Source: Solirubrobacterales bacterium
GTDB taxonomy: Bacteria > Actinomycetota > Thermoleophilia > Solirubrobacterales > 70-9
Direction: 5' to 3'
NCBI GenBank assembly: GCA_019456285.1
Contig: VRUE01000001.1
Coordinates: 48,626-83,776 of the forward strand
DNA: 35,151 nucleotides
Shown here: positions 1 to 35,151 of the stretch, piece after piece
Position numbering within the stretch: the first letter of the stretch is position 1
How the letters are laid out: each line of letters begins with the position of its first letter
Program-made: the position numbers and the translations under genes
The notes under the pieces: generated by a model
What the model saw: the letters and a program-made list of their open reading frames with translations, nothing else
What the model was told of the DNA's origin: nothing
The model's database searches: none

Positions 1-485
1 CTGAGCAGCAGCAGCCCGACGAAGACGTGGGCGCCGTGCAGCCCGGTGAGGCCGTAGAAGATCGAGCCGAAGGAGAGGTCGCGGGCGCTGAAGCCGATGT
101 GGACGTACTCGTTGATCTGGATGAAGAGGAAGGTCGCGCCGAGCAACCAGGTGAGCACCAGGCCCAGCTTCAGCCCGCTCCGGTTGCCGCGCCGGATCGA
201 CCCCAGCGCATAGTGGACCGTGAAGCTGGAGGAGAAGAGGATCGCCGTGTTGACGCCGGCGACCGCGACCGGCAGCTCGTAGGGATGCGGGGGCCAGGCG
301 GGCGGGTCGACAACGATGCGCAGGAAGAAGTAGGCGGTGAAGAAGGCGCCGAAGAGCATGACCTCGGAGACGATGAAGAGCAGGATCCCCAGCGTCTGGC
401 GATCGATCCGGGAGCTCTGGTGAGCCTCGGGCGGGCCGTGGTGCTCCTCGTGAGGTTGGCCCAGGGCGACGGTCGCGCCCTCCAT
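1..485 (-). CDS. ctaE: Cytochrome c oxidase subunit III (3' end outside window)
   Basis: Subunit III of the aa3/caa3-type terminal oxidase, an integral membrane protein that stabilises subunit I. The visible 161 codons begin with a hydrophilic His/Glu-rich segment. A helix with VSEVMLFGAFF follows, the family's conserved SE(V/I)MxF region, then TAYFFLR, a helix through TWLLGATFLFIQ, and FYGLTGLHGAHV, the typical GxHGxHV signature. The ATG at 485 shares its A with the TGA of the upstream gene (TGATG), implying translational coupling. The C-terminal helices lie beyond the window edge. Identification is firm; only completeness is unknown. Confidence 0.95.
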   Translation of the reverse strand, partial: MEGATVALGQPHEEHHGPPEAHQSSRIDRQTLGILLFIVSEVMLFGAFFTAYFFLRIVVDPPAWPPHPYELPVAVAGVNTAILFSSSFTVHYALGSIRRGNRSGLKLGLVLTWLLGATFLFIQINEYVHIGFSARDLSFGSIFYGLTGLHGAHVFVGLLLL

Positions 486-1360
486 CAGGACTCCTCTCCC
501 TCGGCCACCGCGGCAACGACCGCCGCGGCCGGGCGGCCCACCTCGAGGTGCTCGACCGGCTTCTCGGTGATCTCGCGAACCCTGCCGATCAGGTCCTCCT
601 CCAGCCAGCGCGAGGTCTCCCCCGCGAAGGTCGAGATCAGCACCTCGTCGATCCGGTAGTGCTCGATCGCATTCCGCACCGCGTGGAAGGGTTCGGGGCT
701 CATCGGCTGCCCGGTCGCGTCGACGTCCTCGCGGTAGAGCTCGGCGAGGGTCGAGGCGAGGCCGCGGACGATCTCCGCCTCGGAGACGTCCTCGGTGCGC
801 GGGCAGATGATCGTGTAGCGGTGCGGGCGCTCGTGGGCGCGCTCCTTCAGCCGGCTGACCAGGTCCGGCGTCGCCACCGTCCTGGTGGCGACCACCAGGG
901 TGTGGATCACGTCCCAGCGGATCGAGTCGTCCTCTATCCGCACCGGGATGTGGGTGACGGCGGCATCCGGCTCGAAGCGGTCCCTGGCCCACTCGACCAG
1001 GTCCTTGCGGGCGAAGCCGAAGCGCGTCTCATACAGGCAGGAGAGCAGCACCTCGCCCGGCTCGTGGGCGCGCACCGCGTCGTCGAGGGCCAGCGCCGGG
1101 TCGGGGTCCATCACCTCGCCGACCGACTCGATCCCGAACTCGGACAGCACCGACATCGTCACCTCGACCCGGGCCCGGGCGGCGTCGCGCAGCTCGCCGG
1201 AGTCGACCAGCTGGCCGACCGCCGGCTGGTTCTGCGGCGCGGCGACGGCGACAAAGGGAACCCGCTCGACCCGCTCGCGGACCGCCTGCAGCAGCTTCCG
1301 CCCGCCGGCCACCTCGTTGAGGAAGACCAGCAGCGGCGCGGCATCGACGGCGGCGCTCAT
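485..1360 (-). CDS. Tandem Usp-like domain protein inside the cox operon
   Basis: A 291-residue soluble protein made of two similar alpha/beta halves (about residues 8-145 and 150-285). Each has a hydrophobic first strand (PLLVFLNEV; HTLVVATRT), a helix, a second strand (VPFVAVAAP; RYTIICPR) and a late strand-loop (EVLLSCLYE; EVLISTFAG) followed by an aromatic/acidic helix. This pattern resembles universal-stress-protein folds, but no clear nucleotide-binding glycine loop is visible, so the family call is tentative. Its ATG overlaps the ctaD stop (ATGA) and its stop overlaps the ctaE start. It is therefore made together with the oxidase and could assist its assembly or regulation (inference). 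Confidence 0.75.
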   Translation of the reverse strand: MSAAVDAAPLLVFLNEVAGGRKLLQAVRERVERVPFVAVAAPQNQPAVGQLVDSGELRDAARARVEVTMSVLSEFGIESVGEVMDPDPALALDDAVRAHEPGEVLLSCLYETRFGFARKDLVEWARDRFEPDAAVTHIPVRIEDDSIRWDVIHTLVVATRTVATPDLVSRLKERAHERPHRYTIICPRTEDVSEAEIVRGLASTLAELYREDVDATGQPMSPEPFHAVRNAIEHYRIDEVLISTFAGETSRWLEEDLIGRVREITEKPVEHLEVGRPAAAVVAAVAEGEES

Positions 1361-3261
1361 CTCGAGCCCATCACGGTTGGCCGTGGCTCCGGCACCTCGG
1401 CCCCGTCGTCGGCCATGATCGCGTGCCGGGCGCCGGGGACGCCGAACTCGTAGGGCCCGCCGACCACCCGCGGGATCTGGTCGAAGTTGAAGATCGGCGG
1501 CGGCGAGGAAACCTGCCACTCGATCGTCTTCGCCCGCCACGGGTTGGCCTCGGCGCGCGGCCCGAAGCGCCAGCTGACGATCATGTTGTAGAGGAAGACG
1601 AGCTGGACGGCGCCGAGGACGAAGGCGAAGACGCTGATCAGCAGGTTCCAGTCGCCGAACTGGGCGGCGTAGTCGGCGACGCGTCGCGGCATCCCGTTCA
1701 TGCCGATCCAGTGCATCGGAATGAAGGTGCCCCAGGTTCCAACCAGCGTCCCCCAGAAATGGACCCGGCCGAGCTTCTCGTCGTACATCCGCCCGGTCAT
1801 CTTCGGGAACCAGTGGTAGATGCCGGCGAAGATCGTGAAGACCGAGCCGCCGAAGAGCACGAAGTGGATGTGGGCGACGACGAAGTAGGTGTCAGAGACG
1901 TGGATGTCGAGCGGCACCATGCCCAGCATGACGCCGCTGATCCCGCCAACCGTGAAGGTGACGATAAAGGCGAGCGCGAACAGCATCGACGTCGAGTAGG
2001 TGTGGATCTTGCCGAAGAAGAGGGTCCCCAGCCAGGAGAAGATCTTGATCCCGGTCGGCACGGCGATCAGCAGCGTCGTGATCATCATCGGCACCCGCAG
2101 CCAGCTGAACATCCCGGCGACGAACATGTGGTGCGCCCAGACCGAGTAGCTGAGCACGACGATGCCGAGCAGGGCCAGCGCCATCAGCCGGTAGCCGAAA
2201 ATCGGTTTGCGGGCGTGGGTCGAGATCACCTCGGAGATGATCCCGAACCCGGGCAGCATCATGATGTAGACGGCGGGGTGCGAGTAGAACCAGAAGATGT
2301 GCTGGTAGCTGATCACGTCGCCGCCGCCGGCGGCCTGGAAGAAATTGGTGCCCAGGGTACGGTCGAAAAGGACCATGAACTGGACGCCGGCGATGAACGG
2401 GGTCGCGGCGATGACCAGCATCGAGGTCGAGAGGTTGGCCCAAACCAGCAGCGGCATTCGCCAGAAGTTCATCCCCGGCGCGCGCATGGTGACGATCGTC
2501 ACAAGGAAGTTGAGAGCGGTGGCGATAGAGGACGCCCCGGCGAACTGCACGCCGAGGTTGAAGAACGACTGCCCCAGCGGCGCCCCTGTCGAGAGCGGCG
2601 CGTAGCCGGTCCAGCCGGTGCCGAAGGCGCCACCCGGCGCCAGGAAGCTGCCGATGAAGAGCAGGCCGGCGATCGGCAGCATCCAGAAGCTGAGCGCGTT
2701 GAGCCGTGGGAAGGCCATGTCCGGCGCACCGATCATCAACGGCAGCACGTAGTTGGCGATCCCGGCGAAGATCGGTACGACGACTACGAAGATCATGATC
2801 GCGGCGTGGGTCGAGAAGAGGCCGTTGAAGGTGGCGGCGTCGACGAATTGCGTGCCCGGCTGGCTGAGCTCGGCCCGGATCAGCATCGCCAGCAGGCCGG
2901 CGATGAAGAAGAAGAAGAGGGTGGTGACGATGTACTGGATGCCGATCACCTTGTGATCGGTGTTGAAGCGGAAGTAGTCGCGCCAGCTCTTGGCGCCGTG
3001 CTGGGAATGGTCCTCGGGAATCGTCGGCATCCCGGCGGCCCAGCGCAGCCAGTAGTCGAAGCAACCGAAGCCGGCCAGGAAGCCGAACGGCCCGGTGATC
3101 AGCGGCACGACCACCTGCGGGTAGCCGGTCTGCTCGGTCTGGAAGGCGGGAAGCCCCGAGGCGGCGCGCAGTGCGACGACCAGGCCGACGCCAAACGCCG
3201 CGGCCAGCACAGCGCCGAGCGCTCCCCGGATCCATCCGGGTCGCTTGATCGCAGCCGCCAT
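1357..3261 (-). CDS. ctaD: Cytochrome c oxidase subunit I, A2-type
   Basis: Catalytic haem-copper subunit (634 aa) reducing O2 to water and pumping protons. Visible ligands are H152 (low-spin haem), H328 and Y332 (CuB and cross-linked Tyr), H377 and H378 (CuB), H464 (high-spin haem) and H466 (low-spin haem). The K-channel Lys is K405 in VPTGIKIFSW, and the D-channel Asp is D181 in GAPDMAFPRLN. Helix VI reads YSHPAVYI: the usual channel Glu is replaced by Ala330 with Tyr-Ser upstream, the hallmark of A2-type oxidases. The core begins near residue 95 (FNTDHKVIG), so about 95 extra N-terminal residues with two predicted helices precede it. The ATG at 3261 follows a weak GGGACGGG ribosome site. 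Confidence 0.97.
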   Translation of the reverse strand: MAAAIKRPGWIRGALGAVLAAAFGVGLVVALRAASGLPAFQTEQTGYPQVVVPLITGPFGFLAGFGCFDYWLRWAAGMPTIPEDHSQHGAKSWRDYFRFNTDHKVIGIQYIVTTLFFFFIAGLLAMLIRAELSQPGTQFVDAATFNGLFSTHAAIMIFVVVVPIFAGIANYVLPLMIGAPDMAFPRLNALSFWMLPIAGLLFIGSFLAPGGAFGTGWTGYAPLSTGAPLGQSFFNLGVQFAGASSIATALNFLVTIVTMRAPGMNFWRMPLLVWANLSTSMLVIAATPFIAGVQFMVLFDRTLGTNFFQAAGGGDVISYQHIFWFYSHPAVYIMMLPGFGIISEVISTHARKPIFGYRLMALALLGIVVLSYSVWAHHMFVAGMFSWLRVPMMITTLLIAVPTGIKIFSWLGTLFFGKIHTYSTSMLFALAFIVTFTVGGISGVMLGMVPLDIHVSDTYFVVAHIHFVLFGGSVFTIFAGIYHWFPKMTGRMYDEKLGRVHFWGTLVGTWGTFIPMHWIGMNGMPRRVADYAAQFGDWNLLISVFAFVLGAVQLVFLYNMIVSWRFGPRAEANPWRAKTIEWQVSSPPPIFNFDQIPRVVGGPYEFGVPGARHAIMADDGAEVPEPRPTVMGSR

Positions 3262-3304
3262 CTAGTCGCCCGTCCCTGGACGAGCCACTAGAGAATCGCC
3301 TCCA

Positions 3305-4096
3305 TCATGCGCCGCCCGCGCCGAGCGGCACTGGGTTCGCCTCCGTGTCCCGGACGATCGACTCCGCCAAGGGCTGGGGCACCTTCTCCTTCAGCCCCCC
3401 CACCCATTCGCGGAACTCGGCCGGCGGCTCGGCCACGACCTTGGCCCGCATCGTGGCATGGCCGAAGCCGCACAGCTCGGTGCAGATCAGCTGGTAGACG
3501 CCGGCCCTGTTGGGGGTGACGATGGCGGTCGTCGTGATGCCCGGCACGTTGTCTTTCTTGATCCGCCACTCGGGCACCCAGAAGGAGTGGATCACGTCCT
3601 GGGCGTGCATCTTGAAGTGGACCTGGCGGCCGAGCGGCACATGCAGCTCGCCCTCCGACCAGACGTTGTCCTTGCCCGGGTAGCCGAAGCTCCAGGCGAA
3701 CTGCTGGGAGAAGACGTCGACCGTGAGCGGGTTCTCGGCCGGCTGTTCGATGTCGCGCAGGACCGACCAGCTGTAGCCGGCGCCGAAGAGGACGATCACA
3801 GTCGGAATCAGCGTCCAGGCGACCTCCAGCCGCGTGTTGCCGTGGATCGGCTCGCCGTCGGACTCGTCGCCGGGCTTGGCTTTGAATTTCCACAGCGCGT
3901 AGAAGAGCATCACGACCACCAGCGAGAAGAAGAAGGCCGAGACGACGATCGTCACGCTGAGGAGGTCGTCGATCTTCACCGCCGCCGTCGAGGCCTGCTG
4001 GCCGTCCCAGCCGATCGGGAGCATCACCGCCGAGATCGCTGCGGTCATCGCAACGGTGGCGGCGAGCATCTTCGCTATCGGGAGGCGGCCCAGCAT
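3305..4096 (-). CDS. ctaC: Cytochrome c oxidase subunit II
   Basis: Subunit II (263 aa) accepts electrons from cytochrome c through the binuclear CuA centre. Hydrophobic segments lie at about 8-28 (signal or anchor), 44-67 and 91-111, followed by the periplasmic-side cupredoxin domain. The CuA ligands are all present: H170 in VIHSFW, then C205, E207, C209, H213 and M216 in the CTELCGFGHATM stretch. No C-terminal haem-binding CxxCH is present, so this is not a caa3-type fused subunit despite the A2-type subunit I. The gene begins 15 nt after the glycosyltransferase stop and precedes ctaD by 43 nt. Confidence 0.96.
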   Translation of the reverse strand: MLGRLPIAKMLAATVAMTAAISAVMLPIGWDGQQASTAAVKIDDLLSVTIVVSAFFFSLVVVMLFYALWKFKAKPGDESDGEPIHGNTRLEVAWTLIPTVIVLFGAGYSWSVLRDIEQPAENPLTVDVFSQQFAWSFGYPGKDNVWSEGELHVPLGRQVHFKMHAQDVIHSFWVPEWRIKKDNVPGITTTAIVTPNRAGVYQLICTELCGFGHATMRAKVVAEPPAEFREWVGGLKEKVPQPLAESIVRDTEANPVPLGAGGA

Positions 4097-4111
4097 CGGC
4101 GAGGGCGCATT

Positions 4112-5569
4112 CTACGCAAGCGGCAGACGACCAAGCTCGCCCTGCGAGGCGGCGATGGCGCCGCGGGCGACGCCCTCCCAGCTCCACAGCCGGCGCGCCG
4201 TACCGACCAGCGCCTCGCGGGCAGATGCGCGCTCCACCCCGGGCAGGGCCAGCCAGGCGTTCAGCCGCTCGGCGATCGCCTCGACCGCCCCCTCCTGCAC
4301 CGGGAATGAGGTCAGCCTGCCGATCGGCGGCGGCAGTGCCGCGGCGAGCTGACGCGACACCTCGCGCATCCCCGAGTGGTCGGCCGAGACCGGCAGCGCC
4401 CCGCAGGCGGCGGCCTCCACGGCAACCATCCCGAAGGCCTCCGGGAAGGTGCTCGGCATGACCAGGGCCTCGGCGTGCGGCAGCAGCTCCGCCACCTCGT
4501 GGTGCTCCAGGCGGCCGACCAGCTCGACCGTGCCGCCGGCGTCCTCTGCCGTCTCGATGTAGCCGGGCGGGGGATTGTCGAGAAATGCGCTCAGGATCGG
4601 CAGCGGCTCCGCGGAACCGCCCTCGAGGCCACGCCCGAGCCGCGCCACCTGACGCGCATCCTCCAGGTCGCCGCGGTCCAGCGCCCCCAACAACCGCCGC
4701 AGTCCCTCTTCGTACTCGCCGAACCCGGCCACCTGCAACCGCGCGCCCGGGTGCTTCGCTCTCACCAGCGGCCAGGCGGCGAGAAGCAGGTCGACGCCCT
4801 TGGAGACGATCAGCTTGCCGACGAAGACGACGAGGGGCTCGGGGGGCTGGGTGGGGGTTCCGCTTAACTTTTCCGGTGTGGCGTTGGCGCTCGGCCGCAA
4901 CCGCCCTGCCGGAAAAGTACAAGACGCTCCACCCCCACCCAGCCCCCCGCACGACCCGCCGGTAGGGGCGGCGGGGCTGAACTCCTCGGTGTCGACGCCG
5001 GGGGGGCCGAGGCGCGTCTTCTCTCGCAGGCCGGGGACATCCGGCAGCGTCTCCCAGAGGGACTCGGCGGTGTGGCGGGATCCCACGAGCACGCCGGAGG
5101 CAGCCGCCATGCCCTCCTCCGCGTAGGGCAGGAAGCGGGGGTTGGGCTTGACCGTGTACTCCAGGGCGGAGCCGTGGATCTTGGCCGCGAAGGGACCGAC
5201 CCCGGCTCGGGCCAGGATCGCCGGGCCCATGACCAGGTGGCTGGCCAGGGCGGCATCGATCCCCCCCGCGGCCGCGGCGACCTCGCGGACGGCCGCGACG
5301 TTCGCCTCGGTGTAGCGATCCAGCTCCTCCTCGCTCAGCTCGGGGAACGCCTTCACCTCGAAGCCCTCGTAGGGGTCCTTGACGTAGACCGGCAGCAGGC
5401 CGCCGATGTCTGGGACGTGGATCCGGACGCCTTCCAGATCAGTGTCGCGGTCCTGGCAGAGCAGGTGGACCTCGTGGCCGAGCCGGGCGAGGGCCCGGGC
5501 GAGGTTGGCGTTGTAGATGTTGCTGCCGGTGCCGCGCAGCATGTAGCCGTGGAAGATAAGGACCTTCAT
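4112..5569 (-). CDS. Family 4 glycosyltransferase with in-frame palindromic insert
   Basis: Retaining GT-B glycosyltransferase, 485 aa from the ATG at 5569, which follows a good ribosome site (AGGGG, 5 nt before). The N-terminal Rossmann domain begins MKVLIFHGYMLRGTGSN. The C-terminal donor-binding domain begins VVFVGKLIVSKGVDLLL near residue 247 and carries the GT4 E-x7-E motif in PEAFGMVAVEAAACG (E377 and E385). Residues 208-243, at the interdomain linker, are a Gly/Pro-rich segment encoded entirely by a 108-bp palindrome. A longer alpha-4-like start at 5680 is unlikely because it would run through the divergent promoter region. Donor and acceptor cannot be told. It could be co-transcribed with ctaC 15 nt downstream. 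Confidence 0.9.
   Translation of the reverse strand: MKVLIFHGYMLRGTGSNIYNANLARALARLGHEVHLLCQDRDTDLEGVRIHVPDIGGLLPVYVKDPYEGFEVKAFPELSEEELDRYTEANVAAVREVAAAAGGIDAALASHLVMGPAILARAGVGPFAAKIHGSALEYTVKPNPRFLPYAEEGMAAASGVLVGSRHTAESLWETLPDVPGLREKTRLGPPGVDTEEFSPAAPTGGSCGGLGGGGASCTFPAGRLRPSANATPEKLSGTPTQPPEPLVVFVGKLIVSKGVDLLLAAWPLVRAKHPGARLQVAGFGEYEEGLRRLLGALDRGDLEDARQVARLGRGLEGGSAEPLPILSAFLDNPPPGYIETAEDAGGTVELVGRLEHHEVAELLPHAEALVMPSTFPEAFGMVAVEAAACGALPVSADHSGMREVSRQLAAALPPPIGRLTSFPVQEGAVEAIAERLNAWLALPGVERASAREALVGTARRLWSWEGVARGAIAASQGELGRLPLA
4841..4948. repeat. 108-bp palindromic element read in frame inside the glycosyltransferase
   Basis: The outer arms are a perfect 18-bp inverted repeat (ggggggctgggtgggggt at 4841-4858, its complement at 4931-4948). 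The inner arms are a perfect 10-bp inverted repeat (acttttccgg at 4867-4876, its complement at 4909-4918). The middle (about 4879-4908) is an imperfect stem. The total length is exactly 36 codons and keeps the reading frame, adding residues 208-243. Such behaviour is known for protein-coding palindromic elements such as those of Rickettsia. That this one was inserted is inferred. Confidence 0.75.
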
Positions 5570-5680
5570 GTGACCCCTAGTGATTGATTCCAAATCCCCG
5601 CCGCCCCCGGACGCGGGAGCGGGGACCATCCATATCTGATTCTCCGGGCCCCCGCGGGAACGGGGGAGGCGGCGGCTCAC

Positions 5681-5686
5681 TATTCT
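5681..5686 (+). promoter_or_regulatory. Probable leaderless -10 box of the zinc-ribbon gene
   Basis: TATTCT fits the actinobacterial TANNNT -10 element and ends 8 nt before the ATG at 5695. No Shine-Dalgarno sequence precedes that ATG, so transcription probably starts at or next to it. No convincing -35 element is visible. Confidence 0.4.
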
Positions 5687-5694
5687 GAGCGTCG

Positions 5695-5967
5695 ATGAAC
5701 AAGCGGCAGATCTACCGGATGCGGGCGCCGGCCTCGGGCCGCGAGGCGCTCGCCGCCGCCGAGCCGGGCACCATCTATCTCGACCGGGAGACTGGCGAGG
5801 GGATGGAGCCGGTCGCGATGGTGCTGCCGCTCGCCCCCTCCGCCTCGGCCCTGCCGCGCACGCCGGACAACCTGCGCGCCTGCCGCCGCTGCGACCAGCT
5901 GATCGGCCTCGACGTCAGCGACTGCCCCTACTGCGGGCTGCGCCAAGAGGCACTGGACGGCGGCTAG
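5695..5967 (+). CDS. Small zinc-ribbon protein of unknown function
   Basis: A 90-residue protein whose C-terminal part carries two CxxC knuckles (C63-x2-C66 and C77-x2-C80, the second as CPYCG). This is a typical four-Cys zinc ribbon. The first 60 residues have no recognisable domain. The ATG at 5695 lies just after a TATTCT box, suggesting a leaderless mRNA. Its stop interlocks with the stop of the convergent gene (the shared bases CTAG at 5964-5967). Zinc binding is inferred from the motif; function is unknown. Confidence 0.8.
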   Translation: MNKRQIYRMRAPASGREALAAAEPGTIYLDRETGEGMEPVAMVLPLAPSASALPRTPDNLRACRRCDQLIGLDVSDCPYCGLRQEALDGG

Positions 5968-6746
5968 CGGCGGGGGTCAGGGGAGAGAAGCTCCAGCGAA
6001 TAGCTCTCGCTGTAGCGTCCGCTACCCAGGATGTCGAAGCTTGCCTCGATGCTGACCGTTCTCCGCAGGAGCAGGCCATCCAAGCGGCGCCGCCATTCGT
6101 TGCGCTCGCCCGTCCCAGAGTTTTCCCCTTCGAGCACGATGTTCGACCTTGTGTGCGCGGCATCGAAAACCCGGCCGGCGACCTTGACTCTCTCGACCCC
6201 CATCATTCGAGTCGCGTTCGAGATCGAGCCATTCCTGGAGGCGCACTTGGTCACCCAGCGCATCCCCGCCCGCAGCTCCGAGGCATCTGGCAGCGTGCCC
6301 CCTTTGCAGGCGTAGGACATAGCTTTCGTTACGCCGAAGAACTCGTGATGTTCGCGCAACGACTTGAGTCGGAGGCCCGTCGCTTCCCGGCAGACCTCCG
6401 CCTCGGTCCAACGCTCTGTCAATACCTGCCATCGCTCCTCCACCCCGCAGGATGCCGGGGCGATGGCGATCGTCGAGACGCCCCCGTAGTCGTGACCCGT
6501 GCTCAAGATCGCCGTATCCAGATTCTCACCGCCGCGAGTCGCGTAGCGGTACACCCCAAGCTCGGGAAACCCGGGGACACGGTCGAGACGGTTGGCGTAC
6601 CGCTCCACGTCCCGCCGGAACATCAGTAGCGCCTGGCCGGCTGTGGCCCTGGCGGTGTTGTCGCGGGGGAAGTGCTTCCAGGCGTAAACGGCGCCTCCGA
6701 TGACCAGCGCAACCACTGCCAGGGCGATGTAGCGACGGCGCGACAC
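5964..6746 (-). CDS. Membrane-anchored extracytoplasmic protein, unknown function
   Basis: A 260-residue protein with an RRR start and one hydrophobic segment (about residues 6-22), then a soluble domain with four Cys that could form disulfides outside the cell. The C-terminal section (EWRRRLDGLLLRRTVS through YSESYSLELLSPDP) looks like the beta-strand end of actinobacterial envelope proteins that I cannot name precisely. The start is GTG at 6746, 26 nt downstream of the neighbouring gene's stop, so the two may be co-transcribed. AT-rich sequence just upstream (6751-6775) could hold a promoter. Confidence 0.7.
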   Translation of the reverse strand: MSRRRYIALAVVALVIGGAVYAWKHFPRDNTARATAGQALLMFRRDVERYANRLDRVPGFPELGVYRYATRGGENLDTAILSTGHDYGGVSTIAIAPASCGVEERWQVLTERWTEAEVCREATGLRLKSLREHHEFFGVTKAMSYACKGGTLPDASELRAGMRWVTKCASRNGSISNATRMMGVERVKVAGRVFDAAHTRSNIVLEGENSGTGERNEWRRRLDGLLLRRTVSIEASFDILGSGRYSESYSLELLSPDPRR

Positions 6747-6772
6747 CGTGTCCCAACTTAATCAACTAACTG

Positions 6773-7537
6773 TTAAGGCTTCTTGACGACGGTCGCCGTG
6801 TAGAGCAGGCGGGCGTTGGAGTAGTAGCAGCCGTAGACCTTGGTCTTGCCGACGCCCTGCTGGGGGTGGCCACCCCGGATGTCGGCCTTGGAGGAGCAGT
6901 GTTTCCGCCTGCGGCTGCCGCGCCAGGTGTCTTTGTCGGAGACGTTGAAGGCGAACATCGGCGCCCAGGTCGGCACCGTGAGGGCGATCACCTGGCCGCG
7001 GAGGACGGTGAGCGGGTGATCGAGGGCAAAGGTCACAGTGCTGCCGAAGTAGCGGTTGAGGACCTGGAGCGGGCTCTGGCGGACCAGCCTGTAGCGGGGC
7101 GGCTTGGAGTCCCCGACCGGGCGCAGGACGCCGATCCGGGCCTTCGACGGACTGCCGAGGAAGTCGTTGAAGAAGCCGACCTCGTCGGCGGTCGTCGCTG
7201 TGTCCTTCCTCGAGGGGCGCGAGAGGGAGATCGACCAGGCGACGATCTTGCCGTCGAACGGCGCCTCGAAAGGACGCGCCTCCCCTGCCGCCCGCGCCTG
7301 GAAGCCGGTGACATGACCCTCGACGCGGCAGGGGACGATCTCGACGTCGTTGACGATTTTCCCGGGGCACGAGGGACGGGGCGTGGAGGAGGTCTTGCCG
7401 AGCACGATGACGCGGGCCGGGGCCGAATCGGCGGCTCCCGGCCAGATCGCAACGACCAGCGCCGCGAGCATGCAGGCGAGGCTCGCCGCGGTCAGCGAAC
7501 TCGCCCTGCCGGGTGGGTTTTGGGCTGCTCTGAGCAA
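6773..7537 (-). CDS. Secreted protein of unknown function
   Basis: A secreted protein with a hydrophobic stretch (LTAASLACMLAALVVAIW) and a likely signal-peptidase site after AADSAPA. The mature part has paired cysteines (SCPG ... EIVPC; KHC ... YGCYY) and repeated short beta-like segments such as DGKIVAWSISLSRP and GQVIALTVPTWAPMFA. It looks like a conserved Solirubrobacterales secreted family, recalled from memory and not checked. Start choice is uncertain: the TTG at 7537 gives 254 aa with a basic n-region and a weak AGGTTGAG ribosome site. The ATG at 7471 gives 232 aa but lacks a basic n-region. Confidence 0.65.
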   Translation of the reverse strand: MLRAAQNPPGRASSLTAASLACMLAALVVAIWPGAADSAPARVIVLGKTSSTPRPSCPGKIVNDVEIVPCRVEGHVTGFQARAAGEARPFEAPFDGKIVAWSISLSRPSRKDTATTADEVGFFNDFLGSPSKARIGVLRPVGDSKPPRYRLVRQSPLQVLNRYFGSTVTFALDHPLTVLRGQVIALTVPTWAPMFAFNVSDKDTWRGSRRRKHCSSKADIRGGHPQQGVGKTKVYGCYYSNARLLYTATVVKKP

Positions 7538-7693
7538 GATCTCAACCTGCAACCCGGCTGCTTCGCCAGGGTTGCGGCCCGGATTCTGCCGCCGCCGGCG
7601 CGGGAATGCAGCGTGCGGCGCCCCCCTGCACGATCCCGGCCAGCGGAACACGACGTTCGGCGAGCAACGCCCCTCGGTAGGGTTGCCGCCGAT

Positions 7694-7888
7694 ATGGAGG
7701 CCACGGACCGCGCAGCTGAGTTCATCCCCGCCGGCCTCGCCTCGCTCGGGATCGAGGCCGACGAGGTGGACCTGGCCGTGATCAGCGCCGCGCACCAGAT
7801 GTTCTGGCCCGCGATCCGCGATCTGCTCTCCCTCGACGTCAGCGGGGTCGAGCCGGAGCGCTGTCCCGACCTCTCCAGGGCACCGTGA
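7694..7888 (+). CDS. AtzG-like small amidotransferase/amidase partner (DUF4089-like)
   Basis: A 64-residue helical protein that resembles DUF4089/AtzG-like small subunits, which partner amidase-family enzymes as GatC partners GatA. The cues are its size, the helix spacing (about residues 8-20 and 24-50, including LGIEADEVDLAVISAAH) and the position immediately before an amidase gene. Its TGA overlaps the GTG start of that amidase (GTGA), so the two are translationally coupled. The ATG at 7694 lies 10 nt after a TAGGGT box. The family assignment rests on short similarity plus context, so it is moderate. Confidence 0.65.
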   Translation: MEATDRAAEFIPAGLASLGIEADEVDLAVISAAHQMFWPAIRDLLSLDVSGVEPERCPDLSRAP

Positions 7889-9255
7889 ACACGCTCGACC
7901 TCCCACTGCGCGAGCAGGCGGCGGCGATCGCGGCCGGCGACGCCGATCCCGCCGAGCTGCTCGCCGCGGCGCTGACCCGGATCGAGCAGCGGAACCCCGC
8001 GATCAACGCCGTGGTCGAGACCTTCCCGGAGCGCTCGCGCGAGATGCTCGACGCCGCCCCCGCCGGCCCGCTGCACGGCGTCCCGGTCGTGATCAAGGAC
8101 GAGTGGCCGCTGCCCTGGAGGGCGCAGCGCTTCGGCGCCGTGGAGCTGCTCGCGCCGACCGCGCCGGGCGAGTCCGGCCCCTACCGCGCCCTGCGCGACG
8201 CCGGCGCCGTGATCGCCGGGGTCGGCAACATGCACGAGCTGGGCGCGGGCAGCACCGGCAACATCTCCTTCTACGGCCCCGCCCGCAACCCGTGGAACAC
8301 CGATCGCTGCCCCGGCGGCTCCTCGAGCGGGCCGGCGTCCGCGGTGGCGGCGCGCCTCGTGGCCGGTGCTGTCGGCGCCGACGGGGTCGGCTCGATCCGC
8401 CTCCCGGCCGCCTACTGCGGCCTGACCGGGCTGAAGCCGACCTTCGGCCGCTCGGCGATGGAGGGCCACCACATGGCCGCGGTCACCAGCACGATCGTCT
8501 CCGGCCCGCTCTGCACCGACGCCGCCGACTGCCGGCTGCTGGGATCGGCGCTGTTCGGGGAGGAGCTGGCCGCGGGCGACGCGGTCGGGCTGCGGATCGG
8601 CGTGGTGCGCGACACCGTCTCCGAGGACGTGGCGCCCGAGGTGCGCGACGCCTGCGAGGCGGCGATCGAGGCGCTGCGCACCGAGACCGGCGGCGAGGTC
8701 CGCGAGATCGCGCTTGCCGACATCGAGGCGGCGGCGCTGGCGGCGGTGCTGATCATCAACACCGAGAGCCTCGGCGGCGTCGCGCCGGAGCGGCTCAACC
8801 GGCTCCACCCCGACCTCAGCCCGCTCAACCGCGGCTTCCTCAAGTACCGGATGCTGCTGCCGGCGGCGGCGACCGTCCAGGCGAGCCGCGTCCGCACCCT
8901 GATGCGCCGGCGGCTCGCCGCCCTGTTCGAGCAGGTCGACGCGATCGCCTGGCCGACCGTCGCGGCGGTCGCCCCGCCGCTGGAGGCGCCGCTGGTCGAG
9001 CTGCCGTCCGGCACGCTCACCGCCGACCAGGCGAACGTGCGCGGCACCGGCCTCGCCAACCTGACCGGGATCCCCTCGATCGGCGCCCCGGTCGGGCTCA
9101 GCTCCGACGGGCTGCCGATCGGCCTCCAGCTCCAGGCCGCCTGGGGCCGGGACGAGCTGCTGCTGGACGCGGCCGAGGCGCTGGAGCGGGCCAACGGGCG
9201 GCGCTGGGTGGAGGCGTTGCCGCCGCTGGCCGAGGCCGCGCCGACGGAGGCCTGA
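7885..9255 (+). CDS. Amidase-signature family hydrolase (AtzE/GatA-like)
   Basis: A 456-residue amidase-signature enzyme that hydrolyses C-N amide bonds. The Ser-cisSer-Lys triad is visible: K71 in GVPVVIKDEW, cis-Ser about S146 in PGGSSSGPAS, and nucleophile S170 in GADGVGSIRLPAAYCG. The latter is a slightly changed version of the usual DTGGSIR motif (ADGVGSIR). The C-terminal GLANLTGIPSIGAPVG and LPIGLQLQ blocks are standard. The start is GTG at 7885, overlapping the small AtzG-like gene, and the stop TGA shares its A with the ABC ATPase ATG. No biuret/cyanurate genes are nearby, so the substrate is unknown. Confidence 0.9.
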   Translation: MNTLDLPLREQAAAIAAGDADPAELLAAALTRIEQRNPAINAVVETFPERSREMLDAAPAGPLHGVPVVIKDEWPLPWRAQRFGAVELLAPTAPGESGPYRALRDAGAVIAGVGNMHELGAGSTGNISFYGPARNPWNTDRCPGGSSSGPASAVAARLVAGAVGADGVGSIRLPAAYCGLTGLKPTFGRSAMEGHHMAAVTSTIVSGPLCTDAADCRLLGSALFGEELAAGDAVGLRIGVVRDTVSEDVAPEVRDACEAAIEALRTETGGEVREIALADIEAAALAAVLIINTESLGGVAPERLNRLHPDLSPLNRGFLKYRMLLPAAATVQASRVRTLMRRRLAALFEQVDAIAWPTVAAVAPPLEAPLVELPSGTLTADQANVRGTGLANLTGIPSIGAPVGLSSDGLPIGLQLQAAWGRDELLLDAAEALERANGRRWVEALPPLAEAAPTEA

Positions 9256-10226
9256 TGCCGGCGATCGTGGTCGAGGGGCTGGAGCGGGCGTTCGACGAGG
9301 TGCTCGCCGTGCAAGGCGTCGACCTCGAGGTCGACGAGGGGGAGATCTACGGCTTCCTCGGCCCCAACGGAGCCGGCAAGACGACGATCGTGCGGATGCT
9401 GACCACGCTGCTGCTGCCGACCGGCGGGCGGGCCACCGTGGCCGGGCACGACGTGGTCCGCGAGGCGCGGGCGGTGCGGGAGTCGATCGGGGTGGCGCTG
9501 CAGGAGGCGGCGCTCGACCCGCTGATGACCGGTCGCGAGCTGATCCGCCTGCAGGCGACGCTGCAGGGGATCCCCAGCGGCGAGGGCAGGCGCCGCGCCG
9601 ACGACCTGCTGGACCGGGTCGACCTGGCCGCAGCGGCGGACCGGCGGGTCGGCACCTACTCGGGCGGGATGCAGCGGCGGCTGGACCTGGCCGCGGCCCT
9701 GGTCCACGAGCCCCGCGTCCTCTTCCTCGACGAGCCGACCACCGGGCTCGACCCGGTCAGCCGCAAGACGATCTGGGAGGAGGTCCGGGCGCTGAACGAC
9801 GAGGGCACGACGGTCTTCCTCACCACCCAGTACCTGGAGGAGGCCGACCAGCTCGCCGACAACGTCGGGATCATCGACAACGGCAGGATAGTCGCCGAGG
9901 GGACGCCGGAGTCGCTGAAGGCCGAGGTCGGCAACCCGCATATCCAGCTGCAGCTCGAGGAGGGCTCGATCGCCGAGGCCGAGAAGATCTGTGCGCGGAT
10001 CGGCAAGCTGCTGCCGCCCAAGGACGGCAAGACGATGCTGGTCGAGGTCGCGAACGGGGCGGCCGACATCCCGCGCGTGGTGCGGGCGCTCGACGGCGCC
10101 GGGGTCGAGGTCGGGGCGCTGGAGCTGGTCCAGCCCAGCCTCGACGACGTTTTCGTCGCGAAGACCGGCTATCACCTCGAGCAGGAGGACGAGGAGGGTG
10201 CCGCGTCGGAGCCGGTGGAGACTTGA
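9255..10226 (+). CDS. ABC transporter ATP-binding protein, DrrA-like
   Basis: A 323-residue ATPase of an ABC-2-type exporter. It has Walker A (GPNGAGKTT, about residues 36-44), signature YSGGMQRR, Walker B ([13 protein letters not shown]) and a switch His replaced by Gln in [11 protein letters not shown], as is common in DrrA-type ATPases. The C-terminal 90 residues, through [18 protein letters not shown], match the C-terminal extension of this family. The ATG shares one base with the amidase stop. The DrrA family exports drugs and other hydrophobic molecules; the substrate here is unknown. Confidence 0.93.
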
Positions 10227-11011
10227 GCCGGCTGGAGACCAACCTGCGAGTGGTGCGCGCTCTGGGGATGCGCTCGGTCCGCCAGACCTTCCGCCGCCCG
10301 CAGCTGATCGCGCCGATCGTCGTCTTCCCCACTCTGCTGCTGGCGATCCAGACCGGCGGCGCCGGAGCGGCCGTCAACCTGCCGGGCTTCCCGGCGGTCC
10401 AGAGCTTCCTCCAGTTCATGCTGGCCGGGGCGATAATGCAGTCGCTGATGCTGGCCGCGAACAGCGGCGGGATCGCGCTGGCGGTCGACATCGAGATGGG
10501 CTTCACCGACCGCCTCTTCGCGGCGCCGATCTCCCGCTACTCGGTGGTGCTCGGCCGCCTGGTCGGAACCGCAGCCCTCGGCGTCGCCGCCGCCCTCTGG
10601 TTCCTGGCGATCGGGCTGGTCTTCGGGGCGAATATCGAGGGCGGCGTGCCGGGGGCGCTGGTGGTGATCGCCCTCACCACCGCCGCGACGGTGGCGATCG
10701 GCGGGGTCGGATCGGCGATCGCGCTGCGCACCGGCAAAGCCAGCATCGTCCAGGGCCTCTTCCCGCTGATCTTCGTCATCCTCTTCCTCTCGACCGCGTT
10801 CTTCCCCCAGGGCCTGATGGTCGAGCCGGCGCAGACGATCGCCAAGTACAACCCGCTCAGCTTCATCGTCGAGGGAATCCGGGAGCCGATCGTCACCGGG
10901 CTGAACGGGACCGACCTGCTCGGCGCGGTGCTGGCCGTGGCCGGGATCGCCACGATCTCACTGCTGATGAGCGCCCGCGCCCTGCGTCACAGGCTGAGGA
11001 CGGGGGGCTGA
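10223..11011 (+). CDS. ABC-2 type permease, first
   Basis: A 262-residue membrane protein with six predicted helices and the ABC-2 signature region near the C-terminal half (FLSTAFFPQGLM ... YNPLSFIVEGIRE). A cytosolic elbow helix (RSVRQTFRRPQLI) precedes the first span. It starts with TTG overlapping the ATPase stop (TTGA) after a strong ribosome site (GGTGGAG). Together with the ATPase and second permease it should form an exporter. Two dissimilar permeases suggest a heterodimeric channel (inference). Confidence 0.9.
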   Translation: MSRLETNLRVVRALGMRSVRQTFRRPQLIAPIVVFPTLLLAIQTGGAGAAVNLPGFPAVQSFLQFMLAGAIMQSLMLAANSGGIALAVDIEMGFTDRLFAAPISRYSVVLGRLVGTAALGVAAALWFLAIGLVFGANIEGGVPGALVVIALTTAATVAIGGVGSAIALRTGKASIVQGLFPLIFVILFLSTAFFPQGLMVEPAQTIAKYNPLSFIVEGIREPIVTGLNGTDLLGAVLAVAGIATISLLMSARALRHRLRTGG

Positions 11012-11013
11012 GG

Positions 11014-11784
11014 ATGGTCAGGCGCCAGGACCTGGCGACGATCGCGGCGCTGGTCAACCGGGCCAAGAACGAGCTGCTGCGGGTTCCGGGCGCGGCGGTG
11101 CCCGGCGTGCTTGCGCCGACCATCTTCTTCCTCGGCCTGAACGGCGTGTTCGGCAGCCTGACGCAGCTGAGCGGCTTCACGACGGACAGCTACCCGAGCT
11201 TCCTGGTCCCGGTTAGCCTCCTGCAGGGCGCCGGCTTCACCGGGGCGGCGACCGGGGTCAACCTGGCCCGCGACATCGAGCAGGGCTGGCTGGACCGGCT
11301 GCTCGCCTCCCCCGCCCCGCGCTGGGTGCTGCTGACCGGGCTGGTCCTGGCCGCGAGCCTGCGCGCCTTCATCCCGGCGACCGCAGTGCTGCTGGTCGCC
11401 TTCGGGGTGGGCGCCCACTGGCCGGGGGTCGACGGGCTGCTGATCGTCTACGCGGTGGTCGCGGTCACCGCCGCCGTCGCCGCCTGCTACGCCTCGAGCC
11501 TCGCCCTCCACTACAAGAGCCAGTCGGCGGCGCCGCTGATGCAGGCGGGGATGCTGGCGCTGATCCTCGCCACCACCGCCTACGCGCCACTGGAGCTGAT
11601 GCAGGGCTGGCTGCAGGACGTGGCCCGAGTCAACCCGATGACGCTGGTGGTCGACGCCGTCCGCCAGGGCTTCGTCGGCGGCGTCAGCTGGGAGGAAACC
11701 TGGCCCGGGATCCTGGCGCTGGCCGGGATGCTGGCGATCGTCGGGGCGCTCTCGCTGCGCGGGATGCGCCGCACCGCGCTTTAG
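11014..11784 (+). CDS. ABC-2 type permease, second
   Basis: A 256-residue ABC-2-type permease with about six membrane spans. It has an N-terminal elbow (RAKNELLRVPGAAVPGVLAP), the central LARDIEQGWLDRLLASPAPRW loop and the C-terminal LQDVARVNPMTLVVDAVRQ block, equivalent to NPLSFIVEGIRE of the first permease. The ATG at 11014 lies 2 nt after that gene's TGA, with a GCTGAGG ribosome site. It closes the five-gene operon that begins at 7694. Confidence 0.9.
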   Translation: MVRRQDLATIAALVNRAKNELLRVPGAAVPGVLAPTIFFLGLNGVFGSLTQLSGFTTDSYPSFLVPVSLLQGAGFTGAATGVNLARDIEQGWLDRLLASPAPRWVLLTGLVLAASLRAFIPATAVLLVAFGVGAHWPGVDGLLIVYAVVAVTAAVAACYASSLALHYKSQSAAPLMQAGMLALILATTAYAPLELMQGWLQDVARVNPMTLVVDAVRQGFVGGVSWEETWPGILALAGMLAIVGALSLRGMRRTAL

Positions 11785-11810
11785 AGCCCCTGTCAAAATG
11801 ATCGCGGCCC

Positions 11811-11866
11811 GGATGAGGCCGAATGACGCTGTGCGATACGGCCGTGGGCCGGTTGCCGAGGACCGT
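11811..11866. repeat. Intergenic hairpin repeat between convergent genes
   Basis: In the gap between the last permease and infA lies a hairpin-like block with GAGGCCGAAT, GTGCGATA, GGCC and GCCGAGGAC. The same ordered pieces occur in the centre of the 21782-21945 palindrome (GAGGCCGAAT, GTGCGCTAT, GGCC, GAGGAC). It probably belongs to the same dispersed family. The resemblance is partial. It may serve as a bidirectional terminator. Confidence 0.4.
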
Positions 11867-11887
11867 CCGGGGGCGCCGCGTGCCCGG

Positions 11888-12106
11888 CTATTTGTAGCGG
11901 TAGGTGATCCGGCCGCGGTCGAGGTCGTAGGGCGAGAGCTCGATCTTCACCCGGTCGCCCGGGAGGATGCGGATGTAGTGGCGGCGCATCTTGCCGGAGA
12001 TGTGGCCGAGCACGCCATGCCCGTTGTCGAGCTTGACGCGGAACATCGTGTTGGGGAGGGCCTCGGTGATCTCGCCCTCCATCTCGATCTTCTCCTCTTT
12101 GCCCAT
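11888..12106 (-). CDS. infA: Translation initiation factor IF-1
   Basis: A 72-residue OB-fold protein that binds the ribosomal A site during initiation, with IF-2 and IF-3. The whole sequence matches the family: [34 protein letters not shown] and the terminal [17 protein letters not shown]. In most Actinobacteria infA sits between adk/map and rpmJ-rpsM. Here it lies 37 nt after the nucleotidyltransferase gene with no ribosomal partner. No Shine-Dalgarno sequence is visible before the ATG. Whether a second copy exists elsewhere cannot be seen. Confidence 0.97.
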
Positions 12107-12143
12107 GCGGCGGGGAGCGTACCTGACCGCCTCACCACCGAGA

Positions 12144-13565
12144 TCACCCGCGCACGCTGCGGGCGCGCTCGACCGCCTCTTCGCGGGTCGTCACCTCGCC
12201 GGCGTACTGGGCGGCCTCCAGCTCGGCAAGCAGCGCGCCGAGCTCGGGCCCGTCGGCGATCCCCAGCTCGGCCGCCAGCTCGTCGCCCCGCAGCAGCGGG
12301 GTCGGCGAGCCTTCGCGGCGCCAGTCCAGAGCCGCGGCGAGCATCGCCCGAGCCAGGCTCAGGTGCGCCTCGATCGCCTCGTCGGTGGCGAAGGGGCCGG
12401 TGCCGTGCGCCGAGAGGCGGTCGGCGACGGTCAGCAGCGTCACGTCGGCCGCGACCGGCTCGGTCGCCCGCAGGTACTCGTGGACGCGGCGCGGCGGCAG
12501 CGGCGCCTCGTGGACGAGGAAGCCGAGCCGCAGGTGGTGGAGCGTCAGCGTCCGCAGGTGACGGGTCAGCCCGCGGCTCGCCTGCAGCCGCCGGCACAGT
12601 CCGCCGACGATCTCGGCGCCGTCGCGGTCGTGGCCGATGAAGGTGACGTAGCCGTCGCGCTCGCCGCGCGTCGCCGGCTTGCCGATGTCGTGCAGAAGCG
12701 CGCCGAAGCGAAGCGCCGTGCCGCGGGTCATCTCGTCGGCGAGCGGCTCTACGAGCAGCTCCCGCACCTCGGCGGCGCGCTCGCCGGCGAACCGGTCGAG
12801 GTCGGCCTCGACCTCCAGCATCCGCTCCAGCACGGCGATCGTGTGGCCGTGGACGTCGAGGTGGTGGTTGGGCCCCTGCTCGACCCCGCGCAGCGCCTCC
12901 AGCTCGGGCAGCACGACCGGGGTGAGGCCCAGCTCGTCGAGCAGCGCCAGGCCACGGAGCGGGTCGGACCCGCCGACGAGCTGGCGAAGCTCGAGGAGCT
13001 GGCGCTCGCCCGCCGCCCCGGCGGCACGCGATGCTTCGGCGCGGGCCAGGGAGAGCGTGCCGGGGTCGATCTCCAGCTCCAGATCGGCGGCCAGACGGGC
13101 CGCGCGCAGCAGCCGCAACGGGTCGGTTGCGAAGCTGTGCCCGCCAACCGCGCGCAGCACTCGCCGCTCGAGGTCGGCGAGGCCTCCGTGGGGGTCGAGC
13201 GGCTCGCCGCCGGCGAGGGGGACGGCGACGGCGCCGATCGTGAAGTCGCGCTCCGCCAGGTCGGCCTCGATCGTCTCGCCCCGCAGCGCCGTCGCGTCGA
13301 CCTGCCAGGAGCCGTCGACGGCCGCCACGCGCCAGGTCGCGAACTCCGCCGAGAGCTCGAAGGCGTGCCCTCCACCCTCGCGGGCGACCGCCTTCGCCGT
13401 CACGGCGGGGTCGCCCGCCACGGCGAGGTCGAGGTCGGTCACGTCGCGGCCCAGCGCCGCGTCGCGCACCGCGCCGCCGGCGATCCAGGAGCCCTCCCCA
13501 CCCTCCAGCGCCCGCCGCGCCAGGGCGACGAGCGGCGAGGCGGCAAGGCGATCCGCGAGCGTCAC
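12144..13565 (-). CDS. CCA-adding enzyme / poly(A) polymerase family nucleotidyltransferase with HD domain
   Basis: A 473-residue class II tRNA nucleotidyltransferase-family protein. The head has GGAVRD (30-35) and the catalytic pair D44-L-D46, then [10 protein letters not shown] (about 106-115) and the [15 protein letters not shown] neck motif (about 145-159). An HD phosphohydrolase-like domain follows, with H292-D293 in [11 protein letters not shown] and a second HD-like stretch near [11 protein letters not shown]. The likely role is tRNA 3'-CCA addition or repair, though poly(A) polymerase activity cannot be excluded. The GTG start at 13565 overlaps the alr stop (GTGA). Confidence 0.9.
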
Positions 13566-14671
13566 TCCCCCACCCTGGGGACCCTGGCCGAGATGCCGCA
13601 GGTGACCTCGTAGTTGATCGTGCCGAGGCGGGCCGCCATCTCCTCGGCGAGGATCGCCTCCCGCTCCTGGGTGCCGATCAGCACCGCCTCGTCGCCGGGC
13701 TCGACATCGGTCGTAGGTCCGAGGTCGATCGTCGTGTTGTCCATCGAGACGGTCCCGACGAGCGAACGCCGCCGGCCGCGAACCAGGACCTCGGCGTTGT
13801 TGGAGAGGCCGCGCCGCACCCCGTCCCCGTAGCCGAGCGGCAGCACGCCGACCCGGGTCTCGGCGCTCGCCCGCCAGGTCTGCCCGTAACCCGCGCTGTC
13901 GCCGGGGGCGAGCTGCTTCACATCGGCCACGTAGGAGCGCAGCGACATCGCCGGGGCGAGGCCGCGCTCGGCCGGATCGCCCTGGAAGGGGTCGAGCCCG
14001 TAGACGGCGATCCCGCAGCGGGCCATGTCGAAGTGAGAGCGCGGATCGCGGAAGACCGCGGCGCTGTTGGCGGCGTGCGCGATCGTCGCGGGGAACTCCG
14101 CCTTGACCGCCTCGGCCACCGCCGCGAAGCGATCGAGCTGCTCCTCGAAGAAATCGGAGTTGGGTTCGTCGGCGGTTGCGAAATGGGTCCAGACCCCCGC
14201 CAGCTCGAGGTCGGGGTCCTCCGCGCAGGCGCGTGCCAGGGCCTTCACCTCGATCGGGTCGGGGTTGCCGAGGCGGCCCATGCCGCTGTCGTGCTTGACG
14301 TGGACGCGCGCCCGGCAACCCTGCGCCCGGGCGCGATCGGCGACCAGGCTGCGGAAGCCCTGGCGCCAGACCGCGACGTCCGACCCGGCCGCGAGCGCGG
14401 CATCCAGGTCCTCCGGGGTGAGCGCTCCCATCGTCAGCAGCGGGACGTGCGGGAAGCGCCGGCCGATCTGCGCGGCCTCGGCGCCGGTCGCCACCGCCAG
14501 CCTCGTCGCGCCGCCGGCCAGGGCGGCGGAGGCGCAGGCGTCGGCGCCGTGTCCGTAGCCGTCCGCCTTGACCACCGCGCACAGCTCCGCCCCCTCGCGC
14601 AGCGTCGCCTTCAGCCGCGCGCAGTTCCGCTCCACGGCGCCGAGGTCGATCCGGGCGATTGCCCGCACCAT
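13562..14671 (-). CDS. alr: Alanine racemase
   Basis: A 369-residue PLP enzyme converting L- to D-alanine for peptidoglycan. The PLP lysine is K35 in VVKADGYGHG and the second catalytic residue is Y262 in GDSAGYGQTW. HVKHDSGMGRLG (124-135) and the C-terminal GTVSMDNTTIDLG block are also conserved. Its stop overlaps the start of the nucleotidyltransferase gene, and its ATG lies 2 nt after the CBS-protein stop. This places it in the glmM-glmS-acpS-nnr chain, common around alr in Actinobacteria. Confidence 0.97.
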   Translation of the reverse strand: MVRAIARIDLGAVERNCARLKATLREGAELCAVVKADGYGHGADACASAALAGGATRLAVATGAEAAQIGRRFPHVPLLTMGALTPEDLDAALAAGSDVAVWRQGFRSLVADRARAQGCRARVHVKHDSGMGRLGNPDPIEVKALARACAEDPDLELAGVWTHFATADEPNSDFFEEQLDRFAAVAEAVKAEFPATIAHAANSAAVFRDPRSHFDMARCGIAVYGLDPFQGDPAERGLAPAMSLRSYVADVKQLAPGDSAGYGQTWRASAETRVGVLPLGYGDGVRRGLSNNAEVLVRGRRRSLVGTVSMDNTTIDLGPTTDVEPGDEAVLIGTQEREAILAEEMAARLGTINYEVTCGISARVPRVGE

Positions 14672-14673
14672 GG

Positions 14674-15138
14674 TTAGTGGTCGGCGACGAGCGCGGCCAG
14701 CGCGTCGGCCCGCGTCACCAGTCCGGCGAGGCGGCCGTCGCCGTCGACCACGGGCAGGTGATTGTGGTGCTTCTCGGCGATCGTCTTCGCGACCGCGTCG
14801 GCGTCGTCGTCGACGCGGGCGACGATCGGGTCGGCCGTCATCAGCTCGGAGACCTTGGTCGCGAAGGCCTTGTTGAGCCGCTCCTCGAAGCCCTTCATCG
14901 AGCCGACGAAGACGATGCCGCCCATGATGTTCAGGTAGTGCGGCAGGTGCAGGTCCGACTCCTCGTCGCTGAGAACCAGGTCCGACTCGCTGACGATCCC
15001 GACCACCCGGCGGTCCGAGTCGACCACCGGGATCGCGCCCATGTCGGTCTTCGCGAGCAGCTCGATCGCGGTGCGGGCGTCGTCCTCGGGGGAGACGGTC
15101 GGCGCCTCGGCATCCATGATCTCGGCGGCGGTCTTCAT
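14674..15138 (-). CDS. Two-CBS-domain protein
   Basis: A 154-residue protein made of a CBS pair (about 7-57 and 96-150) joined by a linker with DLHLPHYLNIMGG. Each repeat shows the usual pattern (IPVVDSDRRVVGIVSESDL; LPVVDGDGRLAGLVTRADAL). CBS pairs bind adenine nucleotides and commonly regulate partner proteins; the target here is unknown. The ATG at 15138 lies 14 nt after the nnr stop. The bases before it are CCTCCCC, the opposite of a ribosome site, so coupling to nnr is likely. Confidence 0.88.
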   Translation of the reverse strand: MKTAAEIMDAEAPTVSPEDDARTAIELLAKTDMGAIPVVDSDRRVVGIVSESDLVLSDEESDLHLPHYLNIMGGIVFVGSMKGFEERLNKAFATKVSELMTADPIVARVDDDADAVAKTIAEKHHNHLPVVDGDGRLAGLVTRADALAALVADH

Positions 15139-15152
15139 CGGGGAGGGCGAGA

Positions 15153-16673
15153 TTATTCGACCTGCGGCCCGGGAAGCATCCCCGCCGGGATCGAAGCGAT
15201 CACGTCGGTGGCGATCACCGACTCGGCGGCGCCGACGCGGGCGGCCGCGTCCCGCCCGGCCCGGGCGTGGGCGACGACCGCGGCGCAGGCGGCGGCGAAG
15301 GGGTCGAGGCCGCGGGCCAGCAGGGCTGCGACGATGCCCGAGAGCACGTCGCCGCTGCCGGCGGTGGCGAGCGCCGGGGCGGAGAGGACGTTGACGGCGA
15401 CCCGGTCGCCGTCGGTGACGATCGTGTCGTCGCCCTTCAGCACGACCACCGCCCTGGCGGCGCGAGCGGCCTCGCGGGCGGAGGCGAGGCGGTGGGCGGA
15501 GATCTCCTCCGAGCTGCGGTCGAGCAGCCGGCCCAGCTCGCCGGCGTGCGGGGTGAGGATCGCCGCCGCATCGCGGGCGGCGATCCGCTCGATCTGCCCG
15601 GCGAAGGCGTTGAGCCCATCCGCGTCGAGGACCAGCGGCGCCCCGATCGCGCCGAGGACCTCGCGCGCCAGCTCGACCGAGCCGGGATTCCGGCCCAGGC
15701 CGGGCCCGAACACGCCCGCCGCCGCCCGGTCGAAGGCGCCGAGCAGGGCCTTCGCCGAGGCCGGTGCCAGGCACCCGTCCCCCCCGGGGCAGCCGACCGA
15801 CATGACCTCGGGCTGCCCCTGCTCGAAGATCGCCTCCAGGTCCGCCGGCACGGCGACGGTGGCGTAACCCGCCCCGGCGCGAATCGCCGCCTCCGACGAC
15901 ATCCTCACCGCCCCGGTCAGCCCCCGCGACCCACCGGCGACCACGACCTGCCCGGAGGTGAACTTCGTCGATCGCGGACCGCGGCCGGGCGCCAGCTCCA
16001 GGACCGAGGGGTCGATCGCTCCCCCCGCCGGCTCGCCGGGGGCGCCATCGGGGACCCCGATCGGCGCGACCCGCAGCTCGCCCGTATGCCACCTGCCGGG
16101 CGCGACCAGGTGGCCCAGCTTCGCCGCGTGGAAGCTGACCGTGAGGTCGGCCTCGACCGCCACACCCGCCACCTCGCCGCTGGAGGCGTCCACCCCGGAG
16201 GCGATGTCGCAGGCGACGACCGGCGCCCCGCAGCGGTCGATCGCGTCGATCGCCGCGGCGGCCGGCTCCCTCGCCTCCCCCGAGAACCCGGTGCCGAAGA
16301 TCGCGTCCACGACAGCCCCCGAGCCCGCAAGCCGCGCGTCCAGATCGCCGCTCGGGTGCTCGGCCTCGACGCGCTCCAGATTCACGGCGGCGTCCCCGCT
16401 CAGCTCCTCGGCCGGCCAGAGCAGCAGCGCCTCGACCTCGTACCCGGTCTCGGCCAGGTGCCGGGCGGCGACCAGCCCGTCCCCGGCGTTGTTCCCCTTT
16501 CCGCAAACGACCCGCACCGGCCCCCCGGGCGCCAGCTCGGCGACCGCGGTGGCCACGGCCTGACCGGCCGTCTCCATCAGCTCCAGCGACGGGACCCCCT
16601 GCTCCTCGATCGCCCACCGATCGACGGCCCGCATCCCCTCGGCGTCATACAGCGGCTGCAGCCAAGCCTCCAT
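15153..16673 (-). CDS. nnr: Bifunctional NAD(P)H-hydrate epimerase / dehydratase
   Basis: A 506-residue metabolite-repair enzyme. The N-terminal YjeF-type epimerase (about 1-215) has VVCGKGNNAGDGLVAARHL and DAIFGTGFSG. The C-terminal ribokinase-like dehydratase (about 235-500) has LTPHAGELGRLL, VVLKGDDTIV and TAGSGDVLSGIVAALLARG. Together they convert damaged S- and R-NAD(P)HX back to NAD(P)H using a nucleotide. The ATG at 16673 is 1 nt after the acpS stop. Confidence 0.95.
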   Translation of the reverse strand: MEAWLQPLYDAEGMRAVDRWAIEEQGVPSLELMETAGQAVATAVAELAPGGPVRVVCGKGNNAGDGLVAARHLAETGYEVEALLLWPAEELSGDAAVNLERVEAEHPSGDLDARLAGSGAVVDAIFGTGFSGEAREPAAAAIDAIDRCGAPVVACDIASGVDASSGEVAGVAVEADLTVSFHAAKLGHLVAPGRWHTGELRVAPIGVPDGAPGEPAGGAIDPSVLELAPGRGPRSTKFTSGQVVVAGGSRGLTGAVRMSSEAAIRAGAGYATVAVPADLEAIFEQGQPEVMSVGCPGGDGCLAPASAKALLGAFDRAAAGVFGPGLGRNPGSVELAREVLGAIGAPLVLDADGLNAFAGQIERIAARDAAAILTPHAGELGRLLDRSSEEISAHRLASAREAARAARAVVVLKGDDTIVTDGDRVAVNVLSAPALATAGSGDVLSGIVAALLARGLDPFAAACAAVVAHARAGRDAAARVGAAESVIATDVIASIPAGMLPGPQVE

Positions 16674-16674
16674 C

Positions 16675-17022
16675 TCAGGAAGTTTCGGCGATCGCCACCG
16701 CGGCGGCGAGGTTCCTGGAGTGCGTCAGGGAGATCTCGACGCTCTTGCCGGCCGCCGCGTCGGCGGCGCGACCCGAGAGGCGCACCCGCGGCGGCTCGCC
16801 CGCGACGACCTCGATCTCGCGCAGGCCGAAGCCGCCGGAGAGGCCGAGCGCCTTGACCACCGCCTCCTTGGCGGCGAAGCGGGCGGCCAGGTGGCGGGCC
16901 GGGCGGGCGCGGGCGGCGGCGTATTCGCGCTCGGCCTCGGTGAAGACCCGCTCTGCGAGGCGGGGACGGCGCTCCAGCGCCCGCTCCAGCCGGTCGATCT
17001 CCAGCAGGTCGATGCCGATCAC
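16675..17022 (-). CDS. acpS: Holo-[acyl-carrier-protein] synthase
   Basis: A 115-residue AcpS-type phosphopantetheinyl transferase that activates acyl carrier protein. The metal-binding residues are D5 in GIDLLEIDRL and E53 in RFAAKEAVVKAL, followed by EISLTHSRNLAAAVAI at the C-terminus. The length is typical of the trimeric AcpS class. The GTG start at 17022 overlaps the glmS stop (GTGA), and the gene is followed within 1 nt by nnr, the usual actinobacterial order. Confidence 0.95.
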   Translation of the reverse strand: MIGIDLLEIDRLERALERRPRLAERVFTEAEREYAAARARPARHLAARFAAKEAVVKALGLSGGFGLREIEVVAGEPPRVRLSGRAADAAAGKSVEISLTHSRNLAAAVAIAETS

Positions 17023-18878
17023 TCGACCGTGACCGTCTTCGCCAGGTTGCGCGGCTGGTCGACGTTGAGGTCGCGGGCGCGAGCGATGTAGTAGGCGAGC
17101 AGCTGCAGCGGCAGGATCGCGACGATCGGCTGCAGGATCCAGTCCGTGCGGGCGACCTCGATCGTCTGGTCGGCGATCTCGCCGACCCGCTCGCAGCCCT
17201 CGGTCGCGATCGCGATCGTCTCGGCCCCGCGGGCGCGCACCTCTTCGACGTTGGAGAGGACCTTGTCGAGGACGGGGCTCTCGGTCGCGACGCAGACGAC
17301 CGGCGTCGACTCGTCGAGCAGGGCGATCGGCCCGTGCTTCATCTCGCCGGCCGCGTAGGCGTCGGTCGGGATGTAGGAGACCTCCTTCAGCTTCAACGCC
17401 CCCTCCAGGCAGACCGGCAGCCCGATGTGGCGGCCGAGGTAGAGGAAGAAGCGCTGGTCGTGGTGGGTGGAGGAGACCTCGCGCACGCGGTCCTCGCAGG
17501 CGGCGAGAGTCGCCTCGATCTTCGCGGGGAGCCGCCTCAGCTCGGCGATCAGCTCGGCCACGCGCTGCGGCGGCAGGGCGCCGCGCAGCTCGGCCAGCCG
17601 CAGCCCGATCAGATACATCGCCGCGACCTGGGCGACGAAGGTCTTGGTCGCCGCGACGCCGACCTCGAGGCCGGCGCGGGTGTAGAGGACCGCGTCGGCG
17701 TCGCGTGTCGCCTGGCTGCCCATGACGTTCGTGAGCGCCAGCACCTTGGCGCCGTGCTCGCGGGCAAGCCGCATCGCGGCCAGGGTGTCGGCCGTCTCGC
17801 CCGACTGGGTGATCCCGATCACCAGGTCACCGGGCCCGACCACGGGGTTGCGGTAGCGGTACTCGGAGGCGATGTCCATCTCGACCGGCACCCGCGCCCA
17901 CTCCTCGATCGCGTAGCGGCCGACCAGGCCGGCGTGGTAGGAGGTGCCGCAGGCGACGATCACGATCCGCCGCAGGTCGCGCAGGAAGGAGTCGTCGAGC
18001 TCGACCTCGGAGAGGTCGACCCCCTCGTCGGTGGGAAGGCGGTCGACGATCGTCTCGGCGACCGCGTCGGCCTGCTCGTGGATCTCCTTCAGCATGAAGG
18101 TCTCATAGCCGCCCTTCTCGGCGGCCGCCACGTCCCAGGAAACCCACTCGGCGCCGCGCTCGATCGGGTTGCCCTCGGCGTCGGAGATGCTGACCCCGGA
18201 GGCGTCGATCGTGACGATCTCGTCGTTCTCGATCGCCACCGCGTCGCGGGTCTCGGCCAGGAAGGCCGGGATCGCCGAGGCGAGGAAACTCTCGCCATCG
18301 CCCACCCCGGCGACCAGCGGGCACTCCTTGCGGGCCCCGACCAACAGGCCCGGCTCGTCGGCGTGCATGGCGACGAACGCGTAGTGGCCGCGCAGCTCGG
18401 CGAAGCAGGCGCGCACCGCCGCGGCGAGGTCGCCGTCGTAGTGGCGCTCGATCAGGTGGGCGACGATCTCCGCGTCGGTTTCCGAGCTGAAGCGGTGCCC
18501 CTCCCCGGCAAGGCTCTGCCGCAGCTCGGCGTGGTTCTCGACGATCCCGTTGAGGACGATGTGGATGCGATCGGAGCAGTCTCCGTGCGGATGGGCGTTC
18601 TCCTCGGTGACGCGGCCGTGGGTGGCCCAGCGGGTGTGGGCGACGCCGGTCGTGGCGGGGGGGGCGGCGACCGCGACGCCGCCGCCGTTCGAGACGTGGT
18701 CCTCGACCGCGGCGCGCAGGTTGGCGAGGTTGCCAACCGCGCGGACGCTGTCGATCCGGCCGTCCTCGATCACCGAGACCCCAGCCGAGTCGTAGCCGCG
18801 GTATTCGAGCTTCTCGAGCCCGGCGACGAGGAGATCGCGGCAGGGGCGCGCCCCGACGTATCCGACTATTCCGCACAT
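17019..18878 (-). CDS. glmS: Glucosamine-fructose-6-phosphate aminotransferase
   Basis: A 619-residue enzyme making glucosamine-6-phosphate from fructose-6-phosphate and glutamine, the first step to UDP-GlcNAc. The class II glutamine amidotransferase domain starts MCGIVGYVG (C2 nucleophile) with HTRWATHG, NGIVENH and SSETDAE. Two SIS domains follow (ACGTSYHAG, ITQSGETADT, GRHIGLPVCLEGALKLKE). The end NLAKTVTVE is canonical. No glmS ribozyme is visible; instead two operator-like palindromes lie upstream (18895-18933). CCTCCC precedes the ATG, so it has no normal ribosome site. Confidence 0.98.
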   Translation of the reverse strand: MCGIVGYVGARPCRDLLVAGLEKLEYRGYDSAGVSVIEDGRIDSVRAVGNLANLRAAVEDHVSNGGGVAVAAPPATTGVAHTRWATHGRVTEENAHPHGDCSDRIHIVLNGIVENHAELRQSLAGEGHRFSSETDAEIVAHLIERHYDGDLAAAVRACFAELRGHYAFVAMHADEPGLLVGARKECPLVAGVGDGESFLASAIPAFLAETRDAVAIENDEIVTIDASGVSISDAEGNPIERGAEWVSWDVAAAEKGGYETFMLKEIHEQADAVAETIVDRLPTDEGVDLSEVELDDSFLRDLRRIVIVACGTSYHAGLVGRYAIEEWARVPVEMDIASEYRYRNPVVGPGDLVIGITQSGETADTLAAMRLAREHGAKVLALTNVMGSQATRDADAVLYTRAGLEVGVAATKTFVAQVAAMYLIGLRLAELRGALPPQRVAELIAELRRLPAKIEATLAACEDRVREVSSTHHDQRFFLYLGRHIGLPVCLEGALKLKEVSYIPTDAYAAGEMKHGPIALLDESTPVVCVATESPVLDKVLSNVEEVRARGAETIAIATEGCERVGEIADQTIEVARTDWILQPIVAILPLQLLAYYIARARDLNVDQPRNLAKTVTVE

Positions 18879-18894
18879 GGGAGGTAGTCGAGAG

Positions 18895-18933
18895 CCTATC
18901 TCGGATAGGGCCCGCGCTCCCTACCGGGATAGG
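18895..18933 (-). promoter_or_regulatory. Pair of operator-like palindromes upstream of glmS
   Basis: Two related palindromes lie 17-55 nt before the glmS ATG: cctatctcggatagg (18895-18909, 6-bp arms) and cctaccgggatagg (18920-18933). The second, with three flanking bases, matches 16 of 17 positions at 30347-30363, upstream of the LysM-dacC operon. This looks like a transcription-factor or sigma-factor site; the protein is unknown. Confidence 0.5.
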
Positions 18934-18949
18934 CCCCAGAGGCCGGCGG

Positions 18950-20263
18950 TCAGCTCAGCTCTTGCCTGACGACGCTGACCAGCCGCTCGCAGACCGCGTC
19001 GGCCTCCTTGGTCGTGGGGGCCTCGACCATCACCCGGATCAGCGGCTCGGTGCCGGAGGGGCGCAGCAGGACGCGGCCGCGGCCGTCGAGCCCGGCGCCC
19101 TCCCGCTCGACCGCCTCCCAGACGGCGGCGGCTCCCGCAACCGCCTCGCGCTCGGCGACCTCGACGTTGACCAGCGTCTGCGGCAGCTTCTCCATCGGCA
19201 CCGCGGTGGAGAGATCGCACCCGCCCAGCTCCCGCATCGTGACCAGCGCCGCGGCGATCCCGTCGCCGGTCGCGACGAAGCCAGTGTCGATGATGTGGCC
19301 CGACTGCTCGCCTCCGAGCACCCAGCCGCGCCGCTGCAGCTCGTCGAGGACGTGGCGGTCGCCGACCCCGGTCACGGCGACCTCGATCCCGGCCTCCTCC
19401 ATCGCCCGGTGGAAGCCGAAGTTGCTCATCACGGTCACCGCGACGCCGCCGTCGAGCTCGCCGCGGGTGGCCATGCCGCGCGCGGCGAGCACGATCAGCT
19501 CGTCGCCGTCGTGAGGCCGCCCGGCGCCGTCGACGGCGAGCACGCGGTCGCCGTCGCCATCGAAGGCGAACCCGATCGCCGCCCCGGAGGCGGCGACGCG
19601 CGCCGCCAGGTGGTCGAGATGGGTGGAGCCGCAGCCCTCGTTGATGTTGCGCCCGTCGGGCTCGGCGGCGATCGCCTCGACCTCGGCGCCGAGCCGCTCG
19701 AAGATCGCCGGAGCGGCGCGGTGGGTGGCCCCGTTGGCGCAGTCGAGCACGACCCTTGCCCCGGAGAGATCGAGCGGGAAGGCCGCCTCGAGGGCGCGCA
19801 GGTAGTCCTCGAGGCCGCCGTTCAGCTCGCGCACACGACCGGGGGGCGCTGCGGCGGAGTCGGCCTCGAGCAGCGCCTCGATCCTCGCCTCGGCCTCGTC
19901 GTCGAGCTTCGTCCCCTCCCCGGAGAAGAACTTGATGCCGTTGTCGCGGTAGGGGTTGTGGGAGGCGGAGATGACCGCTGCGAGGTCGAGCCCGAGGCGC
20001 TTGGCGAGGATCGCGGCAGCGGGCGTGGGCAGGACGCCGCCCAGCAGCGCGTCGCCGCCGGCCGCGGCGATCCCGGCGGCCAGCGCCGCCTCCAGCATCG
20101 GCCCCGACTCGCGGGTGTCGCGGACGATCAGCACCTGCGGCCGCGCGGCCTCCAGCGAGCCGGTCGCCGCCCGCCCCAACGATGTGGCCAACTCAGGCGT
20201 GAGAAAGGCGCCCGCCTCGCCACGGACCCCGTCGGTCCCGAAGAGTTTTTTCTTGTTCGTCAT
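18950..20263 (-). CDS. glmM: Phosphoglucosamine mutase
   Basis: A 437-residue alpha-D-phosphohexomutase converting glucosamine-6-P to glucosamine-1-P. The N-terminus is KKLFGTDGVRG, the phosphorylated serine is S101 in ISASHNP, the metal loop is D235-x-D237-x-D239 in DGDGDR, sugar recognition is GGEQSGH, and the phosphate-binding loop is RPSGTEPLIRVM near the C-terminus. It supplies UDP-GlcNAc synthesis and is followed after 71 nt by glmS, the enzyme that makes its substrate. The ATG at 20263 lies in an A/T-richer stretch. Confidence 0.97.
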   Translation of the reverse strand: MTNKKKLFGTDGVRGEAGAFLTPELATSLGRAATGSLEAARPQVLIVRDTRESGPMLEAALAAGIAAAGGDALLGGVLPTPAAAILAKRLGLDLAAVISASHNPYRDNGIKFFSGEGTKLDDEAEARIEALLEADSAAAPPGRVRELNGGLEDYLRALEAAFPLDLSGARVVLDCANGATHRAAPAIFERLGAEVEAIAAEPDGRNINEGCGSTHLDHLAARVAASGAAIGFAFDGDGDRVLAVDGAGRPHDGDELIVLAARGMATRGELDGGVAVTVMSNFGFHRAMEEAGIEVAVTGVGDRHVLDELQRRGWVLGGEQSGHIIDTGFVATGDGIAAALVTMRELGGCDLSTAVPMEKLPQTLVNVEVAEREAVAGAAAVWEAVEREGAGLDGRGRVLLRPSGTEPLIRVMVEAPTTKEADAVCERLVSVVRQELS

Positions 20264-20302
20264 TTCGGCGAAGCGACTGAGGGCGCGAAAACCGAGCAGG
20301 TC

Positions 20303-20375
20303 GGGGGATGCAGGGAGCCCGCCGATGCGAGCTTAGTTCAGACCTAAGTGAGCGAGGCGGGCGACCGAAGACCCC
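20303..20375. repeat. Hairpin repeat between rpsI and glmM
   Basis: Nested inverted repeat: GCCCGCC (20317-20323) pairs with GGCGGGC (20356-20362), and CTTAG (20332-20336) with CTAAG (20344-20348). It shares GCGAGC-TAGTT, CTA-GTGAGC and CCGA-GAC in order with the palindrome at 24838-24924, so it looks like a diverged relative. It could end or process the rplM-rpsI transcript. Confidence 0.55.
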
Positions 20376-20399
20376 GAGATGCGACGGTTTGCAGCGTCC

Positions 20400-21290
20400 T
20401 CAGCGCTTCGAGAACTGGGGCCGCTTGCGGGCCTTCTTCAACCCAGCCTTGCGGCGCTCCTTGACGCGCGCGTCGCGAGTCAGGAAACCGCGGCGCTTCA
20501 GCTCGCCGCGCAGCTCGGGATCGATCTCGGCCAGCGCCCGGGCTATCCCGTGGCGGACCGCCCCGGCCTGGCCGCTGATCCCGCCGCCGTGGACGCGGAT
20601 GCGGACATCGACGTTGCCCTCGTAGCCGGTCGTGGAGAGCGGCTGGCGGGCCATCGTCTGGTGCAGGGGCCGTGGGAAGAACTCCTCCAGGGCGCGCCTG
20701 TTGACCTCGATCTTGCCGCTGCCGGGCAGCAGGGTGACGCGGGCGATCGAGCGCTTGCGCTTGCCGGTGGCGAGGTAGCGGGCGCCGCTCTCCATCTTGG
20801 CGGGGGCGCGGCCGGCGGCTCTCGGCTCCTCCTCCGCGTCGCCGGCCAGCTTGGCCTCGCGGCGGGCGCGCTCCTCCCGCTCGGCCTCGCGGCGGGCGCG
20901 CTCCTCGGCGCTCAGCTTCTCCTCCTCGTCCTCGACCGCGATCGGCTCCAGGTCGGCGCCGGGAATCGCCTCCTTCTTCTCCTCAGCCTTCGGCTTCTCA
21001 GGCTCAGGCTCCTCGGGAGCCGGCTCAGCCGGCTCAGCGCCGCTGGCCTCGTCGTCCTCGGCGGCCGCTTCCTCCGCGGGTGGCGTCGAGGGCTCGCCCT
21101 CCGGCTCTGCCGCCTCGGCCACGGGCTCCTCGGCGGACTCAGCCTCGGCCTCGTCCGCGGGTGGCGTGGATGCGGGCTCGTCCGCGACAGGACCCGCGGG
21201 CACGGCGTCTGTGTCGTCGGGCTGCGGCTCCCGTGTCTCCTGCGGCTCTTCCGGCTGCTCTGAAGTCTTGTTGTCCTGCTCGTCTGTCAT
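20400..21290 (-). CDS. rpsI: 30S ribosomal protein S9 with a 170-residue acidic extension
   Basis: The C-terminal 125 residues are a normal uS9: [14 protein letters not shown] (172-185), [19 protein letters not shown] and the basic tail ending [12 protein letters not shown] that reaches the P site. Before it lie about 170 residues of low-complexity sequence rich in Glu, Pro and Ala, then a charged helical stretch with two copies of ERARREA (about 130-147). The latter is encoded by a 30-bp tandem repeat (20851-20910). The frame is open throughout and the ATG at 21290 overlaps the rplM stop (ATGA), which supports this start. Confidence 0.95.
20851..20910. repeat. 30-bp tandem repeat inside the S9 extension
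   Basis: Two direct copies of a 30-bp unit (20851-20880 and 20881-20910) share tggcctcgc/cggcctcgc then ggcgggcgcgctcctc. They encode the repeated charged segment of the S9 extension. The unit length is a multiple of three, so copy-number change keeps the frame. Confidence 0.7.
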
Positions 21291-21721
21291 CTCTCGATTT
21301 CCATTGGTTTCGGCCGCTGGGCCTCGTGGGGGTGGTCGGGGCCGGCGTAGACCTTGAGCTTGGTCAGCTGCCGGCGGGCGAGGCGGTTGCGGGGCAACAT
21401 CCCCTTCACCGCCTTGCGGATGACCTCCTCGGGGCGGCGGTCGAGCATCTCGGCCAGGGTGCGGGACTTGATCCCGCCCGGGTAGCCGCTGTGGCGCCAG
21501 TAGACCTTCTGCGCCAGCTTGTCGCCGGTGACGTGGATCTTCTCGGCGTTGACCACGACGATGAAGTCGCCGGTGTCGACGTGCGGCGTGTACTCGGGCT
21601 TGCGCTTGCCACGCAGCGCATTGGCGATCCGGGTCGCCAAACGCCCCAGGGTCTGCCCCTCGGCATCGACGACGTACCAGTCACGCTGGCGGTCGACGGA
21701 TGTGGCGACGTAGGTCTTCAT
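21287..21721 (-). CDS. rplM: 50S ribosomal protein L13
   Basis: A 144-residue uL13. It begins [30 protein letters not shown] and contains [25 protein letters not shown], the [16 protein letters not shown] block and [24 protein letters not shown]. It is followed with a 4-nt overlap by rpsI, the universal L13-S9 pair. The ATG at 21721 is preceded by a short leader that folds into a hairpin with five U residues. A TATGAT promoter lies just upstream of that hairpin. Confidence 0.98.
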
Positions 21722-21726
21722 CGTGG

Positions 21727-21753
21727 AAAAACCGCGCGGGCACCCCAGCGCGG
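21727..21753 (-). promoter_or_regulatory. Hairpin plus U-tract in the rplM leader
   Basis: On the minus strand CCGCGC (21753-21748) pairs with GCGCGG (21737-21732), with a 10-nt loop, followed by TTTTT (21731-21727) and then ACG-ATG. It resembles an intrinsic terminator or a protein-binding leader of the kind known for L13 operons in Firmicutes. Because it begins at the expected RNA 5' end, translational control is as likely as attenuation. Confidence 0.45.
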
Positions 21754-21760
21754 CCGGAGG

Positions 21761-21789
21761 ATCATAGCCGTCTCCGTGTCTGGTGACTG
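21761..21789 (-). promoter_or_regulatory. Probable rplM-rpsI promoter
   Basis: TATGAT (21766-21761 on the minus strand) is a near-consensus -10 element. CAGTCA (21789-21784) stands 17 nt upstream at the -35 position and is a weak match. The predicted transcript start, about 21754, is immediately before the leader hairpin. Confidence 0.55.
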
Positions 21790-21945
21790 CCCGAAAACCC
21801 GCGTGTGTGGCTGGCGAGCGCCGGACCAAGCGGGGCCAGGACGCAGGGAGGCCGAATAGTCGTGCGCTATTTGGCCGACTGAGGACGCAGCCCCGCGCAG
21901 CGTCCGCCGCCGCCAGGCGTGCGCGGGGGTTTCCGGGCAGTCACC
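21782..21945. repeat. 164-bp centred palindrome between divergent transcription units
   Basis: Outer arms 21782-21803 and 21922-21945 are near-perfect inverted repeats (ggtgactgcccg and its complement, then AAAACCC/GGGTTTC). GCGGGGC (21830-21836) pairs with GCCCCGC (21890-21896). The core GGCCGAATAG (21850-21859) pairs with CTATTTGGCC (21867-21876) around a 7-nt loop. All three pairs share one centre near 21863. The ends abut the rplM promoter and the riboswitch promoter. No gene is visible inside. Confidence 0.75.
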
Positions 21946-21951
21946 TATACT
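21946..21951 (+). promoter_or_regulatory. -10 box of the riboswitch-M23 transcript
   Basis: TATACT matches the TATAAT consensus at five of six positions and lies 10 nt before the first conserved riboswitch bases. No clear -35 is visible 17 nt upstream (GCGGGG), so an extended or activator-dependent promoter is possible. Confidence 0.5.
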
Positions 21952-21959
21952 GCCGCGTC

Positions 21960-22108
21960 AACAAAGCCGAATCCCGGCCGGACAGTCCGGCCGGGAGCGG
22001 GGGAACCGCAGGGACCGTTGCAGGTCCCAGGGGCGAATCGGACGAATCGATCCGTAGCGCATCTCTTTCAGCGCGAGCCCGACAGCTAACTCCGCAGGCG
22101 ATCGAAAG
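21960..22108 (+). ncRNA. c-di-AMP riboswitch (ydaO/yuaA type)
   Basis: The leader carries the ordered conserved blocks of this class: GCCGAATCCCGGCC then GGCCGGGAGCGGGGGAACC (about 21966-22008), GGGGCGAATC (22030-22039), and GAGCCCGACAGCTAACTCCGCAGGC near the 3' end (22075-22099). These are the binding-site and pseudoknot signatures seen in actinobacterial members that control resuscitation-promoting factors and cell-wall hydrolases. The controlled gene is a secreted M23 peptidase whose GTG start lies about 10 nt after the aptamer. Control may act through its GAGAGGG ribosome site or on transcription; no strong terminator is visible. Confidence 0.85.
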
Positions 22109-22117
22109 AGAGGGCAA

Positions 22118-23104
22118 GTGGCACGGAGCGGGATCGGCGTCCGGTCGTGGTTGGCCGGGAAGGTGTTCACAGCCGCAGCGGCGGCGCTTCTGGCGAGCTT
22201 CGCCGGGGTAGCCTCAGCCGCGACCGGGGGCGCCCCGACGCCGAGCGGCGGCCCTCCGCTCCCGCCGAGCCCCACCGGCGTGCCGGCCGCCGGCGTCCCC
22301 AGCGCCGGGGCGCTGTACCTGATTTCCGCCAAGACCTCCCCGCGCAAGTCCTTCTACTACGGCGTCCGCTACCCGCGGCTCCGCTATGTGATCGGCAGCA
22401 GCCAGCCGCAGAACGACCTCCGCATCGACGTGGTCGACTCGACCGGCCGGGCCGTCAGGAGCTTCTACCGCAACGACGTCGCGCCAAACACGCCCAGCAG
22501 CATCCGCTGGGGCGGGACGACAGCCGGCGGGCGCCCCGCCCGCAACGGGCGCTACACCTTCCGGATCCTCCCGCAGGGCAGCGGACGTGCGGCACGGCGG
22601 GCTCGGTCGCAGTCGATGCGGCGGGCGAAGCGTCGCGCCTCCCAGTCGTCGCGGGCGCTCAGCCTCAGCTTCACCCTCTACAGATACGCGTTCCCGCTGC
22701 TCGGCGCCCACAACTACGGCGGCGCCGGGGCGCGCTTCGGCGCCGGCCGCTCCGGCCACACCCACCAGGGCCACGACGTGATGGCCAGGTGCGGAGTCCC
22801 TCTGATCGCCGCCCGGGGAGGGCGCGTCCAGCGCTCGGGCTACCAGGGCGCCGCCGGCAACCACATCGTGATCGACGGCAGGGGCACCGGCTTCGACACG
22901 GTCTACATGCACCTGCTGAAGCCGTCGCCGCTGAAGGCCGGCATGACCGTCCGCACCGGCCAGCTGATCGGCATGGTCGGCAGCACCGGCTCCTCCACCG
23001 CCTGCCACCTCCACTTCGAGATCTGGAGAAGCCCCGGATGGTACGAGGGGGGGCGCCCGGTCAATCCGCTCCCGTACCTGAAGAGGTGGGACCGCTACAG
23101 CTAA
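22118..23104 (+). CDS. Secreted M23 family peptidase
   Basis: A 328-residue LytM-type peptidoglycan endopeptidase. A signal peptide spans about residues 1-34 (cleavage near VASA-A), followed by a Pro/Gly-rich linker and an FlgD-like Ig segment (about 78-152, with RWGGTTAGGRPARNGRYTF). A basic linker and the M23 domain come next. Zinc ligands are H216 and D220 in HTHQGHD and H299 in CHLHFEIW; catalytic His residues are H265 (YMHL) and H297. The GTG start follows GAGAGGG. It lies directly behind a c-di-AMP riboswitch, so wall cleavage is probably tied to c-di-AMP. Confidence 0.93.
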   Translation: MARSGIGVRSWLAGKVFTAAAAALLASFAGVASAATGGAPTPSGGPPLPPSPTGVPAAGVPSAGALYLISAKTSPRKSFYYGVRYPRLRYVIGSSQPQNDLRIDVVDSTGRAVRSFYRNDVAPNTPSSIRWGGTTAGGRPARNGRYTFRILPQGSGRAARRARSQSMRRAKRRASQSSRALSLSFTLYRYAFPLLGAHNYGGAGARFGAGRSGHTHQGHDVMARCGVPLIAARGGRVQRSGYQGAAGNHIVIDGRGTGFDTVYMHLLKPSPLKAGMTVRTGQLIGMVGSTGSSTACHLHFEIWRSPGWYEGGRPVNPLPYLKRWDRYS

Positions 23105-23115
23105 AGTGAGGATGA

Positions 23116-23850
23116 ATGCCTGAGGTCGCGATACCGCTCTCGGCGCTTGCCGTGGCGGCGATCCTCAGCGGCGGTGCGGTCGCGCTGCGACTCGCCCACA
23201 CCCTGCCCACCGTGATCGCGCTCAGCGGCGGCATCGTCGTCGCGGTGGCCCTGCTGGAGGTCCTCCCGGAGGCAGTCGAGAACATCGGCGAGGTCCACGA
23301 CGCGGTGCCCTTCGTAGCCGTCGGGTTCCTCGGCTTCTTCCTGCTCGAGCGGGTGCTCGTCCTGCACCACCGCGACGACCCCGAGCAGGCGAGGGCGCAC
23401 GGCCGGGTCGGCGTGCTCGGCGCCCTGGGCCTCTCCCTGCACTCCTTCACGGACGGGGTCGGCATCGCGCTTGCCTTCAGCGTCAACACCGAGACCGGGC
23501 TGCTGGTCCTCCTCGCGGTCGTCAGCCACGGCTTCGCGGACGGGCTCAACACGGTCAGCTTCGTGCTCAGCCAGTCGGGCGATCGCGCCCGGGCGAGGCG
23601 CTGGCTGCGGATCGATGCGTTCGCGCCGCTCGCGGGCGCCGCGGTCGGGTCGCTGATCTCGGTCTCCGACCAGACCCTGGGCTACTTCCTCGCTCTGTAC
23701 GCGGGCTTCTTCCTCTATATGGGCGCCACCGACCTGCTGCCCGCCGCCCACGCCCACGAGCACGACGGCCACGGGTCATGGGGGCGGGTGGTCCTGACCG
23801 TCGCCGGTTTCGGCGGCATCTACGCGATCACCCTGCTCGGCCACCCCTGA
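23116..23850 (+). CDS. ZIP family divalent metal transporter
   Basis: A 244-residue membrane protein with about eight helices. The ZIP metal-site helices IV and V are visible as LHSFTDGVGIALAF (about 110-124) and VVSHGFADGLNTVSFV (about 139-154). They show the HxxxD pattern, with Asp in the place often held by Glu. A His-rich C-terminal loop (AAHAHEHDGHG, about 213-223) could bind metal. It imports zinc or a similar metal into the cytoplasm. The ATG lies 12 nt after the M23 stop with a GTGAGG ribosome site, so both genes may share the riboswitch transcript. Confidence 0.9.
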   Translation: MPEVAIPLSALAVAAILSGGAVALRLAHTLPTVIALSGGIVVAVALLEVLPEAVENIGEVHDAVPFVAVGFLGFFLLERVLVLHHRDDPEQARAHGRVGVLGALGLSLHSFTDGVGIALAFSVNTETGLLVLLAVVSHGFADGLNTVSFVLSQSGDRARARRWLRIDAFAPLAGAAVGSLISVSDQTLGYFLALYAGFFLYMGATDLLPAAHAHEHDGHGSWGRVVLTVAGFGGIYAITLLGHP

Positions 23851-23853
23851 CGG

Positions 23854-23960
23854 GCCAGAACGCCGCCTGGCGTCGTCCTCGGCAAATCGCCTTGCTCACG
23901 TAGGAATAACTACGCGCGCCGCGACAATTTGCCTGCGTCCTACCCAGGCGGCGTTCTGGC
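23854..23960. repeat. 107-bp palindromic repeat, copy 1
   Basis: Perfect 17-bp arms (gccagaacgccgcctgg at 23854-23870 and its complement at 23944-23960) enclose GGCAAAT (23881-23887) paired with ATTTGCC (23927-23933). The tip is CGTAG-gaataa-CTACG (23899-23914). All pairs share the centre 23907. It lies 3 nt after the ZIP gene, between convergent genes. Confidence 0.85.
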
Positions 23961-23963
23961 CGC

Positions 23964-24070
23964 GTCAGCGCCCCGTCCAGCGTCGTCCTCGGCAAATCGC
24001 CTTGCTCACGTAGGAATAACTACGCTCGCCGCGACAATTTGCCTGCGTCCTACCCAGGCGGGGTCCTGAC
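23964..24070. repeat. 107-bp palindromic repeat, copy 2 (direct tandem)
   Basis: The core is almost identical to copy 1 at a period of 110 bp (23871-23972 against 23981-24082). The outer arms differ from copy 1 yet still pair with each other (gtcagcgccccgtccag at 23964-23980 against the complement of 24053-24070), which points to a preserved stem. The copy also encodes the C-terminal tail and stop of the membrane-protein gene on the minus strand. Confidence 0.85.
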
Positions 24071-24837
24071 CGCGTCAGCGCCAGGGCGAGCGCCACCGGG
24101 ACGGTCGCCGGCAGGGTGTCGACCGCGAAGAAAAGCAGGTCGAAGCCGAGAGCGAAGACGGCGACGAGGAGGGCGCCTTCGAGCTGGCGGCGGCGGGCGC
24201 CGGCCAGCAGGCAGCCGACCGTGGCGGCGACGAAGGCGTCGCCGAACCCCATCCGGGCGGAGCCGAACTCGAGCACCTGCAGGCGGGGCAGCCCACCCGG
24301 GGCGGCGGCGCTGAGGACGGCGCTCGGCCCCTGCAGCAGCTCCGCCGCGACCAGCGCCGCGTCGACCGCGGCCATCGCGTAGATCCCCAGCCGCAGCCAG
24401 GGGGCGGGCACAACGCAGACCAGGAGCCAGCCGAGGGCGATGCAGGCAAGACCCGAGAGCGCCGCGGCGGCGCTCTCGCCCGCGAGCGAGCCCTGCGCCG
24501 CCCAGGCGAGCGCGAAGAGAACCGGGGCCGCAAGCGCCCACGCCGACCGCGAGCCGTGCAGGAGCGAGCCAAGCGCCAGCGCCGCGAGCGGCGGGACCGC
24601 GACCAGCGCCAGGTAGGCGAGCGCGGTCGCCGAGTCGCTGCTGACCCCGACGACCGCGACCACGACGACGATCGAGAGCGCCGGCGCCAACGCCCACCAC
24701 GGGCTGCGAAGCGAGCGTACCCAACCCGGCTGCCGCGGCCGCGGCAGCGCGACCAAGCTCGCCTGGAAGAGGCTCAGAACGGCTATGGAGACAACGAACG
24801 ACGGCACGTGAACATTCTGGTGACTCGGCCCGGACAT
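23965..24837 (-). CDS. Putative presenilin-like GxGD intramembrane aspartyl protease
   Basis: A 290-residue membrane protein with about nine predicted helices (roughly 13-31, 46-64, 70-93, 100-118, 122-145, 148-166, 195-213, 219-239, 242-256). Presenilin/prepilin-peptidase features appear in order: D159 in MAAVDAALV (sixth helix), G197-F-G-D200 in MGFGDAFVAA (seventh helix) and a PAL-like PATVP (243-247) before the last helix. This spacing fits GxGD proteases, but the assignment is mine and unproven. The last 35 residues are encoded by palindromic repeat copy 2. The ATG at 24837 abuts repeat copy 3 and has no good ribosome site; GTG near 24807 is an alternative. Confidence 0.6.
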   Translation of the reverse strand: MSGPSHQNVHVPSFVVSIAVLSLFQASLVALPRPRQPGWVRSLRSPWWALAPALSIVVVVAVVGVSSDSATALAYLALVAVPPLAALALGSLLHGSRSAWALAAPVLFALAWAAQGSLAGESAAAALSGLACIALGWLLVCVVPAPWLRLGIYAMAAVDAALVAAELLQGPSAVLSAAAPGGLPRLQVLEFGSARMGFGDAFVAATVGCLLAGARRRQLEGALLVAVFALGFDLLFFAVDTLPATVPVALALALTRSGPRLGRTQANCRGERSYSYVSKAICRGRRWTGR

Positions 24838-24924
24838 CGCCTGGGTAGGACGCAGGCAAACCGGCGCAGCGAGCGTAGTTATATCTACGTGAGCAAGACG
24901 ATTTGCCGAGGACACCGCCAGGCG
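24838..24924. repeat. Palindromic repeat, copy 3 (inverted)
   Basis: This is the same element as copies 1 and 2 but in opposite orientation: CGCCTGG (24838-24844) pairs with CCAGGCG (24918-24924), around GGCAAA/TTTGCC and a CGTAG/CTACG-type tip, centred at 24881. It starts 16 nt after the guaA stop and ends at the membrane-protein start, so it could end the guaA transcript. Confidence 0.85.
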
Positions 24925-24940
24925 CTCTCCTGACCCGTCA

Positions 24941-26527
24941 TCACTCCCACTCGATCGTTGCGGGAGGCTTCGAGGAGATGTCGAGGGCGACCCGGTTGAC
25001 GCCGCGGATCTCGTTGATGATCCGGCTGGAGACACGCTCCAGCAGGTCGTATGGCAGGCGCGCCCAGTCGGCCGTCATCGCGTCGTCGGAGGTGACGGCG
25101 CGGATCACGATCGGATAGGCGTAGGTGCGGCCGTCGCCCTGCACGCCGACCGAGCGGACAACCGGCAGCACGCAGAAGGACTGCCAGAGCCGTCGGTAGA
25201 GCTCGGCGGCGCGGATCTCCTCCTGCAGGATCGCGTCCGCGGCCCTCAGGATGTCGAGCCTCTCCTTCGTCACCTCGCCGCCGACGATCCGGATCGCCAG
25301 GCCCGGTCCGGGGAAGGGCTGGCGCCAGACCATCCGCTCGGGCAGGTCGAGCTCGGCGCCGACCACCCGCACCTCGTCCTTGAACAGCATCCGCAGCGGC
25401 TCGACCAGCTCGAAGTCGAGGTCCTCGGGCAGGCCGCCGACGTTGTGGTGGGACTTGATCGTGTCGGCGCCGTCGCTACCGCCCGACTCGATCACGTCGG
25501 AGTAGAGGGTGCCCTGGACCAGGTAGCGGACATCCTCCAGCTTCGCCGCCTCCTCCTCGAAGACCCGGATGAACTCCTCGCCGATGATCTTGCGCTTTCG
25601 CTCGGGGTCGTCGACCCCGGCCAGCCTGGCGAGGAAACGCTCCTCGGCGTCGACACGGACCAGCGGGATGCCGAACCGGCCGAACGCCTCGACCACCTGC
25701 TCGCCCTCGTTCAACCGCATCAGGCCGTGATCGACGAAGACGCAGGTCAGCCTCTCCCCCACCGCCCGGTGGACGAGCAGCGCCGCGACCGAGGAGTCGA
25801 CCCCGCCGGAGAGGCCGCAGATCACCCGCCCGTCGCCGACCTGAGCCTTGACCTTGGCAACCTGCTCGGCGATCACCGACTCGGGTGACCACCCCTGCTC
25901 GCATCCGGCGATCTCGCGCAGGAAGCGGGTGAGGACCTCGGTCCCGTAGGGAGTGTGGACGACCTCGGGGTGGAACTGGATGCCGTAGAGACCGCGCTCG
26001 GGGAGCTCGCAGGCGGCGACCGGCGAGCCGGGGCTGGAGGCGAGCGCGGCGAACCCTTCGGGCGGCTCGAAGACGGTGTCGCGGTGGCTCATCCAGCAGC
26101 TCTGCTCCTCCGGCAGACCGCCCAGCAGCCGGCCGCCGCCGCCGCGCAGGGTCAGCTCGGTACGCCCGAACTCCCCCGCCTCGGCCCCCTCGACCCTGCC
26201 GCCCAGCGCCTTGACCATCGCCTGCATCCCGTAGCAGACGCCCAGCATCGGTATCTCGAGGTCGAGCAGCTCGGTCGGGAACGGCGGCGCCCCCGGCTCG
26301 TAGACCGACGCCGGGCCGCCGGAGAGGACCAGCGCCTTCGGCGCCCGCTCCCGAATGACCTCAACCGGAGTCGTCGACGGCAGCAGCTCCGCAAAGACGC
26401 CGCACTCGCGGATCCTCCTGGCGATCAGCTGCGAGTACTGGCCCCCGAAGTCGAGGACGAGGACCTCCTCGGAGGTCTGGGCCGGCGCCGAGGCAGCGCC
26501 GGCCTCAGTCGTCGACGACTCCGACAC
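24941..26527 (-). CDS. guaA: GMP synthase (glutamine-hydrolysing)
   Basis: A 528-residue enzyme converting XMP to GMP. The class I glutamine amidotransferase domain has C98 in LGVCYGMQ with H186 and E188 in FHPEVVHT. The ATP-pyrophosphatase domain has the PP-loop SGGVDSS (240-246), and the C-terminal dimerisation domain has [13 protein letters not shown] and the end KPPATIEWE. About 19 poorly conserved residues precede the core ([12 protein letters not shown]). The GTG start at 26527 lies 23 nt inside the end of guaB3, so the two are coupled. Confidence 0.97.
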
Positions 26528-27710
26528 CGGCGGAGACCGCCGCGCGCCCGTTCGAGCCCATCCCCACCGACTGCTCGTTCTGCAGCTTCTTGCCCTCGCT
26601 CTGCAGCGCCGGGGCGACCATCACCTCGGCCCGCTGGAAGGAGCGGATGTCCTCGTAGCCGCAGGTGGCCATCGAGGTCCTCAGCGCCCCCATCAGGTTG
26701 AAGGTGCCGTCGTTCTCCTGGGCAGGGCCGAGCAGGATCTCCTCCATCGTCCCGTCCTGCTCGGTGGAGACACGGGTGCCGCGCGGCAGCGAGGGGTGGA
26801 AGGTCGCCATCCCCCAGTGGAAGCCGCGGCCCGGCGCCTCCTTGGCGCGGGCGAGCGGCGAGCCGACCATCACCGCGTCCGCCCCGCAGGCGATCGCCTT
26901 GGAGACGTCGCCGCCGGTGCGCATTCCGCCATCGGCGATCACGTTCACGTACTCGCCGGTCTCGAGCATGTGCTGGGAGCGGGCCGCGGCGATGTCGGCG
27001 ATCGCCGTCGCCTGCGGGACGCCGATGCCGAGCACTCCGCGCGTCGTGCAGGCGGCGCCCGGGCCGACCCCGGCCAGGACGCCGACCGCGCCGGTCCGCA
27101 TCAGGTGCAGCCCGGTCGAGTAGGAGGCGCAGCCGCCGACCACGGTCGGCACCGGCACCTCGGCGATGAACTCCTTCAGGTTGAGCGGCTCGACCGTGGT
27201 CGAGACGTGTTCGGCCGAGATCACCGTGCCCTGGATGACGAGGATATCGATCCCCGCCTCGACCGCGATCTCGTAGTGCTCGCGCACCTTCTGCGGGGTC
27301 AGCGCGCCGCAGGCGACGGCGCCGCGCCCCTTGATCGCCGCGATCCGCCGCCCGATCAGCTCGGTCTTGACCGGCTCAGCGTAGATCTCCTGCATGATCC
27401 GCGTCGCCAGGTGCTTGGGGGCGGCGGCGATCTTCTCCAGCTGCTCCTCCGCGTTCTCAAACCGGGTCCATACCCCCTCGAGGTTGAGCACCCCGAGCCC
27501 GCCCAGCTCGTTGACGAGGACGGCGGCGTCGGGGCTGACCACGCCGTCCATCGCAGAGGCGACCAGGGGCAGCTCGAAGCGATAGGGGCCGAGGGTCCAG
27601 CTGATGTCTATGTCGTCGGGATCGCGGGTGCGGCGCGACGGGACGATCGCAATGTCGTCGAACCCGTAGGCGCGCCGCCCCTTCTTGCCTCGACCGATGT
27701 CGATCTCCAT
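26505..27710 (-). CDS. guaB3: GuaB3 family IMP dehydrogenase-related protein
   Basis: A 401-residue TIM-barrel protein of the IMPDH/GMP-reductase superfamily that lacks the CBS pair of ordinary IMPDH. The nucleotide loop with catalytic Cys reads [12 protein letters not shown] (C221), where IMPDH has [20 protein letters not shown] and [12 protein letters not shown] (phosphate site) follow. This GuaB3 group is typical of Actinobacteria and Cyanobacteria. A cyanobacterial member has been described as an IMPDH; the actinobacterial role is less clear. Coupling to guaA supports GMP synthesis. The ribosome site is GGAGGG, 4 nt before the ATG. Confidence 0.9.
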
Positions 27711-27741
27711 TGGCCCTCCAGGGTGGCGTTGAGTAGCCAGC

Positions 27742-28698
27742 CTACACTTCCGCAGGGACCTCCAAGTCGTGCACGTCGACCTCGCCGAGCAGCCGCTCGA
27801 CCTGGTTGCGATCGACCGTGCCGGCGCCGAAGTGCTGGGTCGACTCCGCTCCGCAGGCGACGCCGTAGGCGAGGCAGTCGGCGGATGAGTGGCCGTCGTA
27901 GCGGGCGGCGACGTAGCCGGCCAGAAAGGCGTCGCCGGAGCCGACCGTGGAGACCGGCTCCAGGGACTTGGTCTGGACCTCGAGGAAGCGCCGCTCGGAG
28001 CCTTCGCCGACCACCGCGACGCAGCCGTCCGGCCGGGTGATCACCGCCTCGCCGGCCCCGAGGCGGACCAGCTCGGAGAGGCCGCGGACGAGGTCGCCGC
28101 GGTCGGCGAACTCCTGCCCGACCAGCTCCTCGGCCTCACGCTCGTTGGGAGTGACGACGGAGGCGCCGGCGCGCAGGCCGGCCAGCATCGCCTCCCCCTC
28201 GGCATCGAGGACGACGGGCACGCCGCGCTCGCAAAGGTCCTTGACGAGGCGCGCGTAGAGGTCCTCGCCAGCGCCGGGAGGGAGGGTCCCGGCGAGCACG
28301 CAAAGCCTGGCGCCGCTCACCAGGTAGTCGAGCCGCTTGAAGAAGCGCTCGACCTCCTCCGGGCTGACCGCCGGGCCGCGCTCGTTGATCTCGGTCTGCT
28401 CACCGGAGGTCGGGTCGATCACCGCCATGCTGATCCGGGTTTCGCCGGCGATCGTGGTGAAGTCGGTCAGCACCGCCTCCTCGCGGAGCTGCTCCAGCAC
28501 CCGCGTCCCGGTCGGCCCGCCGGCGAAGCCGGTGGCGATCACCGGGCGCCCCAGCAAGCTCAGCGCACGGGCGACGTTGATGCCCTTGCCCCCCGCCACC
28601 GTGCGGCTCTCCACCGCCCGGTGACGGTGGCCGAGACGGAAGTTCGGCACCGCGACCGTGCGGTCGATCGCGGCGTTCAGGGTCACGGTGAGGATCAC
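27742..28698 (-). CDS. PfkB family hexose kinase (1-phosphofructokinase-like)
   Basis: A 318-residue ribokinase-superfamily enzyme of the FruK/LacC branch. It begins ILTVTLNAAIDRTV and has PfkB signature 1 (VAGGKGINVARALSLLG, 34-50) and signature 2 with the catalytic base D256 in STVGSGDAFLAGY. It phosphorylates a sugar phosphate such as fructose-1-P, fructose-6-P or tagatose-6-P. No fructose PTS genes are near, so the substrate is not settled. The GTG start overlaps the dacC stop (GTGA). Confidence 0.88.
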   Translation of the reverse strand: MILTVTLNAAIDRTVAVPNFRLGHRHRAVESRTVAGGKGINVARALSLLGRPVIATGFAGGPTGTRVLEQLREEAVLTDFTTIAGETRISMAVIDPTSGEQTEINERGPAVSPEEVERFFKRLDYLVSGARLCVLAGTLPPGAGEDLYARLVKDLCERGVPVVLDAEGEAMLAGLRAGASVVTPNEREAEELVGQEFADRGDLVRGLSELVRLGAGEAVITRPDGCVAVVGEGSERRFLEVQTKSLEPVSTVGSGDAFLAGYVAARYDGHSSADCLAYGVACGAESTQHFGAGTVDRNQVERLLGEVDVHDLEVPAEV

Positions 28699-29969
28699 TC
28701 CGTCACACCCCCGTCATGGCGCTGATGGCTCACGGCCTGCCCCTCCTCGCGACTCACCCTGATCTCGTCCTCTCCCTCGACCCTACGGCGCAGGAAGCGC
28801 CACAGACCTGCGCCAATCAGTATCACGAACGCGGCAAGCGCGATCGGGACCACGTTGTCGCCGACGAAGCTGCGGACCCGATCGAATGCGCTCGCCCTGG
28901 GAATCGTGCGGCCGGCGCGCAGCGGCACGGAGGCGGCGCGCACTCCGTCGACGTGGATCGTCGCTCGGCCGAGCATGGCGCCGCGGCGGATCGGCCCCTC
29001 GACCTGGCGCGGCGCCCGCACCGCGACGCTGACCCGCTGGCCGCGGCGGGCGCCGACCGCGACCGAGCGGGAAGCACGCAGCGGCAGCTCGCCGCCCGAG
29101 TAGCGGATCGAGGGATCTGCGAGGTCGCGGCCGGCGCGGATCGGCATCCGCCGCCGGTACTGGGAGAAGCCGTAGTCGAGCAGCCGCAGGCTCTCGAGGT
29201 CGCGGGCGGTCTCGGTCGGGGCGCCGAGCACGGCGGAGATCAGCTCCACCCCCTTGCGCCTGCCGGCGCCGACCAGAACGTAGGCGGCGTCGAAAGTGTG
29301 GCCGGTCTTGATCCCGTTCGCCCACGGCGTCCGCAGCAGCAGGTCGTTGAGGGTGCCGATCCGCTGTCGTGGCCGGAGGCTGCGCAGCACAGCGCTGCGG
29401 GAGGCGGCGATCCTGGCGAAGACGGGGATGCGGAGCAGGCGCCGCCCGAGCGTGACCAGGTCGCGGGCGCTGGAGTAGTTGCCGCGCTCGTCGAGCCCGA
29501 TCGGGTTCGCGTAGTGGGTGTCGGCGAGCCCGAGCGCCGCCGCTCGCAGGTTCATCTGGCGCACGAAGCGCGCTTCCGAGCCGGCCGCCGCCAGGGCCAG
29601 GTCGTGGGCGGCGTCGTTGCCGCTGAGCAGGATCAGCCCGAAGAGGAGGTCGCGCACGCTGACCCGCCGGCCGGGCTGTAGCCCCAGCAGCGACTCGCCG
29701 CTGATCGCCGAGTAGGGCGCCGCTCGCACGATCTTGGTCAGCGACAGCTCCTGCAGCGCCACGTAGGCGGTCATCATCTTCGTCGCGCTGGCGATCGGCA
29801 GGCGGCGCGCCGCGGCATGCGAGGCGAGCACCTCGCCGCTGCGGGCGTCGATCAGGGCCCAGGCGCGGGCGTCGAGCGCCGGCGGCTTGGCGGCGGCCGT
29901 GGCCGAGCCCGCCAGGGCCAGCGCGATCACCGTCGCGGCGAGGACGGCGCCGAGACGGCGCCGGCTCAC
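28695..29969 (-). CDS. D-alanyl-D-alanine carboxypeptidase (S11)
   Basis: A 424-residue penicillin-binding protein trimming D-Ala from peptidoglycan stem peptides. A signal peptide spans about 1-26. Active-site motifs are S61-A-T-K64 (SxxK), S116-G-N118 and K221-T-G223. A beta-rich C-terminal domain follows, then a membrane helix (about 370-390, VVPIALAAFVILIGAGLW) with a charged cytosolic tail, so the enzyme is anchored by its C-terminus. The GTG start overlaps the stop of the LysM gene, a natural partner at the cell wall. Confidence 0.93.
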   Translation of the reverse strand: MSRRRLGAVLAATVIALALAGSATAAAKPPALDARAWALIDARSGEVLASHAAARRLPIASATKMMTAYVALQELSLTKIVRAAPYSAISGESLLGLQPGRRVSVRDLLFGLILLSGNDAAHDLALAAAGSEARFVRQMNLRAAALGLADTHYANPIGLDERGNYSSARDLVTLGRRLLRIPVFARIAASRSAVLRSLRPRQRIGTLNDLLLRTPWANGIKTGHTFDAAYVLVGAGRRKGVELISAVLGAPTETARDLESLRLLDYGFSQYRRRMPIRAGRDLADPSIRYSGGELPLRASRSVAVGARRGQRVSVAVRAPRQVEGPIRRGAMLGRATIHVDGVRAASVPLRAGRTIPRASAFDRVRSFVGDNVVPIALAAFVILIGAGLWRFLRRRVEGEDEIRVSREEGQAVSHQRHDGGVTE

Positions 29970-30289
29970 CGTAACTTCAGCTTTTCGCCCGAGATCAGGA
30001 TCTGCGGGTCGACGCCGGGGTTGAGGGCCTGGAGCCGCGCCACCGACAGGCCGGTCTTGGCGGCGATCGAGGTCAGGGTGTCGCCGTTCTGGACGACGTA
30101 GGCCCTGGCGGTCTCGATCTTCTCCTTGCCGCCCTTGCTCGTCACCTGCCCGGCCGGCGCCTGCCGCCGGGGCTCGGTCGAGTCGCCGCCGCTGAGCGCG
30201 CTCGCGACCACGACGATCGAGACGACGAAGCCGGCAAGAAGGGCGACCGCGGCGAGGGCCCGGACGGGAGCTGTGGAGCGCTGGTTCAA
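29966..30289 (-). CDS. Membrane-anchored LysM protein
   Basis: A 107-residue protein with one helix (about 8-32), a short polar linker and a C-terminal LysM domain (about 62-106: YVVQNGDTLTSIAAKTG ... LQALNPGVDP). LysM binds GlcNAc-containing glycan, so the protein would sit at the membrane and hold or sense peptidoglycan. The start appears to be TTG at 30289 with no clear ribosome site; no in-frame ATG exists nearby. Its TGA overlaps the start of dacC. A motif shared with the glmS upstream region lies 58 nt before the start. Confidence 0.8.
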   Translation of the reverse strand: MNQRSTAPVRALAAVALLAGFVVSIVVVASALSGGDSTEPRRQAPAGQVTSKGGKEKIETARAYVVQNGDTLTSIAAKTGLSVARLQALNPGVDPQILISGEKLKLR

Positions 30290-30346
30290 GGTTCGGTGCG
30301 GGGGATCGGATGGGCGCCGGAGATCGTACAGCCGCTCAGGACCCCT

Positions 30347-30363
30347 CTCCCCACCGGGATAGG
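30347..30363 (-). promoter_or_regulatory. Operator-like motif upstream of LysM-dacC
   Basis: ctccccaccgggatagg (plus strand) differs at one of 17 positions from ctccctaccgggatagg at 18917-18933 upstream of glmS. It lies 58 nt before the LysM start and 25 nt after the pyrF stop. Confidence 0.45.
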
Positions 30364-30388
30364 TTAGGTGTAGGTCCTCAGGACGCTT

Positions 30389-31279
30389 TCACGAGGTCGA
30401 GACGTCCCAGACCACGGCGCGCAGGCGCTCAGCCGCCGCGCCGGGGTCGGGGTCGGCGACGATTCCGCGCGAGGCGGCGACCAGTGCCGAGCCGGAGCCC
30501 GCCGCGAAGGCGGCGCCCAGCAGCTCAGGCCGGCCGCCCTGAGCGCCGACGCCGGGGATCAGGAAGATCGAGCGCGGCATCAGCTCGCGCAGGCGGGCGA
30601 TGCGCTCGGGCTCGGTGGCGCCGACCACCGCGCCCATCCCGCTCAAGCCGGCGTCCTCCCCGACCAGCCGGTCCGAGAGCCCGTCGACCAGCGCCGCCAG
30701 CTGCTCGTACAGCGGCTCCCGCGGCGCCGGCAGATCCTGGACGTCGGCGGCGCCGGGGTTGCTGGTGCGGACCAGGGCGAAGACGCCGGCCCCAGCCGCC
30801 TCCGCCGCTGCGACCAGCGGCTCCAGCGCGTCGCGGCCGAGCAGCGGGTTGACGGTGAAGGCGTCGGCGCCGAGCCCCGCCACCGGCCCCCACGGGGTCG
30901 GCGTCTCGCCGACCAGGGCCTGCGCATAGGCCGCCGCGGTGACCGGGACGTCGCCGCGCTTGCCGTCGGCGATCGTCAGCAGCCCGGCCTGGCGCGCCGC
31001 CTCGCACACCTCGGCCAGCGCCACCCAGCCGGGCGCCCCAAGCCGCTCGAAGCAAGCGAGCTGGGGCTTGACCGCGACGCAAGCCGGGCCGGCCCGCTCG
31101 ATCAGCGAGCGGCAATGCGCGGCAACCGCCGCAGCTGCCCGCTCGGCGACCCGGGCGGCGGCGCCCGCCGCAGCTGGCTCCGACCCGGCCAGCTTCGCCG
31201 GGTCGGGGTCGAGACCGAGGCAGATCTGGCTGCGACGCTCCTCGACGAGCGAGACGAGCCGATCGGCAAACGGCCTCAG
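30389..31279 (-). CDS. pyrF: Orotidine 5'-phosphate decarboxylase, non-canonical start
   Basis: A 296-residue type 2 OMP decarboxylase, the last step to UMP. Conserved parts are FADRLVSLVEE (4-14), ICLGLDPDP (19-27), VAVKPQLACFE (68-78), the catalytic D105-x-K107-x-x-D110 in ADGKRGD, ADAFTVNPLLG, LVRTSNPGA and the phosphate loop FLIPGVGAQGG. The frame has no ATG, GTG or TTG until the GTG at 31024, which would delete the first 85 residues including essential ones. The best start is CTG at 31279, 4 nt after the HU stop, giving an N-terminus of LRPFADRL read as Met. Confidence 0.88.
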   Translation of the reverse strand: MRPFADRLVSLVEERRSQICLGLDPDPAKLAGSEPAAAGAAARVAERAAAAVAAHCRSLIERAGPACVAVKPQLACFERLGAPGWVALAEVCEAARQAGLLTIADGKRGDVPVTAAAYAQALVGETPTPWGPVAGLGADAFTVNPLLGRDALEPLVAAAEAAGAGVFALVRTSNPGAADVQDLPAPREPLYEQLAALVDGLSDRLVGEDAGLSGMGAVVGATEPERIARLRELMPRSIFLIPGVGAQGGRPELLGAAFAAGSGSALVAASRGIVADPDPGAAAERLRAVVWDVSTS

Positions 31280-31283
31280 GGAA

Positions 31284-31565
31284 TCAACCGCCCTTGACCT
31301 TCGACTTCAGCGTCGACCCGGCGGAGAAGCGGGGAACCTTGCCGCCCGGGATGGTGATCCGCTCGCCGGTACGCGGGTTGACGCCCTGGCGAGGGCCGCG
31401 CTCGGCGACGTGGAATTTGCCGAAGCCGGTGAAGCTGACCTCGTCGCCATTGCTCAGCGAATCCGTGATCGCATCGAGCACGGCGTCGACCGCGTCGGCG
31501 GCGGCCTTCTTGCTGCCGACCCGCTCGTCGCCTGCCAGTTGGTCCAGAAACTCAGCCTTTGTCAC
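31284..31565 (-). CDS. HU family DNA-binding protein
   Basis: A 93-residue histone-like protein that bends and compacts DNA. Family features are MTKAEFLDQLA, the SFTGFGKFHVAERGPRQGVNPRTGE arm region and the end STLKSKVKGG; it lacks the long Lys/Ala tail of mycobacterial HupB. The GTG start has a strong GGAGGAG ribosome site. It lies 4 nt before pyrF. In many Actinobacteria pyrF instead neighbours the mIHF gene, so this pairing is a notable variant. Confidence 0.95.
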   Translation of the reverse strand: MTKAEFLDQLAGDERVGSKKAAADAVDAVLDAITDSLSNGDEVSFTGFGKFHVAERGPRQGVNPRTGERITIPGGKVPRFSAGSTLKSKVKGG

Positions 31566-31638
31566 GTCGAAGCTCCTCCGTCGTCCATCGGTGGTTGAAA
31601 GTCGGCCGCAATCTAACAGCGGGACGGCGTGATGAGGC

Positions 31639-32982
31639 TCAGGAACCGCTAACCGTCATCTCGCCGATCAGCAGCGGCGGCGTGCTGACCGAGCCGCCGA
31701 ACGGGACCCAGCGAGCCACCGCGCCGGCCGCCCGCACGGCTCGCAGCATCGAGACGAGGTCGCTGGCGATCGTGAACTCGCGCAGCGGCTCGGCCAGCTC
31801 GCCGCCGCGGATGGCACGACCGGAGGCGCCCACCGAGAAGACGCCGGAGACCGGATTGACACCCGAGTGAAGGCCGACAACGTCGGTGACGCAGACACCC
31901 TCCCCCGCCTCCGCGAGCAGCTCCTCGAAGCCGAGCGAGCCGGGGGCGACGACCAGGTTGGAGGTCGAGACCGCGGGCTGCGAGCGGTAGCTGCCGCGGC
32001 CCGCGTTGCCGGTCGAGGCGCCGCCGCCGCGCCGCGCCGTGTAGGTGTCGTAGAGGTAGGTGCGCAGCCGCCCGGCCTCGATCAGCGCGGTGCGGCGGCG
32101 GGGCACGCCCTCGCCATCGAAGGGCGAGGAGTCGGGCCCGCCGGGGTCGAGCCCGTCGTCGTGCAGGGCCAGCGCCGTGGCGGCAACCTCGGCGCCGAGG
32201 CGGTCGGCGAACGGCGAGCGGCCCCGCTGCACCGCGTCGGCCCCCAGGGCCTTGCCGATCAGGCCGGCGAAGCTTGCGGCCACGACGGAGTCGAGGACAA
32301 CCGGACAGGAGCGGGAAACGGGCTTCCCCGCGCCGATCATCGCGGTGGCGCGCTCGGCGCCCTCGCGGCCGATCGCGGCGGGATCGAGGCCGGCCGGGCC
32401 GCGAGCCAGGCCGAAGCCGAGCCCGGTCTCCCTGCCTCCGTCGCCCTCGGCCAGCGCCTGCAGGTAGGCGCAGCAGCTCGATGCCTCGAACTCTCCGGCG
32501 ACGCCGGCCGAGGAGGCGATCGCGACCCGGTCGGCGCTGTCGAAGTAGACGGCCTGCTCGACCCCGGCGATCCGCGGGTCGGTCGCCAGCGCGGCCCGCT
32601 CGACCGCGAGGGCCAGGTCGGCGACCCGGGCGGTCGACCAGGCGGCGACCGAGGGGTCGCTCAACTCCATCGGCGGCGGCTCGCCGCCGGGGCTCGGTGG
32701 ACCGGCAAACTCGTCCTCGTCGACGATCCGGGCGGCCTCGGCGGCGGCGGCGGCGATCGCGGCGAGCCCCGCCTCCGCCAGGTCGGTGCCGAAGGCGTAG
32801 CCGGCCCGGCCGCCGATCCAGGCGCGCACCCCGATCCCCCGCTGGGTCGCCGCGGTGAGGCTCTCGACCTGGCCTCCGTGGGCGCGGATCTCGCGCCCCA
32901 CCGTCTCGGAGGCGTAGGCCTCGGCGTCGTCGGCGCCGGCGGCCAGCGCGGCGGCGGCGGCGCGCTGCGCCAGCTCGATCAA
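31639..32982 (-). CDS. tldE: TldE/PmbA family metalloprotease subunit
   Basis: A 447-residue TldE-type partner of the heterodimeric TldD/TldE protease. Motifs include RIAGVEQAVYFDS, PVVLDSVVAASFAGLIGKALGADAVQRGRS, LYDTYTARRGGGASTGN and VVGLHSGVNPVSGVFSVGASG. No HExxxH is present, as expected for the non-catalytic half. The start is TTG at 32982 overlapping the tldD stop (TTGA). In other bacteria the pair degrades peptides and trims leader or antitoxin proteins. Confidence 0.92.
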   Translation of the reverse strand: MIELAQRAAAAALAAGADDAEAYASETVGREIRAHGGQVESLTAATQRGIGVRAWIGGRAGYAFGTDLAEAGLAAIAAAAAEAARIVDEDEFAGPPSPGGEPPPMELSDPSVAAWSTARVADLALAVERAALATDPRIAGVEQAVYFDSADRVAIASSAGVAGEFEASSCCAYLQALAEGDGGRETGLGFGLARGPAGLDPAAIGREGAERATAMIGAGKPVSRSCPVVLDSVVAASFAGLIGKALGADAVQRGRSPFADRLGAEVAATALALHDDGLDPGGPDSSPFDGEGVPRRRTALIEAGRLRTYLYDTYTARRGGGASTGNAGRGSYRSQPAVSTSNLVVAPGSLGFEELLAEAGEGVCVTDVVGLHSGVNPVSGVFSVGASGRAIRGGELAEPLREFTIASDLVSMLRAVRAAGAVARWVPFGGSVSTPPLLIGEMTVSGS

Positions 32983-34373
32983 ACCTCCGTCCCCCCCACC
33001 GTCATCGTCCCGATCCGGATGTGGCCCTGACCGGTCCCGACCGGCACTTTCTGGCCGCTCTTGCCGCAGTACCCGGTCTTCATCTCGAAGTCGTCACCGA
33101 CCGCATCGATCGCCGCCAGCGCGTCCAGGCAGTTGCCGATCAGGGTCGCCCCCCGGCACGGCCTGGTCACCCTGCCGGCCTCGATCAGGTAGCCCTCGGA
33201 GACGCCGAAGACGAAGTCGCCGGTCGCCGGGTCGACCTGGCCGCCGGCGAAGGAAACCGCGTAGAAGCCCTTCTTCACCGCGGCGATCATCGCCTCGGGC
33301 TCGGTCTCGCCGGGGGCGATGTAGGTGTTGGTCATGCGCGGGATCGGCAGGTGGCGGAAGCTCTCGCGGCGACCGTTGCCGGTCGGGGCGACGCCGTCGC
33401 GCTCGGCCCGCAGGCGGTCGTAGAGGAAGGATGCGAGCCGGCCGTCCTCGATGACCAGGGTCTTCTGCGTCGGCGTCCCCTCGTCGTCGATCGCATCGGT
33501 CCCCCACTCGCCCGGCAGGCGGCCGTCGTCGTAGGCGCTGAGCAGCGGCTGGGCGACCTGCTTGCCGAGCTTCCCGGTGTAGACGCTCGCCCCCTTCTGG
33601 ACGTGGTCGGCCTCGAGCCCGTGCCCGGTCATCTCGTGGAAGAGGACGCCGCCGAAGCCGCCGCCGACCACGACGGGCATCGAGCCGGCCGGGGCGGGCC
33701 CGGCGTCGAGCAGGGTCAGCGCCTTGCGGGCGGCGGCGGCGGCGATCGCAGCCGGATCGTCGTCGAGCAGCTCGAAGCCGCGGTGCGCCCCCAGCGTCTC
33801 GGCGCCGGTCTCGACCGCGTCGCCGCGCCGGGCCACCGCCCGGGCGCCGAGCCGGACGCGGGTCCGGTCGTCGCCGGCGAAGAGGCCATCGGAGTTGGCG
33901 ACGGTGACCTGCCGGCGGATCTCGCCGTAGGAAGCCGAGAGCTGGGCGATCTCCCCGCCCTCGGCGCGGCCGCGCTCGTCCAGCTCGCGCAGCAGCTCCG
34001 CCTTGCGCTCGGCCGGCACGTCCTCGGGGCGCTGCTCGATCGGCTGCGGTGCCGTCGCGACCGCCTGCAGCGGGCGCGGCTCGGCGCGGCCCCCGCGCAG
34101 CGCCGCGGCGGCCTCGGCGGTGGCCCGCTCGAGGTCGGCGGGGTCGAGACCGTCAACGTGGGCGAAGTAGGTGGTACCGCCGCTGAGGACCCTGACCCCG
34201 GCTCCCTCCTCGGCGCCCGACTGCACCGACTCGATCCGCGACTCGTCGATCGCCAGCGTGAACCCGTTGCGCCGTTCGGCGAAGACCTCGGCGAAGTCCC
34301 CGCCCGAGGCGAGCGCCCGGGTGAGGACGCGCTCGGCGGCGGCCGGCCCGATCAGCCCCCCGGCGCCGCTCAC
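32979..34373 (-). CDS. tldD: TldD family zinc metalloprotease subunit
   Basis: A 464-residue catalytic subunit of TldD/TldE. The zinc motif is in GGVLFHEMTGHGLEADH (HExxxH), and GTDAIDDEGTPTQKTLVIEDG, MTNTYIAPGE and the C-terminal MKTGYCGKSGQKVPVGTGQGHIRIG are typical. The N-terminal domain (about 8-200) shows RRNGFTLAIDESRIESVQSG. The chosen GTG at 34373 overlaps the stop of a 75-residue gene (GTGA). A longer reading to 34631 would run through that gene and lacks similarity. Confidence 0.94.
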   Translation of the reverse strand: MSGAGGLIGPAAAERVLTRALASGGDFAEVFAERRNGFTLAIDESRIESVQSGAEEGAGVRVLSGGTTYFAHVDGLDPADLERATAEAAAALRGGRAEPRPLQAVATAPQPIEQRPEDVPAERKAELLRELDERGRAEGGEIAQLSASYGEIRRQVTVANSDGLFAGDDRTRVRLGARAVARRGDAVETGAETLGAHRGFELLDDDPAAIAAAAARKALTLLDAGPAPAGSMPVVVGGGFGGVLFHEMTGHGLEADHVQKGASVYTGKLGKQVAQPLLSAYDDGRLPGEWGTDAIDDEGTPTQKTLVIEDGRLASFLYDRLRAERDGVAPTGNGRRESFRHLPIPRMTNTYIAPGETEPEAMIAAVKKGFYAVSFAGGQVDPATGDFVFGVSEGYLIEAGRVTRPCRGATLIGNCLDALAAIDAVGDDFEMKTGYCGKSGQKVPVGTGQGHIRIGTMTVGGTEV

Positions 34374-34597
34374 GATTTGGGCCGCTTCCCGGCCACCTCG
34401 ATCAGCCGCCCAGCCGCGGCGAACAGCTCGCCGCCGGCGACCGAGTCGGCGGCGTGGTCCGCAGCGCGACCACCCGGGTAGTAGAGGCGGGCGAAGGGGC
34501 GGCGGGAGACGCGGCGGCGGCGCATGTAGGCGGCCGCCTCGTCGGCATAGCCGGAGACACGGTCGAGCAGGACGCGGTGCGGCTTGGCAGGGCTCAT
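34370..34597 (-). CDS. Small basic protein of unknown function upstream of tldD
   Basis: A 75-residue protein rich in Arg and Ala with YMRRRRVSRRPFARLYYPGG in the middle; no domain recognised. Its ATG overlaps the stop of the upstream gene and its stop overlaps the tldD start, so it is translated as part of the same unit. The central basic/aromatic segment could contact nucleic acid or a partner. It could equally be a substrate of TldD/TldE, which process small proteins elsewhere (inference only). Confidence 0.7.
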   Translation of the reverse strand: MSPAKPHRVLLDRVSGYADEAAAYMRRRRVSRRPFARLYYPGGRAADHAADSVAGGELFAAAGRLIEVAGKRPKS

Positions 34598-34974
34598 CCC
34601 GCCTTCCCGTCGCCGCCGCCGGCCAGGTCACGGAGCACCGAGCGCATGTCGAAGAAGAGCAGCGAGGCGAGTGCGAAGCGCTCGGTCACCGCCACCGCGG
34701 TCAGGCCGGCGTGGCGGAGCACGAAGACCTCGCCCTGCTCGGCCGCGATGTGGACCTGCTCGACCGGCTCGGCACCGGCCCGGTCGGCGACCTCGAGCAG
34801 AGCGGCGGCGCCCTCCCGCCAGCGGTCCGCGTGGCCGCTTGCCGCCAGCACCGCGCCCCCGGAGTCGAGAATCGCGCCGCCGCGCAGATCGGGAGACATC
34901 TCGGCCAGGAAGGCCAGCGCCCGCTCGGCGGCGTCGCCGGAAACAACCCCTGTGGCGGCGGCGGCATCAGGCAT
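34594..34974 (-). CDS. Roadblock/LC7-like small protein
   Basis: A 126-residue protein with the roadblock/LC7 layout: a helix (AERALAFLAEMSPDL), strands GGAILDSGGAVLAASG, a long helix (REGAAALLEVADRA), then strands EQVHIAAEQGEVFVLRHAGLTAVAVTE and a final helix. Roadblock proteins often partner small GTPases, but none is visible here. It has no Shine-Dalgarno sequence; TATTTT ends 7 nt before the ATG, suggesting a leaderless transcript that starts the tld operon. Confidence 0.65.
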   Translation of the reverse strand: MPDAAAATGVVSGDAAERALAFLAEMSPDLRGGAILDSGGAVLAASGHADRWREGAAALLEVADRAGAEPVEQVHIAAEQGEVFVLRHAGLTAVAVTERFALASLLFFDMRSVLRDLAGGGDGKAG

Positions 34975-34981
34975 CTGTGTG

Positions 34982-34987
34982 AAAATA
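34982..34987 (-). promoter_or_regulatory. Probable leaderless -10 box of the tld operon
   Basis: On the minus strand TATTTT fits TANNNT and ends 7 nt before the ATG at 34974, the geometry of actinobacterial leaderless promoters. No ribosome site precedes the ATG. A -35 element is not obvious. Confidence 0.5.
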
Positions 34988-34994
34988 CCGACCC

Positions 34995-35147
34995 GTGCCC
35001 CTCATCCGAGCCTCATGGACCACCGTGGTGACGATTTGCGCGATCGCCGCCATCCTCTTCGCCTTCAGCGGCTACACCGGCTACGCCGTCACCGTAAGCG
35101 CCGTCGGCCTCGCCGCAGCGGTCAACCTCCTGCCCAGTCCCTGGTGA
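34995..35147 (+). CDS. 50-residue hydrophobic membrane peptide
   Basis: A GTG-started 50-codon frame divergent from the tld operon, with only 20 nt between the two starts. After RASWTTVV comes a hydrophobic run (VTICAIAAILFAFSGYTGYAVTVSAVGLAAAVNLL) that could form two short helices. It ends with LPSPW and TGA. Codon choice fits a real high-GC gene (third positions almost all G or C). Function unknown; no Shine-Dalgarno is visible. Confidence 0.55.
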   Translation: MPLIRASWTTVVTICAIAAILFAFSGYTGYAVTVSAVGLAAAVNLLPSPW

Positions 35148-35151
35148 CTAG

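What the first reader, a model, noticed from the sequence alone, without database searches (positions are those of the whole stretch)
23854..24924. Presenilin-like membrane protein gene bracketed by palindromic repeats
The 290-residue product has about nine helices with D159 in the sixth, GFGD (D200) in the seventh and a PAL-like PATVP before the last, matching the order and topology of GxGD intramembrane aspartyl proteases. The gene is bounded by an inverted palindrome copy directly before its ATG and two tandem copies at its end, which also encode its last 35 residues. This could be a mobile cassette or a gene trapped between terminator repeats.
Basis: partly seen in the sequence, partly recalled or inferred. 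Interest (0 to 1): 0.62.

Follow-up and report, generated by a model that had tools for sequence, protein, structure and literature searches.

The report
Bacterial presenilin-fold protease gene
A soil bacterium and its relatives carry an unannotated membrane protein that looks like a bacterial version of presenilin and signal peptide peptidase, the enzymes that cut proteins inside membranes; the palindromes around the gene are unrelated hairpins that mark the ends of neighbouring genes.

Summary
The window is from a Solirubrobacterales-like genome (class Thermoleophilia). In detail: ORF 23965-24837(-), 290 aa, nine helices, D159 in TM6, GFGD200 in TM7, PATVP at TM9, hairpins on both sides.

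The presenilin reading is supported. The family occurs across Thermoleophilia and was not found in other sampled Actinomycetota. Both Asp residues are kept in every full-length homologue read. Two AlphaFold models (pLDDT 87.5, 94.5) match only presenilin/SPP structures with high probability, then drop sharply. Pfam, NCBIfam and PDB sequence profiles miss the family. Charge bias predicts N-out/C-in, the SPP orientation. Catalysis and Asp-Asp distance are untested.

The cassette reading is not supported. Gene order is conserved in the genus with one recognised hairpin (G002) or none (G001). The palindromes are a dispersed hairpin family (at least 38 copies in this genome) placed at stop codons (52/78 copies; 3.7% in controls) with strand bias (37:9). 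Here they are the 3'-end hairpins of guaA and the ZIP gene; a duplicate of the latter encodes the protease's disordered tail. This hairpin family is not in Rfam and is a second finding.

The parts
23965..24837 (-). Presenilin/SPP-fold protein gene, 290 aa (true start possibly GTG at 24807); D159 codon near 24361-24363, D200 codon near 24238-24240
   Evidence: Translation, alignments A1/A2, AlphaFold and Foldseek, dN/dS
23851..23960 (+). Hairpin copy a, at the stop codon of the ZIP gene (gene-sense strand +)
   Evidence: Repeats, covariance model, stop-codon placement
23961..24077 (+). Hairpin copy b, tandem duplicate of a; read on the minus strand it encodes residues 255-290 of the protein
24821..24940 (-). 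Hairpin copy c, at the stop codon of guaA (gene-sense strand -)
23116..23850 (+). ZIP-family metal transporter gene, converging on the protease gene; owner of hairpin a
   Evidence: Pfam PF02535
24941..26527 (-). guaA (GMP synthase), upstream of the protease gene on the same strand; owner of hairpin c
   Evidence: Pfam PF00958 and PF00117; synteny kept in G001 and G002

Best explanation
The gene encodes a bacterial GxGD-type intramembrane aspartyl protease with the presenilin/signal-peptide-peptidase fold. Shown by computation: a constrained nine-helix family of Thermoleophilia; conserved Asp in TM6, Asp in TM7 and a PAL-like P-A-T-x-P at TM9; predicted folds whose only good PDB matches are SPPL2a, PSEN1 and PSH; positive charge on the loops that would put the N-terminus outside and the C-terminus inside (SPP orientation). 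Inferred: D159 and D200 face each other and activate water to cut transmembrane helices, most likely N-in (type II) helices such as leftover signal peptides or small membrane proteins, with PATVP and the two short strands before TM7 holding the substrate. The palindromes are not part of the protease system: they are 3'-end hairpins of guaA and the ZIP gene, probably termination or mRNA 3'-end structures, and a duplicate of the ZIP copy supplies the protease's disordered 36-residue tail.
For: Invariant D159, D200, T245, P247 in A1 and A2, kept in 13 distant members found by profile; AlphaFold pLDDT 87.5 and 94.5; Foldseek ranks 1-8 and 1-6 all presenilin/SPP family, prob 0.80-1.00, next hits 0.08-0.33; charge asymmetry 12.9 vs 2.5 Lys+Arg; dN/dS about 0.3. 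Hairpins: at least 38 copies in own genome, 52 of 78 at a stop codon against 3.7% in controls, strand bias 37:9, paired changes in stems, gene order kept in relatives.
Against: No sequence-level profile links the family to A22. Foldseek E-values are modest (best 4e-4) and TM-scores 0.36-0.59. The third motif is P-A-T-V-P, not P-A-L, and distant members have GW[LM]D in place of GxGD and, in two, A for P243. No conserved substrate or operon partner.
Confidence: 0.77

Rival explanations
1. The protein keeps the presenilin/SPP fold but is not a protease: the membrane Asp pair serves another role, such as ion, lipid or chaperone-like function.
For: PAL changed to PAT; GxGD becomes GW[LM]D in distant members; no experiment.
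Against: Both Asp residues are kept in every full-length homologue read, along with G197, T245 and P247 in the close family; loss of the Asp pair would be expected in a pseudo-enzyme.
Confidence: 0.12
2. It is a prepilin-peptidase-like (A24) enzyme that processes type IV pilin-like leader peptides.
For: Shares the GxGD motif; one of 63 members gives a weak Peptidase_A24 match, E = 0.036.
Against: 62 of 63 members have no A24 match; the fold matches A22 structures and no A24 structure is among the listed hits; the P-A-T-x-P at TM9 fits A22; no pilin genes among recurrent neighbours.
Confidence: 0.04
3. A polytopic membrane protein whose motifs resemble presenilin by coincidence.
For: No sequence profile supports homology.
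Against: Order, spacing, helix placement, conservation and fold all agree; two independent models give only A22 hits.
Confidence: 0.06
4. The gene is a mobile cassette carried by the palindromes.
For: The gene lies between inverted copies in this window.
Against: Same position beside guaA in G001 and G002 with none or one recognised hairpin; dozens of hairpins elsewhere without this gene; each hairpin starts at a neighbour's stop codon.
Confidence: 0.02
5. For the palindromes: they are selfish repeats that insert at gene ends, with no role in transcription.
For: Tandem duplication here; copy number varies from 0 to at least 42 between related genomes.
Against: Stems change on both sides while internal-loop blocks stay fixed; strand bias 37:9 relative to the gene that ends there. 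Both readings may hold together.
Confidence: 0.35

Closest known systems
Signal peptide peptidase / SPPL proteases (MEROPS A22B; SPPL2a structures 9k93, 9k92)
   Same: Top Foldseek hit for both models; nine helices, Asp in TM6 and TM7, PAL-like motif at TM9, predicted N-out/C-in orientation, single chain.
   Different: Bacterial; 11-14% identity; about 255-residue core without accessory domain; PATVP in place of PAL; not recognised by Pfam models; catalysis untested.
Presenilin 1 / gamma-secretase (A22A; 6lqg, 6iyc, 8oqz)
   Same: Same helix order, GxGD and PAL-like motif order, Foldseek prob 0.99-1.00.
   Different: No large TM6-TM7 loop, predicted opposite orientation, no nicastrin/APH-1/PEN-2 partners expected.
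Archaeal presenilin homologue PSH/MCMJR1 (4hyg, 4y6k)
   Same: Prokaryotic single-chain A22 protease; Foldseek prob 0.96-0.99 with the window protein.
   Different: Archaeal and recognised by PF06550 in archaeal controls; this family is not; 11% identity.
REP / GTAG-tagged palindromic repeats (PMC3733652)
   Same: Dispersed palindromes in a bacterial genome, mostly outside coding cores.
   Different: 105-128 nt instead of 20-40 bp, several fixed internal-loop blocks, placed at stop codons with strand bias; no Rfam family.

Membership tests
Presenilin/SPP superfamily (A22, GxGD intramembrane aspartyl proteases) | Nine transmembrane helices | tested here: met
   AlphaFold secondary structure, two homologues
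Presenilin/SPP superfamily (A22, GxGD intramembrane aspartyl proteases) | First catalytic Asp in TM6 | tested here: met
   D159 invariant, not selected for by the search pattern
Presenilin/SPP superfamily (A22, GxGD intramembrane aspartyl proteases) | GxGD with second Asp in TM7 | tested here: met
   GFGD/GYGD in nearly all members of A1 and A2 (one has DYGD); GWGD or GW[LM]D in distant ones, Asp always kept. The A2 set was pattern-seeded, A1 and one search were not
Presenilin/SPP superfamily (A22, GxGD intramembrane aspartyl proteases) | Tyr before the first Asp (YD) | tested here: not met
   The residue before D159 is V, I, L, G or A; PMC2947513 names YD and GXGD as signatures
Presenilin/SPP superfamily (A22, GxGD intramembrane aspartyl proteases) | PAL motif near the C-terminus | tested here: inconclusive
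   P-A-T-V/L-P at the start of TM9; P and A kept, L replaced by T
Presenilin/SPP superfamily (A22, GxGD intramembrane aspartyl proteases) | Overall A22 fold | tested here: met
   Only A22 structures hit with high probability, TM 0.36-0.59
Presenilin/SPP superfamily (A22, GxGD intramembrane aspartyl proteases) | Sequence match to curated A22 profiles | tested here: not met
   No Pfam or NCBIfam A22 match; PF06550 finds nothing in relatives over cut-off
Presenilin/SPP superfamily (A22, GxGD intramembrane aspartyl proteases) | Asp residues close enough for catalysis; proteolytic activity | not testable with these tools
   Model coordinates not returned; needs measurement and assay
Prepilin/preflagellin peptidase (A24) | A24 profile match | tested here: not met
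   One weak match in 63 members, E = 0.036
Mobile cassette | Gene and flanking repeats move as a unit | tested here: not met
   Gene at the same place with one recognised hairpin or none; hairpins genome-wide without the gene

The most novel reading that the evidence does not exclude
Thermoleophilia carry a bacterial branch of the presenilin/SPP superfamily, too divergent for sequence profiles, with SPP orientation and an active Asp pair. A22-type intramembrane proteolysis would then not be confined to archaea and eukaryotes, and compact single-chain members from culturable Solirubrobacter and Patulibacter strains would become new models for gamma-secretase and SPP.
Probability: 0.6. Interest if true: 0.78.

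Novelty: new variant of a known kind. Interest (0 to 1): 0.64.

Why it matters
The papers read here describe presenilin/SPP-type proteases in archaea and eukaryotes; none found describes one in bacteria, though the most relevant survey (Raut et al. 2021) was not held. A bacterial branch would bear on the origin of gamma-secretase and SPP and offer compact single-chain enzymes from culturable type strains for structure and inhibitor work. It also raises how these bacteria clear signal peptides or regulate membrane proteins. The by-product, a dispersed 3'-end hairpin family with fixed internal loops that Rfam does not hold, is a testable candidate for a new terminator or RNA class.

Tried and rejected
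Pfam, NCBIfam and PDB sequence/profile searches: nothing significant. PF06550 genome searches: four weak sub-cut-off matches at other places, none in the phylum sample. Gene neighbourhood: PEPCK in 17 loci, RmuC in 13, Nramp in 13, CtaA in 11, thioredoxin-like genes in others, with no single conserved partner. Rfam for the hairpins: none at gathering threshold, only weak hits elsewhere in the loci. The first impression that the palindrome exists only three times in the genome (BLAST) was wrong: the covariance model finds at least 38. Integron attC idea rejected: copies face both ways and lie beside housekeeping genes. Literature on bacterial presenilins: no report found in the open library.

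Full report
WHERE IT IS. The window is G000:C42:48626-83776, a 2.1 Mb genome in 146 contigs. Homologues in named records are almost all from Solirubrobacterales or other Thermoleophilia. Around the finding, in order: an M23 peptidase gene (22118-23104, +), a ZIP transporter gene (23116-23850, +), hairpin copies a and b, the presenilin-like gene (24837-23965, -), hairpin copy c, guaA (26527-24941, -) and an IMP-dehydrogenase-like gene (27710-26505, -).

THE OBSERVATION. The ORF translates to 290 aa as described, with D159, GFGD200 and PATVP243-247. The hairpins are real: a and b are tandem (98 of 110 nt identical) and c is an inverted copy of 120 nt. Only copy b encodes the tail (residues 255-290); a lies past the stop codon. 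The ATG lies within c; relatives start about 10-11 residues later, so GTG at V11 (24807) is a plausible true start.

THE PROTEIN IS A CONSERVED FAMILY. Matches were found in 18 of 61 relatives, in 72 loci of a collection of 84,980 species genomes, in 42 of 199 sampled genomes of the class, and in 4 of 296 sampled genomes of the phylum, all four from the same class. Within the genus dN is 0.22-0.26 and dS 0.71-0.89, so the gene is under purifying selection. In the 18 sequences of A1, found without a motif filter, and in the 63 of A2, D159, G199, D200, P243, T245 and P247 are invariant. The A2 search was seeded with a GxGD pattern, so D200 is invariant there partly by construction; D159 was not selected for. 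Thirteen more sequences from other parts of the class, found by profile, all keep both Asp residues, although the motif becomes GWGD or GW[LM]D in the distant ones and two have Ala for P243.

FOLD. AlphaFold with A2 gives pLDDT 87.5, most core blocks above 90, and a low-confidence tail (about 48-57) just where copy b encodes the protein. Membrane helices: 13-30, 46-65, 68-92, 98-113, 118-142, 145-164 (D159), 198-211 (D200), 215-237, 245-256 (PATVP at its start), with two short strands just before the D200 helix. Foldseek against the PDB returns SPPL2a, PSEN1 (several entries) and archaeal PSH as ranks 1-8, prob 0.80-1.00, TMq 0.36-0.57; no later listed hit exceeds prob 0.33. The model of the Solirubrobacter soli DSM 22325 homologue (pLDDT 94.5, pTM 0.90) gives the same answer: ranks 1-6 are SPPL2a and PSEN1, prob 0.99-1.00, then 0.11. 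The two models share most of their alignment, so they are not fully independent. E-values are modest (best 4e-4), at 11-17% identity. No Pfam, NCBIfam or PDB sequence profile recognises the family, and the Pfam SPP model does not find it in genomes while it does ring in Haloferax and Methanosarcina controls.

ORIENTATION. Mean Lys+Arg is 4.05, 1.75, 0.78, 1.97 and 4.37 in loops 1, 3, 5, 7 and the C-terminus, against 0.11, 0.43, 0.73, 1.10 and 0.11 in the N-terminus and loops 2, 4, 6, 8. By the positive-inside rule the N-terminus is outside and the C-terminus inside. SPP has the topology opposite to presenilin and cleaves type II membrane proteins (PMC2947513); that SPP is N-lumenal and C-cytosolic is my own knowledge. 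So the likely substrates are N-in helices such as signal-peptide remnants or small membrane proteins. This is inference. Neighbours differ between loci (PEPCK, RmuC, Nramp, heme A synthase CtaA, thioredoxin-like) and give no single partner.

THE PALINDROMES. In G002 (same genus) the order ZIP, homologue, guaA is the same, with one recognised hairpin between guaA and the homologue; in G001 guaA is also adjacent and no copy is recognised by search, although the intergenic sequence looks like a decayed hairpin by eye. A covariance model from eight copies finds at least 38 copies in this genome and copies in 42 of 61 relatives. Fixed blocks (gene sense: GCTGCAAACC, GTCCTCGG, CTGCGTCC, CTTGGTTTTCGC) alternate with stems that change on both sides: 15 of 29 pairs in A3, 18 of 20 in A4 and 13 of 14 in A6 include double changes that keep the pair; no tree-aware test was made, and A4 was fitted to the model. 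Of 78 copies examined, 52 have a gene's stop codon within 25 nt of an end, against 3.7% of random placements, and where exactly one gene ends there the relative strand is the same in 37 of 46. Gene calls in that test came from a codon-position GC heuristic. Copies a and c start at the stop codons of ZIP and guaA, and another lies at the end of rpsI (20277-20404). The inverted arrangement around the protease gene thus follows from two neighbours' 3' ends; b is a tandem duplicate of the ZIP hairpin that runs into the end of the protease gene. Rfam holds no such family. With a broader model (R2) copies appear in 47 of 119 sampled genomes of the class and in three sampled genomes outside it.

CONCLUSION. 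The gene most likely encodes a bacterial di-Asp intramembrane protease of the presenilin/SPP fold. Fold, motifs and constraint are shown by computation; catalysis, substrates and Asp geometry are not. Of the features that define A22, the YD dipeptide and a curated-profile match are not met, and PAL is only partly met, so I describe it as working like, and folding like, an SPP/presenilin, in a new family beside the curated ones. The mobile-cassette idea is rejected. Open-library searches found no report of presenilin/SPP-type proteases in bacteria; the most relevant survey (Raut et al. 2021) was not held, so priority cannot be claimed.

Noticed in passing
window 20277-20404, 23851-24077, 24821-24940; genome-wide in G000; L169-L228: Dispersed 105-128 nt hairpin family with fixed internal-loop blocks and co-varying stems, placed at gene stop codons with strand bias, in Thermoleophilia and a few other Actinomycetota; not in Rfam.
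   Followed up: partly
window 21812-21919: A weaker match to the hairpin model between the ribosomal protein genes and the c-di-AMP riboswitch.
   Followed up: no
window 21955-22115: c-di-AMP riboswitch (RF00379) directly upstream of an M23 peptidase gene (22118-23104, +).
   Followed up: no
G053, G154, G225: Some genomes carry two paralogues of the presenilin-fold gene.
   Followed up: no
L158, L160, L162-L165: Distant members have GW[LM]D instead of GxGD while keeping both Asp residues, an unusual variation of the motif.
   Followed up: partly
L040:2441-3484 and ten other loci: In one subset the gene lies 4-25 nt downstream of a heme A synthase (CtaA) gene on the same strand, possibly co-transcribed.
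   Followed up: partly
L091 (CAJCHW010000074.1): A homologue in a bin labelled Chlamydiae, most likely a misbinned or mislabelled Solirubrobacterales contig.
   Followed up: no
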